Shown piece after piece: positions 1 to 52,696 of a stretch of DNA of 52,696 bases. Numbering within the stretch: position 1 is the first letter of the stretch; the number at the start of each line of letters is the position of its first letter. The notes beneath the pieces are model-generated. The model worked only from the letters and a program-made list of their open reading frames with translations, did no database searches and had not been told where the DNA came from. The position numbers were made by a program, and so were the translations under genes. Source of the DNA: Candidatus Saccharimonadota bacterium (GTDB lineage Bacteria; Patescibacteriota; Saccharimonadia; Saccharimonadales; UBA4665); contig JAICLK010000002.1 of the NCBI GenBank assembly GCA_025927415.1, forward strand, positions 1 through 52,696, given 5' to 3'.

Positions 1-1144
1 CCTCGACGCCGTCGATCTCCGAAAGAATCTGCGGAACGATGGTGTTCTCCACGTCCGAACTGATGCCACTTCCGCGGGTGCGGAAGATGGAGTCCATCTC
101 GTCGAAGAACACGATGACCGGCATGCCCTCAGAGGCCAGCTCACGAGCGCGCTGGAAGACCAGGCGGATGTGCCGCTCGGTCTCGCCGACGTACTTGTTG
201 AGAAGCTCCGGACCCTTGACGCTGATGAAGAAGCTCTTGCCCTTCCGCGGCGGGGCCTTGGTGGTATCGCTCTGCGCATCAGCCTTGGCCTTGGCAGCCA
301 CCTGCTTAGCGAGCGAATTTGCCACTGCCTTGGCGATGAGCGTCTTGCCACAGCCTGGCGGGCCGTACAGCAACACACCCTTCGGTGGCTTGAGCTGATG
401 CTCGCGGTACAGATCCGCGTGCAGATATGGTAGCTCGATGGCGTCCCGGATCTGCTCGATCTGCGAGGACAAGCCGCCGATGTCGGTGTATTCGATGTCC
501 GGCACCTCTTCGAGCATGAGCTCCTCGGCCTCGGCCTTGGGGATCTTCTCGTAGACGTAGCCGGAACGTGGCTCGAGCAGCAGGCTGTCGCCGACCTTCA
601 GCGGCACATTGGAGAGTGAGCCAGCAAGCCGCACCACTTGCTCTTCGTCGGCGCGGCTGATGATCAGGGCTCGCTCGCCGTCGTCAAGCAACTGCTTGAG
701 CATGACGATTTCGCCGATCTTCTCGAACCCCTGGGCGATGACGACGTTGAGCGCCTCGTTGAGGATGACTTCCTGGCCGGGCCGAAGCTCGGACAGGTCG
801 ACGTTGGGACTGACGTTGACGCGCATCTTGCGACCGCCGGTGAAGACGTCCGCGGTGTTGTCGTCGCACGCCTCGAGGAACACGCCGAAGCCGCTCGGTG
901 GCTGCGCCAGCCGATCGACCTCTTCCTTCAGCGCGGTGATCTGCTCGCGAGCCTCACGCAGTGTCGACGATAGCCGCTCATTCTGGCTAGTCACCGAAGA
1001 GAGGCTGGCCTCGGTCTCCCGAAGTTGCTCTTCCAGCCGACGAACCGTCTGCGGTGCGCCTCTGAGTTGCTCACGAAGCGTCGTCACCTCCTCCTTGAGA
1101 GAGGAAATCTCCGCCCGTAGCTCCTCTGGCTTGTTGTTTTCCAC
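1..1144 (-). CDS. arc: Proteasome-associated AAA ATPase (ARC/Mpa type), C-terminus beyond window
   Basis: The reading frame is open from a GTG at 1144 to the window edge, giving 381 residues. Residues 10-80 are a heptad-rich coiled coil, about 85-200 are the tandem OB region, and the AAA domain follows with Walker A GPPGCGKT at 261-268 and Walker [10 protein letters not shown] at 343-351. The order coil, double OB, single AAA is that of the bacterial proteasomal ATPase ring, which unfolds tagged proteins into a 20S core. GTG is chosen because GGGGGTGG lies about 7 nt upstream. Third codon positions are very GC-rich (GTC, CTC, GAG, ATC dominate), unlike the neighbours, which suggests transfer from an actinobacterium. 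Any dop, pup or prcBA partners would lie left of position 1 and cannot be seen. A stand-alone ARC without a proteasome is possible. Confidence 0.9.
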
Positions 1145-1186
1145 TGTGATTCCACCCCCAAGAATGGATTGATTGGGAAGGTACGT

Positions 1187-1229
1187 TTTACAACTTCACA
1201 CTTTGTAAAGTCGTGGACTATAAACTATA
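1187..1229 (-). promoter_or_regulatory. Possible promoter and dyad upstream of the ARC ATPase
   Basis: Two TATAGT boxes (1222-1217 and 1229-1224, minus strand) precede the ATPase gene; no convincing -35 is seen. Just downstream of them lies an inverted repeat, TTTACAA (1187-1193) and TTGTAAA (1203-1209), separated by 9 nt. Its size suits a dimeric repressor site or a small 5'-UTR hairpin. The function is inferred. Confidence 0.35.
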
Positions 1230-1254
1230 ACATAACCTTGAGGTTGTCGCCAGG

Positions 1255-1683
1255 CTATCGAGCTGCGTGTTGTTTGCGGGCTTCGTTCGCCCAATGGTCG
1301 GCCAGTTCGTTGCCCTCGTGCCCCACATGGCCACGTACCCATATGAGCATGGCTTTGCTTTGGCGGTACAGCGGGCAAACCTCGCGCACAATATCGAGGT
1401 TTTTTATCTCCCCACCCTTCTTTTTCCAGCCATTTTTCTCCCACGTAAGCGACCATTTGGTGATGACATTTATCCAAAACTCGCTGTCGGAGTAGATTTC
1501 GCATGGCTCGCCGTTGGCGTGTTTCAACGCCGCCATAATGGCAAAGCCCTCCATGCGAATGTTGGTCGTTTGGCCGCCGCCCGGCTCGCTGCCGAGCACC
1601 GCCGGTTTGCCGTCTAGAACTACCGAAAACCCGCCTGGACCAGGATTCGGGCTAGCGCTGCCATCGGTGTAATATTTGATCAT
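1255..1683 (-). CDS. rnhA: Ribonuclease HI
   Basis: This 142-aa cytoplasmic endonuclease cleaves the RNA strand of RNA-DNA hybrids during primer removal and R-loop clearance. It opens with YTDGSASPNPGPGG, the first catalytic Asp strand. It then has MEGFAIMAAL (catalytic Glu), SDSEFWIN (second Asp) and a C-terminal GHEGNELADHWANEA with the His and final Asp of type 1 RNase H. Start: the frame continues upstream, but ATG 1683 overlaps the stop of the preceding gene as ATGA, places the first catalytic strand at the N-terminus as in the family, and implies coupled translation. It is last in a two-gene unit with the 1680-2525 membrane protein. Confidence 0.93.
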   Translation of the reverse strand: MIKYYTDGSASPNPGPGGFSVVLDGKPAVLGSEPGGGQTTNIRMEGFAIMAALKHANGEPCEIYSDSEFWINVITKWSLTWEKNGWKKKGGEIKNLDIVREVCPLYRQSKAMLIWVRGHVGHEGNELADHWANEARKQHAAR

Positions 1684-2525
1684 TGAACGCCAACCAGCGC
1701 GTTGTAAGCGTCCGCTGCCTGGTGCTGTTGTTGCAAAATTTGCTGACAATTTGTCACATCTTGGTTATAGGTGGCAAGTTGTTGAAGGTTATTGGTATTC
1801 ACATCGCTACGTTCGGCGATCAATTTGTTTGAGCAATCTTTATACTCAGCGCTCAGCTGGTCGTACTTATGTTTCGCAGCCGCAATTTTACTGTGGTTGC
1901 CGACCATGTTGGTAAGCGCCGAAACGGATGGCGTCTTCACCGCAAAGCCGATGCCACAAAGCACAAGCAGTCCAAACGCTGTCGCCGTGACTATTCGTAA
2001 CTTGCGCGATGGCTTCAGGCGCAGGTGTAATTTGCCGGCGTGACGCGCTTTGCGCTCAACCGGCTCTGCCGTAGCTTGCATTTGCTGAGCCTCAGGTTGC
2101 GGCTGTTCAGCTTCCTGAACCTCCGCCCTTACCGGTGCAGCTGCCTGTTTGTGTGCGTGCATATTTGCAGCGTGGTGCGTCTGACTTCCCGCAGCTTGTC
2201 GTGCCGACAGATGTTCAGCAATGTAGTCGCGCAGCATCTTGGAATAAAGCCCGCTCACACTGCCCGCCTGGCGCACTGCTTCTTTCATGAACTCCAACGC
2301 TTTTTGTTCCTCGCCGCTTTCGCCATAGATAAGCGTCTGCGCCTCTAGCATCCGGCCATACACCGCACTATAAAACGGTTGGGTCTTATAATTTCTCTCG
2401 ATAGAATCAAGCTGATTTTGCACCGACCGCAACAGCGACTGCGTGAGCGAACGCGCCTCGATGTGCTTCTCAATTTCATCAATTATCCCCTGTATGTGCG
2501 TCGTCAAACGACCTTCTGTCCCCAT
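1680..2525 (-). CDS. Hypothetical membrane protein with helical N-terminal domain
   Basis: I do not recognise this 281-aa protein. Residues 1-110 are strongly helical and TPR-like in texture (heptads around EIEKHIEARSLTQSLL and GEEQKALEFMKEAVRQAG). An Ala/Gln/Glu-rich linker follows, then one membrane segment at roughly 195-215 (IVTATAFGLLVLCGIGFAV). A polar, Gln-rich coiled tail completes it. The expected topology is a cytoplasmic helical domain, one membrane pass and an external coiled coil, which would suit a scaffold or anchor. It is first in a unit with rnhA, driven by a TTAACA-N17-TACAAT promoter, with GAGGG upstream of the ATG. Confidence 0.8.
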   Translation of the reverse strand: MGTEGRLTTHIQGIIDEIEKHIEARSLTQSLLRSVQNQLDSIERNYKTQPFYSAVYGRMLEAQTLIYGESGEEQKALEFMKEAVRQAGSVSGLYSKMLRDYIAEHLSARQAAGSQTHHAANMHAHKQAAAPVRAEVQEAEQPQPEAQQMQATAEPVERKARHAGKLHLRLKPSRKLRIVTATAFGLLVLCGIGFAVKTPSVSALTNMVGNHSKIAAAKHKYDQLSAEYKDCSNKLIAERSDVNTNNLQQLATYNQDVTNCQQILQQQHQAADAYNALVGVQ

Positions 2526-2571
2526 ACTACTTTGCCCTCTTTTTTAAGTTTTTCTCTTAAGTTGTGTTTTT

Positions 2572-2600
2572 ATTGTACGCGTATAAATTGCTTGTGTTAA
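2572..2600 (-). promoter_or_regulatory. Sigma70-type promoter for the 1680-2525 / rnhA unit
   Basis: On the minus strand TTAACA (2600-2595), a 17-nt spacer and TACAAT (2577-2572) form a near-consensus promoter about 50 nt before ATG 2525. Just upstream, ATTTTTGC (2606-2613) and GCAAAAAT (2620-2627) form an AT-rich hairpin that could terminate the upstream glyQS unit or act as an operator. Confidence 0.6.
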
Positions 2601-2643
2601 GACCTATTTTTGCTAAACTGCAAAAATCTGTGGAAAACTCTAG

Positions 2644-4023
2644 CTAGCGATTATTGAGATCCTCGATTTTGACGCGCGTTTGCTCGGTAGTGTCGCGGTC
2701 GCGGACGGTTACGGTACCATCTTCCAACGTTTGGAAGTCGATGACGACACACTCCGGCGTGCCAATTTCGTCTTGGCGGCGATAGCGCTTGCCGATGTTG
2801 CCGTTGTCATCCCACATCACTGCACCGTGCTTTTGCTTCATCGCTGCATAGACTTCACGCGCCTTCTCCACCAGCTCCGGCTTGTTCTTGAGCAGCGGAC
2901 TCACCGCCATCTTCACTGGCGCTAAATCTTTGTGGAGTTTGAGCACCGTGCGCTCTTCGCCATTTTCCAACGTTTCGACGGTGTAGGCGTCGCTTAAAAT
3001 CGCCAGGAATACGCGGCCCATGCCCATAGAAGTTTCCAAAATCCATGGGATGTATTTTTCGTGACTGACTGGGTCTTGATAGTTGAGGTCGGTACCGGAG
3101 AATTTCATATGCTGCGAAAGGTCGTAGTCAGTGCGATCGTGCACGCCCTCCACTTCGTCGAAGCCGAGCGATGGGAAGTTGTATTCGATATCCCATGCAT
3201 CCTTAGCGTAGAACACTAGATTTTCGTGTTGATGCCAACGGAGACTTTCTTCCCTGACGCCAAGCGAGAGCCACCAATCCCAGCGACGTTGCTTGATGCG
3301 CTGAAACTCTTCCTCGTTTTCGTGCGGACGAATGAAAAACTGCGTGTCGGCCTGCTCGAACTCACGCGTACGGAACAGGAAGTTGCGCGGGCTGATTTCA
3401 TTACGAAAAGCTTTGCCGATCTGCGCAATACCAAACGGCACCTTCACCGGCATGGTGTCCACCACATTTTTGAAGTTCAGATAAATTCCTTGGCAGGCTT
3501 CACCCGGCAAATACACCGGGCGTTCATCTAGACCCGTAAAGTCGCCGAGGTTGGCTTTTACGAGTAAGTTGAATGCTTTAGCTTCGGTAAAAACTTGGGC
3601 ACCGCACTTCGGGCATTTGATTTTGCTACGGTTTTCATCGAAGAGTTTGTTCAGCTCCGCCTCGCTCATTTTCTCATCGGCCTGCACGCCGATGGCGCTC
3701 AGCTCTTTGTCCACGCGGATGCGTGTGTGGCAAACTTTGCATTCTGCCAGCGGGTCGGAAAAACCAGCGAGGTGGCCGGATGCTTCCCAGACCTTTGGAT
3801 TCTTAAACATTGCGGAGTCGACACCCACAAAATCATCGCGGTCGTAGACATTGGCCTTCCACCACGATTTTTTGATGTTGTTGAGCAGCTCCACGCCGTT
3901 CGGCCCGAAGTCATACAGCCCGGCCTCACCGCCATAAATGTCACTGCCCGGGTACACAAACCCGCGGCGCTTGGCCAAACTAACAATATCTTCAAGTGTT
4001 TTCTCTTTCATTCTGCCGAGCAT
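2644..4023 (-). CDS. glyQS: Glycyl-tRNA synthetase, alpha2 (single-chain) type
   Basis: This 459-aa class II synthetase charges tRNA-Gly with glycine using ATP. N-terminal RRGFVYPGSDIYGG and GLYDFGPNG are signature stretches of the dimeric archaeal/eukaryotic-like form, unlike the alpha2beta2 enzyme of E. coli. Two CxxC pairs (CKVC and CPKC) probably form a zinc site. Motif 2 is FRNEISPRNFLFRTREFEQ and motif 3 is ETSMGMGRVFLAIL. The C-terminal anticodon-binding domain follows. ATG 4023 overlaps the recO stop as TAATG, with AGGA 4 nt upstream; an internal ATG at 4011 is an alternative. It is last in the pseudo-kinase, pseudo-receiver, recO, glyQS unit. Confidence 0.95.
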   Translation of the reverse strand: MLGRMKEKTLEDIVSLAKRRGFVYPGSDIYGGEAGLYDFGPNGVELLNNIKKSWWKANVYDRDDFVGVDSAMFKNPKVWEASGHLAGFSDPLAECKVCHTRIRVDKELSAIGVQADEKMSEAELNKLFDENRSKIKCPKCGAQVFTEAKAFNLLVKANLGDFTGLDERPVYLPGEACQGIYLNFKNVVDTMPVKVPFGIAQIGKAFRNEISPRNFLFRTREFEQADTQFFIRPHENEEEFQRIKQRRWDWWLSLGVREESLRWHQHENLVFYAKDAWDIEYNFPSLGFDEVEGVHDRTDYDLSQHMKFSGTDLNYQDPVSHEKYIPWILETSMGMGRVFLAILSDAYTVETLENGEERTVLKLHKDLAPVKMAVSPLLKNKPELVEKAREVYAAMKQKHGAVMWDDNGNIGKRYRRQDEIGTPECVVIDFQTLEDGTVTVRDRDTTEQTRVKIEDLNNR

Positions 4024-4709
4024 TATATCCTAAGCTGGGCGGCAAGCATAGTGCCCACCATCGGTGTGAGTGCGCGTGCCAGCTCAGTACTGCCCTGCAC
4101 TTTTTGCAAAACTGCCGGCGTGTGCTGGCCGAACAGCAGGCGCAAAAATTTGATGTGGTCGGCGCTGTACGCACCGTTTGGCGCAAATGCCATATGGTCG
4201 AAATCGAAAGCGTACGTTTTGTCGGCATCAAGTTTGGCACCCGTTTGCTCGGTTTGCAAGTTTGGCGAATGTCCGGCAAGCCGCAGCAGCTGCGTGGCAA
4301 ACCAGAGTTTGATAAGTTCCACGTTCACGTCCGCGTCGTCCAAAGCCTCAAACGCCCGCTGTAACAGATGAAAATATGCTGGCTCCGGCTCGTCTTCGGT
4401 AACTTTGTCGAGTTGCTTGATGAGTTCGTAGCCAAGCATGGTGCGATCGATATCCTCAACAATGTGGCGATAGTGTTTGGCCAGGCGCGTCGAAACAAGC
4501 GTGCCGATGTCACCCCTGCCCTTTATGAATGTGATGTCGCTGATGCTGAACAGCTCGATGCCGCCGGCCAGCTTGGACTTTATACGCCGCACGCCTTTGG
4601 CCATCAGCCGCAGTTTGCCCCGCTCTGGTGTGAGCAGGGTCAAAATTCGGTCGGCCTCGCCAAAGTCGGTGCGACCCAAGATGATACCTTTGGCAGTGAT
4701 TTGATTCAT
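4023..4709 (-). CDS. recO: DNA repair protein RecO
   Basis: This 228-aa recombination mediator normally works with RecR to load RecA on gapped single-stranded DNA. The N-terminal OB fold is evident from KGIILGRTDFGEADRILTLLT and the following GKLRLMAKGVRRIKSKLAGGIELF, which match the family opening closely. The helical C-terminal part (LLRLAGHSPNLQ) is typical. I see no RecO zinc cysteines, which is common outside Firmicutes and Deinococcus. The start overlaps the pseudo-receiver stop as ATGA and the stop overlaps glyQS, so translation is coupled on both sides. Confidence 0.92.
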   Translation of the reverse strand: MNQITAKGIILGRTDFGEADRILTLLTPERGKLRLMAKGVRRIKSKLAGGIELFSISDITFIKGRGDIGTLVSTRLAKHYRHIVEDIDRTMLGYELIKQLDKVTEDEPEPAYFHLLQRAFEALDDADVNVELIKLWFATQLLRLAGHSPNLQTEQTGAKLDADKTYAFDFDHMAFAPNGAYSADHIKFLRLLFGQHTPAVLQKVQGSTELARALTPMVGTMLAAQLRI

Positions 4710-5089
4710 GCGACCTGCAGTACGCCCTCGACAGTTTGCAGCAATTTTTTAAGGCTAGTGCGCGGCTTGTAGCAATACGCGCTCACGCCCAGCTGCTTGG
4801 TAAGTGTGCTGGCACTTTTATGAAACTCCCCTGGCGGCACATAGCTAAGAATGACCACGGGAATATTCTGCCAGTCAGCGTACGAACGAAACTCGTATAA
4901 AAACTCCACGCCGCCGTGCGCGACAAGCTGGAGTTCGAGTAACACCAAGTCTGGCTGGGTTTCGTCTGCCGATTGGATGGCGTCTTGCGCGGTGGCGCTC
5001 ACCTGCACCGTATGCGCGGCTTGCGTGAGCGCATGCGCGTATGTGCTCGCGAGCTGTCTATCTGGTTCTATGAGCAAAATGTTCGCCAT
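4706..5089 (-). CDS. Degenerate response-regulator receiver domain (phospho-Asp replaced by Glu)
   Basis: This stand-alone receiver of 127 aa begins at ATG 5089 (MANILLIEPD), 4 nt after the upstream gene. The fold is clear: LLIEPD at the first strand, DLVLLELQ at strand 3, VVILSYV at strand 4 with Ser82, and CYKPR with the conserved Lys108 at strand 5. The phosphoacceptor position carries Glu52 (codon GAA, 4936-4934) instead of Asp, and the acidic pocket is E8/D10 rather than DD. It therefore cannot be phosphorylated in the usual way and may mimic the active state. There is no output domain. It pairs with an equally degenerate kinase just upstream, and overlaps recO by ATGA. Confidence 0.85.
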   Translation of the reverse strand: MANILLIEPDRQLASTYAHALTQAAHTVQVSATAQDAIQSADETQPDLVLLELQLVAHGGVEFLYEFRSYADWQNIPVVILSYVPPGEFHKSASTLTKQLGVSAYCYKPRTSLKKLLQTVEGVLQVA

Positions 5090-5093
5090 ATTG

Positions 5094-5825
5094 CTATACC
5101 AGCTGGAGTTGTTGGCTCGACAGCAACGTGACGGCAAAGCCTGGCAGTTTGCGATGACGACCGACACGCAACTGCGCTTGCATAGCGTTTAGAATTGCGT
5201 CAGCAATGAACACGCCGGCGGCGCTGCCTGGCAGTTCGTTCACAAATGGTTGGCGTGTGTGGCCGGCAAGCCGTTTGCCGCGGCGAAGCGATTCGGGCGT
5301 GAGCTGTTCGGCATCAAAATACATACCGGTTACAATGCCGGCTTTCGTACGGTGCGCACTCAAGCGCAGCTGTTGTTGCCCGGTACCAAGTGCCGGCAGT
5401 GCTTCGATAACAGAGTAGCCCAGGCTGATGAGGGCCGCCGTGAGCGCGCGAGCATTCGCCACCACCGGCTCGTACCGGCCGCCAATATCGATCTGCACCT
5501 CCACGCCATAGTCGCGCGCCACACTCATGAGGGCCGCCTGCGTTTCGTACAGCACCGCACCCACCGACACCGGCTGCGTGGCAAACGCCGCCTGCGGATC
5601 ACGTGCCAAATGTAAACTGAGCAGATACCCATCCAAGAGTCGCAGACTTGCATCGGCATGCATTTGCATACCACGCAGCTGTTGCAGTGGCGCGCCGTCG
5701 CTGTTCATTGCCAGCAACTCGGCCTGGCGTGCAATCCGCAACATAGGCGACTTCAAACCTTCAGCCAATGACATAAAAAGCTGATCGAACGCACCTAACA
5801 CCAGCTTGTCCTCGGTTGATTGCAC
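5094..5825 (-). CDS. Histidine-kinase-like protein lacking catalytic residues (pseudo-kinase)
   Basis: This 243-aa soluble protein starts at GTG 5825 and has the layout of a kinase core. Residues about 10-75 form a two-helix dimerisation-like region. Where the phospho-His motif (HELRTPL) belongs, the sequence reads EGLKSPMLRIARQAELL, with no His. The ATPase-like half runs from about 85 to 240. The N-box is replaced by ALISLGYSVIEAL, the DxGxG box by GMYFDAEQLT, and the last G-box is GSAAGVFIADAILNAM. ATP binding and autophosphorylation look unlikely. TGCTATACT at 5854-5859 is an extended -10 with GAGGG before the GTG. The unit then runs pseudo-receiver, recO, glyQS. It may be a protein-interaction module. 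Confidence 0.7.
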   Translation of the reverse strand: MQSTEDKLVLGAFDQLFMSLAEGLKSPMLRIARQAELLAMNSDGAPLQQLRGMQMHADASLRLLDGYLLSLHLARDPQAAFATQPVSVGAVLYETQAALMSVARDYGVEVQIDIGGRYEPVVANARALTAALISLGYSVIEALPALGTGQQQLRLSAHRTKAGIVTGMYFDAEQLTPESLRRGKRLAGHTRQPFVNELPGSAAGVFIADAILNAMQAQLRVGRHRKLPGFAVTLLSSQQLQLV

Positions 5826-5853
5826 TGTTTTACCCTCGCCTTTACCTACAGCC

Positions 5854-5862
5854 AGTATAGCA
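5854..5862 (-). promoter_or_regulatory. Extended -10 promoter for the pseudo-kinase/recO/glyQS unit
   Basis: The minus strand reads TGCTATACT, a TGn-extended -10 box about 28 nt before the GTG start. No good -35 is seen. Confidence 0.5.
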
Positions 5863-5892
5863 CTCGCCGCGTATCAGCGACTACTGCTTAAC

Positions 5893-6576
5893 CTACGGTG
5901 TAAAGGTGAAGTTCGGCAAAATAATTTTGGTGAAATCCGGCAAAAACTGCGTTCCTTCGGTCCAGATTTCCAACGTTTGGCCGCGTACCGGTAAGACGAT
6001 AAGCGTACCCGTTTTTTGGTCTTGGATTTGCCCCGTAAGTTCTGACCCAACAACGCTCGGCACTTTGGGCAAGGTGTACGGCTGGATCTGCACCTGCCCA
6101 GCCTGCAGTTGAGCCTGGTATTGTTGCAGGGTGGCAGCGTAGCTTGTCTGCTCAATTTGTATACGCAACGCAAAGTTTACCGTGGTCTGATTGCCACTAT
6201 TGTTCTGGCCCGTGTCTGGCACCACGTCCGGGTAGAAGTAGCCATCGACTGGCGGATCGTTTCCATCAACCACAGCGATATAAGAACTCCATGTTTTGGG
6301 ATAGATAACCTGAAAACTGCCATACGTCGGCGTAGCCGTGAAGGTTTTATAGGGCTTTTTCTCCTGCTCTGCAAATTGGGTGTTGAGCTGGGTAGTAAGC
6401 TGTGCGTTAGCCGCTTTCACTGCGTCGGCTGCCACTTTGTCGGCATGGTAGCGATATTTCGTCATATTGTTGTACGACCAGTACGCAAAGCCGCCAGTGC
6501 CAAACAAAATGAGCACCACCAAAATGAGCGGAATAAGCAGGATATTGAACTCGCCGCGCGCGTTCAGCTTTCTCAT
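5893..6576 (-). CDS. Hypothetical exported or membrane-anchored protein
   Basis: This protein of 227 aa starts at ATG 6576 (MRKLNARGEFN). The longer upstream frame lacks coding character. A basic N-terminus is followed by one hydrophobic segment at about 11-32 (ILLIPLILVVLILFGTGGFAYW), acting as signal anchor. A short helix comes next, then an external beta-rich domain. The stretch YGSFQVIYPKTWSSYIAV recalls the start of PsbP/DcrB-like folds, but this is only a resemblance. It is last in the run flippase-like, xseA, xseB, methyltransferase, this gene. The function is unknown. Confidence 0.75.
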   Translation of the reverse strand: MRKLNARGEFNILLIPLILVVLILFGTGGFAYWSYNNMTKYRYHADKVAADAVKAANAQLTTQLNTQFAEQEKKPYKTFTATPTYGSFQVIYPKTWSSYIAVVDGNDPPVDGYFYPDVVPDTGQNNSGNQTTVNFALRIQIEQTSYAATLQQYQAQLQAGQVQIQPYTLPKVPSVVGSELTGQIQDQKTGTLIVLPVRGQTLEIWTEGTQFLPDFTKIILPNFTFTP

Positions 6577-6622
6577 ACTGATTATGGTAACTGAGAAATG
6601 GCCAGTTTGGCAAGCACTCATT

Positions 6623-7117
6623 TTACTTATATTCGTACAAATACACGCCGCGCCTGTCAGAACGCAGTGGTTTTTTGTGCGGCACGGTGAACGCAAAGCT
6701 CACCAACTTGACGGGCTTACGTGGCCATTGAGTAATAATGTTATCCAACTTTGACATGTGCTTCTGCAGGATAAATACAAAAATTCCATCTGTTTTGGGC
6801 CATTTTTCGCTCTGCCACAAATTACCCCAAACCACTCTAACCTGTTTGCGATATCGCCACGTCCGCAGCCAGCAAACTGCCACCAAAATGGGATTGAGTT
6901 CAATGCCAACGGCGTTCCAGCCACGCTGCGCAGCAGCAATTAAGATTTTGCCATCGCCGCAGCCAAGCTCCAGTAAGGTTTGGCCGGGCTTGAGATCTAT
7001 CAAATCCATGGCAATTTTGGCTTGGTTCGACAGCGTTGGCACATATGGTGCACCAAAAAGTAGCACAAAACCAAAACAAAGAATGACGATAATGACGGCC
7101 AGCAGCAGCCACTCCAT
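6623..7117 (-). CDS. Membrane-anchored SAM-dependent methyltransferase
   Basis: This 164-aa protein has an N-terminal membrane helix at about 3-23 (LLLAVIIVILCFGFVLLFG). A compact Rossmann methyltransferase domain follows, with motif I LLELGCGDGKILIAAA at 48-63 and the acidic end of strand 2 at VGIELNP. Strand 4 (DGIFVFIL) lacks a recognisable NPPY signature, so the substrate cannot be read; a lipid or a protein near the membrane is plausible. It lies 6 nt after xseB in the same run, at about the short end of class I methyltransferases. Confidence 0.8.
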   Translation of the reverse strand: MEWLLLAVIIVILCFGFVLLFGAPYVPTLSNQAKIAMDLIDLKPGQTLLELGCGDGKILIAAAQRGWNAVGIELNPILVAVCWLRTWRYRKQVRVVWGNLWQSEKWPKTDGIFVFILQKHMSKLDNIITQWPRKPVKLVSFAFTVPHKKPLRSDRRGVYLYEYK

Positions 7118-7123
7118 GCTCGT

Positions 7124-7327
7124 CTACTTTTCCCTGCCGAACTTGGCTTTCAGCTGTGTGATACGATTTTCGGCCTCATGCAAGTGCTTTTCCATTTGCT
7201 TCGTCAGCTCGAGTGCTTGCTCAAACAGCACAGTTGCTTCATCGATGTCCACATCCGGACTTTGTAACTTCGCCAGCACCTCGTCCAGGCGAGCGTTCAA
7301 GGCTTGATAGGTTTCTTTTTCCATCAC
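7124..7327 (-). CDS. xseB: Exodeoxyribonuclease VII small subunit
   Basis: This 67-aa helical hairpin protein has the family pattern: YQALNARLDEVLAKLQSPDVDIDEA, then LFEQALELTKQMEKHLHEAENRI. It assembles with XseA into the enzyme that degrades single-stranded DNA to acid-soluble oligonucleotides in repair. The start overlaps the xseA stop as ATGA, so the subunits are translationally coupled. Confidence 0.93.
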   Translation of the reverse strand: MMEKETYQALNARLDEVLAKLQSPDVDIDEATVLFEQALELTKQMEKHLHEAENRITQLKAKFGREK

Positions 7328-8439
7328 TCAATCTCCTTCACGGCGGCGCGCAAGCGCGAATCCGCCAGCTGTATTTCTATAATAGCACCTGGTTTCGTCT
7401 CTTTTGCACTGCGTAACAAGTGGCCATTTTCGGTATGAACAATTGCGTAGCCACGGCGTAAAGCAGCGTCTGGGCTGAGCACCTTGAGGAGTTCTCGCCG
7501 GCGCTGTTGCTCGTCTTTGGTACGTTGTATAAGTTGCTGAACGGTGGCCAGCAGATCGTCGCGGGTGGTTTGCAATGTGTCGCGTTCGGTAGCGAGCTTG
7601 GTTACGAGGAGTTCTGCGGCTGCTTCACGGCGCTCGCGCAAACGCGCCAGCATTTCTTTTTTGTCTGGCACCAGCAGTTCCGCGGCATTGCTAGGCGTGC
7701 TGGCGCGGCAGTCGGCGGCAAGCTCTGCCAGGCTAACGTCGACTTCGTGGCCGATGGCAACGAGCGTGGGGATACGGCTAGCGGCAACTGCGCGTGTAAC
7801 TTGCTCGGTGCTAAAAGCTTGCAAATCGTCGGCGCTGCCGCCACCACGGATTACCACCAGCACCGCTGGCTGCTCGGCCATTTGATTGAATTGTTCGATG
7901 GCTGCAACAATCTGCCCGGGCGCAGACTCACCTTGCACTTGCACGTCGATGAACCGAATATCCAGCCCGCACCAGCGTGCGTTCAAAATTTTGGTGAAAT
8001 CCGCGTACGCGGCCGACTCTTTTGAAGTTATAAGCCCGATTGTCTTCGGTGGATACGGCAACGGACGCTTGCGCACGTCGTCGAACAATCCCTCGGCCCG
8101 CAGTTTTGCCTCGAGCAAGTTCGCCGCCTTCTTAATGGAGCCTTCGCCAACTGGCCGGATGGACTGTACATTCACGCTAAAGCCGAACTGCTGGTGCAGG
8201 CGTGGGCTACCGCGAACTTCCAACATCATGCCGTCTTCCAGTGGCCCGGGCAGCGCATAGACGGTGCCGAAAAACCGCACGCTGGCGAACTCATCCTTGA
8301 GGTCGAAATACACCCAACGATTTTTGCTCACTTTAAAGTTGGCCAGTTCGCCAACGATAGCGACAAACGGATATGCATACTCAAACGTCTGGTTGACCAG
8401 CGCCACAAAATCGCTGACCGGCAAGGCAACCTCGTTCAT
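7324..8439 (-). CDS. xseA: Exodeoxyribonuclease VII large subunit
   Basis: This is the 371-aa catalytic subunit of exonuclease VII. The N-terminal OB domain (VGELANFKVSKNRWVYFDLKD) is followed by the catalytic core with PKTIGLITSKESAAYADF, VVIRGGGSADDLQAF and PTLVAIGHEVDVSLAELAADCRASTPSNAAEL, all family hallmarks. A long coiled coil (about 265-330) and the C-terminal RGYAIV segment complete it. It is a little shorter than the E. coli protein (456 aa), mainly in the coil. It overlaps genes on both sides by ATGA. Confidence 0.95.
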   Translation of the reverse strand: MNEVALPVSDFVALVNQTFEYAYPFVAIVGELANFKVSKNRWVYFDLKDEFASVRFFGTVYALPGPLEDGMMLEVRGSPRLHQQFGFSVNVQSIRPVGEGSIKKAANLLEAKLRAEGLFDDVRKRPLPYPPKTIGLITSKESAAYADFTKILNARWCGLDIRFIDVQVQGESAPGQIVAAIEQFNQMAEQPAVLVVIRGGGSADDLQAFSTEQVTRAVAASRIPTLVAIGHEVDVSLAELAADCRASTPSNAAELLVPDKKEMLARLRERREAAAELLVTKLATERDTLQTTRDDLLATVQQLIQRTKDEQQRRRELLKVLSPDAALRRGYAIVHTENGHLLRSAKETKPGAIIEIQLADSRLRAAVKEIE

Positions 8440-9488
8440 ACTTGCGGCGCTTCAGGCTGATGCAATGTGCGATGATAGAAGTAGTAGCCCGGCGGCAACT
8501 GAATAAGCATGTTTAGCACGCGGTACATCACGGTTACGGGCAGGCTCACGGCGGCCGGCACACCGGTGGCTACCAATACACCGGTCATCAGCGCCTCGTA
8601 CACACCGACGCCGCCCGGCAGCACCGACACAAAGCCCGCAAAGTTTGCCACCGCATACGCCAAGATTACCGCGCCCGGATTCACCCAATGTCCAAACGCG
8701 ATATACACCACATACACCGCTGCAACTTCGGCGAGATTGGCACAAAAACCCCACCAGAACGGACCACGCAGCTGGTGATACTGTTGCTCGATAAGCTTAT
8801 AATTTTGATGCAACTCCTCTACCGCCTCGCGCGCGCGCCGCATGTTGATTGTCTCTGGATGGCGAGGCCGCACTAAATGGATAACTTGATTGAGTAGGCG
8901 CGTCAGGAAGGCGAATGTCGCCTGAATGCGCCGCTCATGCCCGATAATCATCACAAAGGCAAACGTGCCGACCAGCATCAACGTAGAGATAGTCGACGCT
9001 ACCAAAATCACGAAATCGCTCACATTACCGCCGATAGCAATGCACAGCAAGCCGAAAATCAGCAAAATTTCAAACGACAGCAACAGCAACGCTAACTTAA
9101 CAAGATGCACCAGCGTGGCGCGCCCGCCGGTAATCTTGTCGCGCTCGCTGCGCATGCGCATGGCAAAATACGAAATGCCCGACACGCCGCCGCTTGGAAA
9201 TACACTGTTCACAAAGTTCAACTCCAGTGAGGATTCAAACAAAAAGCGATATTTGAGTTTGTTACCCACCACACTAAACAACCCCTGGTACTGTTTGGCT
9301 TGCGCATGGTAGTTCAGCCACTCAATCGGAATGAGCAGCAGCAACACCCACACATTGACCTTTGAAAAGTTGCGGATGGTGTCGCCCAGCTGATGTCGCA
9401 CGGCAAACACCAACACAACCAACGCCACAACGGTGATAACATTAACAATCAGCTTCCACCGTCGTTTTAGCGTAGCTGAGTCATTCAT
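8436..9488 (-). CDS. Flippase-like / lysylphosphatidylglycerol synthase transmembrane-domain protein
   Basis: This is a polytopic protein of 350 aa from ATG 9488 (MNDSATLKRRWK). It has about eight hydrophobic segments and the signatures of the UPF0104/AglD-like family: NFVNSVFPSGGVSGISYFAMRM in the middle, and AYAVANFAGFVSVLPGGVGVYEALM near the end. These proteins are linked to flipping or transfer of lipid-linked groups in the membrane. The soluble aminoacyl-transfer domain of MprF is absent, so it is not an MprF enzyme. It is first in the run with xseA, xseB and a methyltransferase. A TGGTAAGCT box ends 7 nt before the ATG. Confidence 0.85.
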   Translation of the reverse strand: MNDSATLKRRWKLIVNVITVVALVVLVFAVRHQLGDTIRNFSKVNVWVLLLLIPIEWLNYHAQAKQYQGLFSVVGNKLKYRFLFESSLELNFVNSVFPSGGVSGISYFAMRMRSERDKITGGRATLVHLVKLALLLLSFEILLIFGLLCIAIGGNVSDFVILVASTISTLMLVGTFAFVMIIGHERRIQATFAFLTRLLNQVIHLVRPRHPETINMRRAREAVEELHQNYKLIEQQYHQLRGPFWWGFCANLAEVAAVYVVYIAFGHWVNPGAVILAYAVANFAGFVSVLPGGVGVYEALMTGVLVATGVPAAVSLPVTVMYRVLNMLIQLPPGYYFYHRTLHQPEAPQV

Positions 9489-9570
9489 GCCTACTAGCTT
9501 ACCACAAGAACCCCTGCCCTTGCTGGTCGCAGAATTGTGAGCGGCGTTTAGGATTGGGTTCGTTCCGCGG

Positions 9571-9583
9571 TATAATTGAGGCA
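9571..9583 (+). promoter_or_regulatory. -10 box of a probable leaderless transcript (RNA methyltransferase)
   Basis: TATAAT at 9571-9576 is followed by TGAGGCA and then the ATG at 9584. Initiation about 7 nt after the -10 would fall at the start codon. The lysS start has the same arrangement (TATAAT, 7 nt ending GGCA, ATG). Confidence 0.65.
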
Positions 9584-10771
9584 ATGCCCGAGCAATCACT
9601 TCTTATTTTGGGCCGGCAGCCGGCGCTGGGACTGGCCGAGCTGGAAAGTTTATTCGGAGCCAGCGCCGTGCAGGCAATCGGCACGGACGCTGCCCTGCTT
9701 TCACGTGCGCCGAGTTCGGTACACTTTGACCGACTTGGCGGCTCGGTAAAGCTCTGCCGCGTTTTGACAGTGTTCGACACCATCAAATGGCCAGAGGTTC
9801 AAAAGCACGTTGAGCAAACCATGCCGCGCTCTTTGGCAAGCTCCGATAGCAAGCTACAACTTGGCCTCAGTGCGTATGGTTTGAGCTTTAAGCCGCAGCA
9901 GCTCACGGCTGCCGGATTGGAATTGAAGAAGATTTTACGCAAAGGTGGCCGCTCGGTCCGGCTCGTTCCAAACCAAGAGGCGGCACTCAATAGTGCGCAG
10001 GTGTTACACAACCGCTTAACTGGCGAGAACGGCTGCGAAATTGTGCTCGTTCGTGATGGCGCAAAAACCATCTGTGCCCAAACTGTAGCCGAACAAGACA
10101 TTGAAAGCTACACCCTCCGCGACCGCAGCCGGCCAAAGCGCGACGCGCGCGTGGGCATGCTGCCGCCGAAGCTTGCGCAGATTATCATCAACCTCGCCGC
10201 TAGTGAGCAAAATCCAACCGGCAACTTCACCGTGCTCGACCCATTCTGTGGCACTGGCGTGCTGTTGCAAGAGGCGCTCCTCATGGGCTTCAGCGCCTAC
10301 GGCACCGACCTCGAGCCACGCATGATTAATTACACCGGCGAAAACCTCGATTGGCTCGACAGCAATTTCCAACTTGGCGACGTGCAAGTTCGGTTCGAAG
10401 ATGGCGACGCCACCACCCACCTCTGGGAGCCACAGCCCAGCGCCGTAGCGTGCGAAACCTATCTCGGCCAGCCCTACATTGCCCAACCACCAGTCGATAA
10501 GCTCGCCACCAACGTCCGCACCTGCAATGTCATTCTCGAAAAATTCCTGCGTAACATCGGCAAGCAACTCAAACCTGGCACACGTCTGTGCCTCGCCGTG
10601 CCCGCCTGGCAAATTTCGCCGCAAAAATTTAAGCATGTACCTCTTATTGACCGACTGAACGATTTGGGGTATAATCGTACCAGATTTGAGCACATTCGGG
10701 ATGACCAGCTTCTCTACTACCGGGAAGACCAAATCGTCGCCCGAGAGTTACTCGTATTAACAAAGCAATAA
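9584..10771 (+). CDS. THUMP/Trm-G10-like RNA methyltransferase
   Basis: This 395-aa protein starts at ATG 9584 (MPEQSLLILGRQPALG). The N-terminal half (1-170) has the opening and texture of the THUMP-containing Trm11/Trm-G10 family. RSRPKRDARVGMLPPKLAQI at 181-200 is the linker typical of these enzymes, and DPFCGTGVLLQEALLMG at 219-235 is the SAM-binding motif I. The family probably makes N2-methylguanosine in tRNA. The usual (D/N)PPY catalytic motif is not seen; ACETYLGQP occupies that place (289-297). Its chemistry or substrate may therefore differ. It is divergent from the flippase-like gene and appears to have a leaderless start. Confidence 0.8.
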   Translation: MPEQSLLILGRQPALGLAELESLFGASAVQAIGTDAALLSRAPSSVHFDRLGGSVKLCRVLTVFDTIKWPEVQKHVEQTMPRSLASSDSKLQLGLSAYGLSFKPQQLTAAGLELKKILRKGGRSVRLVPNQEAALNSAQVLHNRLTGENGCEIVLVRDGAKTICAQTVAEQDIESYTLRDRSRPKRDARVGMLPPKLAQIIINLAASEQNPTGNFTVLDPFCGTGVLLQEALLMGFSAYGTDLEPRMINYTGENLDWLDSNFQLGDVQVRFEDGDATTHLWEPQPSAVACETYLGQPYIAQPPVDKLATNVRTCNVILEKFLRNIGKQLKPGTRLCLAVPAWQISPQKFKHVPLIDRLNDLGYNRTRFEHIRDDQLLYYREDQIVARELLVLTKQ

Positions 10772-10791
10772 GTTCGTCATCCACCGATAAG

Positions 10792-10908
10792 GCCTGTTGT
10801 AGGTGGATGCAGTGCAAGGCGCCGCCGAAGCGCGGACGGAAGCGTACATTATGTACGCTGGAGGAGCACTGGAGACGGCAACGCAGCAATGCGCCGCCTA
10901 CGACAGGC
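10792..10908. repeat. Large palindromic element, copy A
   Basis: A 15-bp outer stem pairs 10792-10806 (GCCTGTTGTAGGTGG) with 10894-10908 (CCGCCTACGACAGGC); the only mismatches are two G.U-type pairs. Inside, CAGTGC (10810-10815) can pair with GCACTG (10866-10871), and AGCGTAC/GTACGCT (10841-10847 / 10853-10859) forms a central hairpin. The flanks ATGCAGTG and CAATGCGCCG recur in copy B at 35054-35177. There is no U-tract, so it is not a simple terminator. Confidence 0.75.
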
Positions 10909-10924
10909 TGCAAGGAGTCGATAG

Positions 10925-11197
10925 ATGTCACACGTAAAAGCTGGCGGTACAGCCAAAAACATCCACGATAGCCCGGGACAACGTCTCGGTGTTAAGCTAT
11001 ATGGTGGCCAAAAAGTTAAGGTTGGTCAGGTTATCGTACGCCAGGTTGGCATGACCAAGCGCGCCGGCAAAGGCACCACACTCAGCCGCAACTTCACCAT
11101 TCACGCCGCCAAAGATGGCGTGGTGAAATTCGGCCAGCGCAAGGTTCGCCTGTTCAGCGGCAAATCAGTTCGCCGCACCGAAGTCACCGTTGAATAA
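10925..11197 (+). CDS. rpmA: 50S ribosomal protein L27
   Basis: This 90-aa ribosomal protein has an N-terminus that reaches the peptidyl transferase centre. AGGTAKNIHDSPGQRLGVKLYGGQKV is the family signature and GQVIVRQ continues it. No cleavable N-terminal extension of the Firmicutes type is present. AAGGAG at 10912-10917 lies 7 nt before the ATG, so this gene uses a conventional ribosome-binding site. No rplU precedes it; its upstream neighbour is the RNA methyltransferase, separated by the palindromic element. A strong terminator follows. Confidence 0.97.
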   Translation: MSHVKAGGTAKNIHDSPGQRLGVKLYGGQKVKVGQVIVRQVGMTKRAGKGTTLSRNFTIHAAKDGVVKFGQRKVRLFSGKSVRRTEVTVE

Positions 11198-11215
11198 AAT
11201 CGTTCCTCGAACTTA

Positions 11216-11244
11216 AAAAAACCAGCCCGTTCGGCTGGTTTTTT
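11216..11244 (+). terminator. Rho-independent terminator after rpmA
   Basis: A perfect 12-bp stem pairs AAAAAACCAGCC (11216-11227) with GGCTGGTTTTTT (11233-11244) around a 5-nt loop. The T-run forms part of the stem. It could also act on the opposite strand for the 11284-11832 gene. Confidence 0.9.
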
Positions 11245-11283
11245 GTGATAATTACCGATTCCCCGACAAACCAATCCTCGAAC

Positions 11284-11832
11284 TTATAATTCGACAGGCT
11301 CTGGTTGCTCAAAAGGAGCAAGAGTCGCATCAAGCTGCGCAAGTAATACTTCTCTGCCTTCCTGTACTCCAAATTGCTCTTCGAGTTGGTTTTCTCCCAC
11401 GACCGTAAACGCACCGCCACTTTTCGCGGCAACTTCATATACCGTTTTACTAAATAGCGATTCGTCATCAAATCCTGCTGAAGTTACATAGACTCGTGGC
11501 TTGTCATCCGTACTTTCGTTTGCCGGAGCAACTGTCACGCTGAGTGCTTCTGCTGGAATTTCCCCGCCCAGAAATACCGGCCGTATAGGAGAAGAACGAG
11601 TCGTCGCTGCCTCCGGCACAACAGCGGGCACCGCGCCAGCTTTCATTGCGTCAGCCAAAAACGCCGGCAGTTCAGTTTCTGCAACTCCCCTTCCCATAGC
11701 TTCTAGCACGAGGTGAGACTGTAACGAACCAGCAGTCTGCAACTTTTCCCAGATTCGAGTACGGTACTCCCGCTCATTCTCATTGAGAGAATTGCCTGAC
11801 ATAAGATGAGCGAGATCTTCATTGCCGTTCAT
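11284..11832 (-). CDS. Hypothetical cytoplasmic protein
   Basis: I do not recognise this 182-aa acidic protein. It has no signal or membrane segment. The N-terminal ~60 residues are helical (NEREYRTRIWEKLQTAGSLQSHLVLEAM), the middle is Pro/Ala-rich, and the C-terminal half looks alpha/beta (PRVYVTSAGFDDESLFSKTVYEVAAKSG). Its promoter, TTGACT-N17-TTAAAT, closely resembles those of two exported proteins at 39750 and 42951. Confidence 0.7.
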   Translation of the reverse strand: MNGNEDLAHLMSGNSLNENEREYRTRIWEKLQTAGSLQSHLVLEAMGRGVAETELPAFLADAMKAGAVPAVVPEAATTRSSPIRPVFLGGEIPAEALSVTVAPANESTDDKPRVYVTSAGFDDESLFSKTVYEVAAKSGGAFTVVGENQLEEQFGVQEGREVLLAQLDATLAPFEQPEPVEL

Positions 11833-11839
11833 ACTTAAA

Positions 11840-11868
11840 ATTTAAGCATAAGCGTGCGGAAAAGTCAA
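11840..11868 (-). promoter_or_regulatory. Promoter for the 11284-11832 gene
   Basis: The minus strand carries TTGACT (11868-11863), a 17-nt spacer and TTAAAT (11845-11840). The -35 and following bases (TTGACTTTTC) match the promoter at 43028-43000. A second extended -10, TGCTATAGT, lies at 11930-11922. Confidence 0.6.
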
Positions 11869-12027
11869 TTAGATTTTAAGCCTAGCATATTGCACGCCAA
11901 TCTGCTGTTTTATGCGAAGCAACTATAGCAGCCGGAGTCGCAGGCGCTGCCGGCCGTGAGGCACAGGGGACGGATTACTGTGATGATTGTGGCGCAACAG
12001 CAGGTGCTCTCGCAGCTGGTTTTTTAT

Positions 12028-13452
12028 TTACCGTTGGGACGCTCGCAACACACCGTCGCCGAGTTTGCCGTGCCGCCTGCCAGCCAGCTGGCCAAATTGC
12101 ACCATGTACTCTTCACGCTCGCCAGGCCGGAAGTAGTCCCAGGCCTCTGGAAGCATGGTTGAATCTTCTAGCGTGCCAACGTAGCCCTGCGCCACATCTA
12201 TAATCCATACGCGACCCTCTGGAGTTGTGTAGCGTGCCCATTCGTGCGCAGCGTTGTCGGTGACCCGTTGATTCACATCGGCCGTCAGGCGACCCTCGAG
12301 CAACCCCATTGCCGCAGCCTCGCCGCCCAGCCAAGCAGCAGCAAGTGCCATGTGCCTGCAGACACCCTTACCCTCCGCCAAATACACGGAGAGGTTCACT
12401 TTTCTATGATCCGGCGATTCTATCGCAAGCTCAGCCGCCTTACCATCAGCAAATTGCAGACTATACTTCATTGCGCCACCGACAGTCTGATAAATTGCCT
12501 CTGTAACATCGTCCTCGGTCAGTTCCTGCTTTTTATTTATTCGTTGCAGGAACGAGGCACGAAGTTGGCCGTAATATTCTGGATCTTGGTTAGGGTCAAC
12601 CACCGTTGCTTCTCCCCCGCCAAGCCATGCCCGAATATCTACCGTGGCCTCGGGCTTGGATCCGCCTAGGGTCGTATCGCGTGTTACGATATCACGACCA
12701 GTAAATTTACCGTCTGGCGTGAGCAGCTTTCGCTCAGCCGCAAGGTTCTTGGCCAACATGGTGTGCTGTGCGACAAATGCAGGAGCGTTCTCGGGTGATA
12801 GAGTTGGCGCCGGAACCTGAGCTTGCATCTTGAGCTTTGTACCGTTTGCCGAATTCAAATCCCGGATATATGGCGAGACGCCAGCGTACGCTCCAATCTC
12901 AACCTGCCGCCGCGAAGCTTGTGAACTAAAGCGAATTCCCTGACCCCACAATTCTTCTGCGGCAACGTAAGCGGCGTCGGCTTCTCGTTCCGCCGGAACA
13001 TCTGCCAACCGTCCCAGTACGATTTTCTGTCCGGCTGGTAAAACTTGGACGTTATCCCCTGACTTCCTGATACTGGGACCGTGCATGAGATACGTGCGGC
13101 TGGCACCATTCACCACACGGGCAGATCCATCGGCCTGCGTTTCCAAACCCATAAGCGCAAACGCACTGGTGCCATCAGGATTCGTAAACTTTACAATGGC
13201 CGCATGGCCGACTCGTTCTTCATTGGTATCACGATCAACAATCGGTACGCCAATTTCGCCAACGACGCTAAGCCGTCGATCACCTTCTTGAGCAGACAGG
13301 CCAATCGCTTCGGGTGCGTAAATGTAGCCGTCTGGATTTATGCGCGCTTCCGCATCTTCTCCCTGGATAATTTCCATCCCCAGACGATCACCGCGTACAT
13401 CGGGCGGCGGTTCAACGGAAGTCTCAAGTGGTGTTTGTTCTTCAACTGGCAT
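12028..13452 (-). CDS. FHA domain plus transglutaminase-like (EDR1-type) cysteine protein
   Basis: This 474-aa protein joins two domains. At about 145-205 is an FHA-like phosphopeptide-binding domain: LGR near the start, SRRQ at 180-183 (the usual His is Gln) and RDLNSANGT at 197-205. At about 320-445 is a transglutaminase-like domain with GVCRHMAL (Cys365), AAHEWARY (His403) and WIIDVAQG (Asp419), a plausible Cys-His-Asp triad. The GVCRH form resembles the EDR1 subgroup. No membrane segment is seen. It lies 67 nt after a receiver protein, so signalling is a fair guess. A GTG start at 13476 is possible. Confidence 0.75.
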   Translation of the reverse strand: MPVEEQTPLETSVEPPPDVRGDRLGMEIIQGEDAEARINPDGYIYAPEAIGLSAQEGDRRLSVVGEIGVPIVDRDTNEERVGHAAIVKFTNPDGTSAFALMGLETQADGSARVVNGASRTYLMHGPSIRKSGDNVQVLPAGQKIVLGRLADVPAEREADAAYVAAEELWGQGIRFSSQASRRQVEIGAYAGVSPYIRDLNSANGTKLKMQAQVPAPTLSPENAPAFVAQHTMLAKNLAAERKLLTPDGKFTGRDIVTRDTTLGGSKPEATVDIRAWLGGGEATVVDPNQDPEYYGQLRASFLQRINKKQELTEDDVTEAIYQTVGGAMKYSLQFADGKAAELAIESPDHRKVNLSVYLAEGKGVCRHMALAAAWLGGEAAAMGLLEGRLTADVNQRVTDNAAHEWARYTTPEGRVWIIDVAQGYVGTLEDSTMLPEAWDYFRPGEREEYMVQFGQLAGRRHGKLGDGVLRASQR

Positions 13453-13519
13453 ATCTTCTTTTTGTTTTAGCGCCACTACCCACGCGGTGAATGCTGGCTT
13501 TGTTTTTGCCTTTAGGCAA

Positions 13520-14173
13520 CTACGCTGTGCCGAGCTGGTATTTGATGCGGGCGATGACGTCGGCGATGACCACTTGCGATTTTACCAGATAATCGTCGGC
13601 GCCGAGCTTTTTGGCACGTTCTTTGTCCGTGTCTTGGCTGAGCGCGGTAAGCATAATGACCTTCAGATTTGCGGTTTCGGGCGTGTTACGGATGATGTCC
13701 AGCACTTCAAAGCCACTGACTTTCGGCATCATCACATCAAGCAGCACAAGGTCCGGATGGTATTGCAATGCAGTAACCAACGCGTCCTCACCGTTGGCAA
13801 CTCGGTAGATGTCGAAGCCTTCAGCTTCAAGCCGCATCATGTATACATTGGCGAGCGCGTCATCATCCTCGACCAACAAGATCCGTTTTGGCTTTTGGGC
13901 AGGCACAGCCGGAGCTGTAGGAGCTGCTACCGCTGGTGGTATTGGTGATGCCGTCGGTTGGGATGTAGGCACGGGAGCAACTGTAGGCACCGGCTGTGGC
14001 GCCGTTACTGGAGCGGACGTAGGTTGCTCAGCCACCGGAGTTGATGGCGCTGCTGACGCAGAGACTGGTGTTACGGCCGCAGCAGGTACTGGCAGAGCGA
14101 CGGACTGTGCAGCAGGAGCGCCTGCCGGGTCGGGCATAGGTGTAGCAGAAGGCGTGGCGGCTGTTGGTTCCAT
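13520..14173 (-). CDS. Receiver-domain protein with long Pro/Ala-rich N-terminal tail
   Basis: This 217-aa protein has about 95 N-terminal residues almost entirely of Pro, Ala, Val, Thr and Ser, likely disordered. A canonical CheY-like receiver follows: acidic pocket VEDDD at 101-105, phosphoacceptor Asp146 in LLDVMMP, Thr176 in MLTAL and Lys198 in YLVK. Unlike the receiver at 4706 it keeps every phosphorylation residue. There is no DNA-binding output domain, so it probably signals by contact. It starts 15 nt after pyrG and is followed by the FHA-transglutaminase gene. Confidence 0.9.
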   Translation of the reverse strand: MEPTAATPSATPMPDPAGAPAAQSVALPVPAAAVTPVSASAAPSTPVAEQPTSAPVTAPQPVPTVAPVPTSQPTASPIPPAVAAPTAPAVPAQKPKRILLVEDDDALANVYMMRLEAEGFDIYRVANGEDALVTALQYHPDLVLLDVMMPKVSGFEVLDIIRNTPETANLKVIMLTALSQDTDKERAKKLGADDYLVKSQVVIADVIARIKYQLGTA

Positions 14174-14188
14174 ACTTCTTACGCTAAC

Positions 14189-15802
14189 TTATTTCTCGCT
14201 ATTTTGCAACATGGCTTGAATAAAACCATTGAACATCGGGTGGGCCCGGTTAGGACGCGACTTGAATTCCGGGTGGAACTGGCTAGCCAGGAAGAACGGA
14301 TGATTTGTACCCTCAATGATTTCTACCAGATTATTTTCGGGATTGGTACCGGTTGCACGGATACCCCAATGTTCGTACTGCTGCCGATACGCATTGTTGC
14401 ACTCGCCGCGATGCCGGTGACGCTCCACGACTTTTTCGCTACCATACAGTCGCGCGGCCAGAGTGTCCGGCTCGAGATGGCAATTGTAGTTGCCCAGGCG
14501 CATGGTTCCGCCAGTATTTGCTTTGCTTTCTTGGCCGGCCATGGTGTGAATAACGAGATGATGCGATTCCGGGTTGAGTTCAAAGGTGGTAGCGTCGTGC
14601 ACACCAGCGTTACGTGCTGCCGCGATAACGCCCATTTGGAGACCCAGGCAAATGCCGAGATATGGTACCCGATTAGCCAGCGCGTGCTGCGCCGCCTTGA
14701 TTTTGCCTTCCAGCCCACGCTGGCCAAAGCCGCCGGGCACCAGCACGCCATCGTACTGCGCCAAATCACGCGCGATGTCGGCACCTGGATGGTCGTAGTC
14801 GCTAGCATCAATCCATGCAATTTCTACCGACGCGTCGTTAGCCCACGCCGCACTTTTGATGGCTTCAAATACCGACATGTACGTATCGGCATTGTCCATA
14901 TACTTTGCCACAAAGCCAACTCGCACCGTGCGCGGATGCGTTTTGGTAGCACGCTCTACCACGGCGCGCCAGTCACTGAGGTCGGGCTTGGCCGCGTCGA
15001 TACCGAGCCGCTCGACCAAAACCTCGGCGATACCGCTATCTTCCAGCGTCAACGGTACCCGATAAATCGTGTCGGCATTCGGCAACAGCGCAATAGCATC
15101 TTCAGACACACCGCTAAACAGGCTTAGTTTTTTCTTTACAGCTTCGTTGGCCGCCTGCTCGCTGCGGCCGACCAAAATGTCCGGTGCAATGCCAAGGCTG
15201 CGCAGATCTCGCACCGAATTTTGCGCCGGCTTGGTTTTGGTTTCGTTGCTGGCGCCAAGGTACGGCAAATACACCACATGAATATACGCGCAATTTTCCA
15301 GCCCCACGCGCACGCCCAGCTCGCGAATAGCCTCTATAAAACTCAGACTTTCGTAGTCGCCCACGGTGCCGCCGATTTCGACAATGTGCACGTCGTAACC
15401 CTCGGCAGCCTGCTTGATCCAATCCTGGATAGCGCCGGTAAGATGCGGGATGATCTGCACGTCGTCGCCATCGAACTTGCCTGCCCGCTCGTCCTGGATG
15501 AGTTTGAGCAGCACCCGGCCGCTCATCAAACTGCTGGAGCTGGTCATTTCGTTGTCGATGAAGCGTTCGTAGTGGCCCAGGTCGAGGTCGGTCTCGGCGC
15601 CATCTTTGGTCACAAAGCACTCGCCGTGCTCGCGCGGGTTGAGCAGACCAGCATCCACGTTGAGGTATGGGTCGCACTTTTGCATGTTCACGCGCAAGCC
15701 GCGCGCCTTCAAGAGGTTACCGAGCGAGGCGGCCGTAATACCCTTTCCCAATCCGGAAAGCACACCACCAGTTACAAAAACGTACTTGGTTTGTCCGTCC
15801 AC
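14189..15802 (-). CDS. pyrG: CTP synthase
   Basis: This 537-aa enzyme aminates UTP to CTP with ATP and glutamine. The N-terminal synthetase domain shows KYVFVTGGVLSGLGKGITAASLG and KCDPYLNVDAG. The C-terminal class I glutaminase domain shows LVPGGFGQRG and YLGICLGLQMG with the catalytic Cys, and the closing His-x-Glu FHPEF. I choose GTG 15802 because AAGGGAG lies about 6 nt upstream; an ATG at 15856 has no such site and would add 18 atypical residues. It heads a likely unit with the receiver and FHA-transglutaminase genes. It is one of few biosynthetic enzymes in this window. Confidence 0.95.
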   Translation of the reverse strand: MDGQTKYVFVTGGVLSGLGKGITAASLGNLLKARGLRVNMQKCDPYLNVDAGLLNPREHGECFVTKDGAETDLDLGHYERFIDNEMTSSSSLMSGRVLLKLIQDERAGKFDGDDVQIIPHLTGAIQDWIKQAAEGYDVHIVEIGGTVGDYESLSFIEAIRELGVRVGLENCAYIHVVYLPYLGASNETKTKPAQNSVRDLRSLGIAPDILVGRSEQAANEAVKKKLSLFSGVSEDAIALLPNADTIYRVPLTLEDSGIAEVLVERLGIDAAKPDLSDWRAVVERATKTHPRTVRVGFVAKYMDNADTYMSVFEAIKSAAWANDASVEIAWIDASDYDHPGADIARDLAQYDGVLVPGGFGQRGLEGKIKAAQHALANRVPYLGICLGLQMGVIAAARNAGVHDATTFELNPESHHLVIHTMAGQESKANTGGTMRLGNYNCHLEPDTLAARLYGSEKVVERHRHRGECNNAYRQQYEHWGIRATGTNPENNLVEIIEGTNHPFFLASQFHPEFKSRPNRAHPMFNGFIQAMLQNSEK

Positions 15803-15878
15803 GCTCAACTCCCTTTCGCTTCCTTTAATGCTACCGCAAAATGCTTGCGTCTGCAAGACAAGTTATGTGCCAAAATTA

Positions 15879-17732
15879 CTAGAGTGGAGCAGTAAGCAAC
15901 GCTCTGCCCAAGCCACGAATCCTGGTGCGGCGGCGGGCATGCAGCTGGCGCGGCGACAAACCTTTTACTTCGTCATGTGTGCGCACCAGCGCTTCGCGAA
16001 CAAAAACAGCGGTGGCGTATGGGTCGTCGGATTCACCGACAATCTCGTCGCACAGGCCCAGCCGCACTTGGTCTTCGGGTGTGGCGCTCATGGTGGCCAG
16101 CGTCAGTTTTACATCTTCCACGGCTGGGCTACCAGTTTTGTACAAAATTGAGGTAGCAGAGCCTGGCTCGGCCACATACGATTGGCTCTCCTCGAGCATC
16201 ATAAAACGGTCGCCAAACGGCGCAACCGACAAGCCGCCGCCGCTACCAAGCGCGCCAATGACAAACGTTGCCAGCGGGTACCTATAGGTGTTGCCGCGAC
16301 GAATCGCTTCAGAAATCCAACGGCCTTGATCTTGCTGCTCTGCTTCAAGCGTTGGCTTGGCGCCGAGCGTGTCGGCAAAGTAGACGGCTGGAACTTTCCA
16401 GCGTTCGCCGAGATCGAGCATACGCGTGAGGTATCGATAGTCTGCCGGTGCCGGACTAGCCGGAATGCGGCGCACGCCATCGTAAGATTCTTGGTAGCTC
16501 GGCTGACTGCCAAGCGCCAAAAAACGCTGCACGCCAATGCGGCCAACGCTCGCGACTATGGCCGGGTTATGCAAGACGTTGTTGGCCACGTAACTGTTGT
16601 ACAGTGGTACGGCATCGTCAAACACTTCACTCATGAAAAACGCAGCGTCCGGGCGAGTGCCGCTACGGATAAATTCCTGATACTGGGCGTACAACTCTTC
16701 CTGGTTCGGTTTTTCGGTTCTGCGCCGACGCGGTGGCTTTTTTTCGGCAACAGTTGGAGACGTCGCCTTGTACCAAGGTGGCAAAATACCCGGTTTCGTA
16801 AGATTGAGCTCCTGCCGATTTTCGCTGACTACTGGCGTGACCATACCACTACTGTGCGTGGGCGCATCAGGCTTGCGCGGCGATTTTTCGGCCTTCGCAA
16901 CGCGCAAAAGCTGCTCTACATAGGCAAGAGCCTGCGGCACACCGTCCAGCACCATGTCTACATTGCGATGCATAAAGTGTGCTTCGGCACGCTGCGAGCC
17001 TGGCGCAACCGGCTTGTTCTCGTACGCTTCAATAACTTTCGGACCGGTAAAACCATACTCGGTTCCTTTAAGTGCCGCAATCACATCGCCCTGGGGCACG
17101 GTGCTGGCCGAAAGGCCGCCCCACACTTGGCCGTTTTCAATAACGATGTGTGGCTGCGTGGTACGCGTTTTGTGTTCATCCTGTGCATAGACGGCCCGCA
17201 CCATTTGCCAAAGACCGGCCGTGTTTTCCTGCTGGCGCACACCGCTAGATGAGATGATGCTGACGACCGGTAGCTTGCGGCGTACGGCCAAATCCATTGC
17301 CTGCTGAAATTTCTCGCCTGCCACTACACCAAATGAACCGGCGAAAAACTTCCACTCCATGGCATATATCACGACGTCTTGCTCGCCAATTTTGCCGAGG
17401 CCAAACGCCGCAGATTCGTTTTTGCCTTTGCGGGCTTCCTGGGCAAGTTTGTGATTGTAACGCTCCAGGCTGCCATCTGGCAAACGGCGCACCAGGCCAA
17501 TAAGGTCGCTTTCTATCCGCGATTCTGCGAAACGCTCGCGGAAGTTCATTGCCCACAGTAACTCGTCGTGTGCCCGAGTAATCGCTTCGCCGCGCATCGG
17601 TGGCGTTTCGGCGGTCAGTTGCTCGATGATGGTAGGTGGAGGCGGTGCGGGGCGCAAATCAAGGTCTGACCATTCGCCGACTGATGCCGCGTACTCGTCA
17701 TCAAACTCATCCTCAAGCCGTTCCGCACTCAT
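15879..17732 (-). CDS. Fused biotin-dependent carboxyltransferase (AccD-like + AccA-like)
   Basis: This 617-aa protein joins two crotonase-fold halves. The AccD-like half (about 90-285) has AAFGLGKIGEQDVVIYAMEW, GSFGVVAGEKFQQAMDLA and LPVVSIISSSGVRQQENT. The last deviates from the usual SGGxRMQEG, and no CxxC zinc finger is present. A basic linker (KKPPRRRRTEKP) precedes the AccA-like half (about 345-600), with DTLGAKPTLEAEQQDQG, VIGALGSGGGLSVA and GSATSILYKTG. By family it would carboxylate an acyl-CoA with carboxybiotin, but no biotin carrier or carboxylase is in the window. A TATACT box ends 8 nt before the ATG, suggesting a leaderless mRNA. Confidence 0.8.
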   Translation of the reverse strand: MSAERLEDEFDDEYAASVGEWSDLDLRPAPPPPTIIEQLTAETPPMRGEAITRAHDELLWAMNFRERFAESRIESDLIGLVRRLPDGSLERYNHKLAQEARKGKNESAAFGLGKIGEQDVVIYAMEWKFFAGSFGVVAGEKFQQAMDLAVRRKLPVVSIISSSGVRQQENTAGLWQMVRAVYAQDEHKTRTTQPHIVIENGQVWGGLSASTVPQGDVIAALKGTEYGFTGPKVIEAYENKPVAPGSQRAEAHFMHRNVDMVLDGVPQALAYVEQLLRVAKAEKSPRKPDAPTHSSGMVTPVVSENRQELNLTKPGILPPWYKATSPTVAEKKPPRRRRTEKPNQEELYAQYQEFIRSGTRPDAAFFMSEVFDDAVPLYNSYVANNVLHNPAIVASVGRIGVQRFLALGSQPSYQESYDGVRRIPASPAPADYRYLTRMLDLGERWKVPAVYFADTLGAKPTLEAEQQDQGRWISEAIRRGNTYRYPLATFVIGALGSGGGLSVAPFGDRFMMLEESQSYVAEPGSATSILYKTGSPAVEDVKLTLATMSATPEDQVRLGLCDEIVGESDDPYATAVFVREALVRTHDEVKGLSPRQLHARRRTRIRGLGRALLTAPL

Positions 17733-17748
17733 GTCGCTTAAGTATACA

Positions 17749-18966
17749 CTACTGTTTTTGGAGCCAGTCGATGGCCGCTTGCTGCTGCGGGTCTTGGCCA
17801 GTTTTCACCTCGGCAGCGGTAATTTGCACCACTTCGTCGGGCGTAATACCCTTGTGGTTGATGTTCTGGCCGTCCGGCCGGTACCAGCTGGCAACCGTCA
17901 CCTTCAGCTGAGCGCCGCCTGGCAGATTCTCGAGCGCCTGCACGACACCTTTGCCGTAAGTCTGCATACCGATAATCTGTGCTGCCTTGTTGTCGTGCAA
18001 TGCGCCTGCGGTGATTTCCGACGCGGACGCGCTCCCGTCGTTCACCAACACCACGGTTGGGATGCCATGCAAAACGTTATTGCCAGTGGCGCTGTATGTT
18101 TGCACCACTTGGCTACCACGCTTTTCCTGCATGATGGTTGTGCCGTCGGGTAGCCACAGGCTGGAAACACTTTGGGCAGCATCTACCAAGCCACCGGGGT
18201 TGTTGCGCAAGTCGAGAATCACACCCTTCACATGGTCGTTCGCAAATTGCTGCGCTGCTTTGGCGGCAAGGTCGGCTGTATCATCGGCAAAGGTACTGAT
18301 CTGCATATAACCAATGTTGCCCGGCAAAACCTTGGTCGTCACGCTTGGCACCGTAATATTTGCGCGAGTGATGACAATGTCCAGCTGTTGCTGCCCACGG
18401 ATGATACCGAGCGTCACCCGAGTTCCGGCCTTGCCACGAATCTTCGTCACTGCCTCGTCCGGCGACATGCCGCTGGTGCTTACGCCGTTAATCGTTGCGA
18501 TGATGTCCTTCGGCTGCAGCCCAGCCTTGGCCGCCGGCATGCCGGCAATCGGCGCGATGATTTCCACGTCGCCGCTACTGTCTGCGCCCAGCTCTGCACC
18601 AATGCCACTGAACGAATTATTCAGCTGGCTGTTAAAATCTTGCGCCTCTTGCGGTGTAAAGTATTCGGTATACGGATCGGCCGTTGCCTGGGCCAATCCC
18701 TGTTTCAAACCATTGAGCAGTTGTGTAGTCGTAAGTGTGCCATCGTAGTTATTCTTTAGCACCTGGTAAACCTGGTTCACACTTGCGTAGTTCAGTGTGT
18801 CTGGCAAACCCCTATTGAGACTGTGCGAGCCGAACATGATTCGTCCCTCGCCCACGCCAACTCCCAGGCCAAAAATTAACACCACTACAAGTACGCTGAC
18901 GGCCGCACGTGCCCACACATTCTTCCGCAGCCACTGCAGGGGCTTCGCTACCCTCACTTTTTGCAT
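17749..18966 (-). CDS. ctpA: C-terminal processing protease (S41, PDZ)
   Basis: This 405-aa protein has an N-terminal membrane anchor at about 18-38 (AAVSVLVVVLIFGLGVGVG). The external part carries a PDZ domain (GIGAELGADSSGDVEIIAPIAG to LGIIRG) and the tail-specific protease core. The catalytic Ser lies in GSASASE (311-317) and the Lys in TYGKG (Lys339). It follows the CHAP hydrolase gene by about 60 nt, so trimming of wall enzymes is plausible, as known for Ctp proteases elsewhere. A TATAAT box ends 9 nt before the ATG, and an overlapping TAATAT ends 7 nt before it. Confidence 0.93.
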   Translation of the reverse strand: MQKVRVAKPLQWLRKNVWARAAVSVLVVVLIFGLGVGVGEGRIMFGSHSLNRGLPDTLNYASVNQVYQVLKNNYDGTLTTTQLLNGLKQGLAQATADPYTEYFTPQEAQDFNSQLNNSFSGIGAELGADSSGDVEIIAPIAGMPAAKAGLQPKDIIATINGVSTSGMSPDEAVTKIRGKAGTRVTLGIIRGQQQLDIVITRANITVPSVTTKVLPGNIGYMQISTFADDTADLAAKAAQQFANDHVKGVILDLRNNPGGLVDAAQSVSSLWLPDGTTIMQEKRGSQVVQTYSATGNNVLHGIPTVVLVNDGSASASEITAGALHDNKAAQIIGMQTYGKGVVQALENLPGGAQLKVTVASWYRPDGQNINHKGITPDEVVQITAAEVKTGQDPQQQAAIDWLQKQ

Positions 18967-19025
18967 ATGCTAAATATTATACCGGACAAAGCCTGGAGTC
19001 CAACTGTGTATTATCGACAACCGAT

Positions 19026-20240
19026 TTACGTACCCGGGAAATGGATGAACCTAAGTCCCGATGGATCCATATTGAACTGCTCACTGTACGCGCCTGGCAC
19101 CACATTGTACTGGCTTACGTCAATCGTGCCATTGCTATTGACCGCTTCAACAAACATGACATGCCCCTGCCCGCCGGCAACGCCGCCAAGTACTGCTGCA
19201 TCATGCGCTCGCGGTCGATGGTCGATCCAACTGCCCGGTACACTGCTGGGCCAGTCGGCCGCATTGCCAAGACCATACAGGTCACTGCTGATATTCGGGG
19301 CACTTGAGATACTGTTTATCTTCCATGCAACGTAGCTGGTGCAGTTACGATATTCGTAGGCCCATGGATCCCAAGGACCAGTCGGTGCGCCATATGGTAC
19401 CGAGCTGCCCGATGGATATCCCCAGTCGTAGTTACCGCAATCCGGGCCGGAGCCTGGACCATCCAAGCAAGGCGCGTTTGACCAGGGATAGCCACCGGTG
19501 CCGCCATAGCGTGTCGTACCGCCAAGCGATGCAAGCTGTGCCGCCAACTCGGCCTGAAGCTGCGTCACCTTTGATTCATTAGCTTTAATCTGTGCGTTGT
19601 AGTCGGCTTGCTGACTCTGATTGTACGCCAACAGCGCACTCTGCTTTTGTTGGTCAGCAGCTAGTTGCTGGTTCTGGAGCTGCTGCGAAGCCAGCAGGGC
19701 TTTCACTTGATTTTGCTGGTCTTCCAGGCTATTTTGCAGAGCTGTAATCTTATCAAGCGTCTGCTGAATTTTACCCTGCACCGCACTGCCATACGTCTCG
19801 GCATCAACAAAGTCGCTCAGGTTTTTGCTGCTTGCCAGCATTTCCATAGAACTCATCTGACCACTTACGTACATTGCCTTCAGGTCTTCGCCCAACACCT
19901 TTTTCTCTTGGTCGAGCTTGGCCTGGTCGGCATTAATCTGCTGTTGCAACTGGGCTTGCTTGGCTTCGCTCTGCGCAATTGCAGCTTGTATGGAAGCAAT
20001 TTGCTGTTGCAACCGATTAATGGCATCCTGATAACTACTAGCCTGCAGCTGCAGGCCACTCACTTTTCCCTGCTTTTGAGCATTCTGCTGGTTGAGTGCA
20101 TCAATCTGTGCCTGCAAGTCGTCGGCATGCACAATTGCGGCCGATGCGCCACTCACCACCATCAAAACCATCGCAGCCAAAACCGGCACCGTTTTTAGGC
20201 GACGAAACAGGCTTGGCATGTGACGATTAGTTTTTTTCAT
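19026..20240 (-). CDS. Coiled-coil CHAP-domain peptidoglycan hydrolase (PcsB/CwlO-like layout)
   Basis: This exported protein of 404 aa starts at ATG 20240 (MKKTNRHMPS). A signal peptide with hydrophobic core VPVLAAMVLMVVSGASAA ends near residue 38. Gln-rich coiled coils span about 40-235. A Gly/Tyr/Pro-rich linker leads to a CHAP amidase/endopeptidase domain with Cys300 (RNCTSYVAW) and His360 (GQGHVMFVE). The layout matches PcsB and CwlO-type hydrolases held inactive by their coil and switched on by FtsEX, whose genes lie directly upstream. An upstream ATG at 20288 with GGGGAGGGG before it is an alternative start. Confidence 0.88.
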   Translation of the reverse strand: MKKTNRHMPSLFRRLKTVPVLAAMVLMVVSGASAAIVHADDLQAQIDALNQQNAQKQGKVSGLQLQASSYQDAINRLQQQIASIQAAIAQSEAKQAQLQQQINADQAKLDQEKKVLGEDLKAMYVSGQMSSMEMLASSKNLSDFVDAETYGSAVQGKIQQTLDKITALQNSLEDQQNQVKALLASQQLQNQQLAADQQKQSALLAYNQSQQADYNAQIKANESKVTQLQAELAAQLASLGGTTRYGGTGGYPWSNAPCLDGPGSGPDCGNYDWGYPSGSSVPYGAPTGPWDPWAYEYRNCTSYVAWKINSISSAPNISSDLYGLGNAADWPSSVPGSWIDHRPRAHDAAVLGGVAGGQGHVMFVEAVNSNGTIDVSQYNVVPGAYSEQFNMDPSGLRFIHFPGT

Positions 20241-20372
20241 GGTTTTTATCTTGCTTATGCCTATAAGAATGTTAGCACGAATGTGCATAGTTGTAAATTA
20301 CCCCTCCCCAAGAGCTTATAGTTTTTTTGGCGAGGTTTTTGTTTTTGTGAAAGTCCGAGAATTTTACGGAAA

Positions 20373-21323
20373 CTAGCTCGGTTTTTTAAACTTCAGATAA
20401 CGCCGCGTGGCAACATAGGACGATACGGCACCAATCACTATGCCCGCACTAAGTTGCAATGTCAAGAGCACCAGAAAATTATGCCGGAAATACGCATTGG
20501 CGTAATTAATATCTAACAAACCAAGGCTGCTAGCCTGTAAACCAGACGACGCTACCACGAACAGTGCGTTTACAAGCAGCACCGAAATGAGCGCCGACAG
20601 CACGCCGTAAATAACACTCTCCACCACGAACGGCCCACGGATATACGACGTGCTGGCGCCGAGCAGACGCATGATGGTCAGCTCGTCGCGGCGGTTGAAG
20701 ATAGCCATTTGGATGGTGTTGAAAATAATAAGCATAGAGATGAATGCGAAGACTACTACCGCCACCACGCCAATGCGCTTCAGAATATCGGTTGCGTGCG
20801 CAATCTTGTCGATGGCCGCTTTGCGATCACCGGAATACGACGTGCCTGCCTGTGGATCTTCAAGTGCCTGCGTAGACGACTGGTTGAGCAGTGCTTGAAT
20901 TTGATCAATCTTGGCTGGGTCAACGGGGTCAACCTGAACCGAAGCCGGTAATGGGTTGCCTGCTTCGTTAATCGCCGTCAGCAAATCCTTGTTGTTGGCA
21001 TTTGCTGCTTTGTATTCGGCCAGTGCCTGATCTTTCGATAGATAATTCACACTTTTTACTTCGGACAAGCCACGCAATCGGCCCATCAAATCGTTGCGCT
21101 GTTGGTCGGTTACCGAATCATTCAGGTAAATCGAAATGTTAATTTTGTCGGCAATCTGCGCGATGCTGTGGTTAAAAGCCGCACTCGTGACCAAGGAAAA
21201 CAGAATAATAGTCAGCGTCACCACCATCACCGCCATGGCAGCCATGGCCAGCCACGTGTTGCGTGCAAAGTTTTTTACGCCCGTCTCGACAATGCGAATA
21301 AATGTTATAAATTTACGTTTCAT
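20373..21323 (-). CDS. ftsX: Cell division protein FtsX
   Basis: This 316-aa permease-like protein has four membrane helices: about 24-45, then 180-205, 228-255 and 280-305. A large external loop lies between the first two (KINISIYLNDSVTDQQRNDLMGRL, LSKDQALAEYK). The cytoplasmic hinge MAIFNRRDELTIMRLLGAS is the family signature. With FtsE it forms a non-transporting ABC complex that activates wall hydrolases at the septum. It begins 9 nt after ftsE and is followed by a matching CHAP hydrolase. Confidence 0.95.
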   Translation of the reverse strand: MKRKFITFIRIVETGVKNFARNTWLAMAAMAVMVVTLTIILFSLVTSAAFNHSIAQIADKINISIYLNDSVTDQQRNDLMGRLRGLSEVKSVNYLSKDQALAEYKAANANNKDLLTAINEAGNPLPASVQVDPVDPAKIDQIQALLNQSSTQALEDPQAGTSYSGDRKAAIDKIAHATDILKRIGVVAVVVFAFISMLIIFNTIQMAIFNRRDELTIMRLLGASTSYIRGPFVVESVIYGVLSALISVLLVNALFVVASSGLQASSLGLLDINYANAYFRHNFLVLLTLQLSAGIVIGAVSSYVATRRYLKFKKPS

Positions 21324-21332
21324 GACAATACT

Positions 21333-22016
21333 TTAAATTTTATAGCTAGCATTAGCTCGGTCACTGGCAATCTTGCCATGCTGAATAGTTACAACACGTC
21401 GTTTCAGCCGGTTCACAATTTCCTGATTGTGCGTTGTCAGGAGTACCGTAGTGCCGTAGCGGTTAATTTTCTCCAAAACTTTGATGACATCCCAAGCGTG
21501 CTTTGGGTCAAGGTTGCCAGTTGGCTCATCGGCAATCAGAATCTTCGGCTGCCGCACGATGGCACGCGCAATCGCCACGCGCTGGCGCTCGCCGCCGGAC
21601 AGTTCCATGGGCATACTCTTTTCTTTACTCTTCAACCCAACGATGTCCAGCACGCGCGGCACAGTGTGGCGAATTTCTTTGTTCCCCATGCCCACAATCT
21701 CTAGTGCGAAGGCCACATTTTCGAACACATTTTTGTTCGGCAGCAATTTAAAGTCCTGGAACACGACGCCAATTTTACGGCGCAAGAGCGGAATGTCGTG
21801 GTCTTTCAACTTGTCGTAGTCAACGCCGCCAACGATAATTTTGCCGCTGGTTTGCCGCTCCTCCCGCGTAAGCAAACGCAACAGTGTAGTTTTGCCAGCT
21901 CCGCTCTGCCCCACCACAATCACAAATTCTTTTGGCTCCACGTGCAAGCTAATCCGGTCGATCGCCGCCGCACCACTCTTGCCATACGCCTTGGTTACCC
22001 TGTCCAAAAGTATCAT
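21333..22016 (-). CDS. ftsE: Cell division ATP-binding protein FtsE
   Basis: This 227-aa ABC ATPase has Walker A GQSGAGKTTL, Q-loop VFQDFKLL, signature LSGGERQRVAIARA and Walker B ILIADEPTGNLDP. FLLP-like KLLPNKNVFENVAFALE is typical of FtsE. It powers FtsX, encoded next. TATAAT at 22029-22024, in the extended form TGCTATAAT, ends 7 nt before the ATG with no ribosome-binding site between. The ftsE-ftsX mRNA is thus probably leaderless. Confidence 0.96.
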   Translation of the reverse strand: MILLDRVTKAYGKSGAAAIDRISLHVEPKEFVIVVGQSGAGKTTLLRLLTREERQTSGKIIVGGVDYDKLKDHDIPLLRRKIGVVFQDFKLLPNKNVFENVAFALEIVGMGNKEIRHTVPRVLDIVGLKSKEKSMPMELSGGERQRVAIARAIVRQPKILIADEPTGNLDPKHAWDVIKVLEKINRYGTTVLLTTHNQEIVNRLKRRVVTIQHGKIASDRANASYKI

Positions 22017-22029
22017 TAGCTTTATTATA
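22017..22029 (-). promoter_or_regulatory. -10 box of probable leaderless ftsEX transcript
   Basis: TGCTATAAT on the minus strand is followed by exactly 7 nt (AAAGCTA) and the ftsE ATG. Confidence 0.65.
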
Positions 22030-22049
22030 GCAAACTAAGCGAAGGCATG

Positions 22050-23135
22050 TTAGGCTTGCAGATTTTGGTCGAGGTAGGCGTCGATGAACGGATCAAGGTC
22101 GCCGCCCAGCACCGCATCGGGATCAGATGATTCATGGCGGGTGCGCAGATCTTTTACCTGTTTGTACGGATGCAACACGTAGCTGCGGATTTGATTGCCC
22201 CAAGCCGCTTGTTCACTCGGCCCCTTCAACTCGCTGATTTTTTCGGCGTGCTGCTCTGTTTGGAGTTGGGCGAGACGCGAGCGCAAAATAGTCATGGCCG
22301 TTTCTTTATTTTGGAGCTGGCTTCGCTCGTTTTGAATACTGACCACAATGCCCGTCGGCAGGTGTGTCACCCGCACTGCGCTGTCGGTCGTGTTGACACT
22401 CTGGCCGCCGTGACCGCCGCTGCGAAACACATCAATTTTCAGATCTTTCTCGTCTATCTCCACTTCGTCTGGTTGGTCGATTTTGGGCAGCACTTCTACC
22501 TTGGCGAAGCTGGTTTGGCGCAAATGATCGGCGTTGAATGGGCTCAAGCGAACCAGCCGGTGCACACCATGCTCGCCCTGTAACTTGCCGTATGCGAAGT
22601 CGCCATCAAGCTCAAAGGTGGCGCTTTTGATGCCAGCTTCCTCGCCCACGGATTCGTCGATCATGCTCACCTTCCAGCCGTTCTTTTCGGCGTAGCGCAC
22701 GTACATGCGCAGCAGCATTTGCGCCCAGTCCTGCGCATCGGTGCCACCGGCGCCGGCGTGGATGCTGACAATCGCCGCATTGGCATCATGCGGCCCAGTA
22801 AATTTCAAAGCCTCTTTATCTACTTCAAAAAGTTCTGTAATAGCTTGGAGCTTCTCGGTCAGTTCAGCTTGCAAACTTTCGTCGTTGAGTCCCAAAAGTT
22901 CTACCAACTCTTTTGCGTCGGCTAGACGTTTCCGCCATGGTTCCAGCCGTCGCTCTAGACTGGCCTGCTCGCGCAAAACAGCTTGCGCCTTTTCCGGATC
23001 TTGCCAAAGGTTTGGGTCGGCGGCACGCACGTCAATTTCTGCCTTTTGCTTTTCCAGCTTGGTAATACCAAGCCGTGTTACCGCATTGTTGATTTGCTTT
23101 TGCAACTCCAAAGCCTCGGTCAGAAGTGGATCCAT
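22050..23135 (-). CDS. prfB: Peptide chain release factor 2
   Basis: This 361-aa factor ends translation at UGA and UAA. The codon-recognition tripeptide SPF is present (LVRLSPFNADHLRQTSF) and the hydrolysis loop reads [15 protein letters not shown] with GGQ. The frame is continuous from the ATG, so the autoregulatory frameshift of E. coli prfB is absent. Its presence shows that UGA is a stop codon here. A weak TAAAGT box ends 7 nt before the ATG. Confidence 0.95.
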   Translation of the reverse strand: MDPLLTEALELQKQINNAVTRLGITKLEKQKAEIDVRAADPNLWQDPEKAQAVLREQASLERRLEPWRKRLADAKELVELLGLNDESLQAELTEKLQAITELFEVDKEALKFTGPHDANAAIVSIHAGAGGTDAQDWAQMLLRMYVRYAEKNGWKVSMIDESVGEEAGIKSATFELDGDFAYGKLQGEHGVHRLVRLSPFNADHLRQTSFAKVEVLPKIDQPDEVEIDEKDLKIDVFRSGGHGGQSVNTTDSAVRVTHLPTGIVVSIQNERSQLQNKETAMTILRSRLAQLQTEQHAEKISELKGPSEQAAWGNQIRSYVLHPYKQVKDLRTRHESSDPDAVLGGDLDPFIDAYLDQNLQA

Positions 23136-23156
23136 AGACTACACTTTAACAGATGG

Positions 23157-24446
23157 CTAGCGCTTGTTCCACAGTGGAGTGAGGCGGGACTGTAGCTCTA
23201 CGGCAAAGTCCTGACCGCAATTCCCGAGCGCGCCCAGGCCCCACACGCCGTCGGCGAACAACTCGCGCGTAATATCGACGATGCGCGTTTTGGTAATTTC
23301 GCGGATACGTTTGGGAATTTGATAATAATCGTCGATGGTGCCGTCGAAGAAATAGCGTTCGCTGTAACCACTGGCCGTACCACCAACGGTTTGTGCACTA
23401 CGTTGGAACCGCCCGAGTGCATACTGCTTGGCGGCGTCGATGTCTTCTGCCGGCAGCTCGCCGTCAAAAATTTTACTCAACTCTTCCACAATGATATCTG
23501 CAAGGGGCAATGCATTCTTGGGCGACACCTGCGCGCCAATCCACCAACCGCTGCATAGCTTCGCCTCGTTCACACCGGAACTCATGCCATATACCAAACC
23601 ACGCTCGCGCGCTTTGCCCAAAACTTTAGAGTGCAGTGTTTCCGTAAGCACGGTGTTGATAAGGTTCAGTGCGTCGGCTTCGGCGTCATCCAATCGACGC
23701 TTCAGAAATGTATCAGCATAAAAGTAAATGTTCTTCACGGTGGAATTTTTGAGATATAGCGGCTTTTCGAGCAAGTGCGGCCGCTCATCCGGCAACGCAA
23801 ATCGCCGGCCGCGCGACAAGCTGATGCGCTCCAGCATTTCTTCAATTTGCGGCGCTCGACCTGGCGTGATGTTGCCCGCAATCACGAAACGCATATTGCC
23901 GGTGCGGTGCGTCTTTTCGTAATGCTCGCGAATATCTTTGAGTTTAACGTTCTTCATGAGTTTGAGGCGCTCTTGGTCGGTACGCGCCAGAAAGCCGTAC
24001 TCTTTGCGCAGCGCTAAACTAAGGTGACGGAAGTGATTGTTGCCGCGTGCAGCCAGCTCTTCGCGAACGTTGCCGGACTCGGCCGTAAATTCATCACGCA
24101 AAAACAGCGGCTTGCTGATAGCGACGAGCATGAGTTCCAAAATTCTATCCCACTCAAAATCCGCACACTCTGCCTCGTACGTAATGTCATACACACCGGT
24201 GCTGGCGTTGCTGTATGCGCCGTTTTTCTCCAGCTCGGCCTGGAAGTCGCGGGCCCGCGGGATCAGTTCGTTAGCACCCAGAAGCACATGCTCCATAAGA
24301 TGCGGCACCTCCCACTTTTTGGGGTCAACCAAATATTCACCGGCACGGAAGCTGATCTCAAACGTCATCACTTCGGCCGTCGGCACATACACCAGCAAGC
24401 CACGGGCACCATTTTTCAAAACCAGTTCGGAAACCGTGTGTCTCAA
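23157..24446 (-). CDS. M16-family (insulinase-like) zinc peptidase
   Basis: This 429-aa protein carries the inverted zinc motif HLMEH (49-53, HxxEH) in the N-terminal domain. An acidic stretch ESGNVREEL downstream supplies the third ligand. The C-terminal half (GLVYGMSSGVNEAKLCSGWWIGAQ) fits the inactive partner domain. Its length fits the single-unit dimeric bacterial type (about 420 aa). No signal peptide is seen, so it is probably cytoplasmic. The start is TTG 24446, with AAGGACGGAG just before it; the next Met is at residue 27 and would remove the first strand. Confidence 0.88.
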   Translation of the reverse strand: MRHTVSELVLKNGARGLLVYVPTAEVMTFEISFRAGEYLVDPKKWEVPHLMEHVLLGANELIPRARDFQAELEKNGAYSNASTGVYDITYEAECADFEWDRILELMLVAISKPLFLRDEFTAESGNVREELAARGNNHFRHLSLALRKEYGFLARTDQERLKLMKNVKLKDIREHYEKTHRTGNMRFVIAGNITPGRAPQIEEMLERISLSRGRRFALPDERPHLLEKPLYLKNSTVKNIYFYADTFLKRRLDDAEADALNLINTVLTETLHSKVLGKARERGLVYGMSSGVNEAKLCSGWWIGAQVSPKNALPLADIIVEELSKIFDGELPAEDIDAAKQYALGRFQRSAQTVGGTASGYSERYFFDGTIDDYYQIPKRIREITKTRIVDITRELFADGVWGLGALGNCGQDFAVELQSRLTPLWNKR

Positions 24447-24521
24447 CTCCGTCCTTCTCTTATCACCCTACAGAAATCGTTTCTTTACTGTACCACAATC
24501 TTGCGCAAAATTCATTGCGAT

Positions 24522-25112
24522 TTACACTTCCCTGAACGCGCTGACACTGCCAGCACCAATAGTAAATGTCGCCAAGAAGTCGTGAGCATACCCCTGGCTG
24601 ATGTGATGATTGCCGAGATCTTGGCCAGTGTGAGCGCAATGGAGTGCAGCCATTACGCCCTCATGCGCCACTATGAGCACTGTTTGGCCGGCATGTTTGC
24701 CATTTAGTTCACCCAGCGTTTCCACTACGCGCGCTTGCATTTGTTGCAGCGATTCACCACCCGGTGGCGCAAAATGCGTGTCGCTGTCCAGCCCCGGATA
24801 CATTTTGTATGCAAGCTCTTTCTTCATATTGTTAGCTTCGCCATAACCAACCTCACGCAAACCCCGTAACCGTACAATTTCATCTGGCCACTTCATACCA
24901 CGCGCAATGGTATATGCCGTAATAAATGCACGGCCGAGGTCGCTAGAATACATTGCGTCCAGCTTTATGTAACGCAATTTTTCGATAACATTTTGGGTTG
25001 GCTTGAGTCCATCTTCAGTAAGTGGCGAATCAATCCAGCCTTGCAGCCGTCGGGCACGGTTATGCTCCGTCTGCCCATGGCGGCAGATGTAAAATGTCGC
25101 CCCGTCGGCCAT
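24522..25112 (-). CDS. Histidine phosphatase family protein (phosphoglycerate-mutase-like)
   Basis: This protein of 196 aa starts at ATG 25112, one base after the secA stop (TAGCATG). The phospho-His motif is CRHGQTEHNRARRLQGWIDSPLT, the second Arg is in YSSDLGRA, the acid/base Glu lies near LREVGYGE, and the second His is in VAHEGVMAAL. The superfamily removes phosphate from sugars, phosphoglycerates or nucleotides; the substrate cannot be read. Tight coupling to secA is positional and does not reveal function. Confidence 0.88.
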   Translation of the reverse strand: MADGATFYICRHGQTEHNRARRLQGWIDSPLTEDGLKPTQNVIEKLRYIKLDAMYSSDLGRAFITAYTIARGMKWPDEIVRLRGLREVGYGEANNMKKELAYKMYPGLDSDTHFAPPGGESLQQMQARVVETLGELNGKHAGQTVLIVAHEGVMAALHCAHTGQDLGNHHISQGYAHDFLATFTIGAGSVSAFREV

Positions 25113-25113
25113 G

Positions 25114-27720
25114 CTATTTTCGCTTTCGGGCTTTGGTTTTGCGCTGGCGCTCGGCTTTGCGTGCTTTTTTGCGCTTGTCTTCGGCTTGTTTTTTGACCTG
25201 TTGTTCCACTTTCTTGGGTTTGAAATCGGTTTCCTCGAACTCATCCAAATCTTCGTTGATGCGATCGACATTGTCGACAGAGTTGCGCGCGGCCAGCGTC
25301 AGCTCTGTTTCAATTGGACGCTCTAGCTGTGCAGGGTCAACCGGTTCGGCGTGGAAAAGTGCACGCACGATGTCGTGACGCAACGTAAGTTGCATTTCAT
25401 CAAATAACCGCTGGCCTTGGCGACGGTACTCTACCAATGGATCCTGCTGGCCGACGCTCATCCAGTGAATACCCTCTCGCAGATGGTCCATGTTTTCGAG
25501 GTGCTGCATCCAAAGGTTGTCGAGAATTTGCAGATAGACGTCACGTTCCACTTTGCGCATAATTTCGGACGTAAACGCTTCTTCGCGGCCAGCGTACAGT
25601 TCGCGGGCTCCAGTAAGTAGTCCTCCTTCGAATTTGTCGGTGGTGGTGTCGAACAAGCGGTCGAGTGTTTTCTCGTCGAACGGAAATACTTCGCGAATAA
25701 CGTCTTCAAATTGGTCGGTTGTCGCCAGCGGCGAACCCGCCAAGGCGCGCACTTCGTCCTCTACAAACAGCTTGATACGCTTGCTGATATCCTGCGATTT
25801 CAATATTTCGCGGCGCATGGCGTACACGGCCTTGCGGTGACGGTTCATCACGTCGTCGTACTGCACCACGTTTTTACGCTGGTCGAAGTGAAAGCCTTCT
25901 ACCTTTTTCTGTGCGCTTTCAAGGCTCTTGGAGATAATGCGGTTTTCGATGGGCGTTTCATCGTCAACTTTCAGACGCTCCATGATACTGCCGATACGGT
26001 CGCCACCGAAAATACGCATAAGGTCATCTTCGGTGCTCACGAAGAATTGCGTCACACCCGGATCGCCCTGACGACCGGAACGACCACGCAGCTGGTTGTC
26101 TACGCGGCGACTTTCGTGTCGCTCGCTACCCAACACGAACAAGCCACCCAGGTCTTTTATTCCCTGGCCGAGCACGATATCTGTACCACGGCCGGCAATG
26201 TTAGTTGCTAGCGTTACGGCACCTTTTTCGCCTGCTTTGGCAACAATGGCGGCCTCGCGTTCGTTGTTCTTGGCGTTCAACATTTGGTGCGGCACACCAG
26301 CTTTGGTAAGTGCCGTGCTCAACTCCTCGTTTTTCGCAATCGACGCGGTACCCAGCAACACTGGCTGGCCTTTGGCGTACAGCATTTTTACTTCTTTTAC
26401 GATGGCGCGAAACTTGCCGGCTTCGGTTTTGTAAATTCGGTCCGGACGGTCGTTACGCACAATTTTGCGGTTCGGCGGAATTTCCACCACATCTAGTTTG
26501 TAAATTTGGTGAAACTCTTCACTTTCGGTTAGCGCGGTACCGGTCATGCCGGACAGCTTCTCATACAAACGGAAGTAGTTCTGGAACGAAATGGTCGCTA
26601 GCGTCATGCTTTCTTGCTGCACTTCTACGCCTTCTTTGGCTTCGATGGCCTGGTGCAAACCTTCGTTGTAGCGCCGTCCTGCCAGCAAACGGCCGGTATG
26701 TTCGTCCACAATTACCACTTCGCCATCTTTCGTCACCACGTAATCTTTGTCGCGTTTAAAGAGTGCGTGCGCTTTTAGTGCCTGCTGCAAATGGTAAATA
26801 GTGCGGATGTTGCCGCCGGCGTACAGGTTTTCGATGCCCAAAATTTTCTCGACTTTGTCGGTGCCGTCGTCGGTGAGGATTACCGTTTTACGTTTCTCGT
26901 CGGTCTCGTAATCCTTGTCTTTGGTAAGCTGGCGAACTACCTTTGAGTACTGCGAATAGGCGTTGCCAGGCGTAACGCTTGGTGCGGAAATAATCAGTGG
27001 TGTGCGAGCTTCATCGATAAGAATCGAGTCCACCTCGTCGACGATAGCAAAGTTGAGATCGCGCTGGCGCAGCTGGTCTTCCTCGCGCACCATGTTGTCG
27101 CGCAGGTAATCGAACCCAAACTCGTTGTTGGTCCCATACGTAATGTCAGCCTCGTACGCTTCGCGGCGACTGCACGGCTTGAGGTGTCGCATGCGTGGGT
27201 CATCGTGATCTTTGTTCGTGAATTCTGGATCATAAATGTACGAATGATCAGGCAAAATTACACCGCTGCTAAGGCCCAAAAAGTGATAGACCTGCGCCAT
27301 CCAACCAGCGTCACGCTGTGCCAGATAGTCGTTAACGGTGACGACGTGCACGCCCTTTTCGCTCAGAGCGTTGAGGTACACCGGCAGCGTAGCCACAAGC
27401 GTCTTACCTTCACCGGTTTTCATTTCGGCTACGTTGCCTTCATGCAGTACCATGCCGCCGATCAACTGCACGTCATAGTGACGCTGGCCGAGCGACCGTG
27501 TAGCAGCTTCGCGAACCACTGCAAACGCATCGGGCAAAATAGCATCCAAGCTCTCTTTGCCTAAACGCTTTTTGAGCACAGCAGTTTGCTCGCGCAATTT
27601 TGCGTCGGACAATTTTTCATACTTTGGCGCGAGCTTGTTTACTTCCGCCACGCGCTTGCGCAAACGCTTGATAGTTTTGGCCTGCGGATCACCTAGAACT
27701 TTTTTGAAAACGGTATGCAT
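25114..27720 (-). CDS. secA: Preprotein translocase ATPase SecA
   Basis: This 868-aa motor drives proteins through SecYEG. Walker A lies in MKTGEGKTLVA (100-110). The DEAD-box-like VDEVDSILIDEARTPLI, NNEFGFDYLRDNM, TNIAGRGTDIVLG and RRVDNQLRGRSGRQGDPG are all present. The C-terminus is a Lys/Arg-rich tail (KKARKAERQRKTKARKRK) instead of the zinc-binding SecB-docking motif, as in many Gram-positive and CPR SecA proteins. GATAAT ends 7 nt before the ATG, suggesting leaderless initiation. Confidence 0.97.
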   Translation of the reverse strand: MHTVFKKVLGDPQAKTIKRLRKRVAEVNKLAPKYEKLSDAKLREQTAVLKKRLGKESLDAILPDAFAVVREAATRSLGQRHYDVQLIGGMVLHEGNVAEMKTGEGKTLVATLPVYLNALSEKGVHVVTVNDYLAQRDAGWMAQVYHFLGLSSGVILPDHSYIYDPEFTNKDHDDPRMRHLKPCSRREAYEADITYGTNNEFGFDYLRDNMVREEDQLRQRDLNFAIVDEVDSILIDEARTPLIISAPSVTPGNAYSQYSKVVRQLTKDKDYETDEKRKTVILTDDGTDKVEKILGIENLYAGGNIRTIYHLQQALKAHALFKRDKDYVVTKDGEVVIVDEHTGRLLAGRRYNEGLHQAIEAKEGVEVQQESMTLATISFQNYFRLYEKLSGMTGTALTESEEFHQIYKLDVVEIPPNRKIVRNDRPDRIYKTEAGKFRAIVKEVKMLYAKGQPVLLGTASIAKNEELSTALTKAGVPHQMLNAKNNEREAAIVAKAGEKGAVTLATNIAGRGTDIVLGQGIKDLGGLFVLGSERHESRRVDNQLRGRSGRQGDPGVTQFFVSTEDDLMRIFGGDRIGSIMERLKVDDETPIENRIISKSLESAQKKVEGFHFDQRKNVVQYDDVMNRHRKAVYAMRREILKSQDISKRIKLFVEDEVRALAGSPLATTDQFEDVIREVFPFDEKTLDRLFDTTTDKFEGGLLTGARELYAGREEAFTSEIMRKVERDVYLQILDNLWMQHLENMDHLREGIHWMSVGQQDPLVEYRRQGQRLFDEMQLTLRHDIVRALFHAEPVDPAQLERPIETELTLAARNSVDNVDRINEDLDEFEETDFKPKKVEQQVKKQAEDKRKKARKAERQRKTKARKRK

Positions 27721-27809
27721 ACTAAAAATTATCCCTCTTTTGCCACCCGAAGTATTTGTATCTATTGTACCCGGTTACGCGACAAAACGCGAACGGCTTC
27801 GCCAACTTT

Positions 27810-28175
27810 TCAGGCAGCCTGGCGCTTCACGCGCGCGATAAGTCGCTGATGCAGTTTTGGATTGTCGTGCAGCTCGTTATATTTTTTGAGCCGATACCTC
27901 ATTTTTGCTTCGACAATATCTACGGCGGCATAGAGATTAAGCGTTGCCTCTTCGACCCGCAACACTTCGTGGGGCAAGTGCAAAATTATCTCGCAAGCAA
28001 ACGATGCTTTATTACCTTTTGATTCTTTTCTCTTGAGCAACACTTCCGCGTGCGCGCTTTTACGGGCGTGGTACGACATGTAGCTATCGAGTTTGCCGAT
28101 CTTTTTGGTGACATACCGCTGTAGCTTTTCGTCGACATTCACATGCACGCCGCTGATTTCGAGTTTTTGAATCAT
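27810..28175 (-). CDS. hpf: Ribosome hibernation-promoting factor, short form
   Basis: This 121-aa protein of the RaiA/HPF family starts at ATG 28175 (MIQKLEISG). AGGAGGAGAC directly upstream is one of the strongest ribosome-binding sites in the window and decides the start over the upstream ATG at 28202. VDEKLQRYVTKKIGKLDSY and LYAAVDIVEAKMRYRLKKY are the family signatures. The C-terminal dimerisation domain of long HPF is missing, so it should bind the 30S decoding centre but may need a partner for 100S dimers. It lies just upstream of secA, as in many bacteria. Confidence 0.92.
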   Translation of the reverse strand: MIQKLEISGVHVNVDEKLQRYVTKKIGKLDSYMSYHARKSAHAEVLLKRKESKGNKASFACEIILHLPHEVLRVEEATLNLYAAVDIVEAKMRYRLKKYNELHDNPKLHQRLIARVKRQAA

Positions 28176-28236
28176 GTCTCCTCCTGGTAATTTTTTGGTC
28201 AAATAGACGGCGACCTACCATCTATCCCTCTATTTA

Positions 28237-29547
28237 TTATAGCTCTGATTGTCCACCCATGTATGGGCGAAGTACTTCTGGCACGATAATATGGCCGTCA
28301 TGAGTTTGGTAATTTTCCATGATTGCCTTGAGGGTGCGACCGAGCGCAAACGCCGTGGCGTCGTTGGTGTGAACGAGCTCCACTTCGCCGCCGCCGCGAC
28401 GCACACGCACTTTGAGGTCGCGCGCCTGATAGTCGGTCATGTAGTCGGCGGTATGGGTTTCGCGGTACTTGCCCTGGCCCGGGAACCAGCAATCGATGTC
28501 GATACCGCGCGCATTCGGCTTGCCGATGTCCGCTGTGCATTTTTGAATCACACGGTACGGTAGCCCAAGCTGCTGCACTAAATATTCTTGAATGGCCACC
28601 AATAACAAATGCTCATCTACGCCGGTTTCTGCCGTGCTGAACACTTCCATTTCCAGTTTGTCGAACTGGTGCATGCGGAAGATGCCTTCGGCGTCCTTGC
28701 CATATGTGCCAGCTTCGCGGCGGAAGCTGGTGCTGTAACCGATGTAGCGGATGGGCAGCATATCTTCCGGCAAGATTTCGTTCCAATACATCGTGCACAG
28801 GGTGTGCTCGGCACTGGCGTTCAGCCATAAATCATCTTCCGGCTGGCCGGCGCGGTACGTTACCTCTTCGGCATTCAAGCGCGCACTGGCAACATACGGT
28901 TCGGTGCGCAGCATGGCTGGCGGCAAAACTGGCGTGAATGGCTTGGCTACAAGGTTTAAATTATTTTCCTGGATGAGCTTCTCGAGCACTTTTTCGTCGC
29001 CCAGCGTTTGCAGCACGAACTGCACGATGGCGAACTGTAGCTTTACCAAATCGCCTTTAAGGTATGCAAAACGGCTGCCGGCAATTTTGGCGGCGCGTTC
29101 TTTGTCGATAAGGTTTTTCGGCTCGGCCAATTCCCACTCGTGCTTTGGTTTAAATTCAAATTCTTTCGGTTCGCCAACGGTTTTGGCAACCACGTTTTCA
29201 TCTTCGGTCGCACCGACTGGCACGTCATCCAGCGGCATATTTGGCACAGTTCGCAGCAACTTATCAAGCTGCTCTTCCACACCACCCAATTGCTCCTCAG
29301 CTTGCGAGAGTTCCATCTTTAAGAGCTGGCCTTGCTTGATGAGCGCTTCATCTGGCTTGCCGCCAGCGTTCTTTACTTTTGCGGCATTTTCGTTACGTTG
29401 TTGGCGCAGCGCCTCGATGCCCGGAATAAGATTCCGGCGCTCTTCGTCTAGCTGCAACAGCTGCGACACGTCAACAATGTAACCCTTTTGCTTGGACTTC
29501 TCTGCCACAGCCTCAGGATTGTCTCGAATAAATTGAATATCTATCAT
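28237..29547 (-). CDS. serS: Seryl-tRNA synthetase
   Basis: This class II synthetase of 436 aa starts at ATG 29547 (MIDIQFIRDNPEAV). The N-terminal tRNA-binding coiled coil spans about 25-105. Motif 2 is TSFRREAGTYGKDAEGIFRMHQF. AYREV-like KYRETHTADYMTDYQARDLKVR and the C-terminal RTLKAIMENYQ segment follow. A TTG two codons upstream is an alternative start. TGATATAAT, an extended -10, ends 8 nt before ATG 29547, so the mRNA is probably leaderless. Confidence 0.96.
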   Translation of the reverse strand: MIDIQFIRDNPEAVAEKSKQKGYIVDVSQLLQLDEERRNLIPGIEALRQQRNENAAKVKNAGGKPDEALIKQGQLLKMELSQAEEQLGGVEEQLDKLLRTVPNMPLDDVPVGATEDENVVAKTVGEPKEFEFKPKHEWELAEPKNLIDKERAAKIAGSRFAYLKGDLVKLQFAIVQFVLQTLGDEKVLEKLIQENNLNLVAKPFTPVLPPAMLRTEPYVASARLNAEEVTYRAGQPEDDLWLNASAEHTLCTMYWNEILPEDMLPIRYIGYSTSFRREAGTYGKDAEGIFRMHQFDKLEMEVFSTAETGVDEHLLLVAIQEYLVQQLGLPYRVIQKCTADIGKPNARGIDIDCWFPGQGKYRETHTADYMTDYQARDLKVRVRRGGGEVELVHTNDATAFALGRTLKAIMENYQTHDGHIIVPEVLRPYMGGQSEL

Positions 29548-29561
29548 TGTCAATAATTATA
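29548..29561 (-). promoter_or_regulatory. -10 box of probable leaderless serS transcript
   Basis: TATAAT (29561-29556) preceded by TGA forms an extended -10. Eight nt separate it from ATG 29547. Confidence 0.6.
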
Positions 29562-30362
29562 TCAGTTATTTTTTATGGTAGGCTGGAGTTTATCCCGTAA
29601 GGCCTGCATGGTGAGTTCGGTGCGCGCGCGGGCGTAGGTGCAAAATTCGCACGGGCCGCCCATGATGGAGTCGCCGACTGGTGGCATTTCGCCGTCCATG
29701 CAAGCTTTCATTGCCGCAACAGTCGGCTCAATCCAATCGGCGTTGCCTTTGTACGGAATGAGTTTGGTTTTGAACTCTACACGGTTATTGAAGCCGTCCA
29801 AATCCATGCGACCGTTGGCGTACACGAAGTATGCCATGTCGCTCACCAGCAGGTCGTTTTTGCGCAGCAGCCACTGGTATACCTCCACTTGACGTTTGTA
29901 GCTGATTTGCCAGCCGCTGTCGATGCTCACCTCTTTATCTTTGGCCGTTGCTTTGTAATCCACCACCATGAGCTCGCCCGTTACATCGTCAATCCATACA
30001 TCGTCAATACCCCCAAACACCAGGAGGTTGGTCGGCTCGTGCAGATGTTGGATTCCGACAAACGTTTCGCGCCAATCATCCAGTTTTGCGTGGCTGTACG
30101 GAATGGCCTTTAGCCCATTTTCCACCATGATCGGATGTGGCGCTTTTTTGGCACGGTAGACATCGAACTCTTTTTTAAATAGCTCGTCGATAGCTTTGTT
30201 AATGTTGAACGGCGGACTGTTTGGCCGCGTAATCTTCAACCGAGCATCCAGCCAAAAACAGCGCGGGCACTGTTTGAACAACTCTATTTTGCTGCGGCTG
30301 ATTTTGAACGCCGTTTTTTGGCCAGGCTTGTACGGCTGGCTGCGCTCCCTCCAATAATTCAT
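29562..30362 (-). CDS. PD-(D/E)XK nuclease with four cysteines (Cas4/RecB-like)
   Basis: This 266-aa protein has the RecB-family nuclease core: GGIDDVWID with Asp120/121, VVDYKAT with Asp135 and Lys137, and QVEVY (Gln158, Tyr162). Two cysteine pairs bracket the core, CPRC at 32-35 and CEFC at 238-241. Their spacing resembles the iron-sulfur staple of Cas4 and AddB proteins. No CRISPR or cas genes are nearby, so a repair or DNA-processing role is more likely. TATACT ends 6 nt before the ATG. Confidence 0.85.
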   Translation of the reverse strand: MNYWRERSQPYKPGQKTAFKISRSKIELFKQCPRCFWLDARLKITRPNSPPFNINKAIDELFKKEFDVYRAKKAPHPIMVENGLKAIPYSHAKLDDWRETFVGIQHLHEPTNLLVFGGIDDVWIDDVTGELMVVDYKATAKDKEVSIDSGWQISYKRQVEVYQWLLRKNDLLVSDMAYFVYANGRMDLDGFNNRVEFKTKLIPYKGNADWIEPTVAAMKACMDGEMPPVGDSIMGGPCEFCTYARARTELTMQALRDKLQPTIKNN

Positions 30363-30448
30363 TGATAAAGTATAGCCTACGGATATACTTTTCGATACCC
30401 GAAAGCAAAGCAGACGTGCTCAATTCCCTGCCGTGACTCGAATAAACT

Positions 30449-31075
30449 TTAGAGCTTGCGAAGAATTTTTAACAGCTCTTCCGGGTCGTGCGCAATGGCT
30501 ACTGGATGCTGCACTTTCAGCCGCTCCTCGCTGTTGTAGCCCCATGTCACCGCCACGGCTAGCACCCCGACTTTGTGTGCGGCCTTCAGGTCGCCAGCTT
30601 CGTCACCAATATATACACAATCTTCGGGCTTCAGGTTGTTACGGCGTAGCATCTTGCGCAAACCGTGCGCTTTGCCCAAGATGCTGGCATCGCCCTGCAT
30701 GTCGGTAAAGTATTGGTCAAGATCATTTCCCTCAAGAAACAGGCGGATGTTTTTCTTACGATTGGAGCTCAGCGCAAAGAAATTTTTATCGCCCTCTTTG
30801 TGCAAGCTCTGCAAGAGCTTGTCGATACCCGCAAACGGCTTTATCTCGGTAATGTGTTCGCCCATGGCTTTGCGCCCGTCAATAAACAACGACAAGAATC
30901 GCCGCTTAGGAATGCGCAACTCTTTTGCCATGCCGCGCATCGACATGCCGCTTAAGGTTTGGCTCAGCCCCGGCGTCATTTCCCGACCTGCCTTCTCGGC
31001 CAAAAAGGATGTAACAAAATCAAAGCTGTTGGCGAGCGTTCCGTCAAAGTCCCAAATGATTGTCCGCTTGGTCAT
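30449..31075 (-). CDS. HAD-family hydrolase (phosphoglycolate-phosphatase-like)
   Basis: This 208-aa protein has HAD motif I IIWDFDGTLANS with nucleophile and acid/base Asp. Motif II is ALSSNRK, Lys lies in the KAHGLRKML region, and motif IV is CVYIGDEAGDLKAAHKVG. The tail VAVTWGYNSEERL is typical of Gph-like phosphatases. A small helical cap lies at about 20-85. It begins 7 nt after the heliorhodopsin-like gene and probably shares its transcript. The substrate is unknown. Confidence 0.88.
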   Translation of the reverse strand: MTKRTIIWDFDGTLANSFDFVTSFLAEKAGREMTPGLSQTLSGMSMRGMAKELRIPKRRFLSLFIDGRKAMGEHITEIKPFAGIDKLLQSLHKEGDKNFFALSSNRKKNIRLFLEGNDLDQYFTDMQGDASILGKAHGLRKMLRRNNLKPEDCVYIGDEAGDLKAAHKVGVLAVAVTWGYNSEERLKVQHPVAIAHDPEELLKILRKL

Positions 31076-31082
31076 TACTCAC

Positions 31083-31895
31083 TCACGGCCGTAAGCTGCC
31101 GGCAAATATTTGCCAAGCGAATGCTGATTCCATCACAAAAATCAAAATCAGATAGACAAACTCGGCGTGCATATAGTCTGCCCAGTGACCGAGCTTTCGC
31201 ATACTAACGCAAGCGTTCGCTACAATGAGCAGCATTAACACAAAGACACTACCGATAAGCCACGTAACATGCGCCGGCACACCGGCACCATATAGGTGAT
31301 CACTTACCGCATATATTACCACCGCCAGCCACGGCAATGCGCCCGCAAGGCAACTTATGGCACACGTCACCCAGTGTGACAACTGGCTGGCCTGATTTTG
31401 CGTTTCCATAATGATACCAAGCAAGCTACTCACCGCCATCAAACCAAATAGTAGTATGAGTGTCGAGACATCTTGCACGCCCACCAGCATGCCAATAGCC
31501 ACTAACGCCAAGCCGCCGACCAGCGCCAATTCGATCCAGCGAATTACATTTTGACTTTTCTTCAAATTCTTTTCGTAAAATCCGCGCAGTTTTGTTGCCA
31601 CGAGTACATGGGTAACTGCCGAAACCAGTAATACGGCCGCCACAACGTACGCCAAATTCAGATCAAACAGATTACGGGTGCCCAGGGCCAACACAGTGTG
31701 GCCTTGCGCCTGTGATAACAGCGTGTCCACACCCAGAAAGTTCGTCGTGACCATAAAGGGTCGATTGGCGCTTAAAATGAGGATGGCAATAGCTTGCAAC
31801 GCGAACAGCCCACCGAGCCACAGGTTCAGACGACGCATGGTTTCAACCTTTATTTTTTTGCGGGGCTTTTCGGTAAAAATTGTAAGCACACTCAT
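31083..31895 (-). CDS. Heliorhodopsin-family membrane protein lacking the retinal-binding lysine
   Basis: This 270-aa protein has seven hydrophobic helices. Compared with heliorhodopsin 48C12 as I recall it, several blocks align without gaps: KSQNVIRWIELAL with KNQNIFRWVEYSL, CLAGALPWLAVVIY with CIAGIVPWIGLLIY, and AWQIFAGSLRP with AWQIFSGTLIP. The counterion Glu is kept (Glu122) and one helix-3 His is kept (His96). At the Schiff-base position in the last helix the residue is Glu256 (codon GAA, 31130-31128) instead of Lys, and the preceding SxxxK reads IFVME. No lysine lies in any membrane helix, so covalent retinal binding looks impossible. A TGCTATAGT box ends 7 nt before the ATG; a HAD gene follows. 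Confidence 0.9.
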   Translation of the reverse strand: MSVLTIFTEKPRKKIKVETMRRLNLWLGGLFALQAIAILILSANRPFMVTTNFLGVDTLLSQAQGHTVLALGTRNLFDLNLAYVVAAVLLVSAVTHVLVATKLRGFYEKNLKKSQNVIRWIELALVGGLALVAIGMLVGVQDVSTLILLFGLMAVSSLLGIIMETQNQASQLSHWVTCAISCLAGALPWLAVVIYAVSDHLYGAGVPAHVTWLIGSVFVLMLLIVANACVSMRKLGHWADYMHAEFVYLILIFVMESAFAWQIFAGSLRP

Positions 31896-31911
31896 TGCTT
31901 AAACTATAGCA
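31896..31911 (-). promoter_or_regulatory. Extended -10 of the heliorhodopsin-like gene
   Basis: TGCTATAGT (31911-31903) is followed by TTAAGCA and the ATG. The 7-nt gap implies a leaderless mRNA. Confidence 0.6.
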
Positions 31912-31942
31912 TCCCTTCGTGCCCGAACACAATTTTGACGCG

Positions 31943-32632
31943 TTACTCGCAGGTGGTGTTGTTCTGCGGTACGCTGAGCCATCCAGACTCAAGCGATACG
32001 GCACCCGTAACATGGAGACGGAACTGATACGTCGATACGCCATCACCCGAGAAATTCAAGAGCATTTGGGAATTGTCCGATGGAATAGTGATAGTCGTGT
32101 CGCCGGTGGCGATGTTTGTCACGGTAGCCGATTGCTGCGTATCAGTAGTGGTACCATTGTTTGCCGCCTGTACTTCCCAATACCAACTTATGGCACCGGC
32201 CGTTGTCACTGCGCTCCGAAAAGTAATTTGTGCAGACTTCAAGGTATACAATGGCTGGCCGGATGCTTGCGTGCATGCAGTGATTTGGCCAGGGCTGAAT
32301 GCCAACTGTGGCGCAGGCGTCTGGCCTGTAGGCATTGGCGCCGGCATTATCACCGGTTTGTTTCTGCCCTGTTTCGGCTGAACGCTTTTTGGAGTGGTTG
32401 GCGAATTACCATTCAGCATAGAGAGCGGCGAAGAAGTCGCAGCGTTGTGCGTAATGCTCGCAAGTGTTTGTTTTGCACCCTCCGACGAGTGTACAAGTGG
32501 ACCAGCATCAACATGGCTTGCAACCACAAGAATAGCGACGCCCAGCGCCACCGCGCCAACAGCTACCAAGCTGATAGTTCGTCGAAGGCCCTTCCAGGCA
32601 TTCATGAACAAGATACTAAAAAGCCGCTTCAC
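31943..32632 (-). CDS. Hypothetical secreted or membrane-anchored protein
   Basis: This protein of 229 aa starts at GTG 32632 with GAGGA 6 nt upstream. A basic N-terminus precedes a hydrophobic segment at about 20-40 (ISLVAVGAVALGVAILVVAS), then a Pro/Ser/Thr-rich spacer (about 65-110). The external beta-rich domain (AISWYWEVQAANNG, STYQFRLHVTGAVSLESGW) looks like an immunoglobulin-type fold. Its two Cys (CTQA and the terminal CE) could form a disulfide. I do not recognise a family. Confidence 0.75.
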   Translation of the reverse strand: MKRLFSILFMNAWKGLRRTISLVAVGAVALGVAILVVASHVDAGPLVHSSEGAKQTLASITHNAATSSPLSMLNGNSPTTPKSVQPKQGRNKPVIMPAPMPTGQTPAPQLAFSPGQITACTQASGQPLYTLKSAQITFRSAVTTAGAISWYWEVQAANNGTTTDTQQSATVTNIATGDTTITIPSDNSQMLLNFSGDGVSTYQFRLHVTGAVSLESGWLSVPQNNTTCE

Positions 32633-32654
32633 TTACGTCCTCTTTAACCTTGCA

Positions 32655-32684
32655 AGTATAGCACAAAAACAAGAAAATTTGCAA
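32655..32684 (-). promoter_or_regulatory. Promoter for the 31943-32632 gene
   Basis: TTGCAA (32684-32679), an 18-nt spacer and TATACT (32660-32655) with TGC before the -10 lie about 22 nt before the GTG start. Confidence 0.55.
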
Positions 32685-32718
32685 TTCCTTTAGAATTATT
32701 TTAATATTTATTTAAGAA

Positions 32719-33021
32719 TTACTCCTCTACGGTCACATCACGCCAAAAAGCAACGTAATTACTGAAGTCTTTCTTCACAATGTCGATAGCCGAGGGCTTT
32801 GGCTTGGGATAACTCCAAGCGCTGTCTTTGCTCCAATTTTCGCCTTCGCCCACGTCAAAGTATTGGCACACGCCCTTCCATGGGCAGGTGTAGGGCGTCG
32901 GGCTTTCACGTAAGAAAGCCTTCTGCACGCTTGATGGTGGGAAATACCAATTCTGCTCGATATAAATCACATCATCTTTTGTTGCCTCGGCGATAACTTT
33001 GCCATTCCAAATTGCTTTCAT
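32719..33021 (-). CDS. DUF427 domain protein
   Basis: This 100-aa protein from ATG 33021 has AAAGGAG upstream, which decides the start. It matches the DUF427 pattern: MKAIWNGKVIAEA, IEQNWYFPPSSVQKAFL, TPYTCPWKGVCQYFDV, AWSYPKPKPSAIDIVKKDF and VAFWRDVTVEE. The family is a small conserved beta fold of unsettled function. It lies 19 nt after the DoxX-like gene. Confidence 0.92.
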   Translation of the reverse strand: MKAIWNGKVIAEATKDDVIYIEQNWYFPPSSVQKAFLRESPTPYTCPWKGVCQYFDVGEGENWSKDSAWSYPKPKPSAIDIVKKDFSNYVAFWRDVTVEE

Positions 33022-33040
33022 TTGAACTCCTTTTAATTTC

Positions 33041-33436
33041 TTACCAGAGCCAGCGCCAGCGCGCCACATTACGGCGCCACCATGCGCCAATACTTAAAAC
33101 TTGGTGCGGATAGCCAAAGAAAATTATCCACAACAGGACAATGTATACAAGATAGCCGCCAGTGCGCATAGGTGTCATGCCTGACAGCGATTTAGCCCAT
33201 GCCAGCGCTAATAATAGACTGCCGACGGCAGTGACGAGACGTACTAGTATGCCGAGAACCATGGCCGCTCCAATGACGGCACAAAACCACACGGCAGGTG
33301 CTCGCCAATCATGAAAGCGGGTGCGCTCGTTGAAGAATATCCACAAAAAAATAGCGCCCAAGATGAAACGTGCAGCCGCAATGGCATACCAAACACCAAT
33401 GTCTGATGCAGTTTGGTTCGATTTTGTCCGTGTCAT
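33041..33436 (-). CDS. DoxX-like small membrane protein
   Basis: This protein of about 131 aa from ATG 33436 has four hydrophobic helices. The arrangement AARFILGAIFLWIFF, then AVIGAAMVLGILVRLVTAVGSLLL, then GYLVYIVLLWIIFFGYPHQVLSIG fits the DoxX/DoxD group. The assignment rests on pattern, so it is less certain than most. ATG 33442 two codons upstream is an alternative. It probably forms a pair with DUF427. Confidence 0.65.
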   Translation of the reverse strand: MTRTKSNQTASDIGVWYAIAAARFILGAIFLWIFFNERTRFHDWRAPAVWFCAVIGAAMVLGILVRLVTAVGSLLLALAWAKSLSGMTPMRTGGYLVYIVLLWIIFFGYPHQVLSIGAWWRRNVARWRWLW

Positions 33437-33477
33437 ATGCATATCTATTATGGCGCACGGATGTTCAAACAACAAGC

Positions 33478-35016
33478 TTATGAAGCTTTGGGCGCGTCCA
33501 ACTTGAGTTCGGGATATATCACCTTGGTACCTTCGTCTATGTCTTGGCGAAGCTGTGGAAATGGCACGCCTTCGCGAGCTGTTACGCCTTCCAGCAACCA
33601 GAACAAACGCTCGCTATGGCCATAACCGCAGGCGGGCGGCATGCCGTACTCCAGCATTTCGACAAAGTCGATGTCGAGCATCATAGCTTCGGCGTCGCCA
33701 GCATTACGCATCTCTTGCTGCTCTACAAAACGGCCAAGCTGATCCACTGGATCGTTCAGCTCGCTGTAAGCTTTGCTTGCCTCGGTACCACCAAGTAACA
33801 GGTTGAATTGCTCGGTGAGTCGATGGTCATTCGGCTGCAGTTTTGCTAGCGGCTGCAAAAAGGTTGGAATATCTACGAGAAATGCCGGACCGGCGATTTC
33901 CACGCGAATTTTCTTCCAAAGCTTGTCGATGACACGCGAACGGTTGTCGATCTTCTCTACCTCGCCGCCAATTTTCTTGAGCTGCTCAACCGCATCTTCT
34001 AGGGTGCAATCGAACACATCCAGGCCATAGCGCTCGCGGATAACGTCCACGAAACTCACGCGCGGCCAGTTTTCGCCGTCGTTGCCAAAGTCCACCGCTT
34101 GCCCATTCGCCAGCTTGAACTGGCGCGTGCCCCACGTTTTGTCGACGGTAGCGCGCACCATTTCTTGCGTAAATTGCATGCCTTGTTCCCAGTCGGCGTA
34201 TGCCCAGTACCATTCCATTGCCACGTGCTCGGGCAAATGCTCGTCGGAGTAATTTTCGTTTCGGAAGCGCGGACCGATGTCGAAAACTTTTTCGTAACCG
34301 GCGCCGATGAGTCGCTTCAGCGGCAGCTCGTGACTAATACGCAGGTAAAAATCCTGATCCAGCGCGTCCATGTGCGTGACAAACGGGTTGGCGTCGGCAC
34401 CGCCGGTAGTGTGTTCGAGCACCGGAATGTTGATTTCAATAAATCCGTGGTCGATGAGATACTGACGCGTGGCTTGCCAAAAGTTGCTGCGGCGAATAAA
34501 ACGCTCGTACACCTCGCGGTTGACGTTCATGTCGATGTAACGGCGACGCAGACGCTCTTCTTTGTTGGTGAAACTTTCATGCGTCGTCGGCATGGGCCGC
34601 AGACTCTTCGTGAGCAAACGCAGACGCTCCACGCCCACTGAAATTTCGCCGGTTTGGGTTTTAATAACTTTGCCGTGTACTTCAACAAAATCCCCACTGT
34701 CGAGGAGTGGCAATTGCTCCATGCCGAGCTGGCTGTTAGCAGCGTCCAACCCTGCAACTTCGCCCTCCCGGAAAAACAACTGCACAGTGCCACTGGCATC
34801 ACGGATAGATACAAACGCAATTTTGCCAAAGCGGCGAATATTCATGATACGCCCAACCACGCTCACCGCTTGATTTTCGAGTTCACCAAATTTTTCGGTA
34901 ACGTCAGCCAACATATGACTGCGCTCGACATGTGCCGGATATGGGTCAACACCTAGCTTTTTCAGGTCTTCCAGTTTGCGAACGCGCTCGTTGCGATAGT
35001 CTTTTAGTGTTGCCAT
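33478..35016 (-). CDS. lysS: Lysyl-tRNA synthetase, class II
   Basis: This 512-aa enzyme starts at ATG 35016 (MATLKDYRNERV). The N-terminal anticodon-binding OB fold spans about 55-150 (VSVVGRIMNIRRFGKIAFVSIRD). Class II motif 1 lies near FIEINIPVLEHTTGGADANPF, motif 2 is IGPRFRNENYSDEHLPE and motif 3 is CGYGHSERLFWLLEG. TGTTATAAT (extended -10) ends 7 nt before the ATG; the longer upstream frame runs through the palindromic element and is not coding. The mRNA is probably leaderless. Confidence 0.96.
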   Translation of the reverse strand: MATLKDYRNERVRKLEDLKKLGVDPYPAHVERSHMLADVTEKFGELENQAVSVVGRIMNIRRFGKIAFVSIRDASGTVQLFFREGEVAGLDAANSQLGMEQLPLLDSGDFVEVHGKVIKTQTGEISVGVERLRLLTKSLRPMPTTHESFTNKEERLRRRYIDMNVNREVYERFIRRSNFWQATRQYLIDHGFIEINIPVLEHTTGGADANPFVTHMDALDQDFYLRISHELPLKRLIGAGYEKVFDIGPRFRNENYSDEHLPEHVAMEWYWAYADWEQGMQFTQEMVRATVDKTWGTRQFKLANGQAVDFGNDGENWPRVSFVDVIRERYGLDVFDCTLEDAVEQLKKIGGEVEKIDNRSRVIDKLWKKIRVEIAGPAFLVDIPTFLQPLAKLQPNDHRLTEQFNLLLGGTEASKAYSELNDPVDQLGRFVEQQEMRNAGDAEAMMLDIDFVEMLEYGMPPACGYGHSERLFWLLEGVTAREGVPFPQLRQDIDEGTKVIYPELKLDAPKAS

Positions 35017-35029
35017 TGCCAAAATTATA
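35017..35029 (-). promoter_or_regulatory. -10 box of probable leaderless lysS transcript
   Basis: TATAAT (35029-35024) is followed by TTTGGCA and the ATG. Spacing and the GGCA before ATG match the 9571-9584 site. Confidence 0.65.
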
Positions 35030-35053
35030 ACAGATTGAGAAAACTTTCGAGCA

Positions 35054-35177
35054 GACAACCTCAGCAGAATGATGCAGTGTGGTTGAAATGCGAGCACCGT
35101 AAAGGAGCCGTACTTACGGTACGGAGCGTGCGGAGCGCAGCAGTTCGGCCGCAATGCGCCGTTCTGCTGAGGTTGTC
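35054..35177. repeat. Large palindromic element, copy B
   Basis: A 17-bp outer stem pairs 35054-35070 (GACAACCTCAGCAGAAT) with 35161-35177; all positions pair, the innermost as T.G. Inside, TGTGGTTGAA (35078-35087) can pair with TTCGGCCGCA (35144-35153), and CCGTAC/GTACGG (35108-35113 / 35119-35124) forms the central hairpin. GATGCAGTG and GCAATGCGCCG match copy A, but the outer stem sequence is unrelated. It abuts the greA stop codon exactly. Relative to the local genes its orientation is opposite to copy A. Confidence 0.75.
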
Positions 35178-35639
35178 CTAAGAAACTTCGACGATTTTGT
35201 ATGTAGCGGTTTCAGCTGGCGTTTTGATTTCTACTTCTTCGCCAACTTTTTTGCCCAGCAACGCTTTGCCAATCGGCGATTCATCGGAGATCTTGCCATT
35301 CAACGGGTCAGCTTCAACGGTTCCAACCACTTGGAATTCTTTGGTTTTGCCATCGTTTCCCAGCTTCACGCTACTGCCAAGCACCACTTTGCCGGCACTC
35401 TTCGGCGCCTTGATAAGCTCTACGTTTTGCAAGATATGCTCAATTTCAGCAATACGCGCCTCGTTCTTGTCCTGCTCCTGGCGGGCAGATTGGTATTCAG
35501 AATTCTCTGCCAAGTCGCCGAGTTCGCGCGCAGTTTTAATACGATCGGTTACGGCGGCGCGCTGACTAACCAAGTTCTTCAACTCGGCCTCAAGTTCAGT
35601 CACGCCAGCTTTGGTCAAACGAAATTGTTTGCTTATCAT
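35178..35639 (-). CDS. greA: Transcription elongation factor GreA
   Basis: This 153-aa factor stimulates RNA cleavage by backtracked RNA polymerase. The N-terminal coiled coil (LTKAGVTELEAELKNLVSQRAAVTDRIKTARELGDLAENSEYQSARQEQ region) holds the acidic tip DLAENSEY. The C-terminal FKBP-like domain has VVLGSSVKL and ISDESPIGKALLGKKVGEEVEIKTP. AAAAGGAG lies about 6 nt before the ATG. Its stop touches palindromic element B, which separates it from lysS. Confidence 0.96.
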   Translation of the reverse strand: MISKQFRLTKAGVTELEAELKNLVSQRAAVTDRIKTARELGDLAENSEYQSARQEQDKNEARIAEIEHILQNVELIKAPKSAGKVVLGSSVKLGNDGKTKEFQVVGTVEADPLNGKISDESPIGKALLGKKVGEEVEIKTPAETATYKIVEVS

Positions 35640-35695
35640 ATGTTTCTCCTTTTCAGCAGCACCTGATTGGCACTCGTACGCATACGCCCACGAGC

Positions 35696-36946
35696 TTATG
35701 CGAACAGCTTCATCAAATTTTCTTTGTCTAGAAGTTGCGAGTCGGATTTGTCACGTGCCTTAACTTCAAACTTGTTTTCGGCAATCGTCCTGCTACTTAC
35801 CACTACCCTGTACGGGATGCCCATGAGATCGGCGTCGGCGAACTTCTCGCCAGGACGTTCGTCACGGTCATCATATAGTACCGCAACACCATTTTCAGTC
35901 AAGTCATTATAGAGTTTATCCGCAGCTTTTGTTACGTCAGCGTCGTTGCCGAGGCGGGCCAGGTACACGTTGGCTGGCGCCACAGCAGCCGGCCACACAA
36001 TGCCCTTATCATCGGCGAAATGCTCAGCAATCATACCCATGAGACGGCTTATGCCAATGCCGTAGCAGCCCATGACAATCGATTGTTGATGGCCGGTTTC
36101 GTCCGCGTAATACAAACCCAGCGCGTCGGAATACTTGCTCTCCAGCGGGAAAATGTTTCCTACTTCCACCCCGCGCTTTTCGACCAGCTCTTCCCGCTTG
36201 AGGCCGAGTTTGGCGAGATTTTCATCCGTGAAGATTTCTTTGTTCACGGCAATTTTTTTGCCTTCGTGCACATAAATGGTATCTTCGCCGACATCGCTGA
36301 GGGTTTGGAACTCATCACTAAAACGCGTGGTAAAAATGCCACCGTCGGCATAGGTGCGATAGGTAATGCCGCCCAAGCCTAAACGGTCGTACACCTTAGC
36401 GTAGGCCAGCGCTGCCTTTTCATACAGCTCGTCGTGCTCTTGCTGGCTGCGCGCAAACGAGTACATGTCTTTCATGATGAACTCGCGGCCGCGCAAAAGA
36501 CCACTCTTGGCGCGCAGCTCATTACGGAACTTGGTTTGAATCTGATATGCATAAATTGGCAAGTCTTTGTACGAGTTCACGAAAGCCTGGAGTATGTCGA
36601 CAATCGGCTCTTCATGCGTGAGGCCAAGCCCAAGCTCGGTGCCATTTTTCAACTTGGTTTTAAACCAGTTGTCTACTTTCGCATCGTCCCAACGATCGGT
36701 TTTCTCGAACAACTCTTGCGGCTGGAGCGCTGTCAGCATTACCTCTTGGCCGCCGATGGCATTCATTTCCTCACGCACAATTTGCTTGATGTTTTCGAGC
36801 ACGCGCAAACCCAGCGGCAAATACGCATAGACGCCGGCCATTTCTTTATGTACAAAACCAGCCTGGATAAGCAGCTTAGCGTTTTTGGACGTCTCGCCCG
36901 CAGGTTCGGTTCTGCTCGTTTTGGTGAATAGTGAGCTCATCCTCAT
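35696..36946 (-). CDS. proS: Prolyl-tRNA synthetase, short form without editing insertion
   Basis: This 416-aa class II synthetase shows motif 1 (AGVYAYLPLGLRVLENIKQIVREEM), motif 2 (FRNELRAKSGLLRGREFIMKDMYSF) and motif 3 (GCYGIGISRLMGMIAE). The C-terminal anticodon domain follows. The bacterial form normally has a ~180-residue editing domain between motifs 2 and 3; here only about 100 residues separate them, so that domain is essentially absent. Trans-editing or tolerance of Ala-tRNA-Pro is implied. AAGGAAA precedes the ATG; ATG 36940 is an alternative. Confidence 0.95.
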   Translation of the reverse strand: MRMSSLFTKTSRTEPAGETSKNAKLLIQAGFVHKEMAGVYAYLPLGLRVLENIKQIVREEMNAIGGQEVMLTALQPQELFEKTDRWDDAKVDNWFKTKLKNGTELGLGLTHEEPIVDILQAFVNSYKDLPIYAYQIQTKFRNELRAKSGLLRGREFIMKDMYSFARSQQEHDELYEKAALAYAKVYDRLGLGGITYRTYADGGIFTTRFSDEFQTLSDVGEDTIYVHEGKKIAVNKEIFTDENLAKLGLKREELVEKRGVEVGNIFPLESKYSDALGLYYADETGHQQSIVMGCYGIGISRLMGMIAEHFADDKGIVWPAAVAPANVYLARLGNDADVTKAADKLYNDLTENGVAVLYDDRDERPGEKFADADLMGIPYRVVVSSRTIAENKFEVKARDKSDSQLLDKENLMKLFA

Positions 36947-37066
36947 GGTGTGTTTCCTTGTTTAAAATAGAGCGGTTCTTGTCAGCAAAAGGTACGCGGC
37001 TGACACGCCGGAATTTGGAGTGGATTTGCAAGCAGCGGAACGCGTTTCATTGGCATTCATTGTAGC

Positions 37067-37882
37067 CTAGTGCTGGAGAAAACGAAACATCTGGACGAAT
37101 GCCAGCAGATTCACCATGCCGTGCACGCCCATAGATGCATACAGCCGGCCCGTCTTTTCGCGCAGGAAGACGAGCACCAGCGACAGGACGAATGTGTCGG
37201 CCGCACCAATCCACAACGGGCCGGAACCGCCATTTTCTGGCAAATGCGCTGCGGCAAAAATCAAACTTGTCAGCAGCGCCGCACCAACTTTGGGCAAACT
37301 CTTTTTGAGGCTGGTGTACAAAAATCCGCGCATTAAAATCTCTTCAACCACCGGTGGTATGATAACCAGACTCACCGCTGTAAGTACCAGCTCGCTGGCA
37401 CCATGTGCAGTTTGAAAGCCAACGTTCTGCTGCTCGCTATTGAGTGATGGGAAGATACTGGTGAGTGCACCAAATAGGATAGCCCACGGCACAAAATACA
37501 GCGCAAAACCGGCAAGCGCGTACAAAATATCCTCCGCCTTTGGCCGCTTCAGCCCAATGCCGCGAAAGCTGAATTTGTAATGCCGCAGAAACTGCCAGAG
37601 TCCCAGCACCGTCAGTCCTTCCGCAAGTAGGGTAAAAACAAACTGAGCCATGACGGAGTTCGTTAGCCAATCGTTAGCGGCCGATGTCGTCCAGTGGTGC
37701 GTTCTGGGATAGATGGAGACGAGCATTATGGCAATAAACTGCGCCGCGAAGTACAAAACCACTGCGGCCAACACGGCAACAAACGGGCTCCAGGGCACTG
37801 ATTTTTCGTGAGAGACAACCGATTTTGCCTGCCCGATTTTTTTCGGCTCGGCAACGATGTTTTTAGAAGAATCGTTTGACAT
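37067..37882 (-). CDS. CPBP-family intramembrane metalloprotease
   Basis: This protein of 271 aa from ATG 37882 has about seven hydrophobic helices. It has the CPBP/CAAX-protease motifs: VVEEILMRGFLY (EExxxR), FAAAHLP (His) and the terminal GVHGMVNLLAF. Bacterial members cleave or modify membrane peptides and are often linked to bacteriocin immunity or signal turnover. Its first ~20 nt overlap the end of rseP, and a polar N-terminal tail of about 30 residues precedes the first helix. Grouping with RseP suggests a membrane-proteolysis cluster. Confidence 0.88.
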   Translation of the reverse strand: MSNDSSKNIVAEPKKIGQAKSVVSHEKSVPWSPFVAVLAAVVLYFAAQFIAIMLVSIYPRTHHWTTSAANDWLTNSVMAQFVFTLLAEGLTVLGLWQFLRHYKFSFRGIGLKRPKAEDILYALAGFALYFVPWAILFGALTSIFPSLNSEQQNVGFQTAHGASELVLTAVSLVIIPPVVEEILMRGFLYTSLKKSLPKVGAALLTSLIFAAAHLPENGGSGPLWIGAADTFVLSLVLVFLREKTGRLYASMGVHGMVNLLAFVQMFRFLQH

Positions 37883-39053
37883 CGACAATCGTGATTAACC
37901 CGATTAACAGTAGTAAAAACACAAAGCTGCCACCATATACCCAGTTCTCAAATTCTTCAGTCAGCGGCTTTCGCAACAAACGCGAAAGGTAGGTCAGGAA
38001 GATTTTGCCGCCGTCCAATGCCGGAATAGGCAAGACATTCATAATCGCTAGGCTCAGCGAAATCACCGCCACAATCATCAACATAAACTGGTAACCCAAA
38101 CTACTGCCATCTTTGAGCACCACGAAGATACCAACCGGGCCGGAAACCTGACTGCTGGCCGCAGTTTGCCCAGCTTCGCGCGCGGCATGGTTGCGGGTGA
38201 GCGCGCCGGCAACGATATCCGCCAAGCCGTGCACTGCTGTCCAAAGCCCCTTGAGTGTCAGCACGGTAAGCTGTTTCGCAACCCCTACGGCAACAATCGG
38301 TGCCGACCATGTCGAGCGCTGCAGCGTAAATTCTGACGGCTCTATGCCCAAATAACCTTTGGGATTACTCGTATTCCGACTAGCCGCGACTGCTTTCTCG
38401 TTCAATAATGTCACCGTTGCCGTGCGTGTTGCACCATTACGCACATATGACAGCATGATGGTTTGGCCGGCCAGACTTTTGGTGACATTCGGCAGCTTGT
38501 TGGCCTGCGAAAGTTTCTGGACTTTTTGCGGGTTATTAGCTGGCGCGAGGCTCAACAGCTCGTCCCTTCCCTGCAAGCCAATCTTTGCGGCTGGCGAGCC
38601 AGGCTGTACATTGCCAACTAAAACTTCGTCTTTGACAATTTTCGTGTCGCTTTTGACCGTGAACTGATTATCAACCAGCTGCGGCATGCCAGCCCACGCA
38701 AGGATCATGAACAGCACCAACGCCGCCAACAAGTTCATGCCCACGCCGGCAGCCATGATTTTGGTCTTTACCCAAGTGCTGGCCGCGCCGAACGTTCCGG
38801 GCTCTGTGTCGCTATCGTGCTCACCTTTCAGACGCACAAAGCCACCCAGCGGCAGCGCGTTGATACTAAACTCAAAACCTTTGCGGCCTTTTTTGCCTTT
38901 AATTTTGCGGCTCCAAATTTTTGGCGGGAAAAAAATGCCGAACTCTTCGGCTTCTACGCCGTTGCGGCGCGCCACCAAAAAATGCCCCAGCTCATGCACA
39001 ACCACAAGACCGAGGAACAAAACGATGCCAACAATCAGGAGCAACACTGCCAT
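37863..39053 (-). CDS. rseP: Site-2 intramembrane zinc protease (RseP/MmpA-like)
   Basis: This 396-aa protein has HELGH in the first helix (VVVHELGHFLVARRNGVEAEEFGIFFPPKIW). A PDZ domain lies in the middle (VGNVQPGSPAAKIGLQGRDELLS). The second zinc-site motif near the C-terminus is SLAIMNVLPIPALDGGKIFLTYL. It performs regulated intramembrane proteolysis, for example of anti-sigma factors or leftover signal peptides. The start is ATG 39053; a TTG at 39065 is an alternative. A 7-codon leader ORF ends 1 nt before the ATG. Confidence 0.93.
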   Translation of the reverse strand: MAVLLLIVGIVLFLGLVVVHELGHFLVARRNGVEAEEFGIFFPPKIWSRKIKGKKGRKGFEFSINALPLGGFVRLKGEHDSDTEPGTFGAASTWVKTKIMAAGVGMNLLAALVLFMILAWAGMPQLVDNQFTVKSDTKIVKDEVLVGNVQPGSPAAKIGLQGRDELLSLAPANNPQKVQKLSQANKLPNVTKSLAGQTIMLSYVRNGATRTATVTLLNEKAVAASRNTSNPKGYLGIEPSEFTLQRSTWSAPIVAVGVAKQLTVLTLKGLWTAVHGLADIVAGALTRNHAAREAGQTAASSQVSGPVGIFVVLKDGSSLGYQFMLMIVAVISLSLAIMNVLPIPALDGGKIFLTYLSRLLRKPLTEEFENWVYGGSFVFLLLLIGLITIVDVKRFF

Positions 39054-39054
39054 A

Positions 39055-39078
39055 CTATCTGCCAAAAACCCGCTTCAT
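39055..39078 (-). CDS. Putative leaderless 7-codon upstream ORF before rseP
   Basis: ATG 39078 opens MKRVFGR and stops at TAG 39057-39055, one base before the rseP ATG. TATAAT (39092-39087) ends 8 nt before this ATG, so transcription would begin at or next to it. Ribosomes could load leaderless on the mini-ORF and restart on rseP, which has no clear ribosome-binding site. This is inferred from spacing alone. Confidence 0.4.
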   Translation of the reverse strand: MKRVFGR

Positions 39079-39099
39079 TACTTATGATTATAACAGAAG

Positions 39100-39663
39100 C
39101 TAAACCGTCATCAGTTCGGCTTCTTTAGCTTTGGCCAGCTGGTCTACAGCCTGTTTTTGCTGAGCCATCTGCTCATCAATTTGCTTTTCGATGCGCTTTA
39201 CGTCGTCTTCGGTGAGGCTCTTGTCTTTTTTACCAGTTTCAGCCAGTTTTAGTGCGTCGTGGCGAACGTTGCGCATGGCAATCATGCAGTCTTCGACCTT
39301 CTGACCAATTTGCTTGGCTAGGTCGCGGCGACGTTCTTCGGTAAGCGCCGGAATAGGCACGCGCACGACGTGGCCATCGTCGGTGGGGTTGAGACCGAGC
39401 GACGGGTTATTACGGATTGCCGCGGCAATCGCCTGCAGGTTGTTCGGGTCAAATGGCGAGATTTGCAGCAGCTGCGCCTCTGGTGCCGTGACGGTCGCCG
39501 TCTGGTTCAACGGCATTTGCGTGCCGTATGCCTCGACCATCACACTGTCCAACATACTGGCGTGCGCCCTGCCCGTGCGAAGCTTTTTCAGTTCACCCTG
39601 CAGGTGTTCTACCGAGCCGGTAAATTTAGTTTTTGCTTCATTGATAATGTCATTTGGTTGCAT
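39100..39663 (-). CDS. frr: Ribosome recycling factor
   Basis: This 187-aa factor splits post-termination ribosomes with EF-G. The family pattern is complete: LKKLRTGRAHASMLDSVMVEAYG, PLNQTATVTAPEAQLLQISPFD, NPSLGLNPTDDGHVVRVPIPALTEERRRDLAKQ and MRNVRHDALK. TGCTATACT, an extended -10, ends 7 nt before the ATG, suggesting a leaderless mRNA. The common neighbour pyrH is not here; tsf and rpsB lie nearby but are separated by the 39750 gene. Confidence 0.96.
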   Translation of the reverse strand: MQPNDIINEAKTKFTGSVEHLQGELKKLRTGRAHASMLDSVMVEAYGTQMPLNQTATVTAPEAQLLQISPFDPNNLQAIAAAIRNNPSLGLNPTDDGHVVRVPIPALTEERRRDLAKQIGQKVEDCMIAMRNVRHDALKLAETGKKDKSLTEDDVKRIEKQIDEQMAQQKQAVDQLAKAKEAELMTV

Positions 39664-39679
39664 GGTTATAAGTATAGCA
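39664..39679 (-). promoter_or_regulatory. Extended -10 of probable leaderless frr transcript
   Basis: TGCTATACT (39679-39671) is followed by TATAACC and ATG 39663. Confidence 0.6.
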
Positions 39680-39698
39680 GCAAAAGTGAGGTTTTGAG

Positions 39699-39727
39699 TT
39701 GACTTTATAACGCTAAAATGCTATTGT
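39699..39727 (+). promoter_or_regulatory. Promoter of the 39750 exported-protein gene
   Basis: TTGACT (39699-39704), a 17-nt spacer and TATTGT (39722-39727). It shares TTGACTTT with the promoters at 11868 and 43028. Confidence 0.6.
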
Positions 39728-39749
39728 ATATTTGAATTGAATTATCGAA

Positions 39750-40484
39750 ATGAAACACACAAATCCCGAAAACCAGCCTCGTCCTCGTAGATCTCTAGCA
39801 CTTATAGCTGGTCTGACTGGAGCAGCCGCGCTTGCTGGCGTTGGCGCCTCTCTGGCCACCAGTCATGTCGGAGCAGCCCCTAGTTCTATAGAACAGGCGC
39901 CCGCAGGTACGGCACAGGCCAACAAAGCTGACCCCTACATAACTATCAACACTGCAAAAAGTGCCAACCTCGCAGCAAATACTATACTTGGCATGGCAAC
40001 GACCCTGCCCTCAGCTGAGCAGCACTGGGACAACGGCAAGCTGCAGGTACACACTCCACAAGGTACAGATATTGCTGTTTCGGTCACCCAGGATATGGTA
40101 GATCTCCGCGCATCCGAAAAGACACCAGCCGGTTATGACTATATGGATGTCACCTATCAACTAACTCCTGCAACGCAGGCGATGACAGCAACCAATCTAC
40201 AAGGAGTTTTTCAGAGTGCGCCGGTTGAGCGTTTCACGCTTACGGCAGGTAGTGACATGACGCATAGCCAAACACTACTCGCAAACCAAGACGGCGGATT
40301 TTCAGTGTATGAAGGTTCTGCTGTGGCACAAGCCAGCACCGAAACCTTAGAGCAAGAACGGCAAGACGGTACCCTTGCACCAGGTCACAGCCTAACTGAT
40401 GATGAGATGTCTCAGATCATCGAAGCAGCAGCCGGGACAGGCGAAGCTCTCCAACTGGGTTCGGACGCAGCCACATCAGCTTAA
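39750..40484 (+). CDS. Hypothetical exported protein with possible twin-arginine signal
   Basis: This 244-aa protein has a polar N-terminus, RPRRSLALIAG, and a hydrophobic core to about residue 45 ending SHVGAAPS, which looks like a signal peptide with a twin-Arg flavour. The remainder is Ala/Thr/Gln-rich with short beta stretches (YDYMDVTYQLTP, APVERFTLTAG). No Cys is seen and no family is recognised. Its composition, size and promoter resemble the 42274-42951 protein. It stands alone on the + strand between minus-strand frr and tsf. Confidence 0.75.
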   Translation: MKHTNPENQPRPRRSLALIAGLTGAAALAGVGASLATSHVGAAPSSIEQAPAGTAQANKADPYITINTAKSANLAANTILGMATTLPSAEQHWDNGKLQVHTPQGTDIAVSVTQDMVDLRASEKTPAGYDYMDVTYQLTPATQAMTATNLQGVFQSAPVERFTLTAGSDMTHSQTLLANQDGGFSVYEGSAVAQASTETLEQERQDGTLAPGHSLTDDEMSQIIEAAAGTGEALQLGSDAATSA

Positions 40485-40497
40485 TAAAGCACACATT

Positions 40498-40530
40498 AAA
40501 AAATGGCGAGCCAGATGGTTCGCCATTTTT
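40498..40530. terminator. Bidirectional terminator between the 39750 gene and tsf
   Basis: AAAAATGGCGA (40499-40509) pairs perfectly with TCGCCATTTTT (40520-40530) around a 10-nt loop. T-tracts lie on the 3' side in both directions, so it serves both converging genes. Confidence 0.9.
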
Positions 40531-40547
40531 GTTGGTCGCTTAAGAAA

Positions 40548-41144
40548 TTACGCGACTTCGCCGAGCACCATGCGGCTAAAGCGGCGAATGACAATGTTTT
40601 CGCCAAGTTTGCCAATGGTTTCTTTGGTGTAGTCGGCAATGGTTTGGTCTGGGTTTTTGATGAACGGCTGTGCAACCAGCACGCGCTCCGAGAAATATTT
40701 TTTGAGCTGGCCTTCGACAATCTTCTCTGCCATGTCGGCCGGTTTGCTCTTCAGCGCGTCGCTTTCGAGTAATTCCTTCTTTTTGGCTTCGCGGACGTCT
40801 GCGGGAATGTCTTCAACAGTCACAAATTCCGGAGCGGCAGCTGCAACATGCAGTGCGATATCGTGCGCGAATTCGCGGAAGCCCTCACTGCGAGCCAAAA
40901 AGTCGGTTTCGCAGTTTACTTCTACCAGCACGCCGATGCGGTCGCTGTGCACGTAGGCCTCAATGACACCTTCGCGCGCTTCGCGCTCGCCCTTTTTCTC
41001 GGCCTTGGTCAGGCCTTTTTTGCGCATTGCTTCCAGCGCTTTGTCGAAATCACCAGCGGCTTCTTCCAGCGCTTTTTTGGCGTCGGTCATGCCCACGCCA
41101 GTTAGCTCGCGCAAGCGCTTAATTTCGGTAATGTCTACAGCCAT
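40548..41144 (-). CDS. tsf: Elongation factor Ts, short form
   Basis: This 198-aa exchange factor releases GDP from EF-Tu. The N-terminal UBA-like TEIKRLRELTGVGMTDAKKALEEAAGDFDKALEAMRKKG and the core VEVNCETDFLARSEGFREFAHDIALHVA are diagnostic. E. coli EF-Ts has 283 residues; here the second core subdomain is missing, as in chloroplast-like, Thermus and CPR forms. The start overlaps the rpsB stop by one base (TAATG). Confidence 0.96.
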   Translation of the reverse strand: MAVDITEIKRLRELTGVGMTDAKKALEEAAGDFDKALEAMRKKGLTKAEKKGEREAREGVIEAYVHSDRIGVLVEVNCETDFLARSEGFREFAHDIALHVAAAAPEFVTVEDIPADVREAKKKELLESDALKSKPADMAEKIVEGQLKKYFSERVLVAQPFIKNPDQTIADYTKETIGKLGENIVIRRFSRMVLGEVA

Positions 41145-41887
41145 TATTTTTCCTCTACCTTTTTGGCTTCGTCCTTGTCCGGAGCAGCCTTGGCACGCTT
41201 TGCCTTGCCAGCTTCAACTGCCTTCTGGAAGTAGTCGGCCATGAGCTGCAACGTCTTGATCGCGTCGTCGTTGCTTGGAATCGGATAAGTTACAAGCGAT
41301 GGGTCGGCGTTGGTGTCTACCAGCGCAACAATAGGAATGTTGAGCTTTCGAGCTTCGCGAACCGCATTAGCGTCGTTAATAACGTCAAAAACAACTATTG
41401 CGCCCGGCCGGCCGTTCAGCTCTTTGATGCCACCATATAGTACATTCATCGCGTCAATTTCTTCTTGGAAGCGCTGTACCTCAAGCTTGTTGTACTTGTT
41501 GGCCAGCTCGCCGTTAGCCATCTTGGCCTCTAGATCTTTTAGGTGCTTCACGCGACCACCAATAGTCGGCACGTTGGTCAGCATACCGCCAAGCCAACGG
41601 TTGGTAACAAATGGCATGCCGGTGTCTTCGGCCAGCTTTTGCACGATTTCTTGCGCCTGGCGCTTGGTGCTCACAAACAGCACTTGCTTACCTTCGCTCG
41701 TAGTCTTTACCACGAACTCCAGTGCTTCCTCGAGTCCCTCAACCGTTTTAGTGAGGTCGATAATGTGGCTGCCGCCACGTTTGCTATGAATATACGGCGC
41801 CATCTTCGGGTGCCATCGCTCAGTTTTGTGCCCAAAATGTGCACCGCTCTCCAGCAATTGTTTAATGTCTACATCAACTGTAGCCAT
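41144..41887 (-). CDS. rpsB: 30S ribosomal protein S2
   Basis: This protein of 247 aa from ATG 41887 (MATVDVDIKQLLESG). Signatures are GAHFGHKTERWHPKMAPYIHSKRGGSHIIDL, FVTNRWLGGMLTN and PIVALVDTNADPSLVTYPIPSNDD. AAAGGA lies about 10 nt before the ATG. The C-terminus is a short Lys/Ala-rich tail. It is co-transcribed with tsf, from a promoter about 100 nt upstream that leaves a ~90-nt leader. In other bacteria the leader hosts S2 autoregulation. Confidence 0.96.
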   Translation of the reverse strand: MATVDVDIKQLLESGAHFGHKTERWHPKMAPYIHSKRGGSHIIDLTKTVEGLEEALEFVVKTTSEGKQVLFVSTKRQAQEIVQKLAEDTGMPFVTNRWLGGMLTNVPTIGGRVKHLKDLEAKMANGELANKYNKLEVQRFQEEIDAMNVLYGGIKELNGRPGAIVVFDVINDANAVREARKLNIPIVALVDTNADPSLVTYPIPSNDDAIKTLQLMADYFQKAVEAGKAKRAKAAPDKDEAKKVEEK

Positions 41888-41986
41888 AGTTAACGTCCTT
41901 TCTCTTCGATTGGGTGCTCGCCCGCGCCTACATGGCACTCGCGCAAGAGGATTTTCTCCCAACCTGCTTAATTAGTTGATGCCCCA

Positions 41987-42015
41987 ATTTTACCAGATTA
42001 GAACTTCTCATTCAA
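41987..42015 (-). promoter_or_regulatory. Promoter and leader of rpsB-tsf
   Basis: TTGAAT (42015-42010), a 17-nt spacer and TAAAAT (41992-41987) on the minus strand. Transcription from about 41980 would give a leader of roughly 90 nt before ATG 41887, which contains GC-rich self-complementary stretches. Confidence 0.55.
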
Positions 42016-42213
42016 GAGGGCCTAGTGGCTGCTCGCTAATTCGCTTCTTTGAACGGCAATTCTTAATCTGCCTCCAGATGCATAGCCTTCATCAATCCCG
42101 TCCATCGCATATTTTAGAGACCTCGACTTTTTTCTATCAGAAACGAGCGAAAACATCGTGGTTGGCTGCTTCAACCGTATGGTCCTCGGCGAAGTTGCGT
42201 AAGCTTGTCTTTA
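42016..42213. other. Non-coding stretch, nothing recognised
   Basis: This is part of the 386-nt gap between rpsB and the 42274 gene. The gap holds the rpsB promoter/leader and the 42214-42252 terminator. The remaining ~200 nt show no convincing gene, RNA or repeat; a + strand frame here has no coding character. Confidence 0.5.
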
Positions 42214-42252
42214 TTAAAACCCCTGATAGTTTTTTGGTACCAGGGGTTTTAA
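42214..42252 (-). terminator. Terminator downstream of the 42274-42951 gene
   Basis: TTAAAACCCCTGATA (42214-42228) pairs with TACCAGGGGTTTTAA (42238-42252) with one mismatch. On the minus strand the stem ends in TTTTAATAAAG. Confidence 0.85.
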
Positions 42253-42273
42253 TATGTATATACTTCTACTGAC

Positions 42274-42951
42274 CTAAAGTTCTGGTGGATACTCGCTTAA
42301 GTCACTAGCAATCTTATCTACATTGCTCACGTTTTCTGGTTGGTAAGGAGGATTGGCACTACGCGGATCAGGAAGGCCAATATCTTTCATAGTTTCTATA
42401 TATCGTTTCTCCGTGGGTGGGCTTGCCGTATCTAGGGCTGATTCGCCTAGTGTTTCTTGCGCTTGCCAGCCCGTAGTATTGTAGCCGTCGTCTTGCGCCC
42501 ATTTCTCTCCACCCTGAGCAACCATTTTAACTTCATGACGTGTAGAGTAACCATCAGCTAGAGTGCCCTCACTACTGAAGTATAAAGGTTTTCCTGGATC
42601 TACCTCGCCATCCTTCTTAGTACCCATTACCCCAAACGTCTTAGCTTGAGCATCAGTAATTTTTACGGCGTACATGCCATTCGGCGTTTCTCCTACGTTA
42701 GTGAGGTGAAAGCGGGCTGGATCTTGCTTTTGGTGGGCGACCAGCTGTTCATCCAAGCTTGTCATAGCGGGTTTTAGAACGTCTTTGGCGTACTGTTGTG
42801 TAGTGGTGCCTGTTGGTACATCGGTAGCTTCATAGGCACTCGCGCCACCCACTCCTGCAAGTACGCCGGCAGCAAGTAACAGCCTACCTGCTTTGTGTCC
42901 GGCGCTAGTAGTTGATTGGCGCGGTTTATTGGTTTCGTGTAGTTCACTCAT
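42274..42951 (-). CDS. Hypothetical exported protein
   Basis: This 225-aa protein has a polar N-terminus with GHKAGRLLLAAGVLAGVGGASAYEA, a signal or anchor segment at about 18-40. The rest is hydrophilic, acidic and Thr/Gln/Pro-rich (GTTTQQYAKDVLKPAMTSLDEQL, GYNTTGWQAQETLGESALDTASPPTEKRY). No Cys is seen and no family is recognised. AAAGGAATCAATAA precedes the ATG, so it has a conventional leader. Size, signal layout and promoter resemble the 39750 protein; together they may be a small exported family of the lineage. Confidence 0.75.
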   Translation of the reverse strand: MSELHETNKPRQSTTSAGHKAGRLLLAAGVLAGVGGASAYEATDVPTGTTTQQYAKDVLKPAMTSLDEQLVAHQKQDPARFHLTNVGETPNGMYAVKITDAQAKTFGVMGTKKDGEVDPGKPLYFSSEGTLADGYSTRHEVKMVAQGGEKWAQDDGYNTTGWQAQETLGESALDTASPPTEKRYIETMKDIGLPDPRSANPPYQPENVSNVDKIASDLSEYPPEL

Positions 42952-42999
42952 TTATTGATTCCTTTGTTTTTGTTTTTGTTTTAGGCTAACTTGTTTAAA

Positions 43000-43028
43000 A
43001 TATTAGCACTTTATCGTCGAAAAGTCAA
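43000..43028 (-). promoter_or_regulatory. Promoter of the 42274-42951 gene
   Basis: TTGACT (43028-43023), a 17-nt spacer and TAATAT (43005-43000) on the minus strand, about 48 nt before the ATG. Confidence 0.7.
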
Positions 43029-43081
43029 TACCAATCACCTGCCTGAACCTAGCCCGAGAGATGCGGCTTGTTTATCGCAAG

Positions 43082-43564
43082 CTAACTTTGCTCAAGCGCG
43101 TCACGAAGTTTTTGCGCGTAGCTTGCACGTAGTTCCGGTGCGGCCAAATGTTTTTGTTCGGGCTTTAACATATTGTAGCCGTCGTCTTTGTAGCGCGGCC
43201 AGACATGGAAGTGGAAGTGGAACGCGTGTTGATCGCCCTCCGGTTCGTTATTCTGGCGTGTTGTGATGCCATCGCAACCATATGCCCGCTTCATGGCAAT
43301 CGCTACTTTCTGCGCCACTTCAAAAATTCGATGGCCACACTCTGTCGACAGCGTGTAGAGATTTTCAAAATGTTCGTTCGGTACCACAATCGCAAAGCCA
43401 TCGTTGTTGTGTCCCGAAAAGAACGAGTTAACAAAGACCGTCACCAGCTCGTCCGTATATACAACGTCGGTTCGTTTCATAACAGTGTCATCGTTCTCTA
43501 CTCCCTGAATGCCTAGGCAAATTGGACAAATATAATCTCGTGGCGCTCTGCTTGGAAAAGTCAT
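43082..43564 (-). CDS. HIT-family nucleotide hydrolase/transferase
   Basis: This 160-aa protein has the histidine triad HFHFHVWP (His116, 118, 120) with His113 just before. VVPNEHFENLYTLS is the conserved mid-section. An N-terminal CPIC (13-16) may be half of a zinc site, as in Hint/GalT-like relatives. Members act on AMP-lysine, ApnA or similar nucleotides. TATGCT ends 7 nt before the ATG; the gene diverges from rpmE. Confidence 0.9.
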   Translation of the reverse strand: MTFPSRAPRDYICPICLGIQGVENDDTVMKRTDVVYTDELVTVFVNSFFSGHNNDGFAIVVPNEHFENLYTLSTECGHRIFEVAQKVAIAMKRAYGCDGITTRQNNEPEGDQHAFHFHFHVWPRYKDDGYNMLKPEQKHLAAPELRASYAQKLRDALEQS

Positions 43565-43596
43565 AACCTACAGCATACACTAGACTTAGCGCTTTG

Positions 43597-43625
43597 TTGA
43601 CGGATAGCCAACAGATGTGTATAAT
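43597..43625 (+). promoter_or_regulatory. Strong promoter of the rpmE-prfA-prmC unit
   Basis: TTGACG (43597-43602), exactly 17 nt, then TATAAT (43620-43625). This is the best consensus match in the window. The predicted 5' end is only about 5 nt before ATG 43638. Confidence 0.85.
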
Positions 43626-43637
43626 ATCGGCAAGATT

Positions 43638-43991
43638 ATGAAGAAAGACATTCACCCTAAGAACTACCGTGCGGTCGTGTTTCAGGACCTGAACAACGAC
43701 TTCAAATTTTTGACGCGTTCCACTGTCGCCAGCGACGAAACCATCAAGTGGGAAGACGGCAACGAATACCCACTGGTTAAAGTACACATCACCAGCCAGT
43801 CTCACCCATTCTTCACTGGCGAAGAACGCATTATGGACATCGAAGGTCGCGTCGACAAGTTTAAGGCACGCACCAAGGCTGCCGAAGACGCCCGCGAGCG
43901 TGCTGCCAAGGCTGCCAAGAAGCAAGCTGCACGCAAAGCTGCACGTGTCGAGCAAAAGGAAGCCAAGAAAGTTACCCCAAAAGCTCGTTAG
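43638..43991 (+). CDS. rpmE: 50S ribosomal protein L31 (type B) with long basic tail
   Basis: This protein of 117 aa starts at ATG 43638. [32 protein letters not shown] and [29 protein letters not shown] match cysteine-free type B L31. After residue 78 comes a ~38-residue Ala/Lys/Arg-rich extension ([20 protein letters not shown]), making it much longer than usual L31 (70-90 aa). The tail probably contacts rRNA. It heads the unit with prfA and prmC; a hairpin with TTTTGTTTT follows it. Confidence 0.93.
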
Positions 43992-44010
43992 CTACCTTGC
44001 CCCGCCTAAG

Positions 44011-44044
44011 GCCGTTCGATTATCACTCGAGCGGCTTTTGTTTT
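44011..44044 (+). terminator. Terminator or attenuator after rpmE
   Basis: GCCGTTCGA (44011-44019) pairs with TCGAGCGGC (44027-44035), one wobble, followed by TTTTGTTTT. Since prfA starts 25 nt later, it could let only part of transcription continue. Confidence 0.8.
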
Positions 44045-44068
44045 ACACTAAAGTAAGCTGAGAATATT

Positions 44069-45127
<1,059 letters not shown>

Positions 45128-45643
45128 ATGAAAGTACTAATTACCGGATTGCCCGGAGCCGGAAAAACGACCATTATACGAGAACTGCAGAAACGTGGAT
45201 ATAACGCTCACGAAACCGACGAAAATGGTCTGACTAGTTTTTATGAGTTGAGAACTGGCAAGAAATTGGATAAAGCTCCACCGAGCCCAATAGATTTCAA
45301 CCGTTACGCCTGGAATTGGGACATCCCCACCATCAAGCGCCTCATGACCCACACTCAAAAGCCAATCTTCTTTGGTGGTATTGCCAGTAATACCGCCGAT
45401 TATCTGGACCTCTTTGATAGGATCTTTGTACCTCATCCGAGTTTAGAAGTTATAAAACATCGAATAATGACACGAACCAATAACGACTTTGGCAAACATC
45501 CAGATGAACTGGCAGATATTCTCAAAGAGCACTCCGAAAATGATAAGTGGTGGTTGGCAAAAGGCGCCATCATCCTCGACGGCAATCAGTCCGTCAGTAA
45601 AATCGTCGACAAATTGCTGAGCTACCTCGATGACCGTAAGTAA
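45128..45643 (+). CDS. P-loop nucleotide-kinase-like protein
   Basis: This 171-aa protein has Walker A ITGLPGAGKTTIIREL at 5-20 and the adenylate-kinase-like DENG/FYELRTGKKL segment. An FGGIASNTADY stretch precedes the next strand IFVPHPSLEVIKHRI, and the lid-like KHPDELADILKEH follows. It looks like a small-molecule or nucleotide kinase of the AAA_18/33 groups; the substrate is unknown. It is inserted between prfA (abutting) and prmC (overlapping by 14 nt). The P-loop assignment is secure, the kinase function less so. Confidence 0.8.
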   Translation: MKVLITGLPGAGKTTIIRELQKRGYNAHETDENGLTSFYELRTGKKLDKAPPSPIDFNRYAWNWDIPTIKRLMTHTQKPIFFGGIASNTADYLDLFDRIFVPHPSLEVIKHRIMTRTNNDFGKHPDELADILKEHSENDKWWLAKGAIILDGNQSVSKIVDKLLSYLDDRK

Positions 45644-46439
45644 TTGGCTTCACGAAGCACAGCAAAAACTTGAAGGTGCTGGCATCGAAACTGCCCGTCT
45701 AGACTGCCTTGTGCTACTGGAAAACTGTTTGAACAAAAATCGTACTCAGCTGCTCGCACATCCCGATCTCGAAATCAATACTGAACAACAAAATTACTTA
45801 TGGAGGCAGATTGAACGTCGTACGGGACATGAACCACTTGCTTACATCCGTGGTAAGGTTGAATTTTATGGCCGCGATTTTCTTGTCGACAAGCATGTAC
45901 TTGTGCCCCGCCCAGAATCCGAGACTATCATAGACCTGCTTAAGACAGCGCGGCTTCCCGAGCATCCACATATTGTTGATGTAGGTACTGGCAGTGGCGC
46001 GCTTGGCATTACTGCAAAGCTAGAGCTGCCGAATGCAGCAGTTACGTTACTCGACATTGATCGGCAAGCATTAAAAGTAGCTGAAAAAAACATTAACAAG
46101 TTTAGCGTCGATATCGCGCACATTTTAAGCGATTTATTGCCAGCCGATACATTGTGCGACGTGGTAATTGCTAACCTGCCCTATGTTCCAGATGCTTTTT
46201 CTATTAATCGAGCAGCTCAAGCTGAACCCCGCTTAGCAATCTTTGGTGGCCCCGACGGTTTAGAGCACTATCGGCGTATGTTCGTGCAATTGCAATCGTT
46301 TAGTAAGAAGCCGCAATTTATTCTCACCGAGTCTTTACCCCAGCAACACGCAAAGCTTATAGAAATTGCTGGCCAGGCTGGATTTATGCTTACAAACTCG
46401 GAAGATTTTATTCAGCAGTTTGAACCGATAGAATCCTAG
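45630..46439 (+). CDS. prmC: Release factor glutamine N5-methyltransferase
   Basis: This 269-aa enzyme methylates the Gln of the GGQ motif in RF1 and RF2. The N-terminal helical domain is followed by RRTGHEPLAYIRGKVEFYGRDF and LVPRPESETI, both family signatures. The SAM motif is VDVGTGSGALGI and the catalytic motif is NLPY (ANLPYVPD), a normal variant of NPPY. It overlaps the kinase gene by 14 nt. Its TAG stop shares the palindrome CTAG (46436-46439) with the converging htrA stop. Confidence 0.94.
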   Translation: MTVSNWLHEAQQKLEGAGIETARLDCLVLLENCLNKNRTQLLAHPDLEINTEQQNYLWRQIERRTGHEPLAYIRGKVEFYGRDFLVDKHVLVPRPESETIIDLLKTARLPEHPHIVDVGTGSGALGITAKLELPNAAVTLLDIDRQALKVAEKNINKFSVDIAHILSDLLPADTLCDVVIANLPYVPDAFSINRAAQAEPRLAIFGGPDGLEHYRRMFVQLQSFSKKPQFILTESLPQQHAKLIEIAGQAGFMLTNSEDFIQQFEPIES

Positions 46440-47665
46440 TTTCCAGCTGAACCCAGTGTTGCGTGAATATTCTGCGTTTTTCCACCTCTTAAAACCTGGA
46501 GAGTAACCGTATCACCTATGGCATGTTGGTCAAGCAGCGCCGTCAAACTGTGACTATCGTCAATGTTCGTGTTATCGACAGCGGTGATAACGTCACCTTC
46601 TTTCAGTCCGGCTCGAGCAGCAGGACTACCCGAAACAACACCCGCTTGACCGCCAGCTTTATCGGCAGGAATGATGTATGCGCCGCGCGTTATGCTCAGA
46701 TGTAATTGTGTGGCAGTATCGTTAGTGAGAGAAAGATACCGTACACCGAGATATGGTTGCTGGAACTTGCCAGTTTGCAAAACTGTCTTAATGAGTCCAC
46801 TTACATCATTAATTGGAATAGAAAAACCGATATTCTGTGCACCGCTAGCCGTTGCCGTGTTAATGCCGACCACTTGCCCATCTATATTAACGAGTGGCCC
46901 ACCAGAATTGCCCTCGTTAATGGCGGCATCGGTTTGGAACAAGTCCTCGAGATTTTCGCTATTAGAGCCGCCCGCACTGTCCGCCTGCACACTTCGGCCA
47001 TAACCAGAGATTATGCCGCTAGTCACAGTGTTTTGGAACTGGCCAAGAGCGTTCCCAATGGCAATAACGCTATCACCAACTTTCATTTTGCTTGAATCAC
47101 CCAATGTTACCGGTACCAATTTGTGCCCTTTAGCGTTGGAGAGCTTGAGGAATGCTACGTCCAGGCTGTCAGCCTCGCTGGTACGACCAACCACTTGCAC
47201 ATTGTTCAGCCGCGTGCCATCAGAAAGTGTTATGCTTACACTTCTAGTACCGACAGGAACAACATGGCGATTAGTAACAATCAAACCGTCGGACGAAATA
47301 ATAATACCGGTACCGGCAGCCTGCTCCTCTGTTGGTTGCGTGATACCAAAGAGACCACCCCCGATATTCTGTTGGCTCGTAAGGGTAACGTTGACCGACA
47401 CAACGCTCGGTCCCACTTTTTTAGCGATACTACTAATAAGCTGGCTTTCGTTCTCAACAACTTCTTTCTGCACGGCCACGGACGAATTTGATTGCGTCCC
47501 TTTGCTGGTTGCACCCAACCAGCCACCCAAGAAACCAGTTGCAAGACTTGCCATTAATACCAATGCCACACTGAATGTCTTGACCTTTTGTACGTGCCCC
47601 CATTGCAAATGTAGATTTCCCTGGTGGCGCGGTTCAGTTTTTTTAATGTTGTCCGTATCGTCCAT
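46436..47665 (-). CDS. htrA: HtrA/DegP-like serine protease (S1C, PDZ)
   Basis: This 409-aa protein has an N-terminal membrane anchor at about 33-50 (VALVLMASLATGFLGGW) and a trypsin-like domain with His134 (TNRHVV), Asp169 (LDVAFL) and Ser254 (GNSGGPLVN). One PDZ domain covers about 310-405. It should work outside the membrane on misfolded exported proteins. GGGGAG lies 5-6 nt before the ATG. It begins 18 nt after the 47684-48433 membrane protein, so both probably share a transcript. Confidence 0.95.
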   Translation of the reverse strand: MDDTDNIKKTEPRHQGNLHLQWGHVQKVKTFSVALVLMASLATGFLGGWLGATSKGTQSNSSVAVQKEVVENESQLISSIAKKVGPSVVSVNVTLTSQQNIGGGLFGITQPTEEQAAGTGIIISSDGLIVTNRHVVPVGTRSVSITLSDGTRLNNVQVVGRTSEADSLDVAFLKLSNAKGHKLVPVTLGDSSKMKVGDSVIAIGNALGQFQNTVTSGIISGYGRSVQADSAGGSNSENLEDLFQTDAAINEGNSGGPLVNIDGQVVGINTATASGAQNIGFSIPINDVSGLIKTVLQTGKFQQPYLGVRYLSLTNDTATQLHLSITRGAYIIPADKAGGQAGVVSGSPAARAGLKEGDVITAVDNTNIDDSHSLTALLDQHAIGDTVTLQVLRGGKTQNIHATLGSAGN

Positions 47666-47683
47666 CTCTACTCCCCATCCAAT

Positions 47684-48433
47684 TTAGACAATTTTATTTC
47701 CCCAATTCGATAGCGCCAACACAATTACCACAATTGCCCCCATCACAAATATAAATTGCCGCTGAAGCATAGTGGTTAGTTTGTCGAAATGATCAAGATA
47801 ATACAGCGTTGCCAGTCCGTAGCCAACCGCAAGAAGTAAAACGGTCGGCTGCGCAATAGCGCCATAAAATAATAGCCAGTGTCCGAGCACCCACATGAGG
47901 GCGGCACCAAAATAGCCCCAAAGATAACCCAGCAGCTTGGAGTACGGCTCTTCAAAGCTATCGAAAAAGTGGCGAGCAGTAAGATAACAAATAATCCCCG
48001 TCACAAACACGAGTCCGTACAACGGTGCTCCGCCCCAAGCTGCCGTGAGTGCGCTGAGCCCAGCCAAAAAACCAATAGCCGCCTGCACAGAGGTCATAAG
48101 AATAGAAGATTTCGGCTTGATGACAATCAGCCACACTGCATACAGGAGTGCCCAGATCGCTTGTAGTCCTGGACTCGTTGTTTGCAGCATAAGCGCCAAG
48201 CCTGAGAAGCCCACTATCATGTCCACCGCATTGGCGCGAATGTTGACTGGCCAAAATCGAAAGCGCACTGCAAACATACGCCACTTACTTAACACAATTA
48301 GGATGAATGCCAGCTGAACAAAATGAATTCTGATTAATACGAACAGCACGAATGGCAACACTACCAGCAACACCAGGTGCAGTACATTTGCAAAACCGGT
48401 TGCCGGTTTTATTTTTGCAACGAGTGGTCTCAT
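47684..48433 (-). CDS. Hypothetical polytopic membrane protein
   Basis: This 249-aa protein has about eight hydrophobic segments (for example VLHLVLLVVLPFVLFVLI and VQAAIGFLAGLSALTAAWGG). I recognise no catalytic motif or family. TGCTATACT, an extended -10, lies 9 nt before the ATG with TGAGGGAG between them. It is probably co-transcribed with htrA, perhaps linked to envelope stress. Confidence 0.75.
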   Translation of the reverse strand: MRPLVAKIKPATGFANVLHLVLLVVLPFVLFVLIRIHFVQLAFILIVLSKWRMFAVRFRFWPVNIRANAVDMIVGFSGLALMLQTTSPGLQAIWALLYAVWLIVIKPKSSILMTSVQAAIGFLAGLSALTAAWGGAPLYGLVFVTGIICYLTARHFFDSFEEPYSKLLGYLWGYFGAALMWVLGHWLLFYGAIAQPTVLLLAVGYGLATLYYLDHFDKLTTMLQRQFIFVMGAIVVIVLALSNWGNKIV

Positions 48434-48506
48434 GCTCCCTCAAGTATAGCAAAAATATCGTTTTAGTTAGCCATGCAACAAAATATACGATATAGTTAGT
48501 GATTGA

Positions 48507-49166
48507 ATGACTCCGGAAAATCCAAACACAGCAGCTGGCCCGGCACAGCCCACAGAAGAGCAGCCGCCAGTCCATCAGCCCACTGATCGGCACCAAGGGT
48601 TACGTGATACCTTGTCTATTGTTGCTGTTTTTGTGACGGCACTTGTTTTAGCATGGGGCCTTATTTCTTTTGTTTTTCAGTCGTATGAAGTTAATGGCTC
48701 TAGTATGGAAACGACGCTACAAAACAACGATCACCTTGTGGTTTGGAAAGTGGCACGTACGTGGGCGCGCATCACTAGACATCCTTACGTGCCAAACCGT
48801 GGCGACATCATTATCTTTAATGAACCGAATCTGGAACAATATGGTCAAGGTAACGATAAGCAGCTCGTTAAGCGCGTGATCGGACTACCCGGCGAGCGTG
48901 TAGTTGTGAAGAATGGTGAGATTACTATATATAATAAAGTCGACCCCAAAGGCTTTGACCCGGATAAGACGCTCGCTTATGGCAAGGTTATCCCGATGAC
49001 CTCTGGTGATATAAACCTCACCCTTGGGACAAACCAGATTTTTGTCTGCGGCGACAACCGGCCAGATTCACTTGACTCACGCGTCTTTGGGCCGGTAAAC
49101 CTCAATAATGTTGTTGGTAAACTCGCCGTGCGTGTACTGCCGCTAAATAACGCAAAAGTTTTCTAG
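48507..49166 (+). CDS. lepB: Signal peptidase I
   Basis: This 219-aa protease removes signal peptides from exported proteins. After a polar, Pro-rich N-terminus (1-30) there is one membrane helix at about 35-58. The catalytic Ser66 lies in NGSSMETTL and Lys122 in VKRVIGLPGE. The closing box is VCGDNRPDSLDSR. TATAGT (48491-48496) lies 10 nt before the ATG. It converges on parB with 2 nt between the stops. Confidence 0.96.
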   Translation: MTPENPNTAAGPAQPTEEQPPVHQPTDRHQGLRDTLSIVAVFVTALVLAWGLISFVFQSYEVNGSSMETTLQNNDHLVVWKVARTWARITRHPYVPNRGDIIIFNEPNLEQYGQGNDKQLVKRVIGLPGERVVVKNGEITIYNKVDPKGFDPDKTLAYGKVIPMTSGDINLTLGTNQIFVCGDNRPDSLDSRVFGPVNLNNVVGKLAVRVLPLNNAKVF

Positions 49167-49168
49167 AA

Positions 49169-50020
49169 CTATTCGCCAAGTAGCTCAATAATTTTATTGA
49201 GCTGTTCATCTGACGTAAAAATAATTTCGAGCTTGCCACCCTTGGCCGTACGGCGGATTTGTACCGGTGCACCAAATCGCTTACTGAGTTTTTTGGTAGC
49301 CGGTGTTTCAGTACGCATACGCTCGCGCGTAGCTTTTGTTTCGCGAAAACCATCCTTCACCGACACTGCGAACTGCTCCGCCTGCCGCACGGTCCAACCA
49401 TGTGACAATACATTATTAAGTAGTATTGTTTGTTTATCGGGCCAATCTTTCAGCGCTAAAATAGCGCGCGCATGACCTTCAACAATTTGTTGTCGGCGTA
49501 ACGCCGTCTTTGCCCGCTCCGGCAACTGCAACAACCGCACGATATTGCTAATGGTCGAGCCAGCTTTGCCAAGGCGCTCGGCAATTTCCTCATATCCGAC
49601 CCCGAATTGCTGGTGCAGATATTCAATGGACGCTGCCTGTTCCAATGGTGATAGATCGACACGTTGCACATTTTCAATTAGCGCAATTTCCAACTGCTCT
49701 AACTCCTTGGTGGTTCGCACAATTGCCGGTACCGTTTCCAGGCCAGCAACTTGTGATGCACGCCATCGCCGTTCGCCGGCAATAATCATGTAGCCTTGGT
49801 CTGTTTTGGTTACAACCAGTGGCTGTAAGATACCGTATTGCTTTATAGATGCAGCCAGCTGCTTGATGGCCTCTGTATCAAACTCCTGCCGTGGCTGGTA
49901 ACGGTTCGGCGTAAGTTTTCCGAGTGGAATTTTTTCTACTCTGTCGGTTGCGGCAAGCAGCAGGCTATCATCAAAATCTTTTGGCAGTAGCGAGTCAAAA
50001 CCACGCCCAAGGCCGGTCAT
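49169..50020 (-). CDS. parB: Chromosome-partitioning protein ParB
   Basis: This protein of 283 aa from ATG 50020 (MTGLGRGFDSLLPKD) has the standard ParB N-terminus. LTPNRYQPRQEFD, then IIAGERRWRASQVAG (the CTP-binding GERRxRA box) and IENVQRVDLSPLEQA follow. A helix-turn-helix region is GYEEIAERLGKAGSTISNIVRLLQLP. The C-terminal dimer domain follows. It should load at parS and help segregate the origin region. No parS match was seen here. It lies 10 nt after parA. Confidence 0.95.
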   Translation of the reverse strand: MTGLGRGFDSLLPKDFDDSLLLAATDRVEKIPLGKLTPNRYQPRQEFDTEAIKQLAASIKQYGILQPLVVTKTDQGYMIIAGERRWRASQVAGLETVPAIVRTTKELEQLEIALIENVQRVDLSPLEQAASIEYLHQQFGVGYEEIAERLGKAGSTISNIVRLLQLPERAKTALRRQQIVEGHARAILALKDWPDKQTILLNNVLSHGWTVRQAEQFAVSVKDGFRETKATRERMRTETPATKKLSKRFGAPVQIRRTAKGGKLEIIFTSDEQLNKIIELLGE

Positions 50021-50030
50021 TTTTTTTCCA

Positions 50031-50789
50031 TTAGGCACGTTCCGAAACCTCCTTGGCAAGCTGTTTATAGGCACGAGCGCCTTTGCTCCAGCGATCGTGC
50101 TCAAATATGGTCTTGCCGAAGCTTGGCGCTTCGGCCAGACGCACATTGCGCGGAATCACCGTTTTAAATATCTTATCGCCAAAATACGTTTTGATTTCTT
50201 GTTTCACCTGTTCGGACAAACTGGTTCGCTTGTCATACATCGTAATTACTACGCCCAGAAGTTCGAGCGATGGATTTACCCCTTGCCGCACTCGCTGGAT
50301 GGTGTGGAGCAACTGCCCCAAACCTTCAAGCGCATAGTATTCTGCCTGCACAGGAATCAGCACGGAGTGCGCTGCGGCCAGCGCATTAACTGTTAGTAAT
50401 CCGAGTGAGGGTGGGCAGTCAATGATGACATACTCGTATACCGCGTGTTCCAAGGCCTCGCGCAGTCGGTACTCACGGCGCAATTCGCCAACAAGCTCCA
50501 CTTCCGCGCCAGCCAGGTTGGCATTTGTCGGTAAAACCAACAGACCGGGTGAGTTAGATTCATGCACCGCATCCACTAACGGTACTTTTCCGCTCAACAC
50601 TTCATAGGTGCCGGCACCCAGATTTTCTTTCGGTAATCCCAACCCACTCGTCACGTTACCCTGTGGGTCGAGATCAACCAGGAGCACGGGTTTTTTAGGT
50701 GTAGCTAGCTGTGCGGCTACATTCTCGGCAGTAGTCGTTTTGCCCACGCCACCCTTTTGGTTTACCACGGCAATAATTTTTGTTGGCAT
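50031..50789 (-). CDS. parA: Chromosome-partitioning ATPase ParA (Soj)
   Basis: This protein of 252 aa from ATG 50789 (MPTKIIAVVNQ) carries the deviant Walker A QKGGVGKTTTAENVA. It also has LLVDLDPQGNVTSGLG and VIIDCPPSLGLLTVNALAAA, and the C-terminal PRNVRLAEAPSFGK signature of chromosomal ParA. AGAGGGAAC precedes the ATG and TGGTATACT (extended -10, 50809-50814) lies about 20 nt upstream. ParAB usually sits near the origin of replication. Confidence 0.96.
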   Translation of the reverse strand: MPTKIIAVVNQKGGVGKTTTAENVAAQLATPKKPVLLVDLDPQGNVTSGLGLPKENLGAGTYEVLSGKVPLVDAVHESNSPGLLVLPTNANLAGAEVELVGELRREYRLREALEHAVYEYVIIDCPPSLGLLTVNALAAAHSVLIPVQAEYYALEGLGQLLHTIQRVRQGVNPSLELLGVVITMYDKRTSLSEQVKQEIKTYFGDKIFKTVIPRNVRLAEAPSFGKTIFEHDRWSKGARAYKQLAKEVSERA

Positions 50790-50814
50790 GTTCCCTCTTT
50801 CACCAAACAGTATA

Positions 50815-51171
50815 CCATCTTGCCATAAGCGCACGAAAGACTAAGGTCCGTTGCATTGCACGTAGCCAAGGCCAGACTATAGACCAGGAGAACCAGCGAG
50901 CCTTATACTACCTACTGTGTGGTCCTTGCGTTCCACGCATAACTTAGATGGTTTGAGTTTATGAAAAATTTAAAGGCATAAAACAACTCCCTGTCAGCGA
51001 CGGTACCATTGCTACCAGCTATTTTTTAACCCTGCACTTTACTGCGCTAACTGTATTAAATAATGACTTTGTGTCGTTGCAACCTTGCTCGTGGGGTTAG
51101 CGCGATACACGGATGAGCTACTTGAGCAGACCAAGATGCCAGCAGCACCCTGCCTCACAAAACTAATAAAG
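50815..51171. other. Non-coding gap between parA and the surface protein
   Basis: About 360 nt hold only the parA promoter at the left edge. I see no DnaA-box cluster, parS palindrome, tRNA or credible gene. Near the right edge AAACTAA (51160-51166) and TTAGTTT (51172-51178) form an AT-rich hairpin that overlaps the stop of the surface-protein gene and could be a weak terminator. Confidence 0.45.
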
Positions 51172-52696
51172 TTAGTTTGTTTGCGTCTGTCCGGTGAGAC
51201 GCTGGATGGTGAGCGTCGTAAGAGTCGCACTATCACTAGCACTACTACCACTTATCCAGCCAAGCCCTACGCCGAGGTCGAGCGTGCCAGTGCCACCACT
51301 CCACGTATTTCCCGAAAAGTCAGACGTAAAGCCACTAATCGCGGCCGCGTTCGTAGCGGAACCTGTAGTTACACTAGAGGCATCTAGAGATAATATAACG
51401 TATCCATTCGTCAGTACTGTGGTGCTAGACGTGCAAGTAATGGTTGCCGATAAATTCCATGAGGTGGCTCCAGCGGCTCCCGTACCTATATGGGAAGTGG
51501 CTACTAGTGAGTCGGTTTGCGCATTCGTGCCCGAATGGCCATTATTGCCTTCGTAAATATTGAATATTGCCTTATCGTTGGCACCACCAAGTCCACTAAA
51601 CCAACCGCCGGCAGTTATCTGATATGACACGCCTCGCTGGCAATCGTTTGCCGGCAATGTAGTGTAGCCGGTGCTGAAGCCTGTTATGTTTACTCCTCCG
51701 GCTGCACCAGAAAGTTGATTCGAAGTATGGACGGCAGCATACATCAGGCCGTCACACCCAATCCATTGACCATTCTCCGCGCACTCGAAAGAATCGTCGT
51801 CGGTATTGTAGTACATGCCACCCTCCGTATTGTACGTACCACCACTGCCTGTTGGCACTGTTGGAGATGTACCGCTGACACAAAGGTGGTTTGTACCACC
51901 AGTACCACATGTGCCATACAGAGTAAGGATTGGATTAGTGTTGTTGCTTGAGCTACCGATGGTTAGGCTGCCATTGGAAGAAATGCTATCAAGCAAGTTG
52001 GCAGATGCATCTTGTACTTCAAACAAATCAGCAGTAGCCGTGCTGTTTTGTTTTGTTACGAGGGTTGCTGTGGTATTGGAAGAGCTGGCCGACTGGAAGA
52101 GGCCGGAGATACCACCGGTACCTTGGCCATACACACCAACACTACCCGCGGCTGACGAAGAGCTTACACCATAGACACCGTATGTGTTACCACTAGCACC
52201 GGCCGCCTGACCGTATACACCAATGGCCGCATTAGTAATGGAAGCAATTTGACCCCAAACACCATAGTTGACACCACTAGTAGCAGTCTCTTGGCCAAGC
52301 ACACCGGCAGCACCACCTGCCGTCGAATTAGTAGCCCCTTCTGCGCCGGCACCGGCACCAGTCCCAGTGTACTGGCCAAATACACCGAGGGAACCGGTAG
52401 TATTAGAACTATTCACGCCATGTACACCGGCAATGCTCCCACCACCCGAGGTGGTAACGCCGTAGACACCATCGGCAGTAACACTGGCGCCCTTTACCCC
52501 AATACCGCTTCCCGTGTTGTTGCCATACAATGCGATGGAGCTAGCAGAACTCGAGGAGTTCGTGCCTTGAATCGTAACCGTAGCGCCACTACCACCGCTA
52601 GTTCCCGTTACGACCGTGCTCGTAGCACTGGCAGACCCGAGCGTTGCACTCGTTGCGGTTAGTCCACCCTGGACGGTGACCGCACCGGCAGTTTGC
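51172..52696 (-). CDS. Large repeat-rich surface or tail-fibre-like protein, N-terminus beyond window
   Basis: At least 507 residues are open to the window edge. The N-terminal visible part is Ser/Thr/Gly-rich. About 70-200 carry repeated GVxG units, 10-25 residues apart (GVYGV, GVHGV, GVFGQ, GVLGQ, GVWGQ, GVYGQ). A segment LFEVQDASANLLDSISSNGSL then resembles the stalk-to-head joint of trimeric fibres. Next are a Cys-containing motif YYNTDDDSFECAENGQWIGC and a beta-rich C-terminal domain. It is likely an extracellular adhesin or fibre; the signal peptide must lie to the right. Such proteins fit attachment to a host cell, which is inference. Confidence 0.8.
   Translation of the reverse strand, partial: QTAGAVTVQGGLTATSATLGSASATSTVVTGTSGGSGATVTIQGTNSSSSASSIALYGNNTGSGIGVKGASVTADGVYGVTTSGGGSIAGVHGVNSSNTTGSLGVFGQYTGTGAGAGAEGATNSTAGGAAGVLGQETATSGVNYGVWGQIASITNAAIGVYGQAAGASGNTYGVYGVSSSSAAGSVGVYGQGTGGISGLFQSASSSNTTATLVTKQNSTATADLFEVQDASANLLDSISSNGSLTIGSSSNNTNPILTLYGTCGTGGTNHLCVSGTSPTVPTGSGGTYNTEGGMYYNTDDDSFECAENGQWIGCDGLMYAAVHTSNQLSGAAGGVNITGFSTGYTTLPANDCQRGVSYQITAGGWFSGLGGANDKAIFNIYEGNNGHSGTNAQTDSLVATSHIGTGAAGATSWNLSATITCTSSTTVLTNGYVILSLDASSVTTGSATNAAAISGFTSDFSGNTWSGGTGTLDLGVGLGWISGSSASDSATLTTLTIQRLTGQTQTN

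Follow-up and report, generated by a model that had tools for sequence, protein, structure and literature searches.

A short palindromic element in Candidatus Saccharimonadota, probably mobile and non-autonomous, with a core shape conserved across phyla

Palindromes at the rpmA and greA loci

The window (the whole stretch of 52,696 nucleotides analysed here, from contig JAICLK010000002.1 of a Candidatus Saccharimonadota bacterium) contains two palindromes, copies A and B, located next to rpmA and greA, respectively. The features of the two loci are:

9554..10771 (+), putative RNA methyltransferase-like gene upstream of copy A, with a weak Methyltransf_31 match and an uncertain start codon
10792..10806 (+), left outer arm of copy A, GCCTGTTGTAGGTGG, variable and covarying with the right arm
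10807..10893 (+), conserved core of copy A, matched by covariance model R1 with 97.8 bits (E 6.6e-22 in the window)
10894..10908 (+), right outer arm of copy A, CCGCCTACGACAGGC
10925..11197 (+), rpmA (ribosomal protein L27), downstream of copy A
33478..35016 (-), lysS, downstream of copy B on the minus strand; the ORF call reaches 35154 from an earlier TTG
35054..35071 (+), left outer arm of copy B, GACAACCTCAGCAGAATG
35072..35159 (+), core of copy B, of the ATGCAGTGTGGTTGAAATGCGAGCACCGTAA.. subfamily and close kin of another copy in the same genome (C47:26390)
35160..35177 (+), right outer arm of copy B, CGTTCTGCTGAGGTTGTC, abutting the greA stop codon
35178..35639 (-), greA, whose stop codon adjoins copy B

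A sequence-only reading had placed the two copies at 10792-10908 and 35054-35177. Both are there, and both are highly significant hairpins: the RNA fold of A has an energy of -66.6 kcal/mol (z -4.8) and that of B -78.9 kcal/mol (z -9.9), with 0/200 dinucleotide shuffles equalling either. They share the two core words reported in that reading, ATGCAGTG at 10807-10814 (A) and 35072-35079 (B), and GCAATGCGCCG at 10886-10896 (A) and 35151-35161 (B). Taken singly, each word occurs in the window at a frequency near chance; as the spaced pair ATGCAGTG..GCAATGCGCCG, they occur only twice in the genome sequence scanned, in A and B, and not at all in a reversed control. The core of A shows an A bulge, UGCA/UGCG, a G.A mismatch, UGC/GCA, an AAGG/AACGC internal loop, an inner stem and a GTAC apical hairpin. 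The outer stems of A and B are, as had been noticed, unrelated in sequence and each self-complementary. The reported difference in orientation also holds, A being sense to its flanking genes and B antisense, as does the absence of a U-tract 3' of both copies. We considered intrinsic terminators, in the sense of a GC hairpin followed by a U-tract, and rejected them at A and B on this last ground.

Distribution across genomes

A covariance model, R1, built from 29 sequences, identified seven copies in the window's own genome (G000, 76% complete) and gave matches in 23/93 genomes of the family and in 25/380 genomes sampled across the phylum (E<=1e-6). Further copies and structural conservation, on which the sequence-only reading had staked its claim, were thus both found by covariance search of the genome and its relatives. 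A weak second match (E about 0.003) lies on contig C18 of the same genome, at L158:3107-3196 (-), between two metabolic genes and ~1 kb from a strong copy.

An exact-pattern scan of contigs, with one genome per species, returned at least 119 stretches. After filtering for arm complementarity and folding, 53 remained among the matches listed, four of which were set aside as chance. The filtered matches (at least ~50 loci) span several phyla. Among the matches listed, the Beta- and Gammaproteobacteria are represented by Nitrosomonadales, Gallionella, Polaromonas, Methylotenera, Undibacterium, Curvibacter, Rhodoferax and Gammaproteobacteria, and other groups by Chloroflexi, Clostridiales, Ruminococcaceae, Gemmatimonadales, Uhrbacteria, Lloydbacteria and Saccharibacteria. 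The arms of the Undibacterium copies may bear a likeness to IS5, which carries no weight in the interpretation below. Plasmids and phages searched with the Polaromonas copy gave no match, viral contigs searched with two strict patterns gave none, and a literature search for palindromic elements in Patescibacteria found none.

Core shape and covariation

The outermost part of the element is a variable stem. Moving inward, this is followed by a bulged A, UGCA/UGCG (including a U.G pair), the G.A mismatch, UGC/GCA, an internal loop (nAGG/ACGnn) and the inner stem, which has GA-rich loops; the hairpin at the apex is often GTAC..GTAC. Across 99 Patescibacteria copies, 93.4% of pair cells hold standard pairs, and double (compensatory) changes are present in 27/27 modelled pairs. 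The covariation score of this alignment was 0.667, compared to 0.186 when shuffled and 0.05-0.11 when slid; an independent MAFFT alignment gave 0.471 compared to 0.137, which is the cleaner figure because the 99-copy alignment was fitted to the model. Covariation, together with covariance-model matches across genomes, refutes chance palindromes as an explanation. Rfam returned no match at the element, at gathering and relaxed thresholds.

It had been proposed from A and B that covariation implies selection on structure. Such selection is plausible but not a necessary conclusion: template-directed correction of the arms of a palindrome would likewise yield paired changes.

Occupied and empty sites

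The site upstream of rpmA is occupied in seven genomes (G000, G084, G028, G020, G019, G016 and G230), the last of which is a member of another family. It is empty, with short spacers, in G085 and G087, both genus-mates of G084, and the element is missing at rpmA from most of the family genomes inspected. At greA, only G000 and G084 are occupied among the genomes inspected, and their outer arms differ; about 25 other genomes have a short spacer or another gene at this site and no element. A pre-existing hairpin was considered as the target, and none was seen in the empty greA sites.

Other sites show the same pattern. XthA (exonuclease III) of G018 has 43 extra residues that are missing from its genus-mates, and IleRS of G028 has 37 at a site that is empty in G027, G029, G016, G064 and G020. 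UvrD carries inserts at two points, and a gene occupied at one is empty at the other. The insert in RarA of G319 is missing from three relatives, and the genus-mate G151 has a clean empty site where G193 carries an intergenic copy. Since matching sites stand empty in relatives, the copies are insertions. No consistent target duplication was present at the sites compared in Patescibacteria. In IleRS of G084 (L189), the position of the G028 element carries an unrelated repetitive insert (..IQDDSGSVST..), marking a tolerant loop.

Several further sites are occupied in different genera, always in antisense: trxB-glutaredoxin (L133, L138, L144, L145 and L166), downstream of ssb (L137 and L140), obg (L163, L172 and L174) and pnp-rpsO (L142 and L173). 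These could be either old shared copies or the product of repeated targeting. As sites common to different genera, together with rpmA and greA, they suggest that much of the set is ancient and has been inherited vertically; a purely active mobile element would not be expected to look like this, and the point counts against a mobile-element reading.

Placement and coding inserts

Eleven of 98 copies lie inside ORFs, all 11 of them in sense. Genes with in-frame copies include UvrD, Der, IleRS, XthA and RarA; in essential genes the inserts add about 35-60 residues and leave the reading frame unbroken. Eight coding inserts in six genes (UvrD three times) use one frame and share one peptide consensus, xVQGAGExRTEPYxxYGEGAxExATxQxA, and these eight peptides had no NCBIfam match at E<=10. 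About half of all copies also have open antisense frames, none of which is used, so stop codons alone do not explain the orientation. Intergenic copies are mostly antisense: the right-hand neighbour is antisense in 55 copies, and its stop codon mostly lies 2-8 nt from the right arm. These placement counts depend on imperfect automatic ORF calls, contain some spurious sense cases and include orthologous copies, which are not independent.

Outer arms

Within the window's own genome the outer stem has no conserved sequence, and the arms stay complementary even where they have changed at the same locus. The greA and rpmA sites indicate that divergence in place is another route to arms that are unrelated yet self-complementary. 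Copy B and C47:26390 have near-identical cores and unrelated outer arms.

One explanation of the arms, which is compatible with a mobile element and concerns only where the arms come from, is that host DNA supplies them when the element inserts. The core would join a target end, and snap-back synthesis would invert the adjacent target, giving each copy its own stem. The insert in G018 XthA fits this. The right arm of this copy belongs to the native gene (KPVLYC), and the left arm, which is inserted, repeats it in inverted form with 15/19 matches, a level reached by 2/2000 shuffles. The palindrome reaches 3-6 nt into the native flank in IleRS, in RarA and at one G193 site, and the common core and differing arms of B and C47 point the same way. 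Another G193 site, however, has both arms new compared to the empty site, the arms vary rather little among the copies of G193 and G196, and later template-switch correction would look alike. We therefore hold an origin of the arms at insertion to be possible, if unlikely; as a source of the arms, either snap-back copying or later template-switch correction is a serious but unproven candidate.

MITE-like copies in Nitrosomonadales

A Nitrosomonadales MAG (G093) contains at least 104 copies with the same core. They are about 143 bp long and end in TCTTACTGTGTCACA and its complement, which form TIRs. The repeat breaks the assembly of this MAG, many of whose contigs stop within the element (e.g. 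L010, L042, L073 and L096), so copy numbers are lower bounds. Perfect 4-bp target duplications (TTAG, CTAA, ATAA, GTAA, TTCA and TTAA) were present in 9/11 copies with both flanks, one of the 11 being a Gallionella copy and the rest from G093. In this Nitrosomonadales genome, the element is a true MITE. The combination of TIRs and target-site duplication was found only in G093 and the Gallionella copy; the window's lineage showed no conserved TIRs with target duplication, and the outer arms of its own copies are unrelated. No partner IS with the same TIR turned up in G093, where the search led only to MITE variants, contig ends and a solo palindrome. The solo palindrome, TCTTACTGTGTCACAGTAAGA at L453:1660 on contig C183, is flanked by CTCT repeats. 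It resembles the MITE minus the hairpin interior and is perhaps an excision footprint.

Interpretation

We conclude that A and B probably represent a mobile, non-autonomous palindromic element, short at about 100-130 bp and present at least seven times in their own genome, which has kept the same core shape in different phyla. A non-autonomous mobile palindrome was among the possibilities raised from the sequence alone, and it gains support from the multiple copies, the empty sites in relatives and the target duplications in Nitrosomonadales.

The sequence-only reading had also offered a structured intercistronic RNA. In this case the element would act in cis for the benefit of the host, as a leader or intercistronic hairpin (e.g. 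at rpmA) or as a hairpin in the 3'-UTR with a part in protecting or processing mRNA, and its mobility would be incidental. The copy upstream of rpmA agrees with part of this, as it is kept with compensatory changes in seven genomes, including one of another family (G230): in the outer and adjoining stem, both partners have changed in 11/22 pairs (0/500 shuffles). The tight placement 2-8 nt after stop codons agrees as well. However, the element is missing at rpmA from most family genomes inspected and at greA from about 25, its orientation to the transcript at rpmA is opposite to that at most other sites, and the same core is found inside coding sequences and in the at least 104 MITE copies of another phylum. 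We consider a host function in cis unlikely as the general explanation.

The REP/REPIN-type repeat that this reading had also suggested, which would be moved by a RAYT (Y1) transposase, is very improbable. Like REPs and REPINs, the element is a multi-copy, intergenic palindrome with mismatches, but it is far longer, its landmarks differ, and it has copies inside ORFs. Y1/RAYT is missing from most carriers, including near-complete genomes (Y1_Tnp is absent from G000, G064, G084, G085, G087, G088, G007, G071, G072 and G079), and the presence of RAYT/Y1 showed no correlation with carriage of the element. Ordinary terminators or chance palindromes can practically be dismissed: the position behind stop codons would suit terminators, but there is no U-tract, the core is conserved across phyla with E values down to 1e-21, and copies lie inside ORFs and upstream of rpmA.

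How might such a mobile element work? In A and B, the element strand folds better than its complement, both as RNA and as DNA. Helix cells of the element strand hold about 123 G.U compared to 39 A.C, sums taken without column 11, which is misaligned, and without the invariant U.G pair. In intergenic copies the figures are 97 and 31, even though these copies are mostly antisense to mRNA. The excess has a column sign test p of 0.12 and comes from a model alignment that allows G.U; with the strand folding, it is only suggestive in favouring a folded single-stranded intermediate over a role in host mRNA. We propose that the element may move as a folded single strand (the ATGCAGTG strand), which would be recognised by its shape by an enzyme supplied in trans. 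Sense insertions would survive in ORFs because one reading frame of the ATGCAGTG strand is usually tolerated, and antisense insertions would survive just behind stop codons. After insertion, the arms may be kept paired by compensatory change or by template-directed palindrome correction. Among the candidates sought, namely Y1/RAYT in carriers and a partner IS in G093, no mobilising enzyme was identified. A more specific version, in which only the folded core moves across phyla as a shape-recognised single strand, the outer stem is a snap-back inverted copy of the target, and inserts are polarised (sense in genes, antisense behind stops), is speculative and we rate it as improbable.

Comparison with known palindromic elements

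Rickettsia palindromic elements (RPEs), which are 105-146 bp long, occupy intergenic regions and also lie in frame within protein genes (PMC2229807, PMC10969869). The present element, too, is a palindrome with a long hairpin and is inserted in frame in conserved protein genes. It shares with RPEs and with the Wolbachia palindromic elements a length of 100-150 bp, a long stem-loop, and intergenic as well as in-frame copies with an open frame. This likeness, drawn from descriptions of the RPE families, is one of form and in-frame insertion. Unlike these elements, ours occurs in different phyla and over a wide range. In contrast to RPEs, its outer arms differ from copy to copy within one genome while the core is conserved, it is sense in ORFs and antisense behind stops, and its inserted peptides lack an NCBIfam match.

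Like MITEs, the Nitrosomonadales copies have TIRs, a length of about 143 bp and 4-bp target duplications. Classical MITEs share TIRs and may differ in the interior, whereas the present element shares the interior and has unrelated ends, and no full-length partner IS was found for it in G093. ERIC, RUP and Correia/NEMIS are intergenic palindromic repeats of a similar kind, each described from a narrow group of organisms, whereas the present element spans phyla. Our best reading is that it probably represents a new cross-phylum family, or variant, of protein-compatible palindromic mobile elements, RPE-like in its working.

Palindromic elements that code for protein have been described from only a few lineages. 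The present element occurs in several phyla and in hundreds of copies, with well-defined empty sites and, in one lineage, target duplications, so that the mobiliser and the choice of target become testable. It also indicates that the reduced genomes of Patescibacteria tolerate selfish inserts of 35-60 residues in core enzymes.

At L158 (G000:C18), L143, L170, L286 and L287, mostly coding copies, a second short hairpin lies directly 3' of the element. Its stem is variable and its loop strands resemble GGGTG / AGCAG, and the insert at these sites may be a composite.
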